DNA of 44,662 nucleotides, taken from positions 1 to 44,662 of the forward strand of contig CATMQD010000004.1 of the NCBI GenBank assembly GCA_950073045.1. The letters run 5' to 3'. Under the pieces are notes generated by a model. The model made no database searches, was not told the origin of the DNA, and saw only the letters and a list, made by a program, of their open reading frames with translations. This document shows positions 1 to 44,662 of this stretch, piece after piece (the stretch's first letter is position 1; every line of letters begins with the position of its first letter). The DNA comes from an uncultured Flavobacteriales bacterium. Its GTDB lineage: Bacteria; Bacteroidota; Bacteroidia; Flavobacteriales; Schleiferiaceae. A program made the position numbers and the translations under genes.

Positions 1-29
1 AGGTACAATGAATAAAGTTCCAGCCATGC

Positions 30-365
30 TTAGTATTTATTGGGGTCGAGGTGCTCCGCCGGATCCCAGAAGTGTTTAGAGAAATTCTGCACCTTATCGT
101 CTTCCACTTCTAATCCCTCATTTTCTAATAATTCTTGCATCATTGTGGAGCTCTCGAAATAATGCTTACCACTTAAAATTCCCAGTCGGTTTAGCACACG
201 GTGAGCAGGAACGCCTTCTTCCGTAAGGCTTTTATTCATGGCATATCCCACCATTCGACTGCTTTTAGCGGCTCCAAGAAATTTAGCAATTGCTCCATAG
301 CTCGTAACCTTTCCTTCGGGAATATGCCGGCAAACGGCGTAAACTCGGCTGTAAAAATCACTCAA
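30..365 (-). CDS. Alkyltransferase-like (ATL) protein, MGMT family DNA-binding domain
   Basis: PEGKVTSYGAIAKFLGAAKSSRMVGYAMNKS...VPAHRVLNRLG matches the MGMT C-terminal domain; the active-site PCHRV motif is PAHRV. The ORF track extends to 419 (ATG), but a TTG at 363-365 overlapping the trmB stop is a more economical start. Confidence 0.85.
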   Translation of the reverse strand: MSDFYSRVYAVCRHIPEGKVTSYGAIAKFLGAAKSSRMVGYAMNKSLTEEGVPAHRVLNRLGILSGKHYFESSTMMQELLENEGLEVEDDKVQNFSKHFWDPAEHLDPNKY

Positions 366-1032
366 AGCTCCAACGAATATAGGTGATGGCCTTGCCTTCT
401 CTCCGGAAAAGCTGCTCATAGTGAGTTTGCACTTCTTTTAATACTGGTTCGGTATTGCGAGGGTCTTGCTTATCGATATCGTGATAAACACGATGCACCG
501 GGAAACCCATCAGCTGCAGCAATCCAATCGTGTAACCATGCAAGAATTCGCTATCCGTTTTTAAGTGAAGCAAGCCGCCTGATTTTAAAATATACTGATA
601 GCGCATCATGAAATTAGGGTGAGTAAGACGATGCTTGATACGAGTATGCTTAATTTGAGGATCGGGGAAAGTTATCCATATCTCAGACACCTCACCGGCA
701 TCAAAGCAATGATCTAAAAGTTCAATTTGGGTTCTCAGGAATGCCACATTGCTGAGACCTTGTTCTTCAGCTTCTTTTGCACCATACCAAATTCGGGCGC
801 CTTTAACATCTATGCCAATGTAGTTCACTTCGGTATTACGACGAGCAAGAGCGACGGTATATTCTCCCTTTCCACAGCCAAGTTCTAGTACTATGGGATG
901 GTCGTTTCCGAAAATTTCTTTCCCCCATTTTCCTTGAAGGTTGAGACCTTTTAACACTTCTTCGCGTGAAGGCTCCACTACATGTTTCATGCGGGCATTC
1001 TCTTCAAAGCGCTGTAATTTTTTTCGAGCCAT
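358..1032 (-). CDS. trmB: tRNA (guanine-N7-)-methyltransferase
   Basis: VLELGCGKGEYTVALARR, IGIDVKGARIWYGAKEA, ITFPDPQIKHTRIKHRLTHPNFM are TrmB motifs; start chosen at MARKKLQRFEEN (1032) rather than 1089. Confidence 0.93.
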   Translation of the reverse strand: MARKKLQRFEENARMKHVVEPSREEVLKGLNLQGKWGKEIFGNDHPIVLELGCGKGEYTVALARRNTEVNYIGIDVKGARIWYGAKEAEEQGLSNVAFLRTQIELLDHCFDAGEVSEIWITFPDPQIKHTRIKHRLTHPNFMMRYQYILKSGGLLHLKTDSEFLHGYTIGLLQLMGFPVHRVYHDIDKQDPRNTEPVLKEVQTHYEQLFRREGKAITYIRWSFE

Positions 1033-1072
1033 TCTGCAAAAGTAATTGATTGCCTTTTCAGAACTTGCGCTC

Positions 1073-2101
1073 ATGGGCAGAAGCATCATTTATGGCGTGT
1101 TAAATTGGGGATTAGGCCATGCTACTCGCAGTAGTCTAATCATTCGAGCCCTTGAAAAAGAGGGCTTTGAGCCAATAATCGCCTCCGATGGTGCAGCAGG
1201 GGAATGGCTACAACAAGAGTTTCCACATCTCGCCTACCGTTCATTAAGACCTTATGGGATTCATTATTCGCGGTATAGTTGGCAATGGCCGTCCTTATTA
1301 ATGCAACTACCCAAAGTGGCAATGGCTGCATCAGCCGAAAGGCAATTACTTAAAATTTGGGTGGAGGAATTAAAACCCGTGGGTATTATCTCGGATAATC
1401 GATTAGGCTTTAGTCATCCTTATATTCCATCTGTTTATTTAAGTCATCAATTACAACCTCGTGCCGGGTTTTTTAGTCCCATCGCCGCCAGGCTACATGA
1501 ATATTACCATAGTAAGTTTCAAGAAATCTGGGTGCCGGATGAGGCTGAGCTAAACTTGAGTGGTAAACTTAGTGAGGGCGAGGGGTCGAGAAGGATTGGT
1601 CTTTTATCTGCCTTAGAGCGAGAAACTGCTAAGAGCGAAGGAATTCTAATTATTCTTAGTGGTCCCGAGCCGCAACGCAGTCTACTTGAGAATAAAATTT
1701 TGGATCAGGCAGACGACCTTCCTGCTAATAGCATTTTGATTAGAGGTACTAATAATGCCATGGAACGACCTATTCATACCAATTTGAAAGTTTTTAACCG
1801 ATTAGGGAGCCGTGAAATTTCGAAATTATTAGCCAAGGCAGAATTGGTTATAAGTCGCAGTGGTTATAGCTCGATAATGGATTATTTCTATTTAGGTAAG
1901 AAAGCCGTTTTAATTCCTACTCCCGGTCAGAGTGAGCAAAATTATTTAGCAAGAAGACTTGGCGATAGTCCTCACTTTTTAATGGTAAAACAGAGGAAGC
2001 TAAATTTAAAAGCGATTGTAGAAAGGGCCAATACTTTGGAAGCACCGGAACCTCACGATAGTAAATTGCCCAAAGACTTGTTTAGCCTTTTTTCAAAGTA
2101 A
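1073..2101 (+). CDS. Glycosyltransferase family protein (GT28/MurG-like fold)
   Basis: N-terminal YGVLNWGLGHATRSSLIIRALEKEG and C-terminal AELVISRSGYSSIMDYFYLGKKAVLIPTPGQSEQNYLARRL are typical of this family. Confidence 0.82.
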   Translation: MGRSIIYGVLNWGLGHATRSSLIIRALEKEGFEPIIASDGAAGEWLQQEFPHLAYRSLRPYGIHYSRYSWQWPSLLMQLPKVAMAASAERQLLKIWVEELKPVGIISDNRLGFSHPYIPSVYLSHQLQPRAGFFSPIAARLHEYYHSKFQEIWVPDEAELNLSGKLSEGEGSRRIGLLSALERETAKSEGILIILSGPEPQRSLLENKILDQADDLPANSILIRGTNNAMERPIHTNLKVFNRLGSREISKLLAKAELVISRSGYSSIMDYFYLGKKAVLIPTPGQSEQNYLARRLGDSPHFLMVKQRKLNLKAIVERANTLEAPEPHDSKLPKDLFSLFSK

Positions 2102-3128
2102 ACGAGAAGGTAGAGCCTTTGCTTTCGCTACTGCGTAAATTGATGGTTTGCTTGTGGGCCTCAATGATGTGCTTTACAATGGAAAGTCCTAAACCTGTAC
2201 CGCCAGCATCACGAGAACGGCTTTTATCTACACGATAGAAACGTTCAAAAACCCGGGGCACATCTTCGGGAGGAATGCCAATTCCATCGTCGTTTACCTC
2301 GGTAAGGATGTGTTTGTCCATATCGAAGAAACGCACTTCAATATGGCCATCTTTATTACCATATTTTACCGCATTACCTATCAGGTTAATCAGAACTTGT
2401 TCAATCTTAGAACGATCTGCTCTTACTTGAATAGGGCGATCGTGGTCGCGCTTGGTTTTAAAGCTAATGTTCTTTTTCCGAGCACGATCCTCTAAAAGTT
2501 CAAATACTCCATCCACTAGGTCGGCTAAATCAAAAGTTTCATAATTAATATGTACCCGATCCGATTCCAAAGCGGAAATAACTTCAAGGTCCTCGATAAT
2601 ATTAATCATCCTATCTACTGATTTATTAGCTCGCTTTAAATAGCGCCTATTAATTTCTTGATCGTCGATAGCTCCATCCAATAGAGTAAGTAGGTAACCC
2701 TGAATATTAAAAATGGGGGTCTTGAGTTCATGGGAAATATTACCAATAAACTCTCTGCGGAAGTTTTCACGCTCGCGCAGTTCTGCAATTTCATTTCGAT
2801 TCTGTGTGGCCCACTCGGATACTTCGCGTGTTACCTGATCTAAATCGGCAGAACGGGCTAATTCATCTTCCTCAAACTCCGAAGCAATTTTTAGCTCATG
2901 GATATTTTTATAGATGATTTTAACCTTACTGTAAATGAACTGCTCTACCCCAAAGCGAATTAAAAAAAAGGCCAAAACGAAAATAAGGCCACCTATTAAA
3001 AAGGGAAGGTAAACCGGCACACTAGGAACAACGAAAATTGCTTTAAAAAGCGACATGGCCCCAGTGGAGATGCCTCCAAGGACCAATGCAATTGCAAATG
3101 CTAATATGCCGGGTTTATCGAATCGCAA
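2082..3128 (-). CDS. PhoR-like sensor histidine kinase
   Basis: Two N-terminal TM segments, H-box FIGNISHELKTPIFNIQGYLLTLLDGA, N box INLIGNAVKYG, G boxes DDGIGIPPEDVPRVFERFYRVDKSRSRDAGGTGLGLSIVKHIIEAH. Confidence 0.93.
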   Translation of the reverse strand: MRFDKPGILAFAIALVLGGISTGAMSLFKAIFVVPSVPVYLPFLIGGLIFVLAFFLIRFGVEQFIYSKVKIIYKNIHELKIASEFEEDELARSADLDQVTREVSEWATQNRNEIAELRERENFRREFIGNISHELKTPIFNIQGYLLTLLDGAIDDQEINRRYLKRANKSVDRMINIIEDLEVISALESDRVHINYETFDLADLVDGVFELLEDRARKKNISFKTKRDHDRPIQVRADRSKIEQVLINLIGNAVKYGNKDGHIEVRFFDMDKHILTEVNDDGIGIPPEDVPRVFERFYRVDKSRSRDAGGTGLGLSIVKHIIEAHKQTINLRSSESKGSTFSFTLKKG

Positions 3129-3812
3129 TTAGGCTTCGAATTTATAACCAACGCCCTTCACGGTTTTAATTGACTTATCGCCAATCTTCTCACGCAGTTT
3201 TCGGATGTGTACGTCGATGGTTCGTCCACCAACCACTACTTCATTACCCCAAATTTTATCTAAAATCTCATCGCGATGGAATACTTTCCCTGGTCGAGAA
3301 ATTAGAAGGCTTAATAATTCAAATTCTTTTCGAGGAAGATTAAGCTTATCGCCATTTAGGCTTACTTGGTACTTATCTAAATCAATGCTAAGATTGCCGA
3401 ATTTTTGCACATTCTCGCTTTGAACGGATTGCCCATAACGACGGAGCAATGCTTTAATACGGCTAATTAATACCTTAGGCTTAATTGGCTTAGTGATATA
3501 GTCGTCGGCACCAGCATCGAAACCTGCCACTTGAGAGTAATCTTCCCCACGCGCAGTAAGGAATGCTATCAGCGTGCCTTCTAAACCTGCGGTCTTGCGA
3601 ATTTGATCACAAGTTTCGATGCCATCCATGCCGGGCATCATTACATCCAATAGTATAAGGTGAGGCTGTTCTTTCTTCGCTAGTTTTAGTCCGGTTTCCC
3701 CGTCATTAGCGGTTAGAACTTTAAACTCCTCCTTTTTAAGGTTATAACTTACAAACTCCAGAATATCGGGTTCGTCGTCAACAAGTAGAATGGTATAATC
3801 GCTGTTATTCAT
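3129..3812 (-). CDS. PhoB/OmpR-family response regulator
   Basis: Receiver domain (LLVDDEPDILEFV, LLDVMMPGMDGIE, DDYITKPIKPKVLISRIKALLRR) plus winged-helix DNA-binding domain (GRTIDVHIRKLREKIGDKSIKTVKGVGYKF). Confidence 0.95.
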   Translation of the reverse strand: MNNSDYTILLVDDEPDILEFVSYNLKKEEFKVLTANDGETGLKLAKKEQPHLILLDVMMPGMDGIETCDQIRKTAGLEGTLIAFLTARGEDYSQVAGFDAGADDYITKPIKPKVLISRIKALLRRYGQSVQSENVQKFGNLSIDLDKYQVSLNGDKLNLPRKEFELLSLLISRPGKVFHRDEILDKIWGNEVVVGGRTIDVHIRKLREKIGDKSIKTVKGVGYKFEA

Positions 3813-3868
3813 GATTCAGCATTAGAAATCGGGGTCAAAAATAGACATAAAGCCCTTGGACTGTGGGT

Positions 3869-3886
3869 GCTTAACAAAGCGTTAAA
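3869..3886. promoter_or_regulatory. Candidate PhoB-type box upstream of the response regulator (two half-sites)
   Basis: GCTTAAC (3869-3875) and CGTTAAA (3880-3886), TTAA cores exactly 11 bp apart, 57-74 bp upstream of the regulator start. Confidence 0.45.
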
Positions 3887-3994
3887 TTAAGAATGTTAGG
3901 CTTAGGTCTAACTAATTTGGTTTAAGTTACTGTAAAGCAAGGATTTGCCAATGTTAAGAAGGTGGTTTTAAGTTTTTTTGATTAACTAAAGTTC

Positions 3995-4023
3995 CTTAAA
4001 GCTCGCTTAACCTCAGCTTAACA
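3995..4023 (+). promoter_or_regulatory. Candidate PhoB/PhoP-type box: three direct repeats at 11-bp period
   Basis: CTTAAAG (3995), CTTAACC (4006), CTTAACA (4017): TTAA cores at 3996, 4007 and 4018, upstream of the lipoprotein ATG near 4069. Confidence 0.55.
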
Positions 4024-4068
4024 ATGACTGGGTTCCTTTGCCGCCAACAAATAACAAGTATTTCTCCG

Positions 4069-5304
4069 ATGAAAAAATTTAAGTTTTTTGCAATGACTGC
4101 TTTCGCAGCATTCGCGATGACCTCTTGTGAGGACGATGAGCCTGCTACTACTACCGTTGATAATGGTGTTGACGTAGTTGCTGTTTCTGGAACTATCAAT
4201 AGCGACGTTACCTGGTCCAAAGATAATATCTACCGTCTAGATGGTCGTGTTTTAGTTGCTGGTGGTGCTACCTTAACTATCGATCCAGGTACTATCATTA
4301 AAGCTGCTCCAGGTTCAGGTGCTTTTGCTTCTGCCTTAGTAGTTACTCGTGATGGAATGATCAACGCTCAAGGTACTGCTGCTGAGCCTATCATTTTCAC
4401 TACAATTGCTGATGATATTAAGCCAGGACAAATCGCTTCTCCAAACATGGACCCAACTAACAACGGTCTTTGGGGTGGTGTTATCATCTTAGGTGAAGCC
4501 CAAATTTCTGCTTCTAATGATGATGGTGATCAGTTAGCCGAATTACAGGTAGAAGGTATTCCTACTTCAGTAGACGCTCGTTACGGTGGTAACAACGATG
4601 CTGATAACAGTGGTGTATTCTCTTACGTATCTATCCGTCACGGTGGTGCTAACATCGGTGATGGTAACGAAATCAACGGTCTTACTATGGGCGGTGTTGG
4701 TACTGGTACTAAAATCGATCACATCGAAATCGTTGCTAACCAAGACGACGGTGTTGAGTGGTTCGGTGGTTCTGTAAACACTTCTAACATGTTAGTTTGG
4801 AACTGTGGTGATGATGGTTTAGATACTGACCAAGATTGGATCGGTACTTGCGAAGACTTCATCGTTGTTGCTCCTGACGGATCAGCTTTCGAATTAGACG
4901 GTCCAGAAGGTAACTTAAACCGCGGAACTCACCAATTTAACAATGGTACTGTATACGCTGGTTCTAGCATTGCTTCTTTAATCGACTGGGACGGTGGTAC
5001 TAACGCTGGTGTAAACAACGTGTTCTTCTTTGGTTTAGATTCTGACTACGGTTACATCGCTGAAGATCCTGCTAACGACGTTGACGAATTCAAACCTTTC
5101 GCTTCTTTCGGTGGCGACGGAACTGGTAACACTGCTAACCTTCGTGTTAAATTAAACGGCCAAACTCTTGCTGACTTATTCGAGACTGGTTCTACCATTC
5201 CTTCTGCAGTAAGTGAGTCTACTTCTAATGACTTCGGTCACACTGGAAACTACTCTTGGACTTGGGCTTCTGTGTCTGGTTCTTTAGGTTCTATCGGACT
5301 TTAA
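4069..5304 (+). CDS. Surface lipoprotein with beta-helix-like repeats
   Basis: MKKFKFFAMTAFAAFAMTSCEDDEP is a lipoprotein signal; body DGRVLVAGGATLTIDPGTIIKAAPGS...GTAAEPIIFTT...LWGGVIILGEA...FSYVSIRHGG looks like a right-handed beta-helix. Strong codon bias. Confidence 0.8.
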   Translation: MKKFKFFAMTAFAAFAMTSCEDDEPATTTVDNGVDVVAVSGTINSDVTWSKDNIYRLDGRVLVAGGATLTIDPGTIIKAAPGSGAFASALVVTRDGMINAQGTAAEPIIFTTIADDIKPGQIASPNMDPTNNGLWGGVIILGEAQISASNDDGDQLAELQVEGIPTSVDARYGGNNDADNSGVFSYVSIRHGGANIGDGNEINGLTMGGVGTGTKIDHIEIVANQDDGVEWFGGSVNTSNMLVWNCGDDGLDTDQDWIGTCEDFIVVAPDGSAFELDGPEGNLNRGTHQFNNGTVYAGSSIASLIDWDGGTNAGVNNVFFFGLDSDYGYIAEDPANDVDEFKPFASFGGDGTGNTANLRVKLNGQTLADLFETGSTIPSAVSESTSNDFGHTGNYSWTWASVSGSLGSIGL

Positions 5305-5336
5305 TTAATAGTTCTTATAGATCATAATATTTAAAG

Positions 5337-5365
5337 GTCTGCCCCTCCTTCGGGGCAGACTTTTT
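5337..5365 (+). terminator. Rho-independent-like hairpin plus T-tract
   Basis: GTCTGCCCC-TCCTTC-GGGGCAGAC followed by TTTTT: perfect 9-bp stem. Confidence 0.85.
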
Positions 5366-5393
5366 AGCATTTACAACGATCAATTTTATTTCG

Positions 5394-8315
5394 ATGAAGC
5401 TTACAATTAAATCAGCCTTAACGCTCTTGTTATTTGCTTTACCTACGCTAATGCTTGCCCAAAAAGGTACCATTCGCGGACAGGTTATAGACGGAGAAAA
5501 TGGCGAACCTCTATTTGCGGGTAATGCCGTAATTAAAGGAACCCAAATAGGTACTACTACCGATTTTGATGGTTTTTACGAGTTAATGGCTGAGCCAGGT
5601 ACCTACCAGTTGGAGATTAGTTTTATCGGAATGTCTAGTCTTATCATTTCTGATGTGGTAGTTAAGGCCGGTGAAGTTACCGTTGTAGATCCTGTAACCT
5701 TACAACCTGCGAGTAGTGAACTAGCGGAAGTAGTAGTAACTACCGAGGCAGTTCGAAATTCGGAAGCTGCAATTGTAACCGTTAAAAGAAAATCTACCAA
5801 TCTTATCGATGGGGTTTCTGCAGCGAAGCTTCGAAAAACTGGTGATAGCGATGCCGGTGATGCTGCCAAAAGGGTTACCGGTGTATCCGTAGAAGGAGGA
5901 AAATACGTTTACGTTCGTGGTTTAGGTGATCGTTACACTAAAACCATGTTAAACGGAGTGGATATCCCTGGCTTGGACCCGGACAAAAACAGTATTCAGA
6001 TTGATATCTTCCCAACTAACTTGATTTCAAATCTTACTGTTCTTAAAAGTGGTTTAGCTGAATTACCGGCCGACTTTACCGGAGGGGTTGTGAATATTGA
6101 AACTCAAGAATTCCCAACCGACAAAATTTTTGACATTTCTGTAGGAGTAAGCTACAATCCACAAATGCACTTCAATTCGGATTATATCAATTACGAAGGT
6201 GGTGCTACCGACTTCTTAGGTTTTGATGATGGTACCCGCTCAATTCCAAATCCGAATGGATTAGGTGATCGCCCTTTCTTTGCTCCTGATGCTGATGTAG
6301 AGAGCTTTAACCAATCATTTAACCGTACCCTTGGGGCCGAGAGCCAAACAAGTATCGCCGACTACAGCTTTGGTGTATCTTACGGAAACCAAATTTCTTT
6401 AGAGTCTGGAAATAAATTCGGTTACATCGCTAGCCTTACTTACGATAACTCTCGCCTTTATTACGACAATATGGAATTTGGCGAATTTCAGCGTTCAATT
6501 CCATCTGATGAAACGGAACTTTTAGCGGCTACAACCCAAAGCGGAAAAGTAGCCGAGCAAAATGTTTTACTAGGCGGATTGGTTGGTTTATCCTACAAAA
6601 CCTTAAAGTCTAAGTATAAATTAACCATGATGCATTTGCAGAATGGTTCTTCTCGTTCAGCACAATTATCTCTACGCTCATACGAGGATATCCCAGGTAT
6701 TTCGGATTACGTTGCTTTCTCTCATAACTTGGAGTACAACCAACGTGGCTTGAGCAATGTGCTAATTGCTGGGGAACACTATATAGATGGTGGTGATTGG
6801 GAAATTAATTGGAAAGTTTCTCCAACTCTTTCTTCTCTTTCTGACCCTGACATTCGTAAAACAGCTTTCTCTATCAGTCAAGGCGATTCTGCTTTTGATC
6901 CAGGTGAAGGTGGTTTACCAAGTCGTTTATGGCGTTCTTTAAGTGAGATTAACAATGTGGCGAAAGTAGATGTGATCCGTAAACATGAATTGTTTAATGA
7001 CGATGCCAAATTGAAATTCGGTATTAGCCATACTTACAAATACCGTGATTACTCTATTTTCCAGTATAACTTGAACGAGTTGACTTCACAGAATGCACCT
7101 CAAATTCAATTGAATGGTGATCCTAATGCGGTATTAACAGACGCGAACTTATATTCCTATAACTCTACTGCTGACGATTATATTGGTTTTTGGTATAACC
7201 CTACTTTAGAGCCAGGATTCGCTAATCCTAATGAGTACCAGTCGAATATTAACAACTTCGGTTTTTATGTAGGTGAGGAATTTAAGGCTACTGAACAACT
7301 AAAGGCAGTTGTAGGACTTAGAGCGGAGCTCTTCCAGCAACGTCACACTGGTCGTGACCAGGATGGTGCGAACCCAAATAGCACTGCAGGTAATGTATTG
7401 GATAATGAAATGGTTTTAGATGCCTTAGATTTATTCCCATCTGCCAATTTGATTTTTGCAGTAAACGAGAACGTTAATATTCGTGCATCTTATTTCCGCT
7501 CTATAGCTCGTCCTAGTTTTAAAGAACTTTCTTTCGCTCAAATTCTAGACCCAGTTTCGAACCGTACTTTTAACGGTGGCTTATTTGTTTATGATGGCGA
7601 TTGGGATGGTAACTTAACTTCTACTCGTATCAATAACTTCGACTTACGTTGGGAGTACTTTATGGAGGGAGCCGATATTGTTTCGGTAAGTGCCTTCTTT
7701 AAAAGTTTCGATGCACCAATTGAATTAGTACGTATCCCAACTTCTCAAACTTTACGTGATATTCAACCACGTAACGTAGGTCAAGCAACCTTAATTGGTG
7801 GTGAGTTTGAATTCCGTAAAAACTTGAAATTCATCAATGAGAACTGGAACAAGATTGCCTTCTCTGGTAACCTTACTTATACCTACTCTCAAGTGGAAAT
7901 GGCCCCAGTTGAATTTAATGCTCGTAAAAACTTCGAGAAGGATGGCGAAACTGTAGAAAGCACTCGTCAAATGGCTGGCCAAGCTCCATACATTGTAAAT
8001 GCTGGTTTTAGCTACGATGATATTGAGAAAGGTCGCAGTGCTGGTTTATTCTATAATGTTAAAGGTCGTACCCTAACTATTGTAGGTAGTGGTTTGGCAC
8101 CAGATATTTACTCGGAGCCCTTCCATAGCTTGAACTTTACTTTCAATCAAACTTTTGGCAAGGATAAAAAATCAGCCATCAATATCAAGGTTTCCAATAT
8201 CCTTAATGATGTGCGTGAGGAACTTTATCAAGCTTATGAAGCTCAAGAGCAAGCCTTTTTACGCTACAGTCCTGGAACTGCAGTTTCTATCGGATATACC
8301 TATAGCTTTTATTAA
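5394..8315 (+). CDS. TonB-dependent receptor with N-terminal carboxypeptidase-regulatory-like domain
   Basis: Signal peptide; GTIRGQVIDGENGEPLFAGNAVIKGTQIGTTTDFDGFYEL (CarboxypepD_reg-like), plug region KRVTGVSVEGGKYVYVRGLGDRYTKTMLNGVDIPG, long beta-barrel ending GTAVSIGYTYSFY. Confidence 0.95.
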   Translation: MKLTIKSALTLLLFALPTLMLAQKGTIRGQVIDGENGEPLFAGNAVIKGTQIGTTTDFDGFYELMAEPGTYQLEISFIGMSSLIISDVVVKAGEVTVVDPVTLQPASSELAEVVVTTEAVRNSEAAIVTVKRKSTNLIDGVSAAKLRKTGDSDAGDAAKRVTGVSVEGGKYVYVRGLGDRYTKTMLNGVDIPGLDPDKNSIQIDIFPTNLISNLTVLKSGLAELPADFTGGVVNIETQEFPTDKIFDISVGVSYNPQMHFNSDYINYEGGATDFLGFDDGTRSIPNPNGLGDRPFFAPDADVESFNQSFNRTLGAESQTSIADYSFGVSYGNQISLESGNKFGYIASLTYDNSRLYYDNMEFGEFQRSIPSDETELLAATTQSGKVAEQNVLLGGLVGLSYKTLKSKYKLTMMHLQNGSSRSAQLSLRSYEDIPGISDYVAFSHNLEYNQRGLSNVLIAGEHYIDGGDWEINWKVSPTLSSLSDPDIRKTAFSISQGDSAFDPGEGGLPSRLWRSLSEINNVAKVDVIRKHELFNDDAKLKFGISHTYKYRDYSIFQYNLNELTSQNAPQIQLNGDPNAVLTDANLYSYNSTADDYIGFWYNPTLEPGFANPNEYQSNINNFGFYVGEEFKATEQLKAVVGLRAELFQQRHTGRDQDGANPNSTAGNVLDNEMVLDALDLFPSANLIFAVNENVNIRASYFRSIARPSFKELSFAQILDPVSNRTFNGGLFVYDGDWDGNLTSTRINNFDLRWEYFMEGADIVSVSAFFKSFDAPIELVRIPTSQTLRDIQPRNVGQATLIGGEFEFRKNLKFINENWNKIAFSGNLTYTYSQVEMAPVEFNARKNFEKDGETVESTRQMAGQAPYIVNAGFSYDDIEKGRSAGLFYNVKGRTLTIVGSGLAPDIYSEPFHSLNFTFNQTFGKDKKSAINIKVSNILNDVREELYQAYEAQEQAFLRYSPGTAVSIGYTYSFY

Positions 8316-8360
8316 TCTTTTACATAGTAGATTCTCTTAATCTACTGGTAACTTTTATCG

Positions 8361-8392
8361 AAGGGAGGTCTTGTAAAAAAGACCTTCCTTTG
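8361..8392 (+). terminator. Intergenic hairpin, terminator-like
   Basis: AAGGGAGGTCTT-gtaaaa-AAGACCTTCCTTT: 12-bp stem with one mismatch between the receptor gene and the next gene. Confidence 0.65.
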
Positions 8393-8412
8393 CATTTCTA
8401 AATACTCCAATA

Positions 8413-11400
8413 ATGAAGAGAAAACTTACAAATCTATTTGCAACTTTGGGAGCCCTAGTCATTGGCTTTCAGGGCTTCGCGAAAACCTCAGGTGAACTTG
8501 GTGGGATGGCCAGTTCTTCGGTATCGGTGCCTGCCTATACCGTATCGCAAATCAATAGCTTAGATGCCAATTTCTCCGCAGATTCGGCGGGTGTAGTTTG
8601 CTCGATCGATGGTGTGGTTTATACCGATGACTTCGATGGAAATAACGGTTACAGTTTCTACATGTATGACAATACCGGTGGTATTAACGTATTCTCTTTT
8701 AACGATGAGCCTGGTGGGTACCAAGCCATGCGCGGAGATTCTATCCGTGTATTCGGAAGCATCGCCATGTATAATGGTTTGTTAGAAATCGATGTAGATT
8801 CTATCCACAGTCTTGCCACTGGAATTAGCTTAGCTTCTCCAATGGTAGTTTCTGATTTAGATGAGAGCACCGAAAGTGAGTTTATTCAACTAAACGGATT
8901 TACCTTAGTTACTCCTTCTCAATGGCCATCAGCCGGAAGTAGTGCTAATGTGGATATTACCAATGGTGTGGATACCCTTACCATGCGTATTGACAGCGAT
9001 ACCGACATCGACGGAAGTCCTGCCCCAATGGGAAGCTTTAACGTAGTTGGTGCTGGTGCTCAATTTGATAGCTCTTCTCCTTATGATGAAGGTTATCAGG
9101 TTTTCCCACGTGACTTGCAGGATATTACAATGAATCCCGTTTCAATTAACGGCGTTCCATTGTACACTGTATCACAAATCAACAGCTTAGATGCTAACTT
9201 CAGTGCCGACTCTAGTGGAGTTAACTGTGCCCTTAATGGTGTAGTTTACACCGATGACTTCGATGGAAATAACGGTTACAGTTTCTACATGTACGACAAT
9301 ACCGGTGGTATTAATGTATTCGCCTTTAGCGATGAGCCTGGCGGTTACCAAGCGATGCGTGGTGATTCTATTCGCGTATTTGGTGACATCACCATGTATA
9401 ATGGTTTATTAGAAATTGCAGTAGACTCTATTCATACCCTTTCTACTGGTGTGAGCTTAGTTTCTCCAATGGTAGTTTCTAATTTAGATGAAAGCACCGA
9501 AAGCGAGTTTATCCGTTTAAATGGATTTACCTTAGTTACTCCTTCTCAGTGGCCTTCAGCCGGAAGTAGTGCTAATGTGGATATCACCAATGGAGTGGAT
9601 ACTTTAACTATGCGTATCGATAGCGATACCGACATCGACGGTACTATGGCTCCAACTGGTGCATTTGATGTAATTGGCGCGGGTGCTCAGTTTGATAGCT
9701 CTTCTCCTTATGATGAAGGTTACCAAATTTTCCCACGCGATAGCATGGATATTATTCCAGCTGCAATGGCAAATCCTTGTTCTGCTCCATTCTTCTCAGA
9801 GTATATCGAAGGATCTGGCGTAAATAAAGGTTTTGAAATTTATAACCCTACCGCCGGCGTTTTAGATCTTGGTCCTTATAAAGTGATTACTAGCTTTAAT
9901 GGTGGCCCATCTTCCACAAGCTTAAACCTTACTGGTACTATTCCTTCTGGAGGTACTTATACTGTTGTTAATTCAGGTGCCGACCCTACTATGTTAGCTG
10001 TAGCTGATATCACCGTAGGTGGCGGTGTAGTTAACTTTAATGGTGATGATGCTATTATGTTGGTAGATACCGTAATGGGAGACACCATCGATATCATCGG
10101 TGTAGTAGGTGTTGATCCAGGTTCAAGCTGGACAGTAGGTACCGGAAGCACTGCCAACCATACCTTAGTACGTATGGCCAGCGTGAGCAGCGGTCAAACT
10201 GATTGGACTATTGGTGCTACTGAGTGGACTGTAAACTCTAGTAATACTTTCAGCTTCTTTGGTGCTCACACTAGCAACTGTGTGAATACTACTCCAGCTA
10301 CCCCAACCATCGAGTTCCGTATGGCTACTTACTCTGCCTCAGAAGGTGCAGGTAACGGTGCAATTACTTTGGATATTAATCCTACCAGCACTACTAACGA
10401 TACCGTATTCTTATCCTTTACTCCTGGTCCTGGCTTAACTGTAGCTGACGGTACAATTACTCCTGCTTTCGATCCTACAACTGGATTATTAAGCTTGCCA
10501 ATTCCAGCAGGTTCTGATTCTATCAATTTGCTTACCACCATTACTGATGATGCTTTAGTGGAAGGCTTAGAGTACGGTGATTTAGATATTCTTTCTACTA
10601 GCGCTGGATTAACAGTTGGAACTATTAACTCCGCTCGTTTCGAGATTATCGATAATGACATTCCTACCTATACTATCGGTCAGGTAAAAGGTGTTGATGC
10701 CGACTTTATTCCAGATTCATTAGGTGTAGAGTGTCGTTTAATTGGTACTGTATTTACCGATGATTTTGATGGTAATAATGGTTACAGTTTCTACATGTAC
10801 GATCAAACTGGTGCAATCAATGTATTCAACTTTGTTGATGAGCCAGGTGGATACCAAGTACAGCGAGGTGACTCTATCCGTGCCATCGGAACAATTGAAT
10901 TCTACAATGGTCTTATCGAGATTCAAGTAGATTCTATCGCTCTTATTCAGAGTGGGGTTGCCCTTCGTCAACCAACTCAGGTTTACGACCTAGATGAAAG
11001 TACCGAAAGTGATTACATCCGTTTAAATGGATACTATTTAGTAGATCCTTCTACTTGGCCAATCTTTGCTGGTAGCAGTGTAAACATGGATATCACCAAT
11101 GGTCAGGATACTTTAGTAATGCGTATCGACAGCGATACCGATATTGATGGAACTCCTGCTCCAACTGGTTACTTTGATGTAATTGGTGCTGGTGGTCAGT
11201 TCGATGGTTCTGCTCCACATGATGAAGGTTACCAAATTTTCCCTCGTGATACATTTGATATCATCCCGGTTACTTTACCAGAACTATACATTAGCGAAGT
11301 AATGCCAAGCAGTGATCTTTCTGCACCAGTTGATGGTGATTGGTTTGAAGTACGTAATGCTGGTGCTAACCCAGTAAACTTAGACGGATTTAGCTGGGAC

Positions 11401-12045
11401 GATAGTAGCCGCGATCCAGGAACTCACACTGTAAATACTGGTGTAATGATTCCTGCTGGTGGAACTGCTTTATTCGTAGAAGTTGATGATGCTGATGTTA
11501 CTGCTTGGGAAACCGAATGGAAACAAAACGGTCAAGGCTTAATTATTCTAAATGAGGACAGCGAGTTTAACGGTTTCTCTGGTTTAAGCTCTGGTGGTGA
11601 TGAAGTGAACCTTTACGATGCTGAAGGTCGTTTAATTTCTGCTGCTCTTTATACTGGGGCCGATGTAAACGGAGGATTCACTATTGAGTTTGATATGGAT
11701 GGTAATGTATTAGGTAGCGCTGTAGATGGTGTGAATGGAGCATACACTTCCCTTAACGGTGATGTTGGTAGCCCTGGAGATCAATCAGCGGTAAGCTTAG
11801 ACGAAATCTTAGAAGCTAATTTAACTCTATATCCAAATCCAAGTAATGGTGTGTTTACCATTGAGAGTGCTTCAACTCAAGAGAAGAGCATTCAAATTAT
11901 GGATCTTAATGGAGCTATGATTTACAATGAACTAAGCACTGCTAAATCACTTAAAGTAGATCTTTCTAACTTCGCGGCCGGAATTTACTTGGTAAAAGTG
12001 AAGAGCGGAAACGAAGAAGTGATTCGTAAAATGGTGTTGCGTTAA
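8413..12045 (+). CDS. T9SS-secreted multidomain protein: OB-fold-like repeats x3, lamin-tail-like x2, Calx-beta-like, type A sorting domain
   Basis: Repeats beginning Y(T)(V/I)(S/G)Q(I/V) at 8536, 9163 and 10669; lamin-tail-like APFFSEYIEGSGVNKGFEIYNPTAG...VVNFNGDDAIMLVD...GVDPGSSW; second one ELYISEVMPSS...WFEVRNAG; Calx-beta-like EGAGNGAITLDI...; C-term LYPNPSNGVFTIES...GIYLVKVKSGNEEVIRKMVLR. Confidence 0.88.
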   Translation: MKRKLTNLFATLGALVIGFQGFAKTSGELGGMASSSVSVPAYTVSQINSLDANFSADSAGVVCSIDGVVYTDDFDGNNGYSFYMYDNTGGINVFSFNDEPGGYQAMRGDSIRVFGSIAMYNGLLEIDVDSIHSLATGISLASPMVVSDLDESTESEFIQLNGFTLVTPSQWPSAGSSANVDITNGVDTLTMRIDSDTDIDGSPAPMGSFNVVGAGAQFDSSSPYDEGYQVFPRDLQDITMNPVSINGVPLYTVSQINSLDANFSADSSGVNCALNGVVYTDDFDGNNGYSFYMYDNTGGINVFAFSDEPGGYQAMRGDSIRVFGDITMYNGLLEIAVDSIHTLSTGVSLVSPMVVSNLDESTESEFIRLNGFTLVTPSQWPSAGSSANVDITNGVDTLTMRIDSDTDIDGTMAPTGAFDVIGAGAQFDSSSPYDEGYQIFPRDSMDIIPAAMANPCSAPFFSEYIEGSGVNKGFEIYNPTAGVLDLGPYKVITSFNGGPSSTSLNLTGTIPSGGTYTVVNSGADPTMLAVADITVGGGVVNFNGDDAIMLVDTVMGDTIDIIGVVGVDPGSSWTVGTGSTANHTLVRMASVSSGQTDWTIGATEWTVNSSNTFSFFGAHTSNCVNTTPATPTIEFRMATYSASEGAGNGAITLDINPTSTTNDTVFLSFTPGPGLTVADGTITPAFDPTTGLLSLPIPAGSDSINLLTTITDDALVEGLEYGDLDILSTSAGLTVGTINSARFEIIDNDIPTYTIGQVKGVDADFIPDSLGVECRLIGTVFTDDFDGNNGYSFYMYDQTGAINVFNFVDEPGGYQVQRGDSIRAIGTIEFYNGLIEIQVDSIALIQSGVALRQPTQVYDLDESTESDYIRLNGYYLVDPSTWPIFAGSSVNMDITNGQDTLVMRIDSDTDIDGTPAPTGYFDVIGAGGQFDGSAPHDEGYQIFPRDTFDIIPVTLPELYISEVMPSSDLSAPVDGDWFEVRNAGANPVNLDGFSWDDSSRDPGTHTVNTGVMIPAGGTALFVEVDDADVTAWETEWKQNGQGLIILNEDSEFNGFSGLSSGGDEVNLYDAEGRLISAALYTGADVNGGFTIEFDMDGNVLGSAVDGVNGAYTSLNGDVGSPGDQSAVSLDEILEANLTLYPNPSNGVFTIESASTQEKSIQIMDLNGAMIYNELSTAKSLKVDLSNFAAGIYLVKVKSGNEEVIRKMVLR
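8536..9129 (+). repeat. OB-fold-like domain repeat, copy 1
   Basis: YTVSQINSLDANFSADSAGVVCSIDGVVYTDDFDGNNGYSFYMYDNTGGINVF...EGYQVFPRDLQDI. Confidence 0.9.
9163..9756 (+). repeat. OB-fold-like domain repeat, copy 2 (627-nt offset from copy 1)
   Basis: YTVSQINSLDANFSADSSGVNCALNGVVYTDDFDGNNGYSFYMYDNTGGINVF...; 44-nt exact match 8623-8666 = 9250-9293. Confidence 0.9.
10669..11268 (+). repeat. OB-fold-like domain repeat, copy 3 (more diverged)
   Basis: YTIGQVKGVDADFIPDSLGVECRLIGTVFTDDFDGNNGYSFYMYDQTGAINVF...EGYQIFPRDTFDIIP. Confidence 0.88.
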
Positions 12046-12072
12046 GCATACCTTTAAATATCTTCTTATACT

Positions 12073-12101
12073 AGGACCTCCGCTTTGCGGGGGTCCTTTT
12101 T
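12073..12101 (+). terminator. Rho-independent-like hairpin plus T-tract
   Basis: AGGACCTCCGC-TTT-GCGGGGGTCCT-TTTT: 11-bp stem with one G-T pair, ending 11 nt before the next start codon. Confidence 0.85.
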
Positions 12102-12112
12102 AAATATAAACA

Positions 12113-13828
12113 TTGGCAGATTTACTCTTTAATATTCTTTCCTTAATTGGTGCTTTAGGCCTTTTCATCTTTGGGATGAAGGTAATGAGCGAGGCGATTC
12201 AGAAATTCGCTGGAGCCCGTTTACGTCGGACCCTTAGGGCAATGACGGCCAAAAAAGGAAGGGGTATTTTATATGGACTAGGTGTTACTAGTCTGTTGCA
12301 GTCATCATCGGCTACCACGGTAATGATTGTGAGTTTTGTAAATGCTGGTTTAATTACGGTTGAACACTCGGTAGGCTTAATAATGGGCGCCAATATTGGT
12401 ACCACAATTACCGCCTGGCTAGTTTCCATTTTAGGGATGGGTAAACTTTCAATTGCTCATTTATCCTTGCCTTTATTAGCTTTCGGCTTTCCAATGCTCT
12501 TTTTGGGAAAAGAAAAGCTTCGCAATTATGGGGAGGCTATTTTCGGCTTTGCCATCTTATTTATCGGACTAAGCTTTATGCGGGAGTCCATGCCTGCCTG
12601 GCAGGAAAACACTTTCTTATTACAGTTTTTACAGGAATTCGAATTCCAACAAGGGAATTGGGCGCAAAACTTAGGAGTAGGTTTTCTATTCGTGGCCTTT
12701 GGTATTGCTGCCACTTTCCTTTTACAATCTTCCAGTGCTGCAATGGCACTAACCTTAGTTTTTACGGCTAATGGCCTGATATCTTTCCCGCTCGCTGCAG
12801 CGATCATTTTAGGAGAAAATATAGGTACCACTTTTACAGCCAATATCGCGGCCTTGGTGGCTAATATACACGCTCGCAGAGCGGCCTTCACCCATTTGTT
12901 ATTTAATGTATTTGGCGTGCTTTGGGCGCTCTTACTATTAGGTCCATTTTTAAATCTAGTAGCCTATTTAAGCGATTTGTTCTTTGGTTCTAATCCAATG
13001 GCGGATGCTGCCGTAATTCCATTGTCTCTAAGCTTATTTCACTCTCTCTTCAATATTATCAATGTCTTGATTTTCTATAACCTCACGAGACAGTTAGTGA
13101 AATTGGCGGTTTATATTATGCCCTCCAGGAGTAATGAAGATGAGTTGTTTAGCTTGGGATATATCGGAAATAGCTTACTCGCTACCCCTGAGTTATCATT
13201 AATCGAAGCCCGAAAGGAATTAGTGAAGTTTGGCGACCTAATACGGAAGGCCTACAAGTATATTCCTTTGCTCATAACCGAGATGGAGGAGAAGAAGCTC
13301 GAGAGCTATGTGCAAAAGCTTCAGAAGTATGAAGATATTTCTGATCGCATGGAAATGGAGATTTCTGCCTACCTCAGTAAAATTAGTCAGGCCGATTTAA
13401 GTTCCGAAGGTTCTAGTAGGGTGCGTAGCATGTTGCATATCGCAAATTACTTAGAGCGCATTGGCGATATCTACTTGGAGGTAAGTCGGAACCTTACCAA
13501 TCGCAAGCAGCAGAAGGCTTATTTCACGCCCGAAATGCGCAAGCAAGTGATGCAATTATCCGAGCTAGTTTCGCGCAGTTTGGATATCATGGTAAAGAAT
13601 ATTGAAGCAGATGCCGAAAGCTCGCAATTGGAGGACGCTAAGAAGATTGAGCGGGATGTTGATCAATTATTCCGTCGTTTGAAAAGCGATTATATCGATA
13701 AAGTAGAGAAAGGTAAATTCCGTATTCAAAGCGGGATGTACTATTCTGATTTACTTGCAGAAATGGAACGAATTGCCGACCACGCTTCTAGCGTAAGCAA
13801 AGCAGTGGAGCAATTGGATAAAAATTAA
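12113..13828 (+). CDS. Na/Pi cotransporter family protein with C-terminal PhoU-like domain
   Basis: LIGALGLFIFGMKVMSEAIQKFAG, LLQSSSATTVMIVSFVNAGLI, MGANIGTTITAW, LLQSSSAAMALTLVFTANG, GENIGTTFTANIAA; C-terminal helical PhoU-like region. Apparent TTG start. Confidence 0.94.
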   Translation: MADLLFNILSLIGALGLFIFGMKVMSEAIQKFAGARLRRTLRAMTAKKGRGILYGLGVTSLLQSSSATTVMIVSFVNAGLITVEHSVGLIMGANIGTTITAWLVSILGMGKLSIAHLSLPLLAFGFPMLFLGKEKLRNYGEAIFGFAILFIGLSFMRESMPAWQENTFLLQFLQEFEFQQGNWAQNLGVGFLFVAFGIAATFLLQSSSAAMALTLVFTANGLISFPLAAAIILGENIGTTFTANIAALVANIHARRAAFTHLLFNVFGVLWALLLLGPFLNLVAYLSDLFFGSNPMADAAVIPLSLSLFHSLFNIINVLIFYNLTRQLVKLAVYIMPSRSNEDELFSLGYIGNSLLATPELSLIEARKELVKFGDLIRKAYKYIPLLITEMEEKKLESYVQKLQKYEDISDRMEMEISAYLSKISQADLSSEGSSRVRSMLHIANYLERIGDIYLEVSRNLTNRKQQKAYFTPEMRKQVMQLSELVSRSLDIMVKNIEADAESSQLEDAKKIERDVDQLFRRLKSDYIDKVEKGKFRIQSGMYYSDLLAEMERIADHASSVSKAVEQLDKN

Positions 13829-14364
13829 TTTTCTACCCCAATTGTAGAACTTAGCACTCGCGTACTTCTATTCCCTGCTCTATCTACTAGTTCAAATTCA
13901 AAGCGGATAGAGTCGGTATTGTTTTCTGGGAAATTAGCGTAGTCAAAAGGCGTGGTTATCTCACCTTCCAGGGTTTTGTTTTGTCCGCGAGGTTCTAAAT
14001 CAGGGAGAATATTGTGAAAGGGAAAACAGCTGTCGTTTGGTAAGATTTCTTTAAACTGGCCATTCACCTTTTCGTAGTAATAGATAAAGAGATCATAGCG
14101 GGACAAGAAATCATCGTAATTGGCTAAATCACAAGTGTCAGAAGCATTTTCATCTTCTCTGCCGATATCGCCATCCCCATCAGTAAAGTAAACCGTAAGG
14201 TCTACCACTCTTCGGTTAGAACTGGAATCCCCTAAAAAGCGGAAGGAGGCCTTACGCCATTCTAAGTTAGGAGTATCTTCAAATTTCTCATCTGGTTCAC
14301 AGGAAGTGAAAAACAAGGGGAACAGGCCCGCGAGGAGTAGTATCTTTGTGTGGCGCATTAACAT
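13825..14364 (-). CDS. Hypothetical lipoprotein
   Basis: MRHTKILLLAGLFPLFFTSCEPDEKFEDTPNLEWRKASF: lipobox; no family recognised. Start 14364 or 14358. Confidence 0.75.
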   Translation of the reverse strand: MLMRHTKILLLAGLFPLFFTSCEPDEKFEDTPNLEWRKASFRFLGDSSSNRRVVDLTVYFTDGDGDIGREDENASDTCDLANYDDFLSRYDLFIYYYEKVNGQFKEILPNDSCFPFHNILPDLEPRGQNKTLEGEITTPFDYANFPENNTDSIRFEFELVDRAGNRSTRVLSSTIGVEN

Positions 14365-15384
14365 ATGTTTACAAACGTACAAGCCGCGGAAAATAGTTCC
14401 GCATACCGGCACATAAAAGAAACGCTCCTCGAAGGTAAGAAGTTGGAATGGGATGAACTAGCCCTAAGCCTATTTGAACTTCAATATGATCTTAATTCGG
14501 TTTACCGGGATTGGTGTAATCATCTCGGCAAGAGCCCTAAAGTGGTGAAAAGCCTGGCAGAGATACCATTTTTGCCCATCGATTTTTTCAAGCAGGAGAA
14601 GCTTTCTATAATTAAAGAAGCGCCCCCAACTTATTTTAAAAGCTCGGGGACTGGAGGTTATGGACAAAGCCGACATGCAGCCTATGACCTCGATTTTTAC
14701 GATCGGATGTGCGTGCAAAGTTTTGAAGCTTTTTATGGTCCATTAGAAGACTGGTGCATCTTGGCTTTATTACCCGCTTATTTAGAGCGAGAGGGGTCTT
14801 CCTTAGTGCGAATGGCGCAGCATTTCATAAACGTATCATCCGATTCCGACAGTGGTTTTTTCTTGAATGATCTTCAAGGGCTAAGTGAAATCCTTCAGCG
14901 TAAGCAAGAAACGGGAAAACCCACTTTGCTTTTAGGCGTAAGCTTCGCCTTATGGGATTTAGCGGAGCAATTCCCGATGGATTTATCAGGTATCACCATT
15001 ATGGAAACCGGCGGAATGAAAGGTCGTAGAAAAGAGTTAATTCGGGCCGATTTACATGCGATTTTCCAAAATGCCTTTCAGGCGAAAGCCATACACTCCG
15101 AATATGGAATGACCGAATTATTTTCCCAGGCCTACAGTCAAGGTGCTGGTCGATTTACACCAGCAGCGAGCATGAAAGTTTTTTGCCGCGAAATGGAAGA
15201 CCCTTTTAGCAGAGCCGCCTTTGGTAAAACTGGAGGCCTAAATATTATCGACCTTACCAATATTGATTCCTGTGCATTTATTGAAACACAGGATTTGGCT
15301 AGGGTTTATGAAGATGGTAGCTTCGAAGTATTGGGTCGTTTTGATCGCTCCGAAGTGCGCGGTTGTAACCTGATGATTGGCTAA
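14365..15384 (+). CDS. LuxE/PaaK-like acyl-protein synthetase or acyltransferase
   Basis: IPFLPIDFFKQEKLSI, TYFKSSGTGGYGQSRH, ETGGMKGRRKELIRADLH, HSEYGMTELFSQAYS. Confidence 0.8.
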   Translation: MFTNVQAAENSSAYRHIKETLLEGKKLEWDELALSLFELQYDLNSVYRDWCNHLGKSPKVVKSLAEIPFLPIDFFKQEKLSIIKEAPPTYFKSSGTGGYGQSRHAAYDLDFYDRMCVQSFEAFYGPLEDWCILALLPAYLEREGSSLVRMAQHFINVSSDSDSGFFLNDLQGLSEILQRKQETGKPTLLLGVSFALWDLAEQFPMDLSGITIMETGGMKGRRKELIRADLHAIFQNAFQAKAIHSEYGMTELFSQAYSQGAGRFTPAASMKVFCREMEDPFSRAAFGKTGGLNIIDLTNIDSCAFIETQDLARVYEDGSFEVLGRFDRSEVRGCNLMIG

Positions 15385-15430
15385 CCAACTAAATAACCTG
15401 ATTAAACGTTAAGCACACGAATCTATAGCT

Positions 15431-16174
15431 ATGAAAACATTGAAGTACACTCTATTACTGCTAATTGCCACATTTGGCCTAGATGCCCAAATTTTAGATG
15501 AGAAAGCGGGCTTTGGAGAAGAGGCTAGAGGGGAAGCTATTTTCGAATTAGAACGCGGTCAGCATATTTATACTTACGAGCCCGATGGCGGATGGTATAA
15601 AGCTCGAAAAATGGTGTATTTAAAACCTATGGATATTAGCGATGGACGCTTATCCGCAGGAGCGTTATTCTACAATAAGGATGAAGAGCCCATCGGCAAG
15701 GCATTACAGGCTGTTAAGCTTTATGAAATAGATACCATTGAAGGTTTTCGCAGTGATGACCGCATAAAGGCGGTAGTACAAGGATATATCTTCGAAACTA
15801 AATTAGAAGATGGCAGTGTACCCGAAGAGAAGATCTCGGAAATCTTAGCCATTAAAAACCGAACCGAGCAGCAAGAATTATTTGATGAACTTTTTGAGGC
15901 AAACCAAGGCGTAAGTGAAGATGTAGATGAACTGGAAGCCCGCGTGATTTACGAGAACGATAAGGTAAGCTCAGAGGAAAAGGATTTCCGGGTAATAGTA
16001 GTTTTCCGCGGCTCAACCCCTTATGCGGTAATTACCAACGGACATAGTGTGGAAATTGAAAAAGTGAAGGAATTTTGGGAAGACGGTGACTTTAAGATTT
16101 ACTATTTCTACAAAGCCAGCGCCTCCCAAAAACAAAAAGTGGAAGATTTAATCTTCACTTTCTTAGCGCTTTAA
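15431..16174 (+). CDS. Secreted hypothetical protein
   Basis: Signal peptide [20 protein letters not shown]; no family recognised. Confidence 0.7.
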
Positions 16175-17460
16175 ACAATGCGCACTAGGTAATAATTCCT
16201 CCTTCCTTTTTGAGCCAAAATAAATTTGCCGGCAATTAAATCATCGCGGCCAATTTTCTTATCTAGCCCTACTTTTGATTTATTAATGCTAACTCCATTG
16301 GCCTGAACCATTTTACGGGCTTCACCTTTGGAACTGAAAATCTCTGTTTCTTCTGCTAAGAAGTTTACAATTTCTAGCTCTTCCGATAATTTGGCTTCAC
16401 TTAAGTCGAACTGAGGAACCCCATTAAATATATCTAATAAGGCATCCTCTTCTAATTCACGAAGGTCTTCTTCTGTGCTTCGACCGAATAAAATTTGCGA
16501 GGCTTTTATGGCTTTATCTAAGGCATCCTGACCGTGAACCATGCGGGTAACTTCTTCAGCCAATCGGTTTTGTAATTGGCGTCGGTGGGCTTCCGCCTGA
16601 TGAGCCTCCACTAAACTTTCAATTTCTTCTTTTCCCATCATGGTGAAGATCTTGATGTAGCGCTCGGCATCAGAATCAGAAGTATTAAGCCAAAACTGGT
16701 AGAACTTGTAAGGGCTTGTATATTTAGCGCTTAGCCAAACATTTCCTTCTTCGGTTTTGCCAAATTTCCCGCCATCTGCCTTGGTAATCAAGGGACAGGT
16801 TAGAGCAAAAGCTTCACCACTTTCTTTACGACGAATAAGTTCGGTTCCCGTGGTGATGTTTCCCCACTGATCGGAGCCTCCCATCTGCAATTTGCAGTTG
16901 AATTCGCGGTAGAGGTGTAAAAAGTCGTAACCCTGAACTAATTGGTAGGTGAATTCAGTAAAGGACATCCCTTCACCTTCTCCACTAAGACGCTTTTTAA
17001 CAGAGTCCTTCGCCATCATGTAGTTCACAGTGAGATGTTTACCCACATCACGGATAAAATCTAGGAAGCTAAACTCCTTCATCCAATCGTAGTTGTTCAC
17101 CAACTTAGCGGCATTGGGGGCATCGCTATCGAAATCGAGAAATAAGGCTAATTGAGCTTTAATCGAATCTTGGTTATGACGTAGCGCTTTCTCGTCGAGC
17201 AAGTTTCGTTCTTTGCTTTTTCCAGAAGGATCGCCAATCATACCAGTAGCTCCGCCAACTAGGGCCAAGGGGCGATGTCCAGCGTTTTGGAAATGGCGTA
17301 ACATCATAATACTTACCAAGTGGCCAATATGTAAAGAGTCTGCAGTAGGATCAATTCCCACATAGGCAGAAGTCATTTCTTTGGCTAGTTGTTCTTCGGT
17401 TCCGGGCATGGCATCATGCAACATTCCACGCCAGCGCAGTTCTTCAACGAAATTGCTCAT
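16171..17460 (-). CDS. tyrS: Tyrosyl-tRNA synthetase
   Basis: [78 protein letters not shown]-terminal S4-like domain. Start at [13 protein letters not shown]. Confidence 0.96.
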
Positions 17461-17542
17461 TGTAAAAATTTGTCGGACAAAATTAGAGCATTGGATTAAG
17501 CAAGGAAAGCATTCGGGAGGGATAATTACCTTCGCAAAAAAA

Positions 17543-18559
17543 ATGATGTTGCACACCGTAAGCGGCGCTACTGGTTTAGTAGGATCTCACTTGGTTTATT
17601 CCTTGTTAATAGAGGGAAAGAAAGTTCGCGCTTTACACCGTGCATCCTCTGATAAGTCACTTCTAGAAAGGATTTTTAGCTATTACGGTGATAATCTTAA
17701 ACACTATCAAGAGAACTTAAGTTGGCATGAGGCCGATTTACTCGATCCTGTGGATGTTGAAGAGGCTTTAGATGGTACTGATATTATTTTTCACACCGCT
17801 GCAGTTGTTTCCTTTGATCCCTCCGATAGAGATGCTTTGATTGATGGTAATCGCAATATGACCGCCAATGTGGTAAATGCCGCTCTGCACTTGGGTATAC
17901 CCAGAATGGTGCATGTGAGTAGTGTAGCTGCATTGGGTCGAAAAGCCGAACAAAAGGAATTCGACGAAGAAAGCTATTGGGTGGAGAGTGAATTGAACTC
18001 TAATTATGCAAAGGGTAAGTATGCCGCCGAAATGGAAGTTTGGCGTGGTATTGAAGAAGGTCTTTCCGCTGCAATTATTAATCCTTGCATAATTCTCGGA
18101 CCGGGAACTTGGAATGATGGGTCGGCGGCGATTTTTAGAAATATCGCGGAAGGCTTTAAGTTTTATACCCATGGCGTAAACGCTTATGTAGATGTGCGCG
18201 ATGTGGTAAAAGCCCTTTTAATTCTCGGCGAAGGTTCTCAGCAGGAGCGCTTTGTAATAGCAGCAGAAAATCGAAGCTATCATTCTGTTTTTACTACAAT
18301 TGCAAAATCTTTAGGGGTGGCCCCACCTAGCTTAGAAGTGAAGCCTTGGCTATCGGCCATTGCCTGGCGCTGGGAAGCGATTAAAAGCAAAATAACCGGA
18401 GGCAAACCATTGGTTACTAAAGAAACCGCTCGTACAGCCCTAGCAGAATATTACTATAAAAACGAGAAGGCCAAACAAGATTTAGGAATGGAGTTCCGCG
18501 ATTTATACGAAAGCATTCGCTTTATTTCGGATTGTTATCGCAAGGACTTTCCGGCTTAG
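17543..18559 (+). CDS. NAD-dependent epimerase/dehydratase (extended SDR)
   Basis: [56 protein letters not shown] (YxxxK). Start at [11 protein letters not shown]. Confidence 0.88.
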
Positions 18560-18561
18560 AG

Positions 18562-19554
18562 TTAAAGTTCGTTCTTCAGAAGATTGGTTATTTTTCTTAG
18601 AACACTAGGAAAGGAGTCGGTTTTACCATAAATCATATTAACGGCCATTTCCCGGTAGTCTTTTTGATATTTGGATAGAAACATGGAAGGTGGGTTAAGG
18701 TTTAAGTAATTGATATCCATGTTTTCATATTGCGTACCCCTTACAGGGGTGTAGAGTTGCCGATGCTCAATAATTTGTTGAAAGAGCTGTTTATCTTTAA
18801 TTGCGCTTAGCCCTATTCCTTGATCAATCATTTTGCCGAGATCATAGTAGTGACGAGACATTCTCCAATAGCGGATTTTGTCGACAGGTTTTTGAAATTC
18901 CCCATGTAACAGGATTTACTTCTCGAGAAAGGTTTTTTCTGCCTTGGCAGTGTTTATCGAAAATGCACCTTTATAATAGGGGTTTTCAGGAAGAACCTCA
19001 TCTAAAAAGGATTTTATAGTTAGATTCATTCTCGGACTAAGAAGAGAGCGAGCACTTATTTCAATAAGCACTTTGTTTTTTAAGTAGGAGTTGCTTGCAA
19101 AAATAGATTTATACTTAACCTCTATGGTTTCCGGGTCTTGATCTGATATTTGCAAATTGGGAACCTTTGCTAAACAGAACTCTGGTTCTAATCCGGTTTG
19201 TACTAGTTGAGCTTTTATTTGTTGGAGAAGGTCATCTACTACAAATTGGTGGGATGCCTTGCGCAACTTTCTTATATGACCTTTGGTCTCGATCCGCTCA
19301 AATCCAATTGCTTTAGGGTTTATAGCTAGGTCAATGTCTTCTGAAAAACGCTCTATTAGGTGATACGCTTTACTTAAAGATGTTCCTCCTTTGAAAAGAA
19401 GTTCCTTTTTATGAGAAGTGGAAAATAGGACTTGCAGTAAATAACATATCCAAAGATCCTTCTCTATTGCCTGTGGAGGTAATCCTTTACGCCTTGCAAC
19501 GTGTTCAAGGATTCTCCTTTTTTCTGCCTGGCTCCGCTGTAGAAATTCGATCAT
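18562..19554 (-). pseudogene. AbiEii/AbiGii-type nucleotidyltransferase toxin interrupted by one in-frame TAA at 18916-18918
   Basis: N-part LLFKGGTSLSKAYHLIERFSEDIDLAIN (nucleotidyltransferase motif) ends TFLEK*. The same frame continues ILLHGEFQKPVDKIRYWRMSRHYYDLGKMIDQ... to 18562; 331 codons with one internal stop. Confidence 0.82.
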
Positions 19555-20143
19555 AAGAATTCTGTAAAATTTCTCTGATCCATACAGGGGGCAAATAGAG
19601 ATCGTGATTAAGTTTTTTGGGGTCTTCTTTTTTTAGAATTTGATGGATTTTGTCTTCCGTAACTTTATCTAGGCCGTCCTTGCCAATGCTGCGCAATGCT
19701 TGAATAACTAATGAGCTAATCTCTCCTTTCGCCTTTAAGTTTTTGGGACTGGTTCTTTTAAATCGAATACTCCTTGCGCCAATGTTTATTATTCGGGGAC
19801 TACCATCGGTAAGATACACTAAATTTAAAGGAACTTGTTCGCTTAAGCCTAATAGGTGAAGCGCCTGTGCACCGCTTGGGACGATCTTTACATGATCCCG
19901 CTTCGCAATGCTCTGGGCTATCTCTTCGGCCGAAGGTAAAGTTAAGCCAAGTTGTTTGTCTCGCTTAGGCCTAGTGAATATGCCCCTGCTAATGCGGAGG
20001 ATTTCATTTTTATTACAGAGTCTTTCTAGGGCCTTATGGATGGCTTTTTGACTTCCAAAAGCAATAAAATCATCAGGTACAAATATTTTGCCCTTTGGAT
20101 GATTTGATATTCGGTGAAGTATTTCTAATTCAACGCTCAACAC
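19505..20143 (-). CDS. AbiEi-like antitoxin (DUF6088-type)
   Basis: N-terminal winged-helix-like AIHKALERLCNKNEILRISRGIFTRPKRD plus LPSAEEIAQSIAKRDHVKIVPSGAQALHLLGLSEQVPLNLVYLTDGSPR; 50-bp overlap with the toxin gene. GTG start. Confidence 0.85.
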   Translation of the reverse strand: MLSVELEILHRISNHPKGKIFVPDDFIAFGSQKAIHKALERLCNKNEILRISRGIFTRPKRDKQLGLTLPSAEEIAQSIAKRDHVKIVPSGAQALHLLGLSEQVPLNLVYLTDGSPRIINIGARSIRFKRTSPKNLKAKGEISSLVIQALRSIGKDGLDKVTEDKIHQILKKEDPKKLNHDLYLPPVWIREILQNSYDRISTAEPGRKKENP

Positions 20144-20164
20144 TTGATTACCCTAAAATAGCTT

Positions 20165-20191
20165 GTCGCAAAAATATATTAAATTTGCGAC
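20165..20191. promoter_or_regulatory. Inverted-repeat operator candidate upstream of the antitoxin
   Basis: GTCGCAAA-aatatattaaa-TTTGCGAC: perfect 8-bp arms, 11-nt spacer, ending 22 nt upstream of the GTG. On the minus strand it includes TATTTTTG, fitting the -7 TAnnTTTG box. Confidence 0.65.
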
Positions 20192-20290
20192 ATTATTAGG
20201 AAAAAAATGACTCACACCTAGTAGTGCGAGTCTAATGATTTATAAGTAGGACTTATTTACTGGTAGTGCTCATCCCTTCGTCACTACCTT

Positions 20291-20737
20291 TCAAATTTCG
20301 ATATCAGACAACTTGGTGCTGTCTGTAGTTTTCTCAGTGTTTTCCTTTTGCTTGTCCGGGCTAGAGCTTTGCGAACCTTCGGGGGCATCTACCCGGGTGC
20401 TAACTTTGGTAAGTCGAGTTAAAACCTCCTCGTACATTTTATCCATTCGCTCGGCATTACGACTGTAAAAGCGAAAAGAGCTGTCATAAAGTTCGGGGCT
20501 AATTTTATGTTTTTGCCAAAGAAATTTATAGTGAGCCTGCACGGGTAGGCTATCACCTAGCACCTTGGTGCCGATGCGTGCGCCCTCAATGATATGCACG
20601 TCGGTTAAAACATCTACCATTTTAGCTTCGGGAATAATCCAATCGGGTAGGGGCTCGGATTTCTCCGGAGCTTGAGGAGCACAGGCTACCACTAAGAGGG
20701 CGAAGCCTAATAAGAGGATGTTCTTAAACCCGGTCAA
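20291..20737 (-). CDS. DUF4296 lipoprotein
   Basis: Lipobox LLVVACAPQ; PLPDWIIPEAKMVDVLTDVHIIEGARIG is DUF4296-like. Confidence 0.8.
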   Translation of the reverse strand: MTGFKNILLLGFALLVVACAPQAPEKSEPLPDWIIPEAKMVDVLTDVHIIEGARIGTKVLGDSLPVQAHYKFLWQKHKISPELYDSSFRFYSRNAERMDKMYEEVLTRLTKVSTRVDAPEGSQSSSPDKQKENTEKTTDSTKLSDIEI

Positions 20738-22067
20738 ATTCTAATCTTTGCGCAACTTTATTCTCAAGAATCTTTCCATTATCATAAACCAAGCTGCCAT
20801 TCACTAGGGTGTGGGTAACTCTAGCGCGGAAGGTGGTATCTTCGAAAGGCGACCAGCCACATTTAGACAAAATATTGTCTTTGCTAACACGCCATGGACG
20901 AGAAGGGTCTACAATGGTGATGTCCGCCCAATAGCCTTCACGCAAGTAACCACGCTCTTTAATATTAAAGAGGATGGCTGGGTTATGACAAGCTTTCTCC
21001 ACCAAGGTTTCAATTTTCATTTTTTCATCGCGAACGAATTCCATCATTGCGGGTAAAAAATGTTGCACTAGTGGGCCGCCGCTTGGGGCGGAAGTATAGG
21101 GATTATTCTTCTCTTCTAAAGTATGCGGGGCATGATCAGTAGCAAGCACATCGATTCTTCCATCTAAAACTGCTTTTAGAATTTCATCGCGGTCGCTGGC
21201 TTCTTTTACGGCTGGGTTCCATTTTATATGGCTGCCTTTATTGGCGTAGTCTTCGCGACTAAACCATAAGTGATGTACACAAGCCTCAGCGGTAATTAAC
21301 TTATCCTTTAAAGGCACATCTTTTTCAAATAAGTCGCATTCCTCAGCGGTGCTAATATGAAATACATGTAAGCGCGTATTATGCTTTTTAGCCAACTCTA
21401 CTGCTAAACTAGAGGATAGGATACAGGCTTCACGGCTACGAATATCAGGGTGCATTTCAAATGGAATGTCATCACCGTATTCCGCCTGGGCCTTAGCCAT
21501 ATTATCGCGTATGGTTTGCTCGTCTTCACAATGGGTGATCACCGGGATTTTAGCCTCTGAGAAAATACGCTCTAGAGCTTCACGGTCGTCCACCAACATA
21601 TTGCCAGTGCTACTGCCCATAAATACTTTAACTCCAGGAACCTTATTAGGGTCTAGCTTGCGGATCTCCTCAATATTATCGTTTGCTCCACCTAAGTTGA
21701 AAGCGTAGTTAGCCCACGATTTTTCGGCCGCCAGGCTGTATTTTTCTTCCAGCTTTTCTAAAGTAGTAGCAGCAGGCTTGGTATTGGGTTGTTCTATAAA
21801 TGAGGTAATCCCTCCGGCCACTGCCGCTCTCGACTCACTGTAGATATCCCCTTTATGCGTAAGTCCTGGCTCGCGAAAGTGTACCTGGTCATCAATAATG
21901 CCGGGTAAAACATAAGAGCCGGCAGCATCAATTAAGGTAGTATCGCTGTCGCGCTGGCTTAAATTTTGATCAATCTTTACGATCCGTCCTTTTTCTATAA
22001 AAATGTCGCGTTCAAGGGTCTCGCCCTCATTTACAAGGCGGGCATTTTTAATTAGAATCTTCTTCAT
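20724..22067 (-). CDS. pyrC: Dihydroorotase
   Basis: VLPGIIDDQVHFREPGLTHKGDIYSESRAAVAGGITSFIEQPNT, LATDHAPHTLEEK, ADITIVDP. Confidence 0.93.
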   Translation of the reverse strand: MKKILIKNARLVNEGETLERDIFIEKGRIVKIDQNLSQRDSDTTLIDAAGSYVLPGIIDDQVHFREPGLTHKGDIYSESRAAVAGGITSFIEQPNTKPAATTLEKLEEKYSLAAEKSWANYAFNLGGANDNIEEIRKLDPNKVPGVKVFMGSSTGNMLVDDREALERIFSEAKIPVITHCEDEQTIRDNMAKAQAEYGDDIPFEMHPDIRSREACILSSSLAVELAKKHNTRLHVFHISTAEECDLFEKDVPLKDKLITAEACVHHLWFSREDYANKGSHIKWNPAVKEASDRDEILKAVLDGRIDVLATDHAPHTLEEKNNPYTSAPSGGPLVQHFLPAMMEFVRDEKMKIETLVEKACHNPAILFNIKERGYLREGYWADITIVDPSRPWRVSKDNILSKCGWSPFEDTTFRARVTHTLVNGSLVYDNGKILENKVAQRLEFDRV

Positions 22068-22076
22068 CGGAAAATG

Positions 22077-22829
22077 CTATTGGTGGCGTTTTAGCAGACT
22101 GCGCAGTTTCAGTTTTAGAACCCCAAAGATAGCTTCGCTGATAATACCAGTGCTCATTTTGGAGTTCCCTAAAGTACGATCGGTGAATATTACTGGCACT
22201 TCTTTAATCTTGAATCCCAGTTTATAAGCAATGAATTTCATTTCAATTTGGAAGGCATATCCAACAAACCGAATCTTTGCGAAATTCATTTTTTCTAAAA
22301 CTTCTCGTCGGTAGCAAACAAAGCCAGCAGTGGTGTCTTCTACTGGAATACCTAAAATTATACGTACGTAGCGAGAAGCGAAATAACTTAACAATACACG
22401 ACTCATGGGCCAGTTTACCACATTTACACCTGTAACGTAACGTGAGCCAACCGACATGCCGTTTTCTTCATCGCGGCAAGCGGCATATAACTTTTCTAGA
22501 TCATGAGGGTCGTGAGAGAAATCAGCATCCATCTCAAAAATAAACTGGTAATGGCGCTCTAAGGACCATTTGAAACCAGCAATGTAAGCGGTGCCCAATC
22601 CTTGCTTTCCTGCTCGAGGTAAAAGAAACAACTTGTGCTCATATTCACCTTGGAGATGCTTAACGATTTCCTGGGTTCCATCAGGACTATTATCGTCCAC
22701 AATCAGAATATGAAAATCCGTTTGCAGGCTAAACACCGTGCGAATTATTCGCTCAATGTTTTCCTTCTCGTTATAGGTTGGTATGATTACAAGCGCTTCG
22801 GCCAAGCCAGAATTGTTTAAGGAGGGCAA
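22077..22829 (-). CDS. Polyprenol monophosphomannose synthase (GT2)
   Basis: VIIPTYNEKENIERIIRTVF, ILIVDDNSPDGTQEIV, FEMDADFSHDPHDLEKL, SRYVTGVNVVNWP. Confidence 0.92.
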   Translation of the reverse strand: MPSLNNSGLAEALVIIPTYNEKENIERIIRTVFSLQTDFHILIVDDNSPDGTQEIVKHLQGEYEHKLFLLPRAGKQGLGTAYIAGFKWSLERHYQFIFEMDADFSHDPHDLEKLYAACRDEENGMSVGSRYVTGVNVVNWPMSRVLLSYFASRYVRIILGIPVEDTTAGFVCYRREVLEKMNFAKIRFVGYAFQIEMKFIAYKLGFKIKEVPVIFTDRTLGNSKMSTGIISEAIFGVLKLKLRSLLKRHQ

Positions 22830-22911
22830 AAATACGGATTAAAAAAGTACTGAATGAGCCTTTAACGCTTAATTAAGTCGCTTATTCTATAGTGCAGGCC
22901 AAAGCAGGAAA

Positions 22912-23748
22912 TTAGCGATTTTGTATACCTTCTTTGGAGCCTAAGGTCCAGATTAGAGCCTTCTTTTTGCAAGCTCGATATATGGTGTGATGTTTTTCTT
23001 TCGGCTCGGGTGAGTAGTGCCAGTTCAGGTTTTTAGTTTCTCTTTTAGCTAAGAATTCCCCAAGTTGATCGGTATATTCTTTTATGTCTACCGTGTTTGA
23101 TCCCGCAAACCAGAGCCTAGTTTCCCGCTCGGGAAGGTTTTGCAAATGCTCTTCAGCATGCTTAACCAATACATTATCATTCCACCAAAAAGAGGGGTCC
23201 ATAGCTATGTAATAGTTAAACAGCTGGGGCTGAAGAAAAAAGGTTTCCATAATAAACAAGCCGGCCAAAGACTCACCAATTATCCCTCGTTTCTCGGTGC
23301 AGCGGTAGGTCGATTCAATCCTTGGAATGAGCTCCTTCTGAATAAAGGCTCGAAAGTCCTTGGCGCCATCCTCCATCGGGATGCCATATTCCTCATGTTC
23401 CTTAATTTGAGATTCACCGGTTAGGTCTCGTCCTCTTTCAGTATTCTCAATCCCAACTAATATAAAGGGCGGAATTTTATTGGATTCAATAAGCCGAGCT
23501 AAGGTATTGGCAATATGAGGGAAGTCTTCCTTAATTCCTCCATCCGGCATATACAATACGGGTAGCCTTTGCTTTTTAGTATCGTAAGTCGGAGGTGTCC
23601 AAATATTAATCATCCGTTCCTCATTCAGAATATCAGAGTATAGCTTTAAACTTTGATGTTTTGGAATGGGATCTTTTGAGGTGGCAATTTTTTGTTTGCA
23701 GCTGTAGCTGATAAGTAAGAGGACAAATAAGGGGAGCAGTCGTAACAT
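22912..23748 (-). CDS. Alpha/beta-hydrolase, esterase D-like lipoprotein
   Basis: Lipobox LLISYSCKQ; PVLYMPDGG, GIIGESLAGLFIMETF (GxSxxG), MDPSFWWND. Confidence 0.82.
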   Translation of the reverse strand: MLRLLPLFVLLLISYSCKQKIATSKDPIPKHQSLKLYSDILNEERMINIWTPPTYDTKKQRLPVLYMPDGGIKEDFPHIANTLARLIESNKIPPFILVGIENTERGRDLTGESQIKEHEEYGIPMEDGAKDFRAFIQKELIPRIESTYRCTEKRGIIGESLAGLFIMETFFLQPQLFNYYIAMDPSFWWNDNVLVKHAEEHLQNLPERETRLWFAGSNTVDIKEYTDQLGEFLAKRETKNLNWHYSPEPKEKHHTIYRACKKKALIWTLGSKEGIQNR

Positions 23749-23759
23749 AATTACGTTTT

Positions 23760-24281
23760 TTAGGAAGCCTCAAAATAGTCAATCGGATTGAGGTAGAACA
23801 TCTTTCGCCAACCTTGTCGATCGGAGTCGGCCCGCCATATATAAGGGATCGGTGTAACAATAGAGTAGTGCAGATGAGGAGCTTTTCCTTTCGCATTGCC
23901 ACTGCTACCAACAGTGCCAATCTCATCTTCTTTTGTTACCCACCGCAGTGAAGATGTTTTAATTTCTTTAAGATGAGCGAAATAATGCAGGCGCCATTTT
24001 GGACCGAGTACTAAAACGAAATTTCCGCCTAAGCCAATTTCACCGGTAAATAGAACCAATCCATTCACGGAGGAATGAATTGGGCAACCGTCTTTAGCAA
24101 AAACATCTACACCTTTATGAGTAACCGACTTCCCCCAAGGGTAATACCAAAAAGACTCGGAATTATAATCTGATTTGGTGGCCCCTCGCACGGGCATTTC
24201 TAAGTTTTGCGGAATACAAAAACCAATTCCTAGGATTAGCAGAAACAGGTAAAGGGCGAGTCGACGCTTTTTGATTTTCAA
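23760..24281 (-). CDS. M23-family peptidase
   Basis: HKGVDVFAKDGCPIHSSVNGLVLFTG...LHYFAHL...GTVGSSGNAKGKAPHLHYSI: HxxxD and HxH motifs. Confidence 0.88.
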   Translation of the reverse strand: MKIKKRRLALYLFLLILGIGFCIPQNLEMPVRGATKSDYNSESFWYYPWGKSVTHKGVDVFAKDGCPIHSSVNGLVLFTGEIGLGGNFVLVLGPKWRLHYFAHLKEIKTSSLRWVTKEDEIGTVGSSGNAKGKAPHLHYSIVTPIPYIWRADSDRQGWRKMFYLNPIDYFEAS

Positions 24282-24317
24282 ATCAGGCCAATTAACTTAA
24301 GGCTGCCAATTTAAAAA

Positions 24318-25187
24318 TTATACTGTGGAGGCTTTGTTAAAGCCAATCGTTTCTCGATACAGTTGTGGCGAAACATCCGCATGTTTCTTAAAAAACCGAC
24401 TGAAGTAATATTCATCTTCATATCCCAGCCTAAAAGCAATTTCCTTTACAGGTTTATTGCTGAGGTAAAGCTCTCGTTTAGCTTCAATTATAATGCGCTC
24501 TGCAATGAGATTGGTGAGGGTTTTATTAAAATGTCCTTTTGTGATTTTATTCAAAGCCTTAGGGCTGATGGCTAAGAGCTCGGCATAATCGCGGGCACTA
24601 TGTTTTACACAGAAATGCTCGTTAATAGCCTCTTTTAACCTTTGTACTATGCGCGGCTCCTCACCTAGCTCGGTTACTTTTACTTTGACTTCCCCCTGCT
24701 GATTTTTTAATCTTGATGCAGTTACCAAAAAGATTTTCAGATAAGATATAAGCACTTCATAGTGTGCAAGCTCAGCAGCTTGAATTTCCGCTTTCATCTG
24801 AGGAATGATTCCGTTTAAAACCGACTCTGAATTAGGGTCGATTTGTACTAATGGAGAATCGTAAATATTATTGAAGAGAACCCCATTGCATGCTACCTCA
24901 TGTTGATGCTTATGAATGCAAAAGAAATCAGGGTGGAAATGTATAACCTCGGCTACTAGACTGTCATCGCCGCAAATCATGAAGGGCTGATATGGACTAA
25001 AAGCTACTAAGGCATTGGGCCCAAAATCGTATTCCGAAAAATCGACCTTTATCTTACCAGCACCCTTTTTTATCCAAATCAGCGAATAGTAATTTAAGCG
25101 CTGAATATGATCAAAGGGATTATTCCCTTCAAAATGATAGAGTTTAAAGGCTAAGTGACCAGTTTGGGGATTAATCAGCGTTTGCAT
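24318..25187 (-). CDS. AraC-family transcriptional regulator
   Basis: C-terminal ELLAISPKALNKITKGHFNKTLTNLIAERIIIEAKRELYLSNKPVKEIAFRLGYEDEYYFSRFFKKHADVSPQLYRE. Confidence 0.92.
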   Translation of the reverse strand: MQTLINPQTGHLAFKLYHFEGNNPFDHIQRLNYYSLIWIKKGAGKIKVDFSEYDFGPNALVAFSPYQPFMICGDDSLVAEVIHFHPDFFCIHKHQHEVACNGVLFNNIYDSPLVQIDPNSESVLNGIIPQMKAEIQAAELAHYEVLISYLKIFLVTASRLKNQQGEVKVKVTELGEEPRIVQRLKEAINEHFCVKHSARDYAELLAISPKALNKITKGHFNKTLTNLIAERIIIEAKRELYLSNKPVKEIAFRLGYEDEYYFSRFFKKHADVSPQLYRETIGFNKASTV

Positions 25188-25207
25188 AATAGACCGATGC
25201 TTCAAAT

Positions 25208-25627
25208 TTAGAGGATTTCCCGCTCCTCGGCATTTATCTCTAAATCGTTAATACTTGCATAGCGCTTGCGCATTAACCCGTTGGCTTTAAATTCCCAGAG
25301 CTCGTTGCCATAAGCCCTATACCATTGATTGTTTTCATCTTGGTATTCATATTTAAAGCTTACCGCGATGCGATTTTCACGAAAGCCCCACAATTCCTTT
25401 TTAAGTTTATAATTCCGCTCTTTTTGCCATTTCTTTTTCAGGAATTCGATAATCTCCTCTCGACCATTTATAAATTGAGTTCGATTGCGCCATTCAGAGT
25501 CTAGGCTATAGGCCTTAGCCACCATTTCTGGGTTTTGGCTATTCCAGGCATCTTCGGCCATTTGCACCTTTTGCCTAGCGGTCTCCATAGTAAAAGGAGG
25601 CAAAGGATGTTTGCTTTCTTCTTTCAT
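25208..25627 (-). CDS. DUF1348 / nuclear transport factor 2-like protein
   Basis: AEDAWNSQNPEMVAKAYSLDSEWRNRTQFINGREEIIEFLKKKWQKE... Confidence 0.88.
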   Translation of the reverse strand: MKEESKHPLPPFTMETARQKVQMAEDAWNSQNPEMVAKAYSLDSEWRNRTQFINGREEIIEFLKKKWQKERNYKLKKELWGFRENRIAVSFKYEYQDENNQWYRAYGNELWEFKANGLMRKRYASINDLEINAEEREIL

Positions 25628-25677
25628 TTGATCAAAATTGAAAATGGAGGAGTGCAGTAAACACTCCTCCGAATAAA

Positions 25678-26247
25678 TTAGATACTAGGAGCTACTGGGA
25701 AATCTACAGGCACCTTGGTGAGGTTGTGTAAGTAGTTCATCGCAATCTTATCGCTGATTTGCAAAATCAGGTCCACCAAGTTTTCCTGATTATAACCTGC
25801 GCTGTAAAACTGCTCTAGCATTTCAGAACTGGCATAACCACGATTTTCGGTTAAATCAGCCGCTAAGGCTACTAATGCGTTTAGCTTGGTGTTTTCACTT
25901 TTACCCTGACGAAGGTTTAAGATTTGGTCTTCATCAAAGCCATTCATTTTACCAATGGCCGTATGAGCGCTTTGGCAGTAAATACAGCCATTAACCTGGC
26001 TAACCACTAGGTTTACCGCTTCTTTCTCTTTGTTGTTTAAAGAAGTTTTAGCGTTTTGATAGTTAAGATAACGTTGCAAACCATTGTCTGAATAGGCTAT
26101 GGTAGCATACAAATTCGGCACAAAACCAATTTGCTTATTCAAATTATCGAAGATCTCCTGATTAACAGCAGATACTTCTTCACGACTAGGAACTTGGAAC
26201 TCTAAAGATCTTGTATTTTCCATTTTACAGGTATTTGTTGATGTCAT
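25678..26247 (-). CDS. Carboxymuconolactone decarboxylase family (AhpD-like alkylhydroperoxidase)
   Basis: VVSQVNGCIYCQSAHTAIGKMNGF contains the CxxCxxxH motif. Confidence 0.9.
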   Translation of the reverse strand: MTSTNTCKMENTRSLEFQVPSREEVSAVNQEIFDNLNKQIGFVPNLYATIAYSDNGLQRYLNYQNAKTSLNNKEKEAVNLVVSQVNGCIYCQSAHTAIGKMNGFDEDQILNLRQGKSENTKLNALVALAADLTENRGYASSEMLEQFYSAGYNQENLVDLILQISDKIAMNYLHNLTKVPVDFPVAPSI

Positions 26248-26332
26248 TATTGACCTTACAAATGTGCGATGGCGACTAGCCCCGTAAAATGGACGAACTA
26301 CGTTAATGGATGGACAATTTTCCCTGCCTTGA

Positions 26333-26695
26333 TTAATTGTAGCTGGGAACAGTTTTAATGCTCAAGCGTAAGTATTTACGAAGCATCAATAGGGCATTTA
26401 AAGCGATTGGGACCAATACGCTTATTCCTCCTAGCACTAGATTTTGGGCATCGGTGTCGAAAATCGGAAATTCAACTAATTCCGAAATTAAAGCGAAAGA
26501 GAAGAACAAGCTACTTAAAATGAGTAGTCCGGAGATGATAATACCAGCCAGCTTATTCTGAAAATAGATCTGTTGCACAAAAACCAAACTAAGGAAAATG
26601 GCTAGAGGGTGATAGACTTCGCCTTCCAATATCCAGAATATTAGGGTGGCTATTAAGAATAAAATTTCAGAAAAGTCTCGCGGCAATTTCGGCAT
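26333..26695 (-). CDS. Small membrane protein of unknown function
   Basis: Several predicted TM helices; no family recognised. Confidence 0.6.
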   Translation of the reverse strand: MPKLPRDFSEILFLIATLIFWILEGEVYHPLAIFLSLVFVQQIYFQNKLAGIIISGLLILSSLFFSFALISELVEFPIFDTDAQNLVLGGISVLVPIALNALLMLRKYLRLSIKTVPSYN

Positions 26696-26777
26696 GGTAC
26701 TAATTTTTATCGCTAACGAAATTTAATGGCTTGGATTGTATGACACTAAACCTAGTCTCTAATTAGGTGATTGTTTT

Positions 26778-27500
26778 TTAAAAACTGTAGCCGAGATTTA
26801 TGCTCGGTGCAATTATAATATGATCTACCTGATCGAAAGTATTGAGCTGGTAGATTGGATTAAGTTCGGCATTAAGACGCAGATTTGGATTAAATCGATA
26901 GCTCAGTCCTAAATTCCCGCCTATTGCCCAGCCCATGGGGTAGCGTACTTCATTTTGATCATTTCGGCGCTGATCTAATTCATAGAAGCCCCAAAGGAGA
27001 CCGCCGCCCGTATAAAAGCTGAAATTACTACTTAGCATTTTTTGGTAAAGAACATTACCATTAATACCGTAGCCCGAAATGTCGCTATCGCTGAGGGCCA
27101 TGCCTATTCGTGGAATAAATAATAGGCGACTACTATTACTTAAACTCTTGGAGTATTGGGCCGAAACCGCATAGCCAGAACGAAAGTAACCTAACTGACC
27201 TTCGAGGTCGCCCCAGCTTTTTATTCCGAGTACTAAATTATCTTGAAAGCCATAACGGATTTGTGCCTGATATCCGAAGCTGCTATTAGTGCTGAGACTT
27301 GGGCTAGCGGCATTTGGTCTGGTCTCTGGTAATAACTCGGCCCCAGCCGAAAGATCTAATTGATTTTTCTCCAGCTGTTTATGCTCTAAATTAAAGGAAG
27401 GACTATAAACCAAACTAGGGGAGCAGCTGCAAAAGAACAGGCTTAAAACAAGGGAAGAAAAAACATTTTTTTTCATAGATCGGGGACTTAGTCGGAACAA
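26778..27500 (-). CDS. Outer-membrane beta-barrel-like lipoprotein, unknown function
   Basis: Signal with lipobox LFFCSCSPS; alternating strand pattern ending SINLGYSF. Confidence 0.65.
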   Translation of the reverse strand: MFRLSPRSMKKNVFSSLVLSLFFCSCSPSLVYSPSFNLEHKQLEKNQLDLSAGAELLPETRPNAASPSLSTNSSFGYQAQIRYGFQDNLVLGIKSWGDLEGQLGYFRSGYAVSAQYSKSLSNSSRLLFIPRIGMALSDSDISGYGINGNVLYQKMLSSNFSFYTGGGLLWGFYELDQRRNDQNEVRYPMGWAIGGNLGLSYRFNPNLRLNAELNPIYQLNTFDQVDHIIIAPSINLGYSF

Positions 27501-27513
27501 TAATAGGGGAAAT

Positions 27514-27546
27514 AAAAAAAAGCCGCCTCCCTAAAGAAGCGGCTTT
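27514..27546 (-). terminator. Terminator of the sdh operon
   Basis: Minus strand: AAAGCCGC-TTCTTTAGGGAG-GCGGCTTT followed by T-tract; 8-bp stem. Confidence 0.75.
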
Positions 27547-27581
27547 CCAATGTATGTTCATTGCCTAGAGCAAGTGCTTAA

Positions 27582-27629
27582 TACTAAATACTAGCTACTA
27601 AATACTATGTACTAAGTATTATTTACTAC
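27582..27629. repeat. Short tandem array of a ~14-bp unit (TACTAAATACTANN) abutting sdhB
   Basis: TACTAAATACTAgc / TACTAAATACTAtg / TACTAAGTATTAtt / TACTAC at 27582, 27596, 27610 and 27624. Confidence 0.8.
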
Positions 27630-28377
27630 TTGCCAAGCTAGCACCTAAGTATTCGCGGTTCATGCGAGCAATGTTTTCTAGAGAAATCTCTTTTGGACAT
27701 TCTTCTGCGCAAGCGCCCACATTAGAACAGTTACCAAAGCCTTCTAAATCCATTTGATTTACCATGTTTAGTACGCGGTCTTTAGCTTCTACTTTCCCTT
27801 GTGGTAAAAGTGATAACTGTGAAACCTTAGCTGAAACGAATAACATGGCCGAAGCATTAGGACAAGCGGCAACACAAGCACCACAGCCAATGCAAGTAGC
27901 AGAGTTAAAGGCTTCATCAGCATCGGCCTTAGGCACTGGCATAGCATTGGCATCTAGGGTGTTACCCGAAGTGTTTACCGAAACATAACCTCCCGCTTCA
28001 ATAATGCGATCAAAAGCATTACGATCTACCGAAAGGTCTTTAATTACCGGGAAGGCACGTGAGCGCCAAGGCTCAATGTAAATGGTGTCGCCATCTTTAA
28101 ACTTCCGCATGTGAAGCTGGCAAGTGGTAGTGGCATTTTGTGGTCCGTGTGGCTCCCCATTAATATGGAGTGAGCACATTCCACAAATTCCTTCACGACA
28201 ATCGTGATCGAATACTACTGGCTCTTCACCTTTGGTAATCAGCTCTTCATTAAGCTGGTCCATCATTTCTAGGAAGGAACTATCGGCGCTAACATTTTTA
28301 ATAGCGTAGTCCTTAAGTTCTCCCTTTGTATTTTGATTGGCTTGACGCCAGATTTTTAATTTAAGATCCATGAGCAA
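27619..28377 (-). CDS. sdhB: Succinate dehydrogenase/fumarate reductase iron-sulfur subunit
   Basis: [58 protein letters not shown] cysteine clusters. Confidence 0.94.
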
Positions 28378-28390
28378 AAATTTTTGAGTG

Positions 28391-30391
28391 TTACTTGTAA
28401 CTACGGGTTTTCAATTCCACATTTTCGAATACCAATTCTTCCTTCACTAGTTCAGCATTACCGGCATCTCCGGTGTACTTCCAGGAAGAAACAAAGGCGT
28501 AATCTTCATCACGTCGAAGGGCTTCACCTTCTTCGGTTTGGAATTCTTCACGGAAGTGACCCCCGCAAGATTCTTCACGCTCTAGGGCATCTTTACACAT
28601 TAATTCACCCAGTTCCATGAAGTCGGCCACACGCATGGCTTTGTCCAACTCGGGGTTCATTTCATTTGCGCCACCGGGGATACGTACATTCTGCCAGAAC
28701 TCTTCACGTAGTTCACGAATTTCTTTAATCGCTTCTTGTAATCCTTGCGCATTACGTGCCATACCACATTTGTTCCACATGATGTTACCTAGGCGTTTAT
28801 GGTAGTGGTCTACGCTGCTATCGCCTTTGGCATTCATCAATTTGTCGATGGTTCCACGCACTTCTTTTTCGGCTTCTTCAAATGCTGCATGATTGGTGTC
28901 GATAGCACCAGTACGGATTTCATCAGCCAAGTATTCGCCAATAGTGTAAGGAATTACAAAATAACCATCGGCTAGGCCTTGCATAAGGGCCGAAGCACCT
29001 AAGCGGTTGGCACCATGGTCGGAGAAGTTAGCTTCACCTAGAGCAAACATACCTGGTACGGTAGTCATTAAGTTATAGTCCACCCAAATGCCACCCATGG
29101 TGTAGTGCACCGCAGGGTAAATCATCATTGGGGTTTCGTATGGATTGTCATCTACGATTTTCTCGTACATGGCGAAAAGGTTACCATATTTAGCTTCTAC
29201 TACCGCGGTACCTAATTCTTTAATTTTTGCAGCACTTGGATTATCGATGCCTTTTACATTGGCTTCGGTTTTTCCATATCGCTCAATTGCTGCGGCAAAA
29301 TCTAAGTATACTGCTTCGCCAGTTTGGTTTACACCATAACCTTCATCGCAACGCTCTTTGGCGGCACGTGAAGCAACGTCGCGTGGTACTAAGTTACCGA
29401 ATGATGGGTAACGACGTTCTAGATAATAGTCGCGTTTTTCCTCTGGAAGATCGGTGGGCTTTAATTTACCCGCGCGAATTGCCTCGGCATCCTTACGATC
29501 TTTAGGTACCCAAATACGTCCGTCATTACGGAGCGACTCACTCATCAGCGTAAGCTTAGACTGGTGATCGCCAGAAACAGGAATACATGTGGGGTGAATC
29601 TGCGTAAAGCAAGGATTGGCAAATAGCGCCCCTTTCTTATGAGCCTTCCAAGCGGCAGAGCCATTAGATCCCATTGCATTGGTAGAAAGGAAGAACACGT
29701 TACCATAACCGCCAGAGGCAATTACTACTGCGTGGGCACCATGGCGCTGAATTTCTCCAGTTACAAGGTTTCGGGCAATAATACCACGGGCTTTACCATC
29801 CACTAATACTACATCGAGCATTTCGTGACGGTTATACATCTTAACCTTACCCTTGGAAATTTGGCGACTTAATGCCGAGTATGCCCCTAATAATAATTGC
29901 TGTCCGGTTTGACCTTTAGCATAGAAGGTACGACTTACTTGCACCCCACCGAAAGAACGGTTATCGAGGGTACCGCCATACTCCCTTGCAAAGGGAACAC
30001 CTTGTGCTACAGCTTGGTCGATAATATTTGCGGAAACTTCAGCTAAACGGTAAACGTTTGCTTCACGAGAGCGGTAGTCGCCCCCTTTAATGGTATCGTA
30101 GAACAAACGGTAAACGGAGTCACCATCGTTCTGATAGTTTTTTGCTGCATTAATACCACCTTGTGCCGCAATAGAGTGCGCACGACGTGGGGAATCTTGG
30201 AAACAAAAGGCTTTTACATTGTAACCCATCTCAGCTAAAGAAGCTGCGGCGGAGCTACCAGCCAATCCCGTTCCAACAACAATAACATCGATATTCCTTT
30301 TGTTGGCAGGGTTTACCAAGCGAATGTTGGCTTTGTGATTTTGCCACTTCGTTTCGAGTGGTCCCTCTGGAATTTTCGAATCTAACTTCAT
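28391..30391 (-). CDS. sdhA: Succinate dehydrogenase/fumarate reductase flavoprotein subunit
   Basis: [86 protein letters not shown]. Confidence 0.96.
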
Positions 30392-30402
30392 GGAGATTGC
30401 TT

Positions 30403-31158
30403 TTAGTTTTTAGCCATTAAAATGTACACAGGAATGATGGCGTAAGCCAGGGGAATGATCACGGAAATTCCATAACCCACTTTTTTGATAACTGGAGTGT
30501 ATCGCTTGTGATTTAAACCGAAAGTTTGAAATGCACTTGCGAATCCATGCCATAAGTGGAAGGCGATTGCCGCCATGGAGATCACGTATAGTAAAACAAA
30601 GATCAATCCAGCGCTACCATCCTGATAGGTTTTGATAACCACGGCAGCTAGATTTTTGTTTCCTTCAGAGTCAACACCAATATCGCCCCAATGCATTTGG
30701 TACCAAAACTGACCCATATGCATAATGATAAAGGCTAAAATGATGGTTCCTAATAACCCCATATTACGGGAGGCCCAAATAGAGTTGGTGTTTGGTTTCC
30801 AACTTTTGTAGCGCTCGGGACGGGCTTTGCGATTTTGCATTACCAACACAATACCATCAATGGCATGGAAGAGAATACTAATGTAGAGCACATAGCTAAT
30901 GATCTTGATTAGCGGGAAGCTAGTCATGAATTTAGCATAGGCGTTAAATTTTTCTTGACCCTCAACGCTAAGGTCTAAAAGCTGGAGGTTACCCAGTAAA
31001 TGCACGATCAAAAAGCTAATTAAAAACAAGCCGGTGATCGCCATCCAATACTTCTTTGCAATGGATGAACCTAAAATCCCTGATTTTGCCATAGTTGTAG
31101 TCTGTGCCGATTGAGTTTTCGCAAATTTAAGAAGCGCTGGCGGTTTAACAACTAGCAA
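30403..31158 (-). CDS. sdhC: Succinate dehydrogenase cytochrome b subunit
   Basis: [65 protein letters not shown]; upstream of sdhA in operon order. Confidence 0.93.
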
Positions 31159-31222
31159 TTTTATTTAGAACGATTAAAGAAAAGGGCCGGATTGAAGAGT
31201 AGATAAGCCATTCCTTAATTCC

Positions 31223-31230
31223 TAACTTTG
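31223..31230 (+). promoter_or_regulatory. Candidate -7 box (TAnnTTTG) for pepP
   Basis: TAACTTTG 22 nt upstream of the ATG at 31253; no clear -33 TTTG seen. Confidence 0.45.
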
Positions 31231-31252
31231 CGGAAATCTCAAAAAATATCTC

Positions 31253-32542
31253 ATGCGTTACGATCCTATCGACCCGCAATTATTCATTGATAACCGTAAG
31301 AAGTTTACTGGTAAATTACCAGCTGGCGCCTTAGCGATCTTCAATGCCAACGATATAATGCCAACCAATGCCGACGGTACTTTACCCTTAGTGCAAAATC
31401 GCGATTTGTTTTACCTCACAGGGGTAGACCAAGAGGAAACGATTTTAGTGCTTTTCCCCGATGCCTATAATCCGGCTCATCGGGAGATGCTATTCCTTAT
31501 TGAGACCAATGATGAGATTGCCCGCTGGGAAGGAGCGAAGTTTACCAAAGAGCAAGCCACTAAGCATACCGGAATTCAATCGGTATTTTGGTTAAACGAC
31601 TTTGAGAAGATTATGAAAGATGTGATGTCTCAGGCACACTCGATCTTTCTAAATAGTAATGAGCATTTAAGAGCCAATACCACGGTAGAAACTAGAGACG
31701 ACCGTTTCCGCAAGTGGATTATGGAAAAACACCCCATGCATCGTTATGAGCGCAGTGCGCCAATTATGCATCAACTTCGTGCGGTGAAATCTCCGCTAGA
31801 GATTGAAATCATGAAGAAGGCGAATGCTATTAATACCAAAGCCTTTCATCGCATTCTTAAGTTTATGAAACCTGGGGTGATGGAGTATGAGTTAGAAGCT
31901 GAGTTCATTCATGAGTATAAGCGCAATGGTTCACCAGATTTTAGCTACACCCCAATTATTGCTTCCGGTGCAAATGCTTGTGTTTTACATTATATAGAGA
32001 ATGAAGCTGAATGTAAAGATGGCGACTTAGTACTTTTCGATTGTGGTAATTGGTATGCAAACTATGCTAGTGATGTTACCCGTTGCTATCCGGTTAATGG
32101 TAGGTTTACCGACCGTCAGAAAGAAGTGTACAATGCAGTATTGCGCGTAGAAAAAGCGGCGATGGAGTTACTTCGTCCAGGTAATCAATTGCACGAATAT
32201 CATAAAGAGGTAGGTGAGCTTATGACCAAAGAGTTGCTCGACCTAAAGTTGATTGATAAAACCGATGTGAAAAATCAGGACCCGAATTGGCCTGCTTACA
32301 AGAAATACTTCATGCATGGTACCTCTCATTATATTGGATTAGATGTGCATGATGTAGGCTTATGGACCGATAAAATGCAAGCAGGAAATGTGTTTACCTG
32401 TGAGCCGGGAATCTATATCCCAGAAGAAGGTATTGGCATTCGTATTGAAGATGATATTGTGATTGGCGAAAACGAAAACCTCAATATGACCGCCGGTATT
32501 CCTAAGGAAATTGAGGAAATCGAAGAAATAATGAATAGCTAA
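31253..32542 (+). CDS. pepP: Xaa-Pro aminopeptidase (aminopeptidase P)
   Basis: LVLFDCGNWYANYASDVTRCYPVNGRFTDRQKEVYNAV, HGTSHYIGLDVHDVG, FTCEPGIYIPEEGIGIRIEDDIVI. Confidence 0.94.
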   Translation: MRYDPIDPQLFIDNRKKFTGKLPAGALAIFNANDIMPTNADGTLPLVQNRDLFYLTGVDQEETILVLFPDAYNPAHREMLFLIETNDEIARWEGAKFTKEQATKHTGIQSVFWLNDFEKIMKDVMSQAHSIFLNSNEHLRANTTVETRDDRFRKWIMEKHPMHRYERSAPIMHQLRAVKSPLEIEIMKKANAINTKAFHRILKFMKPGVMEYELEAEFIHEYKRNGSPDFSYTPIIASGANACVLHYIENEAECKDGDLVLFDCGNWYANYASDVTRCYPVNGRFTDRQKEVYNAVLRVEKAAMELLRPGNQLHEYHKEVGELMTKELLDLKLIDKTDVKNQDPNWPAYKKYFMHGTSHYIGLDVHDVGLWTDKMQAGNVFTCEPGIYIPEEGIGIRIEDDIVIGENENLNMTAGIPKEIEEIEEIMNS

Positions 32543-33330
32543 TGCGAACCATCGAGTTCCAACATAAAGGGGCTCGCTTTATAGCGGAAGATGAAGGAAG
32601 AGGCCGGGCGGTCATCTTTCTTCATGGTTTTTTAGAGAACCGACGGATGTGGAAGGATCTTCTGCCCAAACTGCCTCGAAACATTCGGAAAATCACCCTC
32701 GATCTACCAGGTCATGGAGATTCGGAAAACCTAGCCTATGTGCATAGCATGGAAGAAATGGCGGAGGTAGTGATGTCTTTAATGAAACGCCTCTTTATTC
32801 GAAAGGCCGTAATATGCGGACATTCCATGGGAGGCTATGTGGCTATGGCTTTCGCCGAGAAGTACCCCGATAATTTAAAGGGCTTAGTGCTGATGAATTC
32901 CAATTCTCGGGCCGATTCGGAGGAACGAAAGATTAATCGTGGACGAGCGATTCAATTGGTAAAGCAAAATCCAAAGAGTTACATCCGCAATGCCATTCCT
33001 TTACTATTTAGCGAGGAAAGCCGCCATAGACTAAAGGCTGAGGTGAACTGGGCTCGCGATGAAGGCCTGCGCACATCGGTGCAAGGGGTTGTTGCTGCTT
33101 TGGAAGGCATGAAGCTTCGTCCAGATCGAGAAGCCATTCTTGAATTTGCGCCTTATCCTATTTTGTTAATTGCCTCTAAAAAAGATTCGGTTTTACCTTT
33201 TGAAATGCTACAGGAGCAAATGGAACATCGTGCAGTAAAGCCTTTAATTTTAGAGGAAGGGCATATGTCGCATTTAGAAGAACCAGAAAGCTTAGTACAA
33301 GGATTAAAGCAATTTCTCTATGACCTCTAA
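32542..33330 (+). CDS. Alpha/beta-fold hydrolase
   Basis: VIFLHGFLENRRMW, LDLPGHGDS, ICGHSMGGYVAMAFAEKYP; TAATG overlap with pepP. Confidence 0.92.
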   Translation: MRTIEFQHKGARFIAEDEGRGRAVIFLHGFLENRRMWKDLLPKLPRNIRKITLDLPGHGDSENLAYVHSMEEMAEVVMSLMKRLFIRKAVICGHSMGGYVAMAFAEKYPDNLKGLVLMNSNSRADSEERKINRGRAIQLVKQNPKSYIRNAIPLLFSEESRHRLKAEVNWARDEGLRTSVQGVVAALEGMKLRPDREAILEFAPYPILLIASKKDSVLPFEMLQEQMEHRAVKPLILEEGHMSHLEEPESLVQGLKQFLYDL

Positions 33331-33598
33331 ATTTTAGTGCTCGTTTTTATTCTTAATTATCATTGGTAATTTTTAGAGTCTAGATTTTTTTGAGTCTTCA
33401 AAATGAGTTGCTTTCAATGCTACTATATATTAAGGTCCTGAGAATCAGTGGTGCTTCCCTTTTAAATTAATAGGATTTGAACTGCAAATTCTGATTTTAA
33501 GATTCTATATTCGTTCCTCAATACCCCCATAATTTAAGGAGAGCGAGCAGATTTAGCTCGAGTTGTATTTAAATCTTGCGTCTATCGCAACAGAATTT

Positions 33599-34531
33599 AT
33601 GGGGGAGAAACTCTTTCAGGCAAGGATAATGGATTCCTTGGGTGAACGCCTTGGTGCAAGCGAAGTTGTTAGTAAATGGCTAGTAGAAACTCTAGATATA
33701 GAGTATAGTACCGCACGTAGGAAATTTAATGGTGATATTAAGATTAGCCTCGGGCAATTTGAGAAAATTGTGCAGCGAGCTCCTTATGTTTTAGCCGATA
33801 CTATCAAGTTAATTCTAGGCGAAAACACTTTCATTACTACCTACAGTAGTTTTAGAAATAAACGAGAGGTCGATGATTATTTAAAGGCGATAATTAAAAG
33901 GTTTGAAGCCGCACTCAAGCACAAAGCCCAGCTAAAGTATGTGGCTCGAGATCTTCCCTTGTTTTTCTTTTTGGCAGATCGACGTTTGGCAGAATTTAAA
34001 ATCTCACTTTGGTCTCATCAGCTCGGCGATAATGGCCTAATGCACCTAGATATTGAAACTTTTGCCCTTTGCAAAGAAGTACACCGCTTATACAAACACC
34101 TAGAGAGTATAGAAGTCTGGAACCGTAATATGCTTCATAATCAGGCCAAGATGATAAATTGGTTTTGTGGATTAAAGCGCATTAATGAGACCTACCGTAG
34201 AGGCCTTTTCGAAGCGATGGAAGAACAAATTGGCGTATATAAGCAATGGTCGGAAGTAGGAAGAAAAGACAATGCTGGTTTTATCGACCTTCTCTTTACC
34301 GATTTCATTACCATGAATAATGGCGGTTTAATAGAAGCCGAAGGTTTACAATATCTAATGACCGCTATTAGTAGTGTAAACTTTGTAACCTTTAACGATG
34401 CCGTATTATGCACAAATTTCATCGATGAATTTGAGCAACATCGTTCTTATGCCATCTCCGTAAGTTGCCATAATGCCTTAGAACGCGAAAGGGGTTTTGA
34501 TTTGCTACTCGATGAGTTGCGTAACCACTAA
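33599..34531 (+). CDS. Hypothetical protein; possible N-terminal HTH plus helical C-terminal region
   Basis: GASEVVSKWLVETLDIEYSTARRKFNGDIKISLGQFEKIVQRAP suggests an HTH-like head; remainder unrecognised. Start chosen at ATG 33599 rather than TTG 33563. Confidence 0.65.
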   Translation: MGEKLFQARIMDSLGERLGASEVVSKWLVETLDIEYSTARRKFNGDIKISLGQFEKIVQRAPYVLADTIKLILGENTFITTYSSFRNKREVDDYLKAIIKRFEAALKHKAQLKYVARDLPLFFFLADRRLAEFKISLWSHQLGDNGLMHLDIETFALCKEVHRLYKHLESIEVWNRNMLHNQAKMINWFCGLKRINETYRRGLFEAMEEQIGVYKQWSEVGRKDNAGFIDLLFTDFITMNNGGLIEAEGLQYLMTAISSVNFVTFNDAVLCTNFIDEFEQHRSYAISVSCHNALERERGFDLLLDELRNH

Positions 34532-35583
34532 ACCTCTTTATTTATATCGCGCATAGCGTTCCAACCTTGGGCCTGAAGTGGAACTTCCGCCCCATCACGG
34601 GCAACAAGCATATTGCCTTGGGCAGCTTCCGTCATGTGACCAATAACCGTTAAATGTGGATTGGCTTTTATTTTATCATGATCCTCTAAAGGCATGGTGA
34701 AAAGCAGCTCATAATCTTCACCTCCATTTAAAGCGATGGTGGTTGCACTTAACTTAAACTCCTCGCAAAGCTTATAAACGGAAGGATCGATCGGAATTTT
34801 CTCCTCGTAAATACGAACGCCTAAATTAGAAGACTTGCTAATATGCAAAGCTTCAGAGCTTAATCCATCAGACACATCAATCATAGCGGTGGGTTTCACT
34901 CCCAATTTTTCCAATAATTCTGGAATGTCCTTTCGGGCTTCGGGTTTAAGCTGGCGTTCAATAGGGTATTTATACTCGCTTAAATCGGGTTGTTCATCTG
35001 GATTGGATTGGAACACTGTTTTTTCTCGCTCCAAAACTTGTAAGCCCATATAGGCACCACCGATATCACCACTCAAAACTAATAGGTCATTTTCTTTGGC
35101 GCCCGATCTTTCTACAATCTGATCTTCGTCGGCAGTGCCAATCGCGGTAACGCTAATAATTAAACCCGAATAGGAAGAAGTAGTGTCTCCGCCAACCAAA
35201 TCCACTTCAAATACCTCGCAGGCATGGCGAATTCCCTCGTAAATCTTATCGAGATACTCTATGCCAAAACGATTACTCACCGCAATGCTAACCGTTATTT
35301 GTGTGGGCCTAGCGTTCATCGCGTAGATGTCGGATAAATTTACCGCTACGGCCTTATAACCTAAGTGCTGCGGGGGAGCATAGCTTAAATCGAAGTGCAC
35401 ACCCTCCACTAGCATGTCGGTGCTTACTACCGTACGACCACTAAGGAATTCCAGGATTGCTGCATCGTCGCCAATTCCTTTTATACTAGAGGCTTGGCGA
35501 AGTGGGAAATCGCGACATAAATGCTCGATTAAACCAAATTCGCCTAAGTCACTTAAACTTGAAAATTTTTCTTCCATTGCCAT
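34528..35583 (-). CDS. thiL: Thiamine-monophosphate kinase
   Basis: SIKGIGDDAAILEF, VSTDMLVEGVHFDLSYAPPQHLGYKAVAVNLSDIYAMNARPTQITVS, LVGGDTTSS, MIDVSDGLSSEALHI. Confidence 0.94.
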   Translation of the reverse strand: MAMEEKFSSLSDLGEFGLIEHLCRDFPLRQASSIKGIGDDAAILEFLSGRTVVSTDMLVEGVHFDLSYAPPQHLGYKAVAVNLSDIYAMNARPTQITVSIAVSNRFGIEYLDKIYEGIRHACEVFEVDLVGGDTTSSYSGLIISVTAIGTADEDQIVERSGAKENDLLVLSGDIGGAYMGLQVLEREKTVFQSNPDEQPDLSEYKYPIERQLKPEARKDIPELLEKLGVKPTAMIDVSDGLSSEALHISKSSNLGVRIYEEKIPIDPSVYKLCEEFKLSATTIALNGGEDYELLFTMPLEDHDKIKANPHLTVIGHMTEAAQGNMLVARDGAEVPLQAQGWNAMRDINKEV

Positions 35584-35675
35584 TCTGCAAAATTACACAT
35601 AGTTCTGGCCTATCAAGGGGAATCATTTTTTTGTCTCTAGGTGATGAACATATTCTTTAAGCGAACACTTATATG

Positions 35676-35683
35676 TACCTTTG
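35676..35683 (+). promoter_or_regulatory. Candidate -7 box (TAnnTTTG) for the suf operon
   Basis: TACCTTTG 30 nt upstream of the ATG at 35714. Confidence 0.45.
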
Positions 35684-35713
35684 CAATTAATTTATACTAA
35701 ATCTAAATAACTC

Positions 35714-36043
35714 ATGATCAAAGTATCAGACTCAGCGAAGCAGCGCTTAAGCAGCCTGATGGCGGAGAGTGGGAATAAACTGGAAGAAACCTATGTTCGT
35801 GTAGGAGTGAGCAGTGGTGGATGCAGTGGCCTATCTTATATGCTGGATTTCGATCAGGAAATGAAGGAAACCGATAAACTTTTCGAAGATCATGGTGTAA
35901 AGATACTAGTGGATAAAAAGAGCTTCTTATACTTAGTAGGCACCACCCTAGAATATAGCGGCGGGCTAAATGGTAAAGGATTCTCTTTTAACAATCCCAA
36001 TGCATCTCGCACCTGCGGATGTGGAGAAAGTTTTGCAGTTTAA
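35714..36043 (+). CDS. HesB/IscA/SufA-type iron-sulfur assembly protein
   Basis: RVGVSSGGCSGLSYMLDFD, SRTCGCGESF: three conserved cysteines; first gene of the suf operon. Confidence 0.93.
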   Translation: MIKVSDSAKQRLSSLMAESGNKLEETYVRVGVSSGGCSGLSYMLDFDQEMKETDKLFEDHGVKILVDKKSFLYLVGTTLEYSGGLNGKGFSFNNPNASRTCGCGESFAV

Positions 36044-36055
36044 GAGCACGATATA

Positions 36056-37498
36056 ATGAAGACCGAAGAAAGCTACTTAGAAGAGGTAACCGCCTCGGAA
36101 TATAAATACGGTTTTTACACCGACATTGAGGCCGATAAAGTTCCTCCGGGCTTAAACGAGGACGTTATTAAACTGATCTCGGCTAAGAAAAATGAACCGG
36201 AGTGGATGACCGAATGGCGCTTAGATGCCTATCGGAAATTCTTGAAAATGACCGAGCCTAAATGGCCTAACGTGTCCTATCCAGAACCAGATCTTCAGGC
36301 AATTTCCTATTATTCGGCTCCTAAGAGAAAGAAGGAACTGGAAAGCCTCGATGAGGTTGATCCTGAATTGCTAAAGACCTTCGAAAAACTAGGGATTTCC
36401 TTAGAAGAGCAAAAGCGCCTAAGCGGGGTAGCCATGGATGTGGTAGTTGACTCCGTTTCCGTGAAAACTACTTTTAAAGAAAAGCTTGGCGAGTTAGGAA
36501 TCATCTTCTGCTCAATGTCAGAAGCCATTCAGGAACATCCTGATTTAGTGCGCAAATATCTGGGAACCGTAGTGCCTAAATCCGATAATTACTACGCTGC
36601 TTTAAACTCAGCGGTATTTACCGATGGTTCTTTCTGCTACATCCCTAAAGGCGTACGATGCCCAATGGAACTTAGTACTTACTTCCGTATTAACGAAGCA
36701 GGTACAGGTCAGTTTGAGCGTACTTTAGTAGTAGCCGATGAAGGAAGCTATGTAAGTTACCTTGAAGGTTGTACCGCACCTCAGCGCGATGAGAACCAAT
36801 TGCATGCCGCCGTAGTAGAATTGGTAGCCCTAGACGATGCCGAAATCAAATACTCGACCGTACAAAACTGGTATCCTGGTAATAAGGAAGGTAAAGGTGG
36901 AGTATACAACTTCGTTACCAAACGAGGAATGTGCGAGCGCAATGCTAAAATTTCTTGGACCCAAGTAGAAACTGGTTCAGCGGTAACCTGGAAATACCCT
37001 TCTTGTATATTAAAAGGTGAAAACTCCGTAGGGGAATTTTACAGCGTAGCCGTAACCAATAACTTCCAGCAAGCGGATACCGGAACCAAAATGATCCATC
37101 TGGGTAAGAATACCAAGAGTACTATTATCTCCAAAGGTATTTGCGCCGGTAAATCCAATGGTAGCTATCGTGGATTGGTGAAAATTGGTCCACGCGCCCA
37201 AGATGCTCGAAACTTCTCCCAATGCGATTCCCTTTTAATGGGTAGCAGCTGTGGTTCTCATACTTTTCCTTATATCGAAACGCAGAACAAATCTGCCAAA
37301 GTAGAGCATGAGGCCACAACCTCTAAAATTGGGGAAGACCAAATTTTTTATTGCAACCAGAGAGGTATTGGCGAGGAAGAAGCAATAGCACTTATCGTGA
37401 ATGGTTACTGTAAAGACGTATTAAATCAATTACCGATGGAGTTTGCGGTAGAAGCGCAAAAACTCTTAGCCATCAGCTTAGAAGGATCGGTAGGATAA
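36056..37498 (+). CDS. sufB: Fe-S cluster assembly protein SufB
   Basis: [75 protein letters not shown]. Confidence 0.96.
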
Positions 37499-37517
37499 TT
37501 TTTCAATAAACATCAGC

Positions 37518-38270
37518 ATGTTAAAGATCAACAACCTTCAAGCGGGAATTGAAGGCAAACAAATACTTAAAGGCATCGACCTCGAGGTTAAACCAGGGGA
37601 AGTGCACGCTATAATGGGTCCTAACGGATCTGGGAAAAGTACCCTATCATCAGTTATTGCGGGTAGAGAAGATTATGAGGTTAGCGCCGGAAACATCGAC
37701 TTCGAAGGAGAGGACCTTCTCGATTTAGATGCCGACGAACGCGCCCACAAAGGAATTTTCCTTTCCTTCCAATATCCTGTAGAAATCCCTGGAGTTACGG
37801 TAACCAACTTCATCAAAACCGCGATTAACGAAACCCGTAAGGCCCGCGGTGAAGAGCCAATGCCCGCCAATATCATGCTAAAGAAAATGCGTGAGAAGAT
37901 GGGACTGCTGGAAATTGACAATACCTTCTTAAGTCGCAGCTTAAACGAAGGGTTCTCTGGCGGAGAGAAAAAGCGTAATGAGATTTTCCAAATGGCAATG
38001 TTGGAACCCAAATTGGCCATTCTCGACGAAACTGATTCAGGCTTAGATATCGATGCCCTGCGCATTGTGGCGAATGGCGTAAATAAACTAAAAAGTAAGG
38101 ATAATGCGATTATCGTAATTACCCACTACCAGCGCCTTTTAGATTATATCGTTCCCGATTTTGTACATGTCCTCCACAAAGGGAAGATTGTTAAAAGCGG
38201 CGATAAAAATCTAGCCATGGAATTAGAAGAAAGAGGCTACGATTGGCTGAAGGAAGGTGTTGAGGCTTAA
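37518..38270 (+). CDS. sufC: Fe-S cluster assembly ATPase SufC
   Basis: HAIMGPNGSGKSTLSSVIAG (Walker A), FSGGEKKRNEIFQMAMLEPKLAILDETDSGLDIDAL. Confidence 0.96.
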   Translation: MLKINNLQAGIEGKQILKGIDLEVKPGEVHAIMGPNGSGKSTLSSVIAGREDYEVSAGNIDFEGEDLLDLDADERAHKGIFLSFQYPVEIPGVTVTNFIKTAINETRKARGEEPMPANIMLKKMREKMGLLEIDNTFLSRSLNEGFSGGEKKRNEIFQMAMLEPKLAILDETDSGLDIDALRIVANGVNKLKSKDNAIIVITHYQRLLDYIVPDFVHVLHKGKIVKSGDKNLAMELEERGYDWLKEGVEA

Positions 38271-38281
38271 TTCAATTTAGA

Positions 38282-39601
38282 ATGGAAGCATTAAAAGATA
38301 AACTCGAATCCTCCTTCCTAGTCTTTGAAAATGAACTCAATGGCGAGGCAGAAGGAACTTTACACGCCCGCAGGAGAGAAGCCTTTCAGCGATTTGTTGA
38401 AATGGGTTTTCCTACCAAAAGGCATGAGGAGTGGAAGTACACCAATCTTAAACCAATACTTAAACACGACTACCGCGTTTTTGTAAACGATGAGCAAACT
38501 GTTGATTTTAGCTCTATTAAGAAGTACTTTCTTAATGACGTAGATACCTATAAGCTGGTGTTTATCGATGGCTATTACAGCTCTTGGTTAAGCGAAACTA
38601 CTCATAGCGATTTCGACATCTGTACTTTTAGTAATATGCTTACGAAGTACAAGGATGTGGGCGAAAAGTATTTCAACAAGGCCCTTCCCGAAGATGAAGC
38701 CCTAGCCGCGGTTAATACCGCCTTTGCTAAAGAAGGCGCCTTTATTCGCATTAAGCGTGGTAAAACCGTAGACAAGCCAGTGGAAGTAATTTTTATTACT
38801 ACCGATCACGGTGTAGAAACTATGGCGCAGCCTCGTAACCTAGTTGTGGTAGAGGAAAATGCTGAGGTAAGCATCTTAGAACGGCACCAAAGCTTAAGCG
38901 AGAAAGAGGTTTTAACCAATACTGCTACCGAGATCTTCGCTTTGCGCGATTCTCGAGTGAATTACTATAAAATTCAAAATGATGCGCCTACCGCTTCGTT
39001 AATCGATAGTACCTCGGTGCGCCAATATCGCAACAGTAATGTAACTGTAGGGACCTATTCTTTTGGCGGGAAATTTACCCGTAATAATCTCAACTTCTTT
39101 TTAGAAGAAGAGCATACCGAAAGTCACTTAGACGGCATCACCGTTATTGATGGTAAGCAAACCGTAGATCATCATACTTTAGTAGATCATAAAGTGCCTA
39201 ATTGCTACTCGGATGAGATGTACAAAGGTATCTATGATGAAAGCGCACATGGTGTTTTCAACGGAAAGGTAATGGTGCATCCCCATGCCCAAAAAACCAA
39301 TGCCTTCCAACAGAACAATAATATTCTACTTACTGATAAGTCTTCTATTGATACCAAACCTCAGTTGGAGATTTATGCAGATGATGTACAGTGTTCACAT
39401 GGTTGTACCATCGGGCAATTAAATGAAGATGCACTCTTCTATCTAAAAACTCGCGGTATTCCCGAAAAAGAAGGCAAGGCATTATTGCTTTACGCTTTTG
39501 CCAATGATGGCCTTCGTAATGTTAAGATTCCAGTACTCCGCAAGAAGTTAAATCGACTAATTGCCAAGAAACTTAACGTGAATCTAGACTTCGAACTTTA
39601 A
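38282..39601 (+). CDS. sufD: Fe-S cluster assembly protein SufD
   Basis: FPTKRHEEWKYTNLKPIL, DHHTLVDHKVPNCYSDEMYKGIYDESAHGVFNGKVMVHPHAQKTNAFQQNNNILLTD. Confidence 0.95.
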   Translation: MEALKDKLESSFLVFENELNGEAEGTLHARRREAFQRFVEMGFPTKRHEEWKYTNLKPILKHDYRVFVNDEQTVDFSSIKKYFLNDVDTYKLVFIDGYYSSWLSETTHSDFDICTFSNMLTKYKDVGEKYFNKALPEDEALAAVNTAFAKEGAFIRIKRGKTVDKPVEVIFITTDHGVETMAQPRNLVVVEENAEVSILERHQSLSEKEVLTNTATEIFALRDSRVNYYKIQNDAPTASLIDSTSVRQYRNSNVTVGTYSFGGKFTRNNLNFFLEEEHTESHLDGITVIDGKQTVDHHTLVDHKVPNCYSDEMYKGIYDESAHGVFNGKVMVHPHAQKTNAFQQNNNILLTDKSSIDTKPQLEIYADDVQCSHGCTIGQLNEDALFYLKTRGIPEKEGKALLLYAFANDGLRNVKIPVLRKKLNRLIAKKLNVNLDFEL

Positions 39602-39610
39602 TACCCCACT

Positions 39611-40852
39611 ATGATCAGCGAAAGCGTGGCAGCCTTCCCCATTGAGAAAATAGGAAAAGACTTCCCAATTCTTCAGCAAGAAGTATATGGCAAGCCCTTG
39701 GTTTATTTTGATAATGCGGCTAGCACGCAAAAGCCGCAAGTGGTTATTGATGCCATTTCAGATTACTACCAACAGATAAATAGTAATGTGCATCGAGGTG
39801 TACACCATCTTAGTCAGAAGGCTACCGATGCTTTTGAGGCTTCTCGCGAAACAATTCGTAAGCACATTAATGCCCGCGAATCGCATGAAGTGCTATTTAC
39901 CAAAGGAACCACCGATAGCATCAATCTAGTGGCCAACTCCTTGTCGCAAGGAATGATAAAGGCCGGCGATGAGATTATCGTTTCCCACCTCGAACACCAT
40001 AGCAATATTGTGCCCTGGCAAATGCTTTGCGAGCGCACCGGGGCTAAGCTGCGCGTAATCCCTATCAATGAAAGGGGAGAGCTTATTCAGGAGGACTTTG
40101 AGAAACTACTGAACGCCAAAACAAAATTGGTAGCCGTAAACCACATCTCCAATGCATTGGGAGTAATCAACCCAATTAAGGAGATGATTGCCAAAGCCCA
40201 TGCCTCAGACGCCTGGGTTTTAATAGATGGTGCCCAGAGCATTCCACATATGAAGGTGGATGTACAGGATTTAGATGCCGACTTTTATGCCTTTAGTGGA
40301 CATAAAATTTTTGGTCCAACCGGTATTGGTGTCCTTTATGGTAAAGAAGCTTTACTAGAGCAGATGCCCCCCTATCAAGGTGGTGGCGAGATGATTGCGG
40401 AGGTGACCTTCGAGAAAACTACCTACGCCACTTTACCCCATAAATTTGAAGCGGGGACCCCACATATTGAAGGTGGAATCGTATTAGGTACAGCCATCGA
40501 TTATGTGAATAGTATCGGCCTAGAGGCTATTGCCGCTTATGAGCAAGAATTACTGCATTATGGGACTGAGCTTTTAAAAGATCGCTTTCCAGACCTGCGG
40601 ATTCTAGGGGATACCGAGCATAAAACCTCAGTTATTTCCTTCCTCTTGGGCGATATTCATCCTTATGATATTGGGGTTATTTTGGATAAACTGGGAGTAG
40701 CGGTGCGAACCGGGCATCATTGTACGCAACCAATTATGCAACACTTCGGAATCAGCGGTACCATTCGCGCTAGTTTTGCTTTTTACAATACTAAAGCGGA
40801 GATCGATCAAATGGCAGAGGCCCTCGAGAAAGCTCATAATATGCTAGCCTAG
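39611..40852 (+). CDS. sufS: Cysteine desulfurase SufS
   Basis: VYFDNAASTQKPQVVIDAI, SHLEHHSNIVPWQMLC, AFSGHKIFGPTGIGVLYGKEALLE, VRTGHHCTQPIM. Confidence 0.96.
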   Translation: MISESVAAFPIEKIGKDFPILQQEVYGKPLVYFDNAASTQKPQVVIDAISDYYQQINSNVHRGVHHLSQKATDAFEASRETIRKHINARESHEVLFTKGTTDSINLVANSLSQGMIKAGDEIIVSHLEHHSNIVPWQMLCERTGAKLRVIPINERGELIQEDFEKLLNAKTKLVAVNHISNALGVINPIKEMIAKAHASDAWVLIDGAQSIPHMKVDVQDLDADFYAFSGHKIFGPTGIGVLYGKEALLEQMPPYQGGGEMIAEVTFEKTTYATLPHKFEAGTPHIEGGIVLGTAIDYVNSIGLEAIAAYEQELLHYGTELLKDRFPDLRILGDTEHKTSVISFLLGDIHPYDIGVILDKLGVAVRTGHHCTQPIMQHFGISGTIRASFAFYNTKAEIDQMAEALEKAHNMLA

Positions 40853-40853
40853 A

Positions 40854-41780
40854 ATGAAGAAGTGGGTTTTAAAGGCGCTTATCCAAAAGCTGATTTCCTT
40901 TCTACCAGGTAGTAATAAAATCAATTATTGGTTCCAAAAGTATATTACCAAAGGAGTTCAGTTAAGCGACGAGTACTTTGGTGATAAGCTGGTACATGCT
41001 AATGATCACCTTCGACATTACAGCGGAGCAACTCGAAAAGAGAATTTTAGCAGTTTAGAGATTGGTACCGGTTGGTATCCGGTAGTTCCTATTTGCATGT
41101 ATTTAGCCGGTGCAGGGAAGGTAGTAAGCATCGACCTCAGTCGCTTACTAAACGAACAAGCCTTTAAGGAAACCATCTTAAAATTTAAAGCTTGGCTGAA
41201 GGAAGGGAAGTTAAAGAACTTTGAACCCTACTTCCTAGAAAGTAGAATTGTTCAGTTGGAGCGATTAGACCCCAAGCAGCTTGATCTTGAGGCACTTTTG
41301 GTGGCCTTTAATATGGAGTATCGAGTTGGAGATGCCCGCAATTTGGAGGATGCAGATGCCAGTTTCGACCTAATACATTCCAACAATGTTTTTGAACATA
41401 TCTATCCCCAAGTTTTAAAAGAGATCCTTTTAGAATTTAAACGCGTGCTGCGCTCAAAAGGAATGATGAGCCATTTTATTGATATGTCGGATCATTTTGC
41501 ACATCTCGATAATAGTATTACCATTTATAACTTTTTGCGTTTTAGCGAAAGCAGCTGGCGAATGATTGATAATAGCGTGCAGCCCCAAAATCGCTGGCGA
41601 TTGGCAGATTACCATCAGCTGTATAGCGAATTGGCTTTGGAAATAATTAAAGAAGAAGCGCGACCTGGGGATTTAGAGCAATTGGCAAAAGTGAAACTCG
41701 CTAAGCCCTATTCCGAGCGCAAAGCCGAAGATTTAGCCATTAGTCATGTTCACCTAGTAAATACCGTGAAAAATGCCTGA
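40854..41780 (+). CDS. Class I SAM-dependent methyltransferase within the suf operon
   Basis: SSLEIGTGWYPVVPICMYLAGAGKVVSIDLS (motif I), FDLIHSNNVFEHIYPQVLKEILLEFKRVLRSKGMMSHFIDMSDHFAH; 8-bp overlap with sufE. Confidence 0.85.
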   Translation: MKKWVLKALIQKLISFLPGSNKINYWFQKYITKGVQLSDEYFGDKLVHANDHLRHYSGATRKENFSSLEIGTGWYPVVPICMYLAGAGKVVSIDLSRLLNEQAFKETILKFKAWLKEGKLKNFEPYFLESRIVQLERLDPKQLDLEALLVAFNMEYRVGDARNLEDADASFDLIHSNNVFEHIYPQVLKEILLEFKRVLRSKGMMSHFIDMSDHFAHLDNSITIYNFLRFSESSWRMIDNSVQPQNRWRLADYHQLYSELALEIIKEEARPGDLEQLAKVKLAKPYSERKAEDLAISHVHLVNTVKNA

Positions 41781-42192
41781 TATTAAAGAAGTACAAGAAG
41801 ATATTATCGCCGAGTTCCAGATGTTTGACGACTGGATGCAGCGTTACGAATATTTAATTGATCTGGGGAAATCGCTTCCGCTGATCGACGATCAATATAA
41901 AGTTGATGATAATATAATTAAGGGTTGCCAAAGTAGAGTTTGGCTGCATGCTGATGGCGGTAAAAGCGAAGTGCATTTTACTGCCGACTCGGATGCGATT
42001 CTTACCAAAGGATTAATCGCCCTTTTAATTAGAGTATTTGATGGCCAGCCGGCCGAGTCGATTTCGGGTGCCGACCTCTATTTCCTCGATCAAATTGGAC
42101 TAAAGGAACATTTAAGTCCAACCCGTGCCAATGGACTATTGAGCATGGTAAAACAAATGAAGTTTTATGCCCTCGCCTTACAAGCGAATTAA
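41773..42192 (+). CDS. sufE: SufE-family sulfur acceptor
   Basis: DDWMQRYEYLIDLGKSLP, NIIKGCQSRVWLHA, LSPTRANGL. Confidence 0.95.
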   Translation: MPDIKEVQEDIIAEFQMFDDWMQRYEYLIDLGKSLPLIDDQYKVDDNIIKGCQSRVWLHADGGKSEVHFTADSDAILTKGLIALLIRVFDGQPAESISGADLYFLDQIGLKEHLSPTRANGLLSMVKQMKFYALALQAN

Positions 42193-42204
42193 CACCAAAA
42201 GATA

Positions 42205-42531
42205 ATGGCCATGAATGATGCGGAAATGCAAAAAGTGGGGGACGATATTGTAGATGTATTACGTTCCATTTTCGATCCGGAAATTCCGGTGAACATTTAC
42301 GAGCTTGGATTGATATATGACGTACAAGTGAGCTCGGAAGGAGATGTAAAAATCTTAATGACTTTAACCTCACCAAACTGTCCGGTAGCCGAAAGTTTAC
42401 CAGAAGAGGTAAAGCAAAAGGCTGGCACCATTGCCGAAGTAAATGAGGTGGAGGTAGAAATTACCTTCGATCCACCTTGGACTAAAGAAATGATGAGTGA
42501 AGAAGCCATGCTAGAACTAGGCTTTTTATAA
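42205..42531 (+). CDS. SUF-associated DUF59/MIP18-type protein (SufT-like)
   Basis: VLRSIFDPEIPVNIYELGLIYDV, MTLTSPNCPVAESLPEEVK, VEVEITFDPPWTKEMMSEEA. Confidence 0.94.
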   Translation: MAMNDAEMQKVGDDIVDVLRSIFDPEIPVNIYELGLIYDVQVSSEGDVKILMTLTSPNCPVAESLPEEVKQKAGTIAEVNEVEVEITFDPPWTKEMMSEEAMLELGFL

Positions 42532-43043
42532 TGGAAGAGATTCGAAACAAAGTTGCCGAAAGCGGCCTGATAACCCTTAGTCTGGAGGATTTTCACCCAG
42601 CAGGAAATCGCATGGAGCTAGATATAGCCCCTTGGCTCTTTGAAGAAATGATCTTAAAAGAAAAGGACTTTCGCGCCTACCTTAAGGAACACGATTGGTC
42701 CCTTTACCAAGATGCCTACGTAGCCGTATTTTGCTCTGCTGATGCCATAATCCCCCAATGGGCTTATATGCTCCTAGGGACTTATCTGCAAGGCATTGCT
42801 CGCGAAATTGTTTATGGTAATCGTGAAGATTTAGAGCTCTTACTGATGGACCGCTCTTTACGCGCTGTAGATTGGGAGGCCTATCGCGATCAACGCTTGA
42901 TAATAAAAGGTTGTGGCGATTTGCCGATTCCACCTCAGGCTTATTTGCGAATTGCCAGCTTATTAAAGCCAGTAGTAAAGTCATTGCTTTTTGGGGAAGC
43001 CTGTTCTACGGTTCCCATCTATAAAAATAAAGGTAAGAAATGA
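42531..43043 (+). CDS. DUF2480 family protein
   Basis: LEDFHPAGNRMELDIAPWLFEEMILKEKDFRAYLKEHDWSLYQDAYVAVFCSADAIIPQWAYMLL; TAATG junction with the SufT-like gene. Confidence 0.88.
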   Translation: MEEIRNKVAESGLITLSLEDFHPAGNRMELDIAPWLFEEMILKEKDFRAYLKEHDWSLYQDAYVAVFCSADAIIPQWAYMLLGTYLQGIAREIVYGNREDLELLLMDRSLRAVDWEAYRDQRLIIKGCGDLPIPPQAYLRIASLLKPVVKSLLFGEACSTVPIYKNKGKK

Positions 43044-43861
43044 CGGACTTCGATATCTTATCCGTTAAACACGCTATTCAAGAGCAGCGAAAAAAGCTGA
43101 TAAATCACCCTGTTTACCAGGAGCTTAATGATATTTCAAGTATCCGCATATTTATGGAGTACCATGTTTATGCGGTATGGGATTTTATGCTCCTGCTTAA
43201 GGATCTACAAAGGGGTTTAACCTCGGTGGGTGAAGTTTGGATGCCTACTCCTAATCGCTCTGCGCGACGTTTAATTAACGAGATTGTCTTTGGCGAAGAA
43301 AGCGATATCAATATCAATGGCAAGCCTAGTAGTCATTTTGAGATGTACCTCGACGCCATGAAGCAAGTGGGTGCCGATGTGAGTCCTGTAAACCGTTTAG
43401 TGCATAAATGTGTAGAAGGACATAGTTTAAAGTCTTTGATGAAATACAATGTAGCCGAGATTGAGCGCGCTCGCCTCGATTTTGTGCGTACCTCTTATGA
43501 TATCATCAAACAAGGTAAACTCCACGCCACGGCCGCCGCTTTTACCTTTGGTCGCGAAGATTTAATTCCCGATTTATTCTCTGAGATCATCCGGGATATG
43601 AATCAGCGTTTCGGTGGCGAGCTTAGTGCCTTTGTGTACTACCTCGACCGACACATTGAACTGGACGCAGATGAACATGGTCCTATGGCCGAAGAGATGA
43701 TTCGTGAGCTTTGTGGTAATGACTTACAAAAATGGGAAGATGCTAAACTCGCTTCTCAGCAAGCTTTGGAGGCCCGATTGAAATTGTGGGACGCGATTTT
43801 AAACAGCATTCGTTTATCGAAAGCAAGCATTTCTAAAGAAGAGCAAGTCCTAATAAGCTAG
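43040..43861 (+). CDS. DUF3050 family protein (heme-oxygenase-like fold)
   Basis: IRIFMEYHVYAVWDFMLLLKDLQR, SHFEMYLDAM, YYLDRHIELDADEHGPMAEEMI; 4-bp ATGA overlap with DUF2480. Confidence 0.85.
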   Translation: MTDFDILSVKHAIQEQRKKLINHPVYQELNDISSIRIFMEYHVYAVWDFMLLLKDLQRGLTSVGEVWMPTPNRSARRLINEIVFGEESDININGKPSSHFEMYLDAMKQVGADVSPVNRLVHKCVEGHSLKSLMKYNVAEIERARLDFVRTSYDIIKQGKLHATAAAFTFGREDLIPDLFSEIIRDMNQRFGGELSAFVYYLDRHIELDADEHGPMAEEMIRELCGNDLQKWEDAKLASQQALEARLKLWDAILNSIRLSKASISKEEQVLIS

Positions 43862-43863
43862 AA

Positions 43864-44662
43864 TTAGATTCCTTCAGGGATTTTCACACAATAGTTAAAC
43901 CGCCCATCATTAAAGTACATCACTCTGCGTAAGGGATCAATCTCGATGGCTTCCTTAATATTTCCAAATTGCTCCCTTTGCCTTTCGTTAATCAGGTTTT
44001 CACCAGTGTAGGCATTTATAATTCGGAGACCATCCGAACCAAAAAATAGCTTTCCCTCAAAATAGCTGAACCTCCCACTAAAGGTGTAGCCATAATCTTG
44101 CAAAATGGATTTTTGAAGTCCGCTTGCAGCATACAAAGTGACCAATTCGTCGCTATCTCCTTTAATAATCATAAGATCATCTTCCAGGTAGAAGTCTCCA
44201 GAGAAGAAGGAAATGTCTAAGGTTGGGGTGAATAGCTCTCTTAAATTCTTAAGCCAAAGGGTTCGACCATTTTGCAGATCCAGAGCAAAGGCATGACTAT
44301 TTACCAGCCCAAATACTTTTCCATCTTTAACCTTCAATGGAATTATTCCAGAATTCACCTCTAGATCTGTATTCCGCCACATTAAGGTATCGGCACTCAA
44401 GTTATAGGCGAATATATCGGTACGGGGACTTGTGCTTTTCCAGCTTCGGTTTTTCCATACCATGATTTGATCACCATTCCCAGCTTCACCAAAACCTATG
44501 GCACCAAAATCCGTGAGATAGTCATCATTTATTGTAAAGGCAAAAACCGTATCCCAATTTTCGGAGCTTACAGGACTGCGTATAATTGCTGCGCTCTCAT
44601 AATTATTGTAATCAATACTGGTGGCATAGATATCCGTGATCTTCTGATAAAACCGCCGTTCA
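43864..44662 (-). CDS. PQQ-like beta-propeller-type protein, N-terminus beyond the window edge
   Basis: ORF track starts at an internal Met (44463), but the frame is open to 44662 (...YNNYESAAIIRSPVSSENWDTVFAFTINDDYLTDFGAIGFGEAGNGDQIMVW...); FALDLQNGRTLWLKNL and RIINAYTGENLI resemble propeller repeats. Confidence 0.65.
   Translation of the reverse strand, partial: ERRFYQKITDIYATSIDYNNYESAAIIRSPVSSENWDTVFAFTINDDYLTDFGAIGFGEAGNGDQIMVWKNRSWKSTSPRTDIFAYNLSADTLMWRNTDLEVNSGIIPLKVKDGKVFGLVNSHAFALDLQNGRTLWLKNLRELFTPTLDISFFSGDFYLEDDLMIIKGDSDELVTLYAASGLQKSILQDYGYTFSGRFSYFEGKLFFGSDGLRIINAYTGENLINERQREQFGNIKEAIEIDPLRRVMYFNDGRFNYCVKIPEGI

Follow-up and report, generated by a model that had tools for sequence, protein, structure and literature searches.

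The PhoBR cluster of Flavobacterium johnsoniae, known as PUSIV, encodes a TonB-dependent receptor (TBDT; Fjoh_0545) and the lipoprotein FII (Fjoh_0546), for which the fold-change column under Pi depletion gives 8.02 and 9.91, respectively, while FII has been modelled on a polygalacturonase fold and plant glycans have been suggested as its ligands (PMC8115612). It has been demonstrated that the DUF5689 protein RA0C_RS04920 and the CarboxypepD_reg outer-membrane protein RA0C_RS04915 are needed for transformation of Riemerella anatipestifer, and roles as DNA receptor and channel have been proposed for this pair (PMC8459023). Furthermore, the nuclease Xds, composed of a lamin-tail domain (LTD), an OB fold and an EEP domain, is induced by PhoB and serves the use of extracellular DNA (PMC6746945); in both Xds and ExeM the OB domain is essential for activity and the LTD is dispensable (PMC6746945, PMC6085458).

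The window, by which we mean the whole stretch of DNA that was analysed, comprises 44,662 nt of contig CATMQD010000004.1 (assembly GCA_950073045.1) from an uncultured Flavobacteriales bacterium (Schleiferiaceae). It carries a phosphate locus (Table 1) in which a 1210-aa protein, encoded from an ATG start, combines both modules known from ExeM and NucH: the order in these nucleases is an N-terminal LTD followed by OB folds, while that in the window is OBOB-OBOB-LTD-Calx-OBOB-LTD.

Table 1. Positions of the features of the phosphate locus within the window.
Feature	Position	Strand	Basis
PhoR-like sensor histidine kinase	2082..3128	-	HisKA + HATPase_c; best NCBIfam matches PnpS/PhoR
PhoB-like response regulator	3129..3812	-	TIGR02154 E 5.1e-65, Bacteroidetes PhoB E 6.8e-64, both below equivalog cut-offs
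PhoB-box-like repeat CTTAAA-N5-CTTAAC-N5-CTTAAC	3995..4022	+	11-bp period; upstream of lipoprotein gene
Outer-membrane lipoprotein, FII type	4069..5304	+	Signal MKKFKFFAMTAFAAFAMTSC; start at 4024 by ORF caller; alignment; across the order, homologues next to a TBDT and mostly with phoB
TBDT (CarbopepD_reg_2 + Plug + barrel), PhoBR-linked clade	5394..8315	+	Pfam, tree
T9SS surface protein, OBOB-OBOB-LTD-Calx-OBOB-LTD-CTD, without catalytic domain	8413..12045	+	
DUF5689 repeat 1, tandem OB fold	8542..9126	+	PF18942 30.1 bits
DUF5689 repeat 2, tandem OB fold	9166..9753	+	PF18942 28.5 bits; 32.8 with in-frame neighbours
Lamin-tail domain 1, ExeM/NucH-like	9775..10302	+	LTD 9787-10104, 38.6 bits; NF033680 (see text)
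Calx-beta-like, Ca-binding-type domain	10339..10653	+	Calx CBD1 by Foldseek (TM 0.73 by target length)
DUF5689 repeat 3, tandem OB fold	10672..11262	+	PF18942 28.8 bits; AF2/Foldseek
Lamin-tail domain 2	11281..11646	+	LTD 53.9 bits; lamin B1/A tails by Foldseek
T9SS type A C-terminal sorting domain	11827..12036	+	Por_Secre_tail E 5.9e-18, residues 1139-1208
Na/Pi symporter with C-terminal PhoU domain	12113..13828	+	Na_Pi_cotrans E 1e-58, PhoU E 5.1e-14

Domain architecture and absence of a nuclease domain

An initial sequence-only reading had proposed a nuclease-like surface protein without a nuclease, and this description has been borne out: the motifs it quoted are at their given positions in the ORF, Pfam returned two LTD (E 1e-23) and three DUF5689 (3.2e-19) matches together with Por_Secre_tail and with OB-fold PF01336 matches inside the DUF5689 repeats (2.6e-12), and neither EEP (PF03372/PF19580) nor any other catalytic family was found in the 1210-aa protein at E<=1. 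With an N-terminal signal peptide, read from the sequence, and a C-terminal sorting domain (CTD) that ends the chain, the protein has the features of T9SS type A cargo. The likeness of its lamin-tail module to that of ExeM/NucH was also recovered, as the NCBIfam ExeM model (NF033680) matches residues 450-633 with E 4.8e-18, which corresponds to 65 bits where the cut-off for the whole protein is 1300, while the EEP part of this model has no match anywhere in the protein. Only one such module had been recognised; it is real, but the chain actually holds two LTDs and additionally a Calx-beta-like domain, a type that Pfam names in two homologues. A domain map drawn with family-specific profiles has OBOB, OBOB, LTDa, Calx, OBOB, LTDb and CTD starting at residues 54, 263, 455, 643, 765, 957 and 1137.

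The ExeM-like LTD 1 could be taken to mean that an EEP nuclease domain was lost in the present strain, leaving a decayed ExeM, or that a catalytic domain lies hidden. Both are very improbable, and the former idea was rejected: domains fill the chain, so that there is no gap large enough for an EEP domain; EEP, endonuclease I and PLD domains are found in none of the 34 family members (the window protein and 33 homologues; E<=0.01), which argues against a decayed ExeM; and the reading frame is intact in four genomes of the same genus, with 73-76% identity over nearly the full length, which argues against a broken nuclease.

The 1210-aa protein belongs to an established non-catalytic family, and the earlier suggestion of a T9SS-anchored scaffold or binder rather than an enzyme is well supported by the filled chain and by the content of that family, where a T9SS CTD is found in all 34 members, LTD in 32, DUF5689 in 30, PF01336 in 24 and a cupredoxin domain in 12. 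An OBOB-LTDb-CTD core at the C-terminus is common to most members, while the N-terminal array is shuffled and repeat arrays vary in length, with homologues of up to 3500 aa. Such modular, recombining arrays of variable length are, together with a T9SS anchor, typical of adhesins, and it may be envisaged that the protein is a cell-surface adhesin or biofilm protein by which cells are tethered to extracellular DNA or to matrix in phosphate starvation, and that it takes no part in import. We consider this improbable, because the gene has a fixed place beside a TBDT through much of the bacterial family and DUF5689/LTD proteins adjoin TBDTs of no fewer than four clades (PHO, competence, split and a PorV-like group), three of them other than that of the window. 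At the DNA level the three DUF5689 repeats of the window protein are 67-86% identical to one another, which indicates that the array was duplicated recently or homogenised.

The repeats had been likened to OB folds, and structure prediction agrees that the DUF5689 repeats are OB folds: the AF2 model of residues 641-1135 (mean pLDDT 87.8; 30 relatives in the alignment) shows two five-strand barrels. Of the two outcomes by which that reading said it would fail, repeats of another fold and a hidden catalytic domain, neither occurred. The top Foldseek match against the PDB is the p204 HINab-dsDNA complex, with tandem OB folds (E 2e-7), although its low TM (about 0.2 across the entire multi-domain model) means that it supports the fold type only; an archaeal RPA OB domain is matched with 28% identity and, by target length, a TM of 0.72, and the matches to lamin tails have a TM of 0.64-0.67. 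The matches at E<0.001 include chains of DNA-bound p204 HINab, RADX, LEF-3 and CST, the last three being single-stranded-DNA complexes. By these models and their matches to HIN and RPA, the protein has tandem OB folds of the type present in nucleic-acid-binding proteins. For OB2-LTD1 (residues 242-640), AF2 reached a pLDDT of 45.9 with 7 sequences, and LTD 1 is identified by profiles only.

The phosphate locus and its PhoB-type repeat

The phosphate setting is the new element beyond the sequence-only reading, whose scaffold idea is supported in part and which had missed the PhoBR/TonB/Na-Pi surroundings that point to the likely role of the protein. Divergently from phoR-phoB, the genes for the lipoprotein, the TBDT, the 1210-aa protein and the Na/Pi-PhoU symporter follow one another, so that phoR-phoB has genes for a TBDT and an FII lipoprotein as neighbours, as in a PUSIV-type Pho locus. 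The name FII is given by comparison with the published description only (PMC8115612), and on this likeness of description the FII-TBDT core would correspond to the low-phosphate-induced PUSIV. Profile searches of 25 genomes detected FII homologues in every one, and an FII profile had no match among PDB sequences. A TBDT gene adjoins the FII gene in 14 of 14 neighbourhoods, in nine of which phoB and phoR also adjoin, and in a tree the TBDTs beside FII genes group with that of the window (PHO clade, SH-aLRT 100).

The gene arrangement phoR-phoB, FII, TBDT, receptor is shared across the genus and by many genera within the family, as well as by two loci of another family of the order; the Na/Pi gene usually comes next, and in places the arrangement is incomplete because contigs end or the symporter is missing. 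This conserved synteny counts for a Pho-linked receptor, and the order-wide occurrence of the FII-TBDT core, together with the Pi-dependent induction of Fjoh_0545 and Fjoh_0546 (PMC8115612), counts for a receptor of the Pho response. The description of the 1210-aa protein as non-catalytic, encoded in a Pho locus and paired with a TBDT is well supported.

The half-site spacing of 11 bp in the repeat ahead of the lipoprotein gene is that of PhoB boxes, as in the Pho boxes of E. coli. The exact sequence CTTAAC-N5-CTTAAC has one copy in the 3.47-Mb genome and recurs in eight of 27 relatives tested, including one Flavobacteriaceae genome, with differing spacers, while several of the 27 show the repeat with one or two mismatches and some have none. 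Half-sites that are kept while spacers vary form a phylogenetic footprint, and together with the single exact copy this counts for PhoB control, such that the FII, TBDT and receptor genes are probably governed by PhoB. Copies with one mismatch are at background genome-wide (26, versus 31 for the reversed control), and for this reason no regulon is listed and the motif is not confirmed on other Pho genes; PstS (PF12849), sought as an independent check of the box, had no match in seven genomes of the genus or in genome G015.

Proposed role and competing explanations

The observed domain content, the family-wide absence of a catalytic domain, the conserved synteny and the conserved PhoB-type repeat suggest a role in which expression, surface location, ligand and transport would fit together as follows. 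In phosphate starvation, PhoB would switch on FII, the TBDT and the receptor; the tandem OB folds of the receptor may hold a phosphodiester polymer in extended form, for which extracellular DNA or RNA is the likeliest candidate, and the LTD and Calx-like domains may serve as spacers or as stabilisers that depend on Ca; hydrolysis of the polymer in trans would fall to nucleases or phosphatases that are secreted separately, fragments would cross via the adjoining TBDT, and freed phosphate would be taken in by the Na/Pi symporter. On this reading, which we hold with about as much confidence as doubt, the protein is a receptor without catalytic function, exported by T9SS and probably anchored at the surface, that belongs to PhoB-controlled phosphorus scavenging and captures nucleic acid or another phosphodiester polymer for import.

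Hydrolysis in trans is favoured by the presence in the same genome of a separate Endonuclease I with a CTD (C46), of a second Endonuclease I that is incomplete at a contig end (C314), and of a secreted-type EEP (C36) and a PF19580 EEP protein (C73); separate secreted nucleases, which the sequence-only reading had recommended looking for, were thus found. Nucleic acid is the most likely candidate for the ligand, at roughly even chances. In its favour count the match of the OB barrels to HIN/RPA OB domains of nucleic-acid-binding proteins, the essential role of a DUF5689 protein and a TBDT in R. anatipestifer transformation (PMC8459023), and the PhoB induction and essential OB domain of Xds (PMC6746945). 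The same holds for a DUF5689-PLDc_2 fusion beside another TBDT: in three other genomes the genes for an LTD protein and a TBDT stand side by side with one for an OB-PLDc_2 or DUF5689-PLDc_2 protein. Against it count the binding of sugars and proteins by OB folds, too, and the strong acidity of the protein (pI about 4, net -126), although competence DUF5689 proteins are likewise acidic, so that acidity does not discriminate as a test of DNA binding.

Acidity and Ca-type modules would also fit Ca-bridged polymers, and the protein may be a PhoB-controlled surface receptor for another organic-phosphorus polymer, with no nucleic-acid role. Candidates of this kind are a phosphorylated glycan, a teichoic acid-like polymer, polyphosphate and phytate-metal particles. 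An OB/LTD receptor is absent from the FII-TBDT core in the Flavobacteriaceae and Weeksellaceae loci examined, and in four of the former a protein of 108-117 aa, essentially a signal peptide with a T9SS CTD, is encoded at or near its place; a core that is widespread without a protein of the 1210-aa type suggests that its TBDT may have another substrate. The polygalacturonase-based model of FII with its suggested plant glycans (PMC8115612) and the CBM48/AMPK1_CBM or cupredoxin domains of some homologues point the same way. On the other hand, nucleases and competence genes are recurrent partners of DUF5689 and LTD, and the proteins that match the OB folds best in structure bind nucleic acid; we consider such a receptor with no nucleic-acid role rather unlikely.

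Relation to competence, PUSIV and extracellular nuclease systems

The R. anatipestifer locus holds comEC (PF03772), an EEP gene (PF19580), a TBDT and a DUF5689 gene, and in the window the DUF5689 protein is likewise encoded directly after the TBDT. Among 68 named loci, judged by length and motif only, a TBDT-sized gene lies directly upstream in 63 and an EEP-motif gene is next in 58, and in some competence-type proteins DUF5689 is fused with LTD. As this pairing is that of Riemerella, and the only DUF5689 modules found in the genome are those of the 1210-aa protein, the latter could be the DNA receptor through which this lineage undergoes natural transformation, its control point being the Pho locus. 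This appears highly doubtful, given a different TBDT clade, a T9SS CTD instead of a lipobox and no evidence of transformability in the lineage. Competence TBDTs form one clade (SH-aLRT 100) separate from that of the window TBDT, and orthology between the two was rejected by tree and profile search; the substrate of the importer is therefore not transferable by homology, which counts against nucleic-acid import.

A tentative extension of the proposed scavenging role, with chances well short of even, is TonB-dependent nucleic-acid import for phosphorus, in which a PhoB-controlled receptor from the domain family of the competence receptor would hand DNA or oligonucleotides to a dedicated TBDT. 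If so, DNA eating and transformation in Bacteroidota would rely on one receptor module, joined to a different importer in each case. The locus links topics so far found discussed only separately, namely Pho-response LTD/OB nucleases, phoBR-linked TBDTs of unknown substrate (PUSIV) and the pilus-free DNA uptake of Riemerella. The gene of the 1210-aa protein offers a concrete handle on whether nucleic acid enters through TonB-dependent receptors as a phosphorus source.

In conclusion, the locus shares with PUSIV (Fjoh_0543-0549) phoBR genes with a TBDT and an FII-type lipoprotein, while no DUF5689/LTD receptor is listed for PUSIV (PMC8115612) and in the window the genes after that for the TBDT encode an OB/LTD receptor and a Na/Pi-PhoU symporter. 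With the Riemerella pair it shares a DUF5689 surface-type protein encoded beside a CarboxypepD_reg outer-membrane receptor (PMC8459023), whereas the Riemerella protein, encoded near comEC, is a short lipoprotein that holds a single DUF5689 and ends in a DUF5017-like part, and that of the window has 1210 aa, carries a T9SS CTD and is encoded in a Pho locus with a TBDT of a distinct clade. Lamin-tail and OB modules are common to ExeM, NucH, Xds and the window protein, which differs from these nucleases in lacking EEP, in its T9SS anchor, in OB modules that are multiplied and mixed with Calx, and in its place beside a TBDT.

Phosphate import and the downstream gene

No match to a PstS-type binding protein (PF12849) was found in eight genomes, namely the seven of the genus (G000-G006) and one further genome (G015), with single-contig genomes among them, and the Na/Pi symporter may therefore be their main phosphate importer. 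Downstream of the Pho locus lies a gene for a LuxE-like acyl-protein synthetase, which is conserved at this place in several families of the order.

Variants of the receptor and its surroundings

A plastocyanin/azurin-type copper-binding domain is present in 12 of the 34 receptor homologues scanned in the alignment (window protein included). At three loci (L065, L072 and L073) the homologue belongs to a different cluster outside the Pho locus, ordered TBDT, PorV-like protein, lipoprotein and OB/LTD protein. At L156, L157 and L158, three adjacent genes encode an LTD-only T9SS protein, a TBDT and an OB/DUF5689-PLD-like (PLDc_2) T9SS protein, a row which is a split version with a nuclease or phospholipase-type domain. 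In the phoBR cluster of Flavobacteriaceae, at the four loci L209, L216, L217 and L218, free-standing proteins of 108-117 aa sit near the receptor position; a T9SS CTD and the signal peptide make up nearly all of their length.

Coordinates of the features discussed
Feature	Sequence	Positions	Strand	Organism
LuxE-like acyl-protein synthetase gene	window	14365-15384	+	
Signal peptide + T9SS CTD stub	L209	10564-10896		
Signal peptide + T9SS CTD stub	L216	10429-10752		
Signal peptide + T9SS CTD stub	L217	10777-11112		
Signal peptide + T9SS CTD stub	L218	12462-12812		
EEP gene (PF19580), signal-peptide-bearing	L220	4724-5914	-	R. anatipestifer

The EEP gene beside the competence pair

An EEP gene adjoins the TBDT-DUF5689 competence pair in divergent orientation, both at the R. 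anatipestifer locus (L220) and at most of the loci L219-L298 (58 of 68 by motif). Natural transformation in R. anatipestifer has been proposed to involve a nuclease converting dsDNA to ssDNA (PMC8459023), and the PF19580 EEP gene is a candidate for this enzyme.
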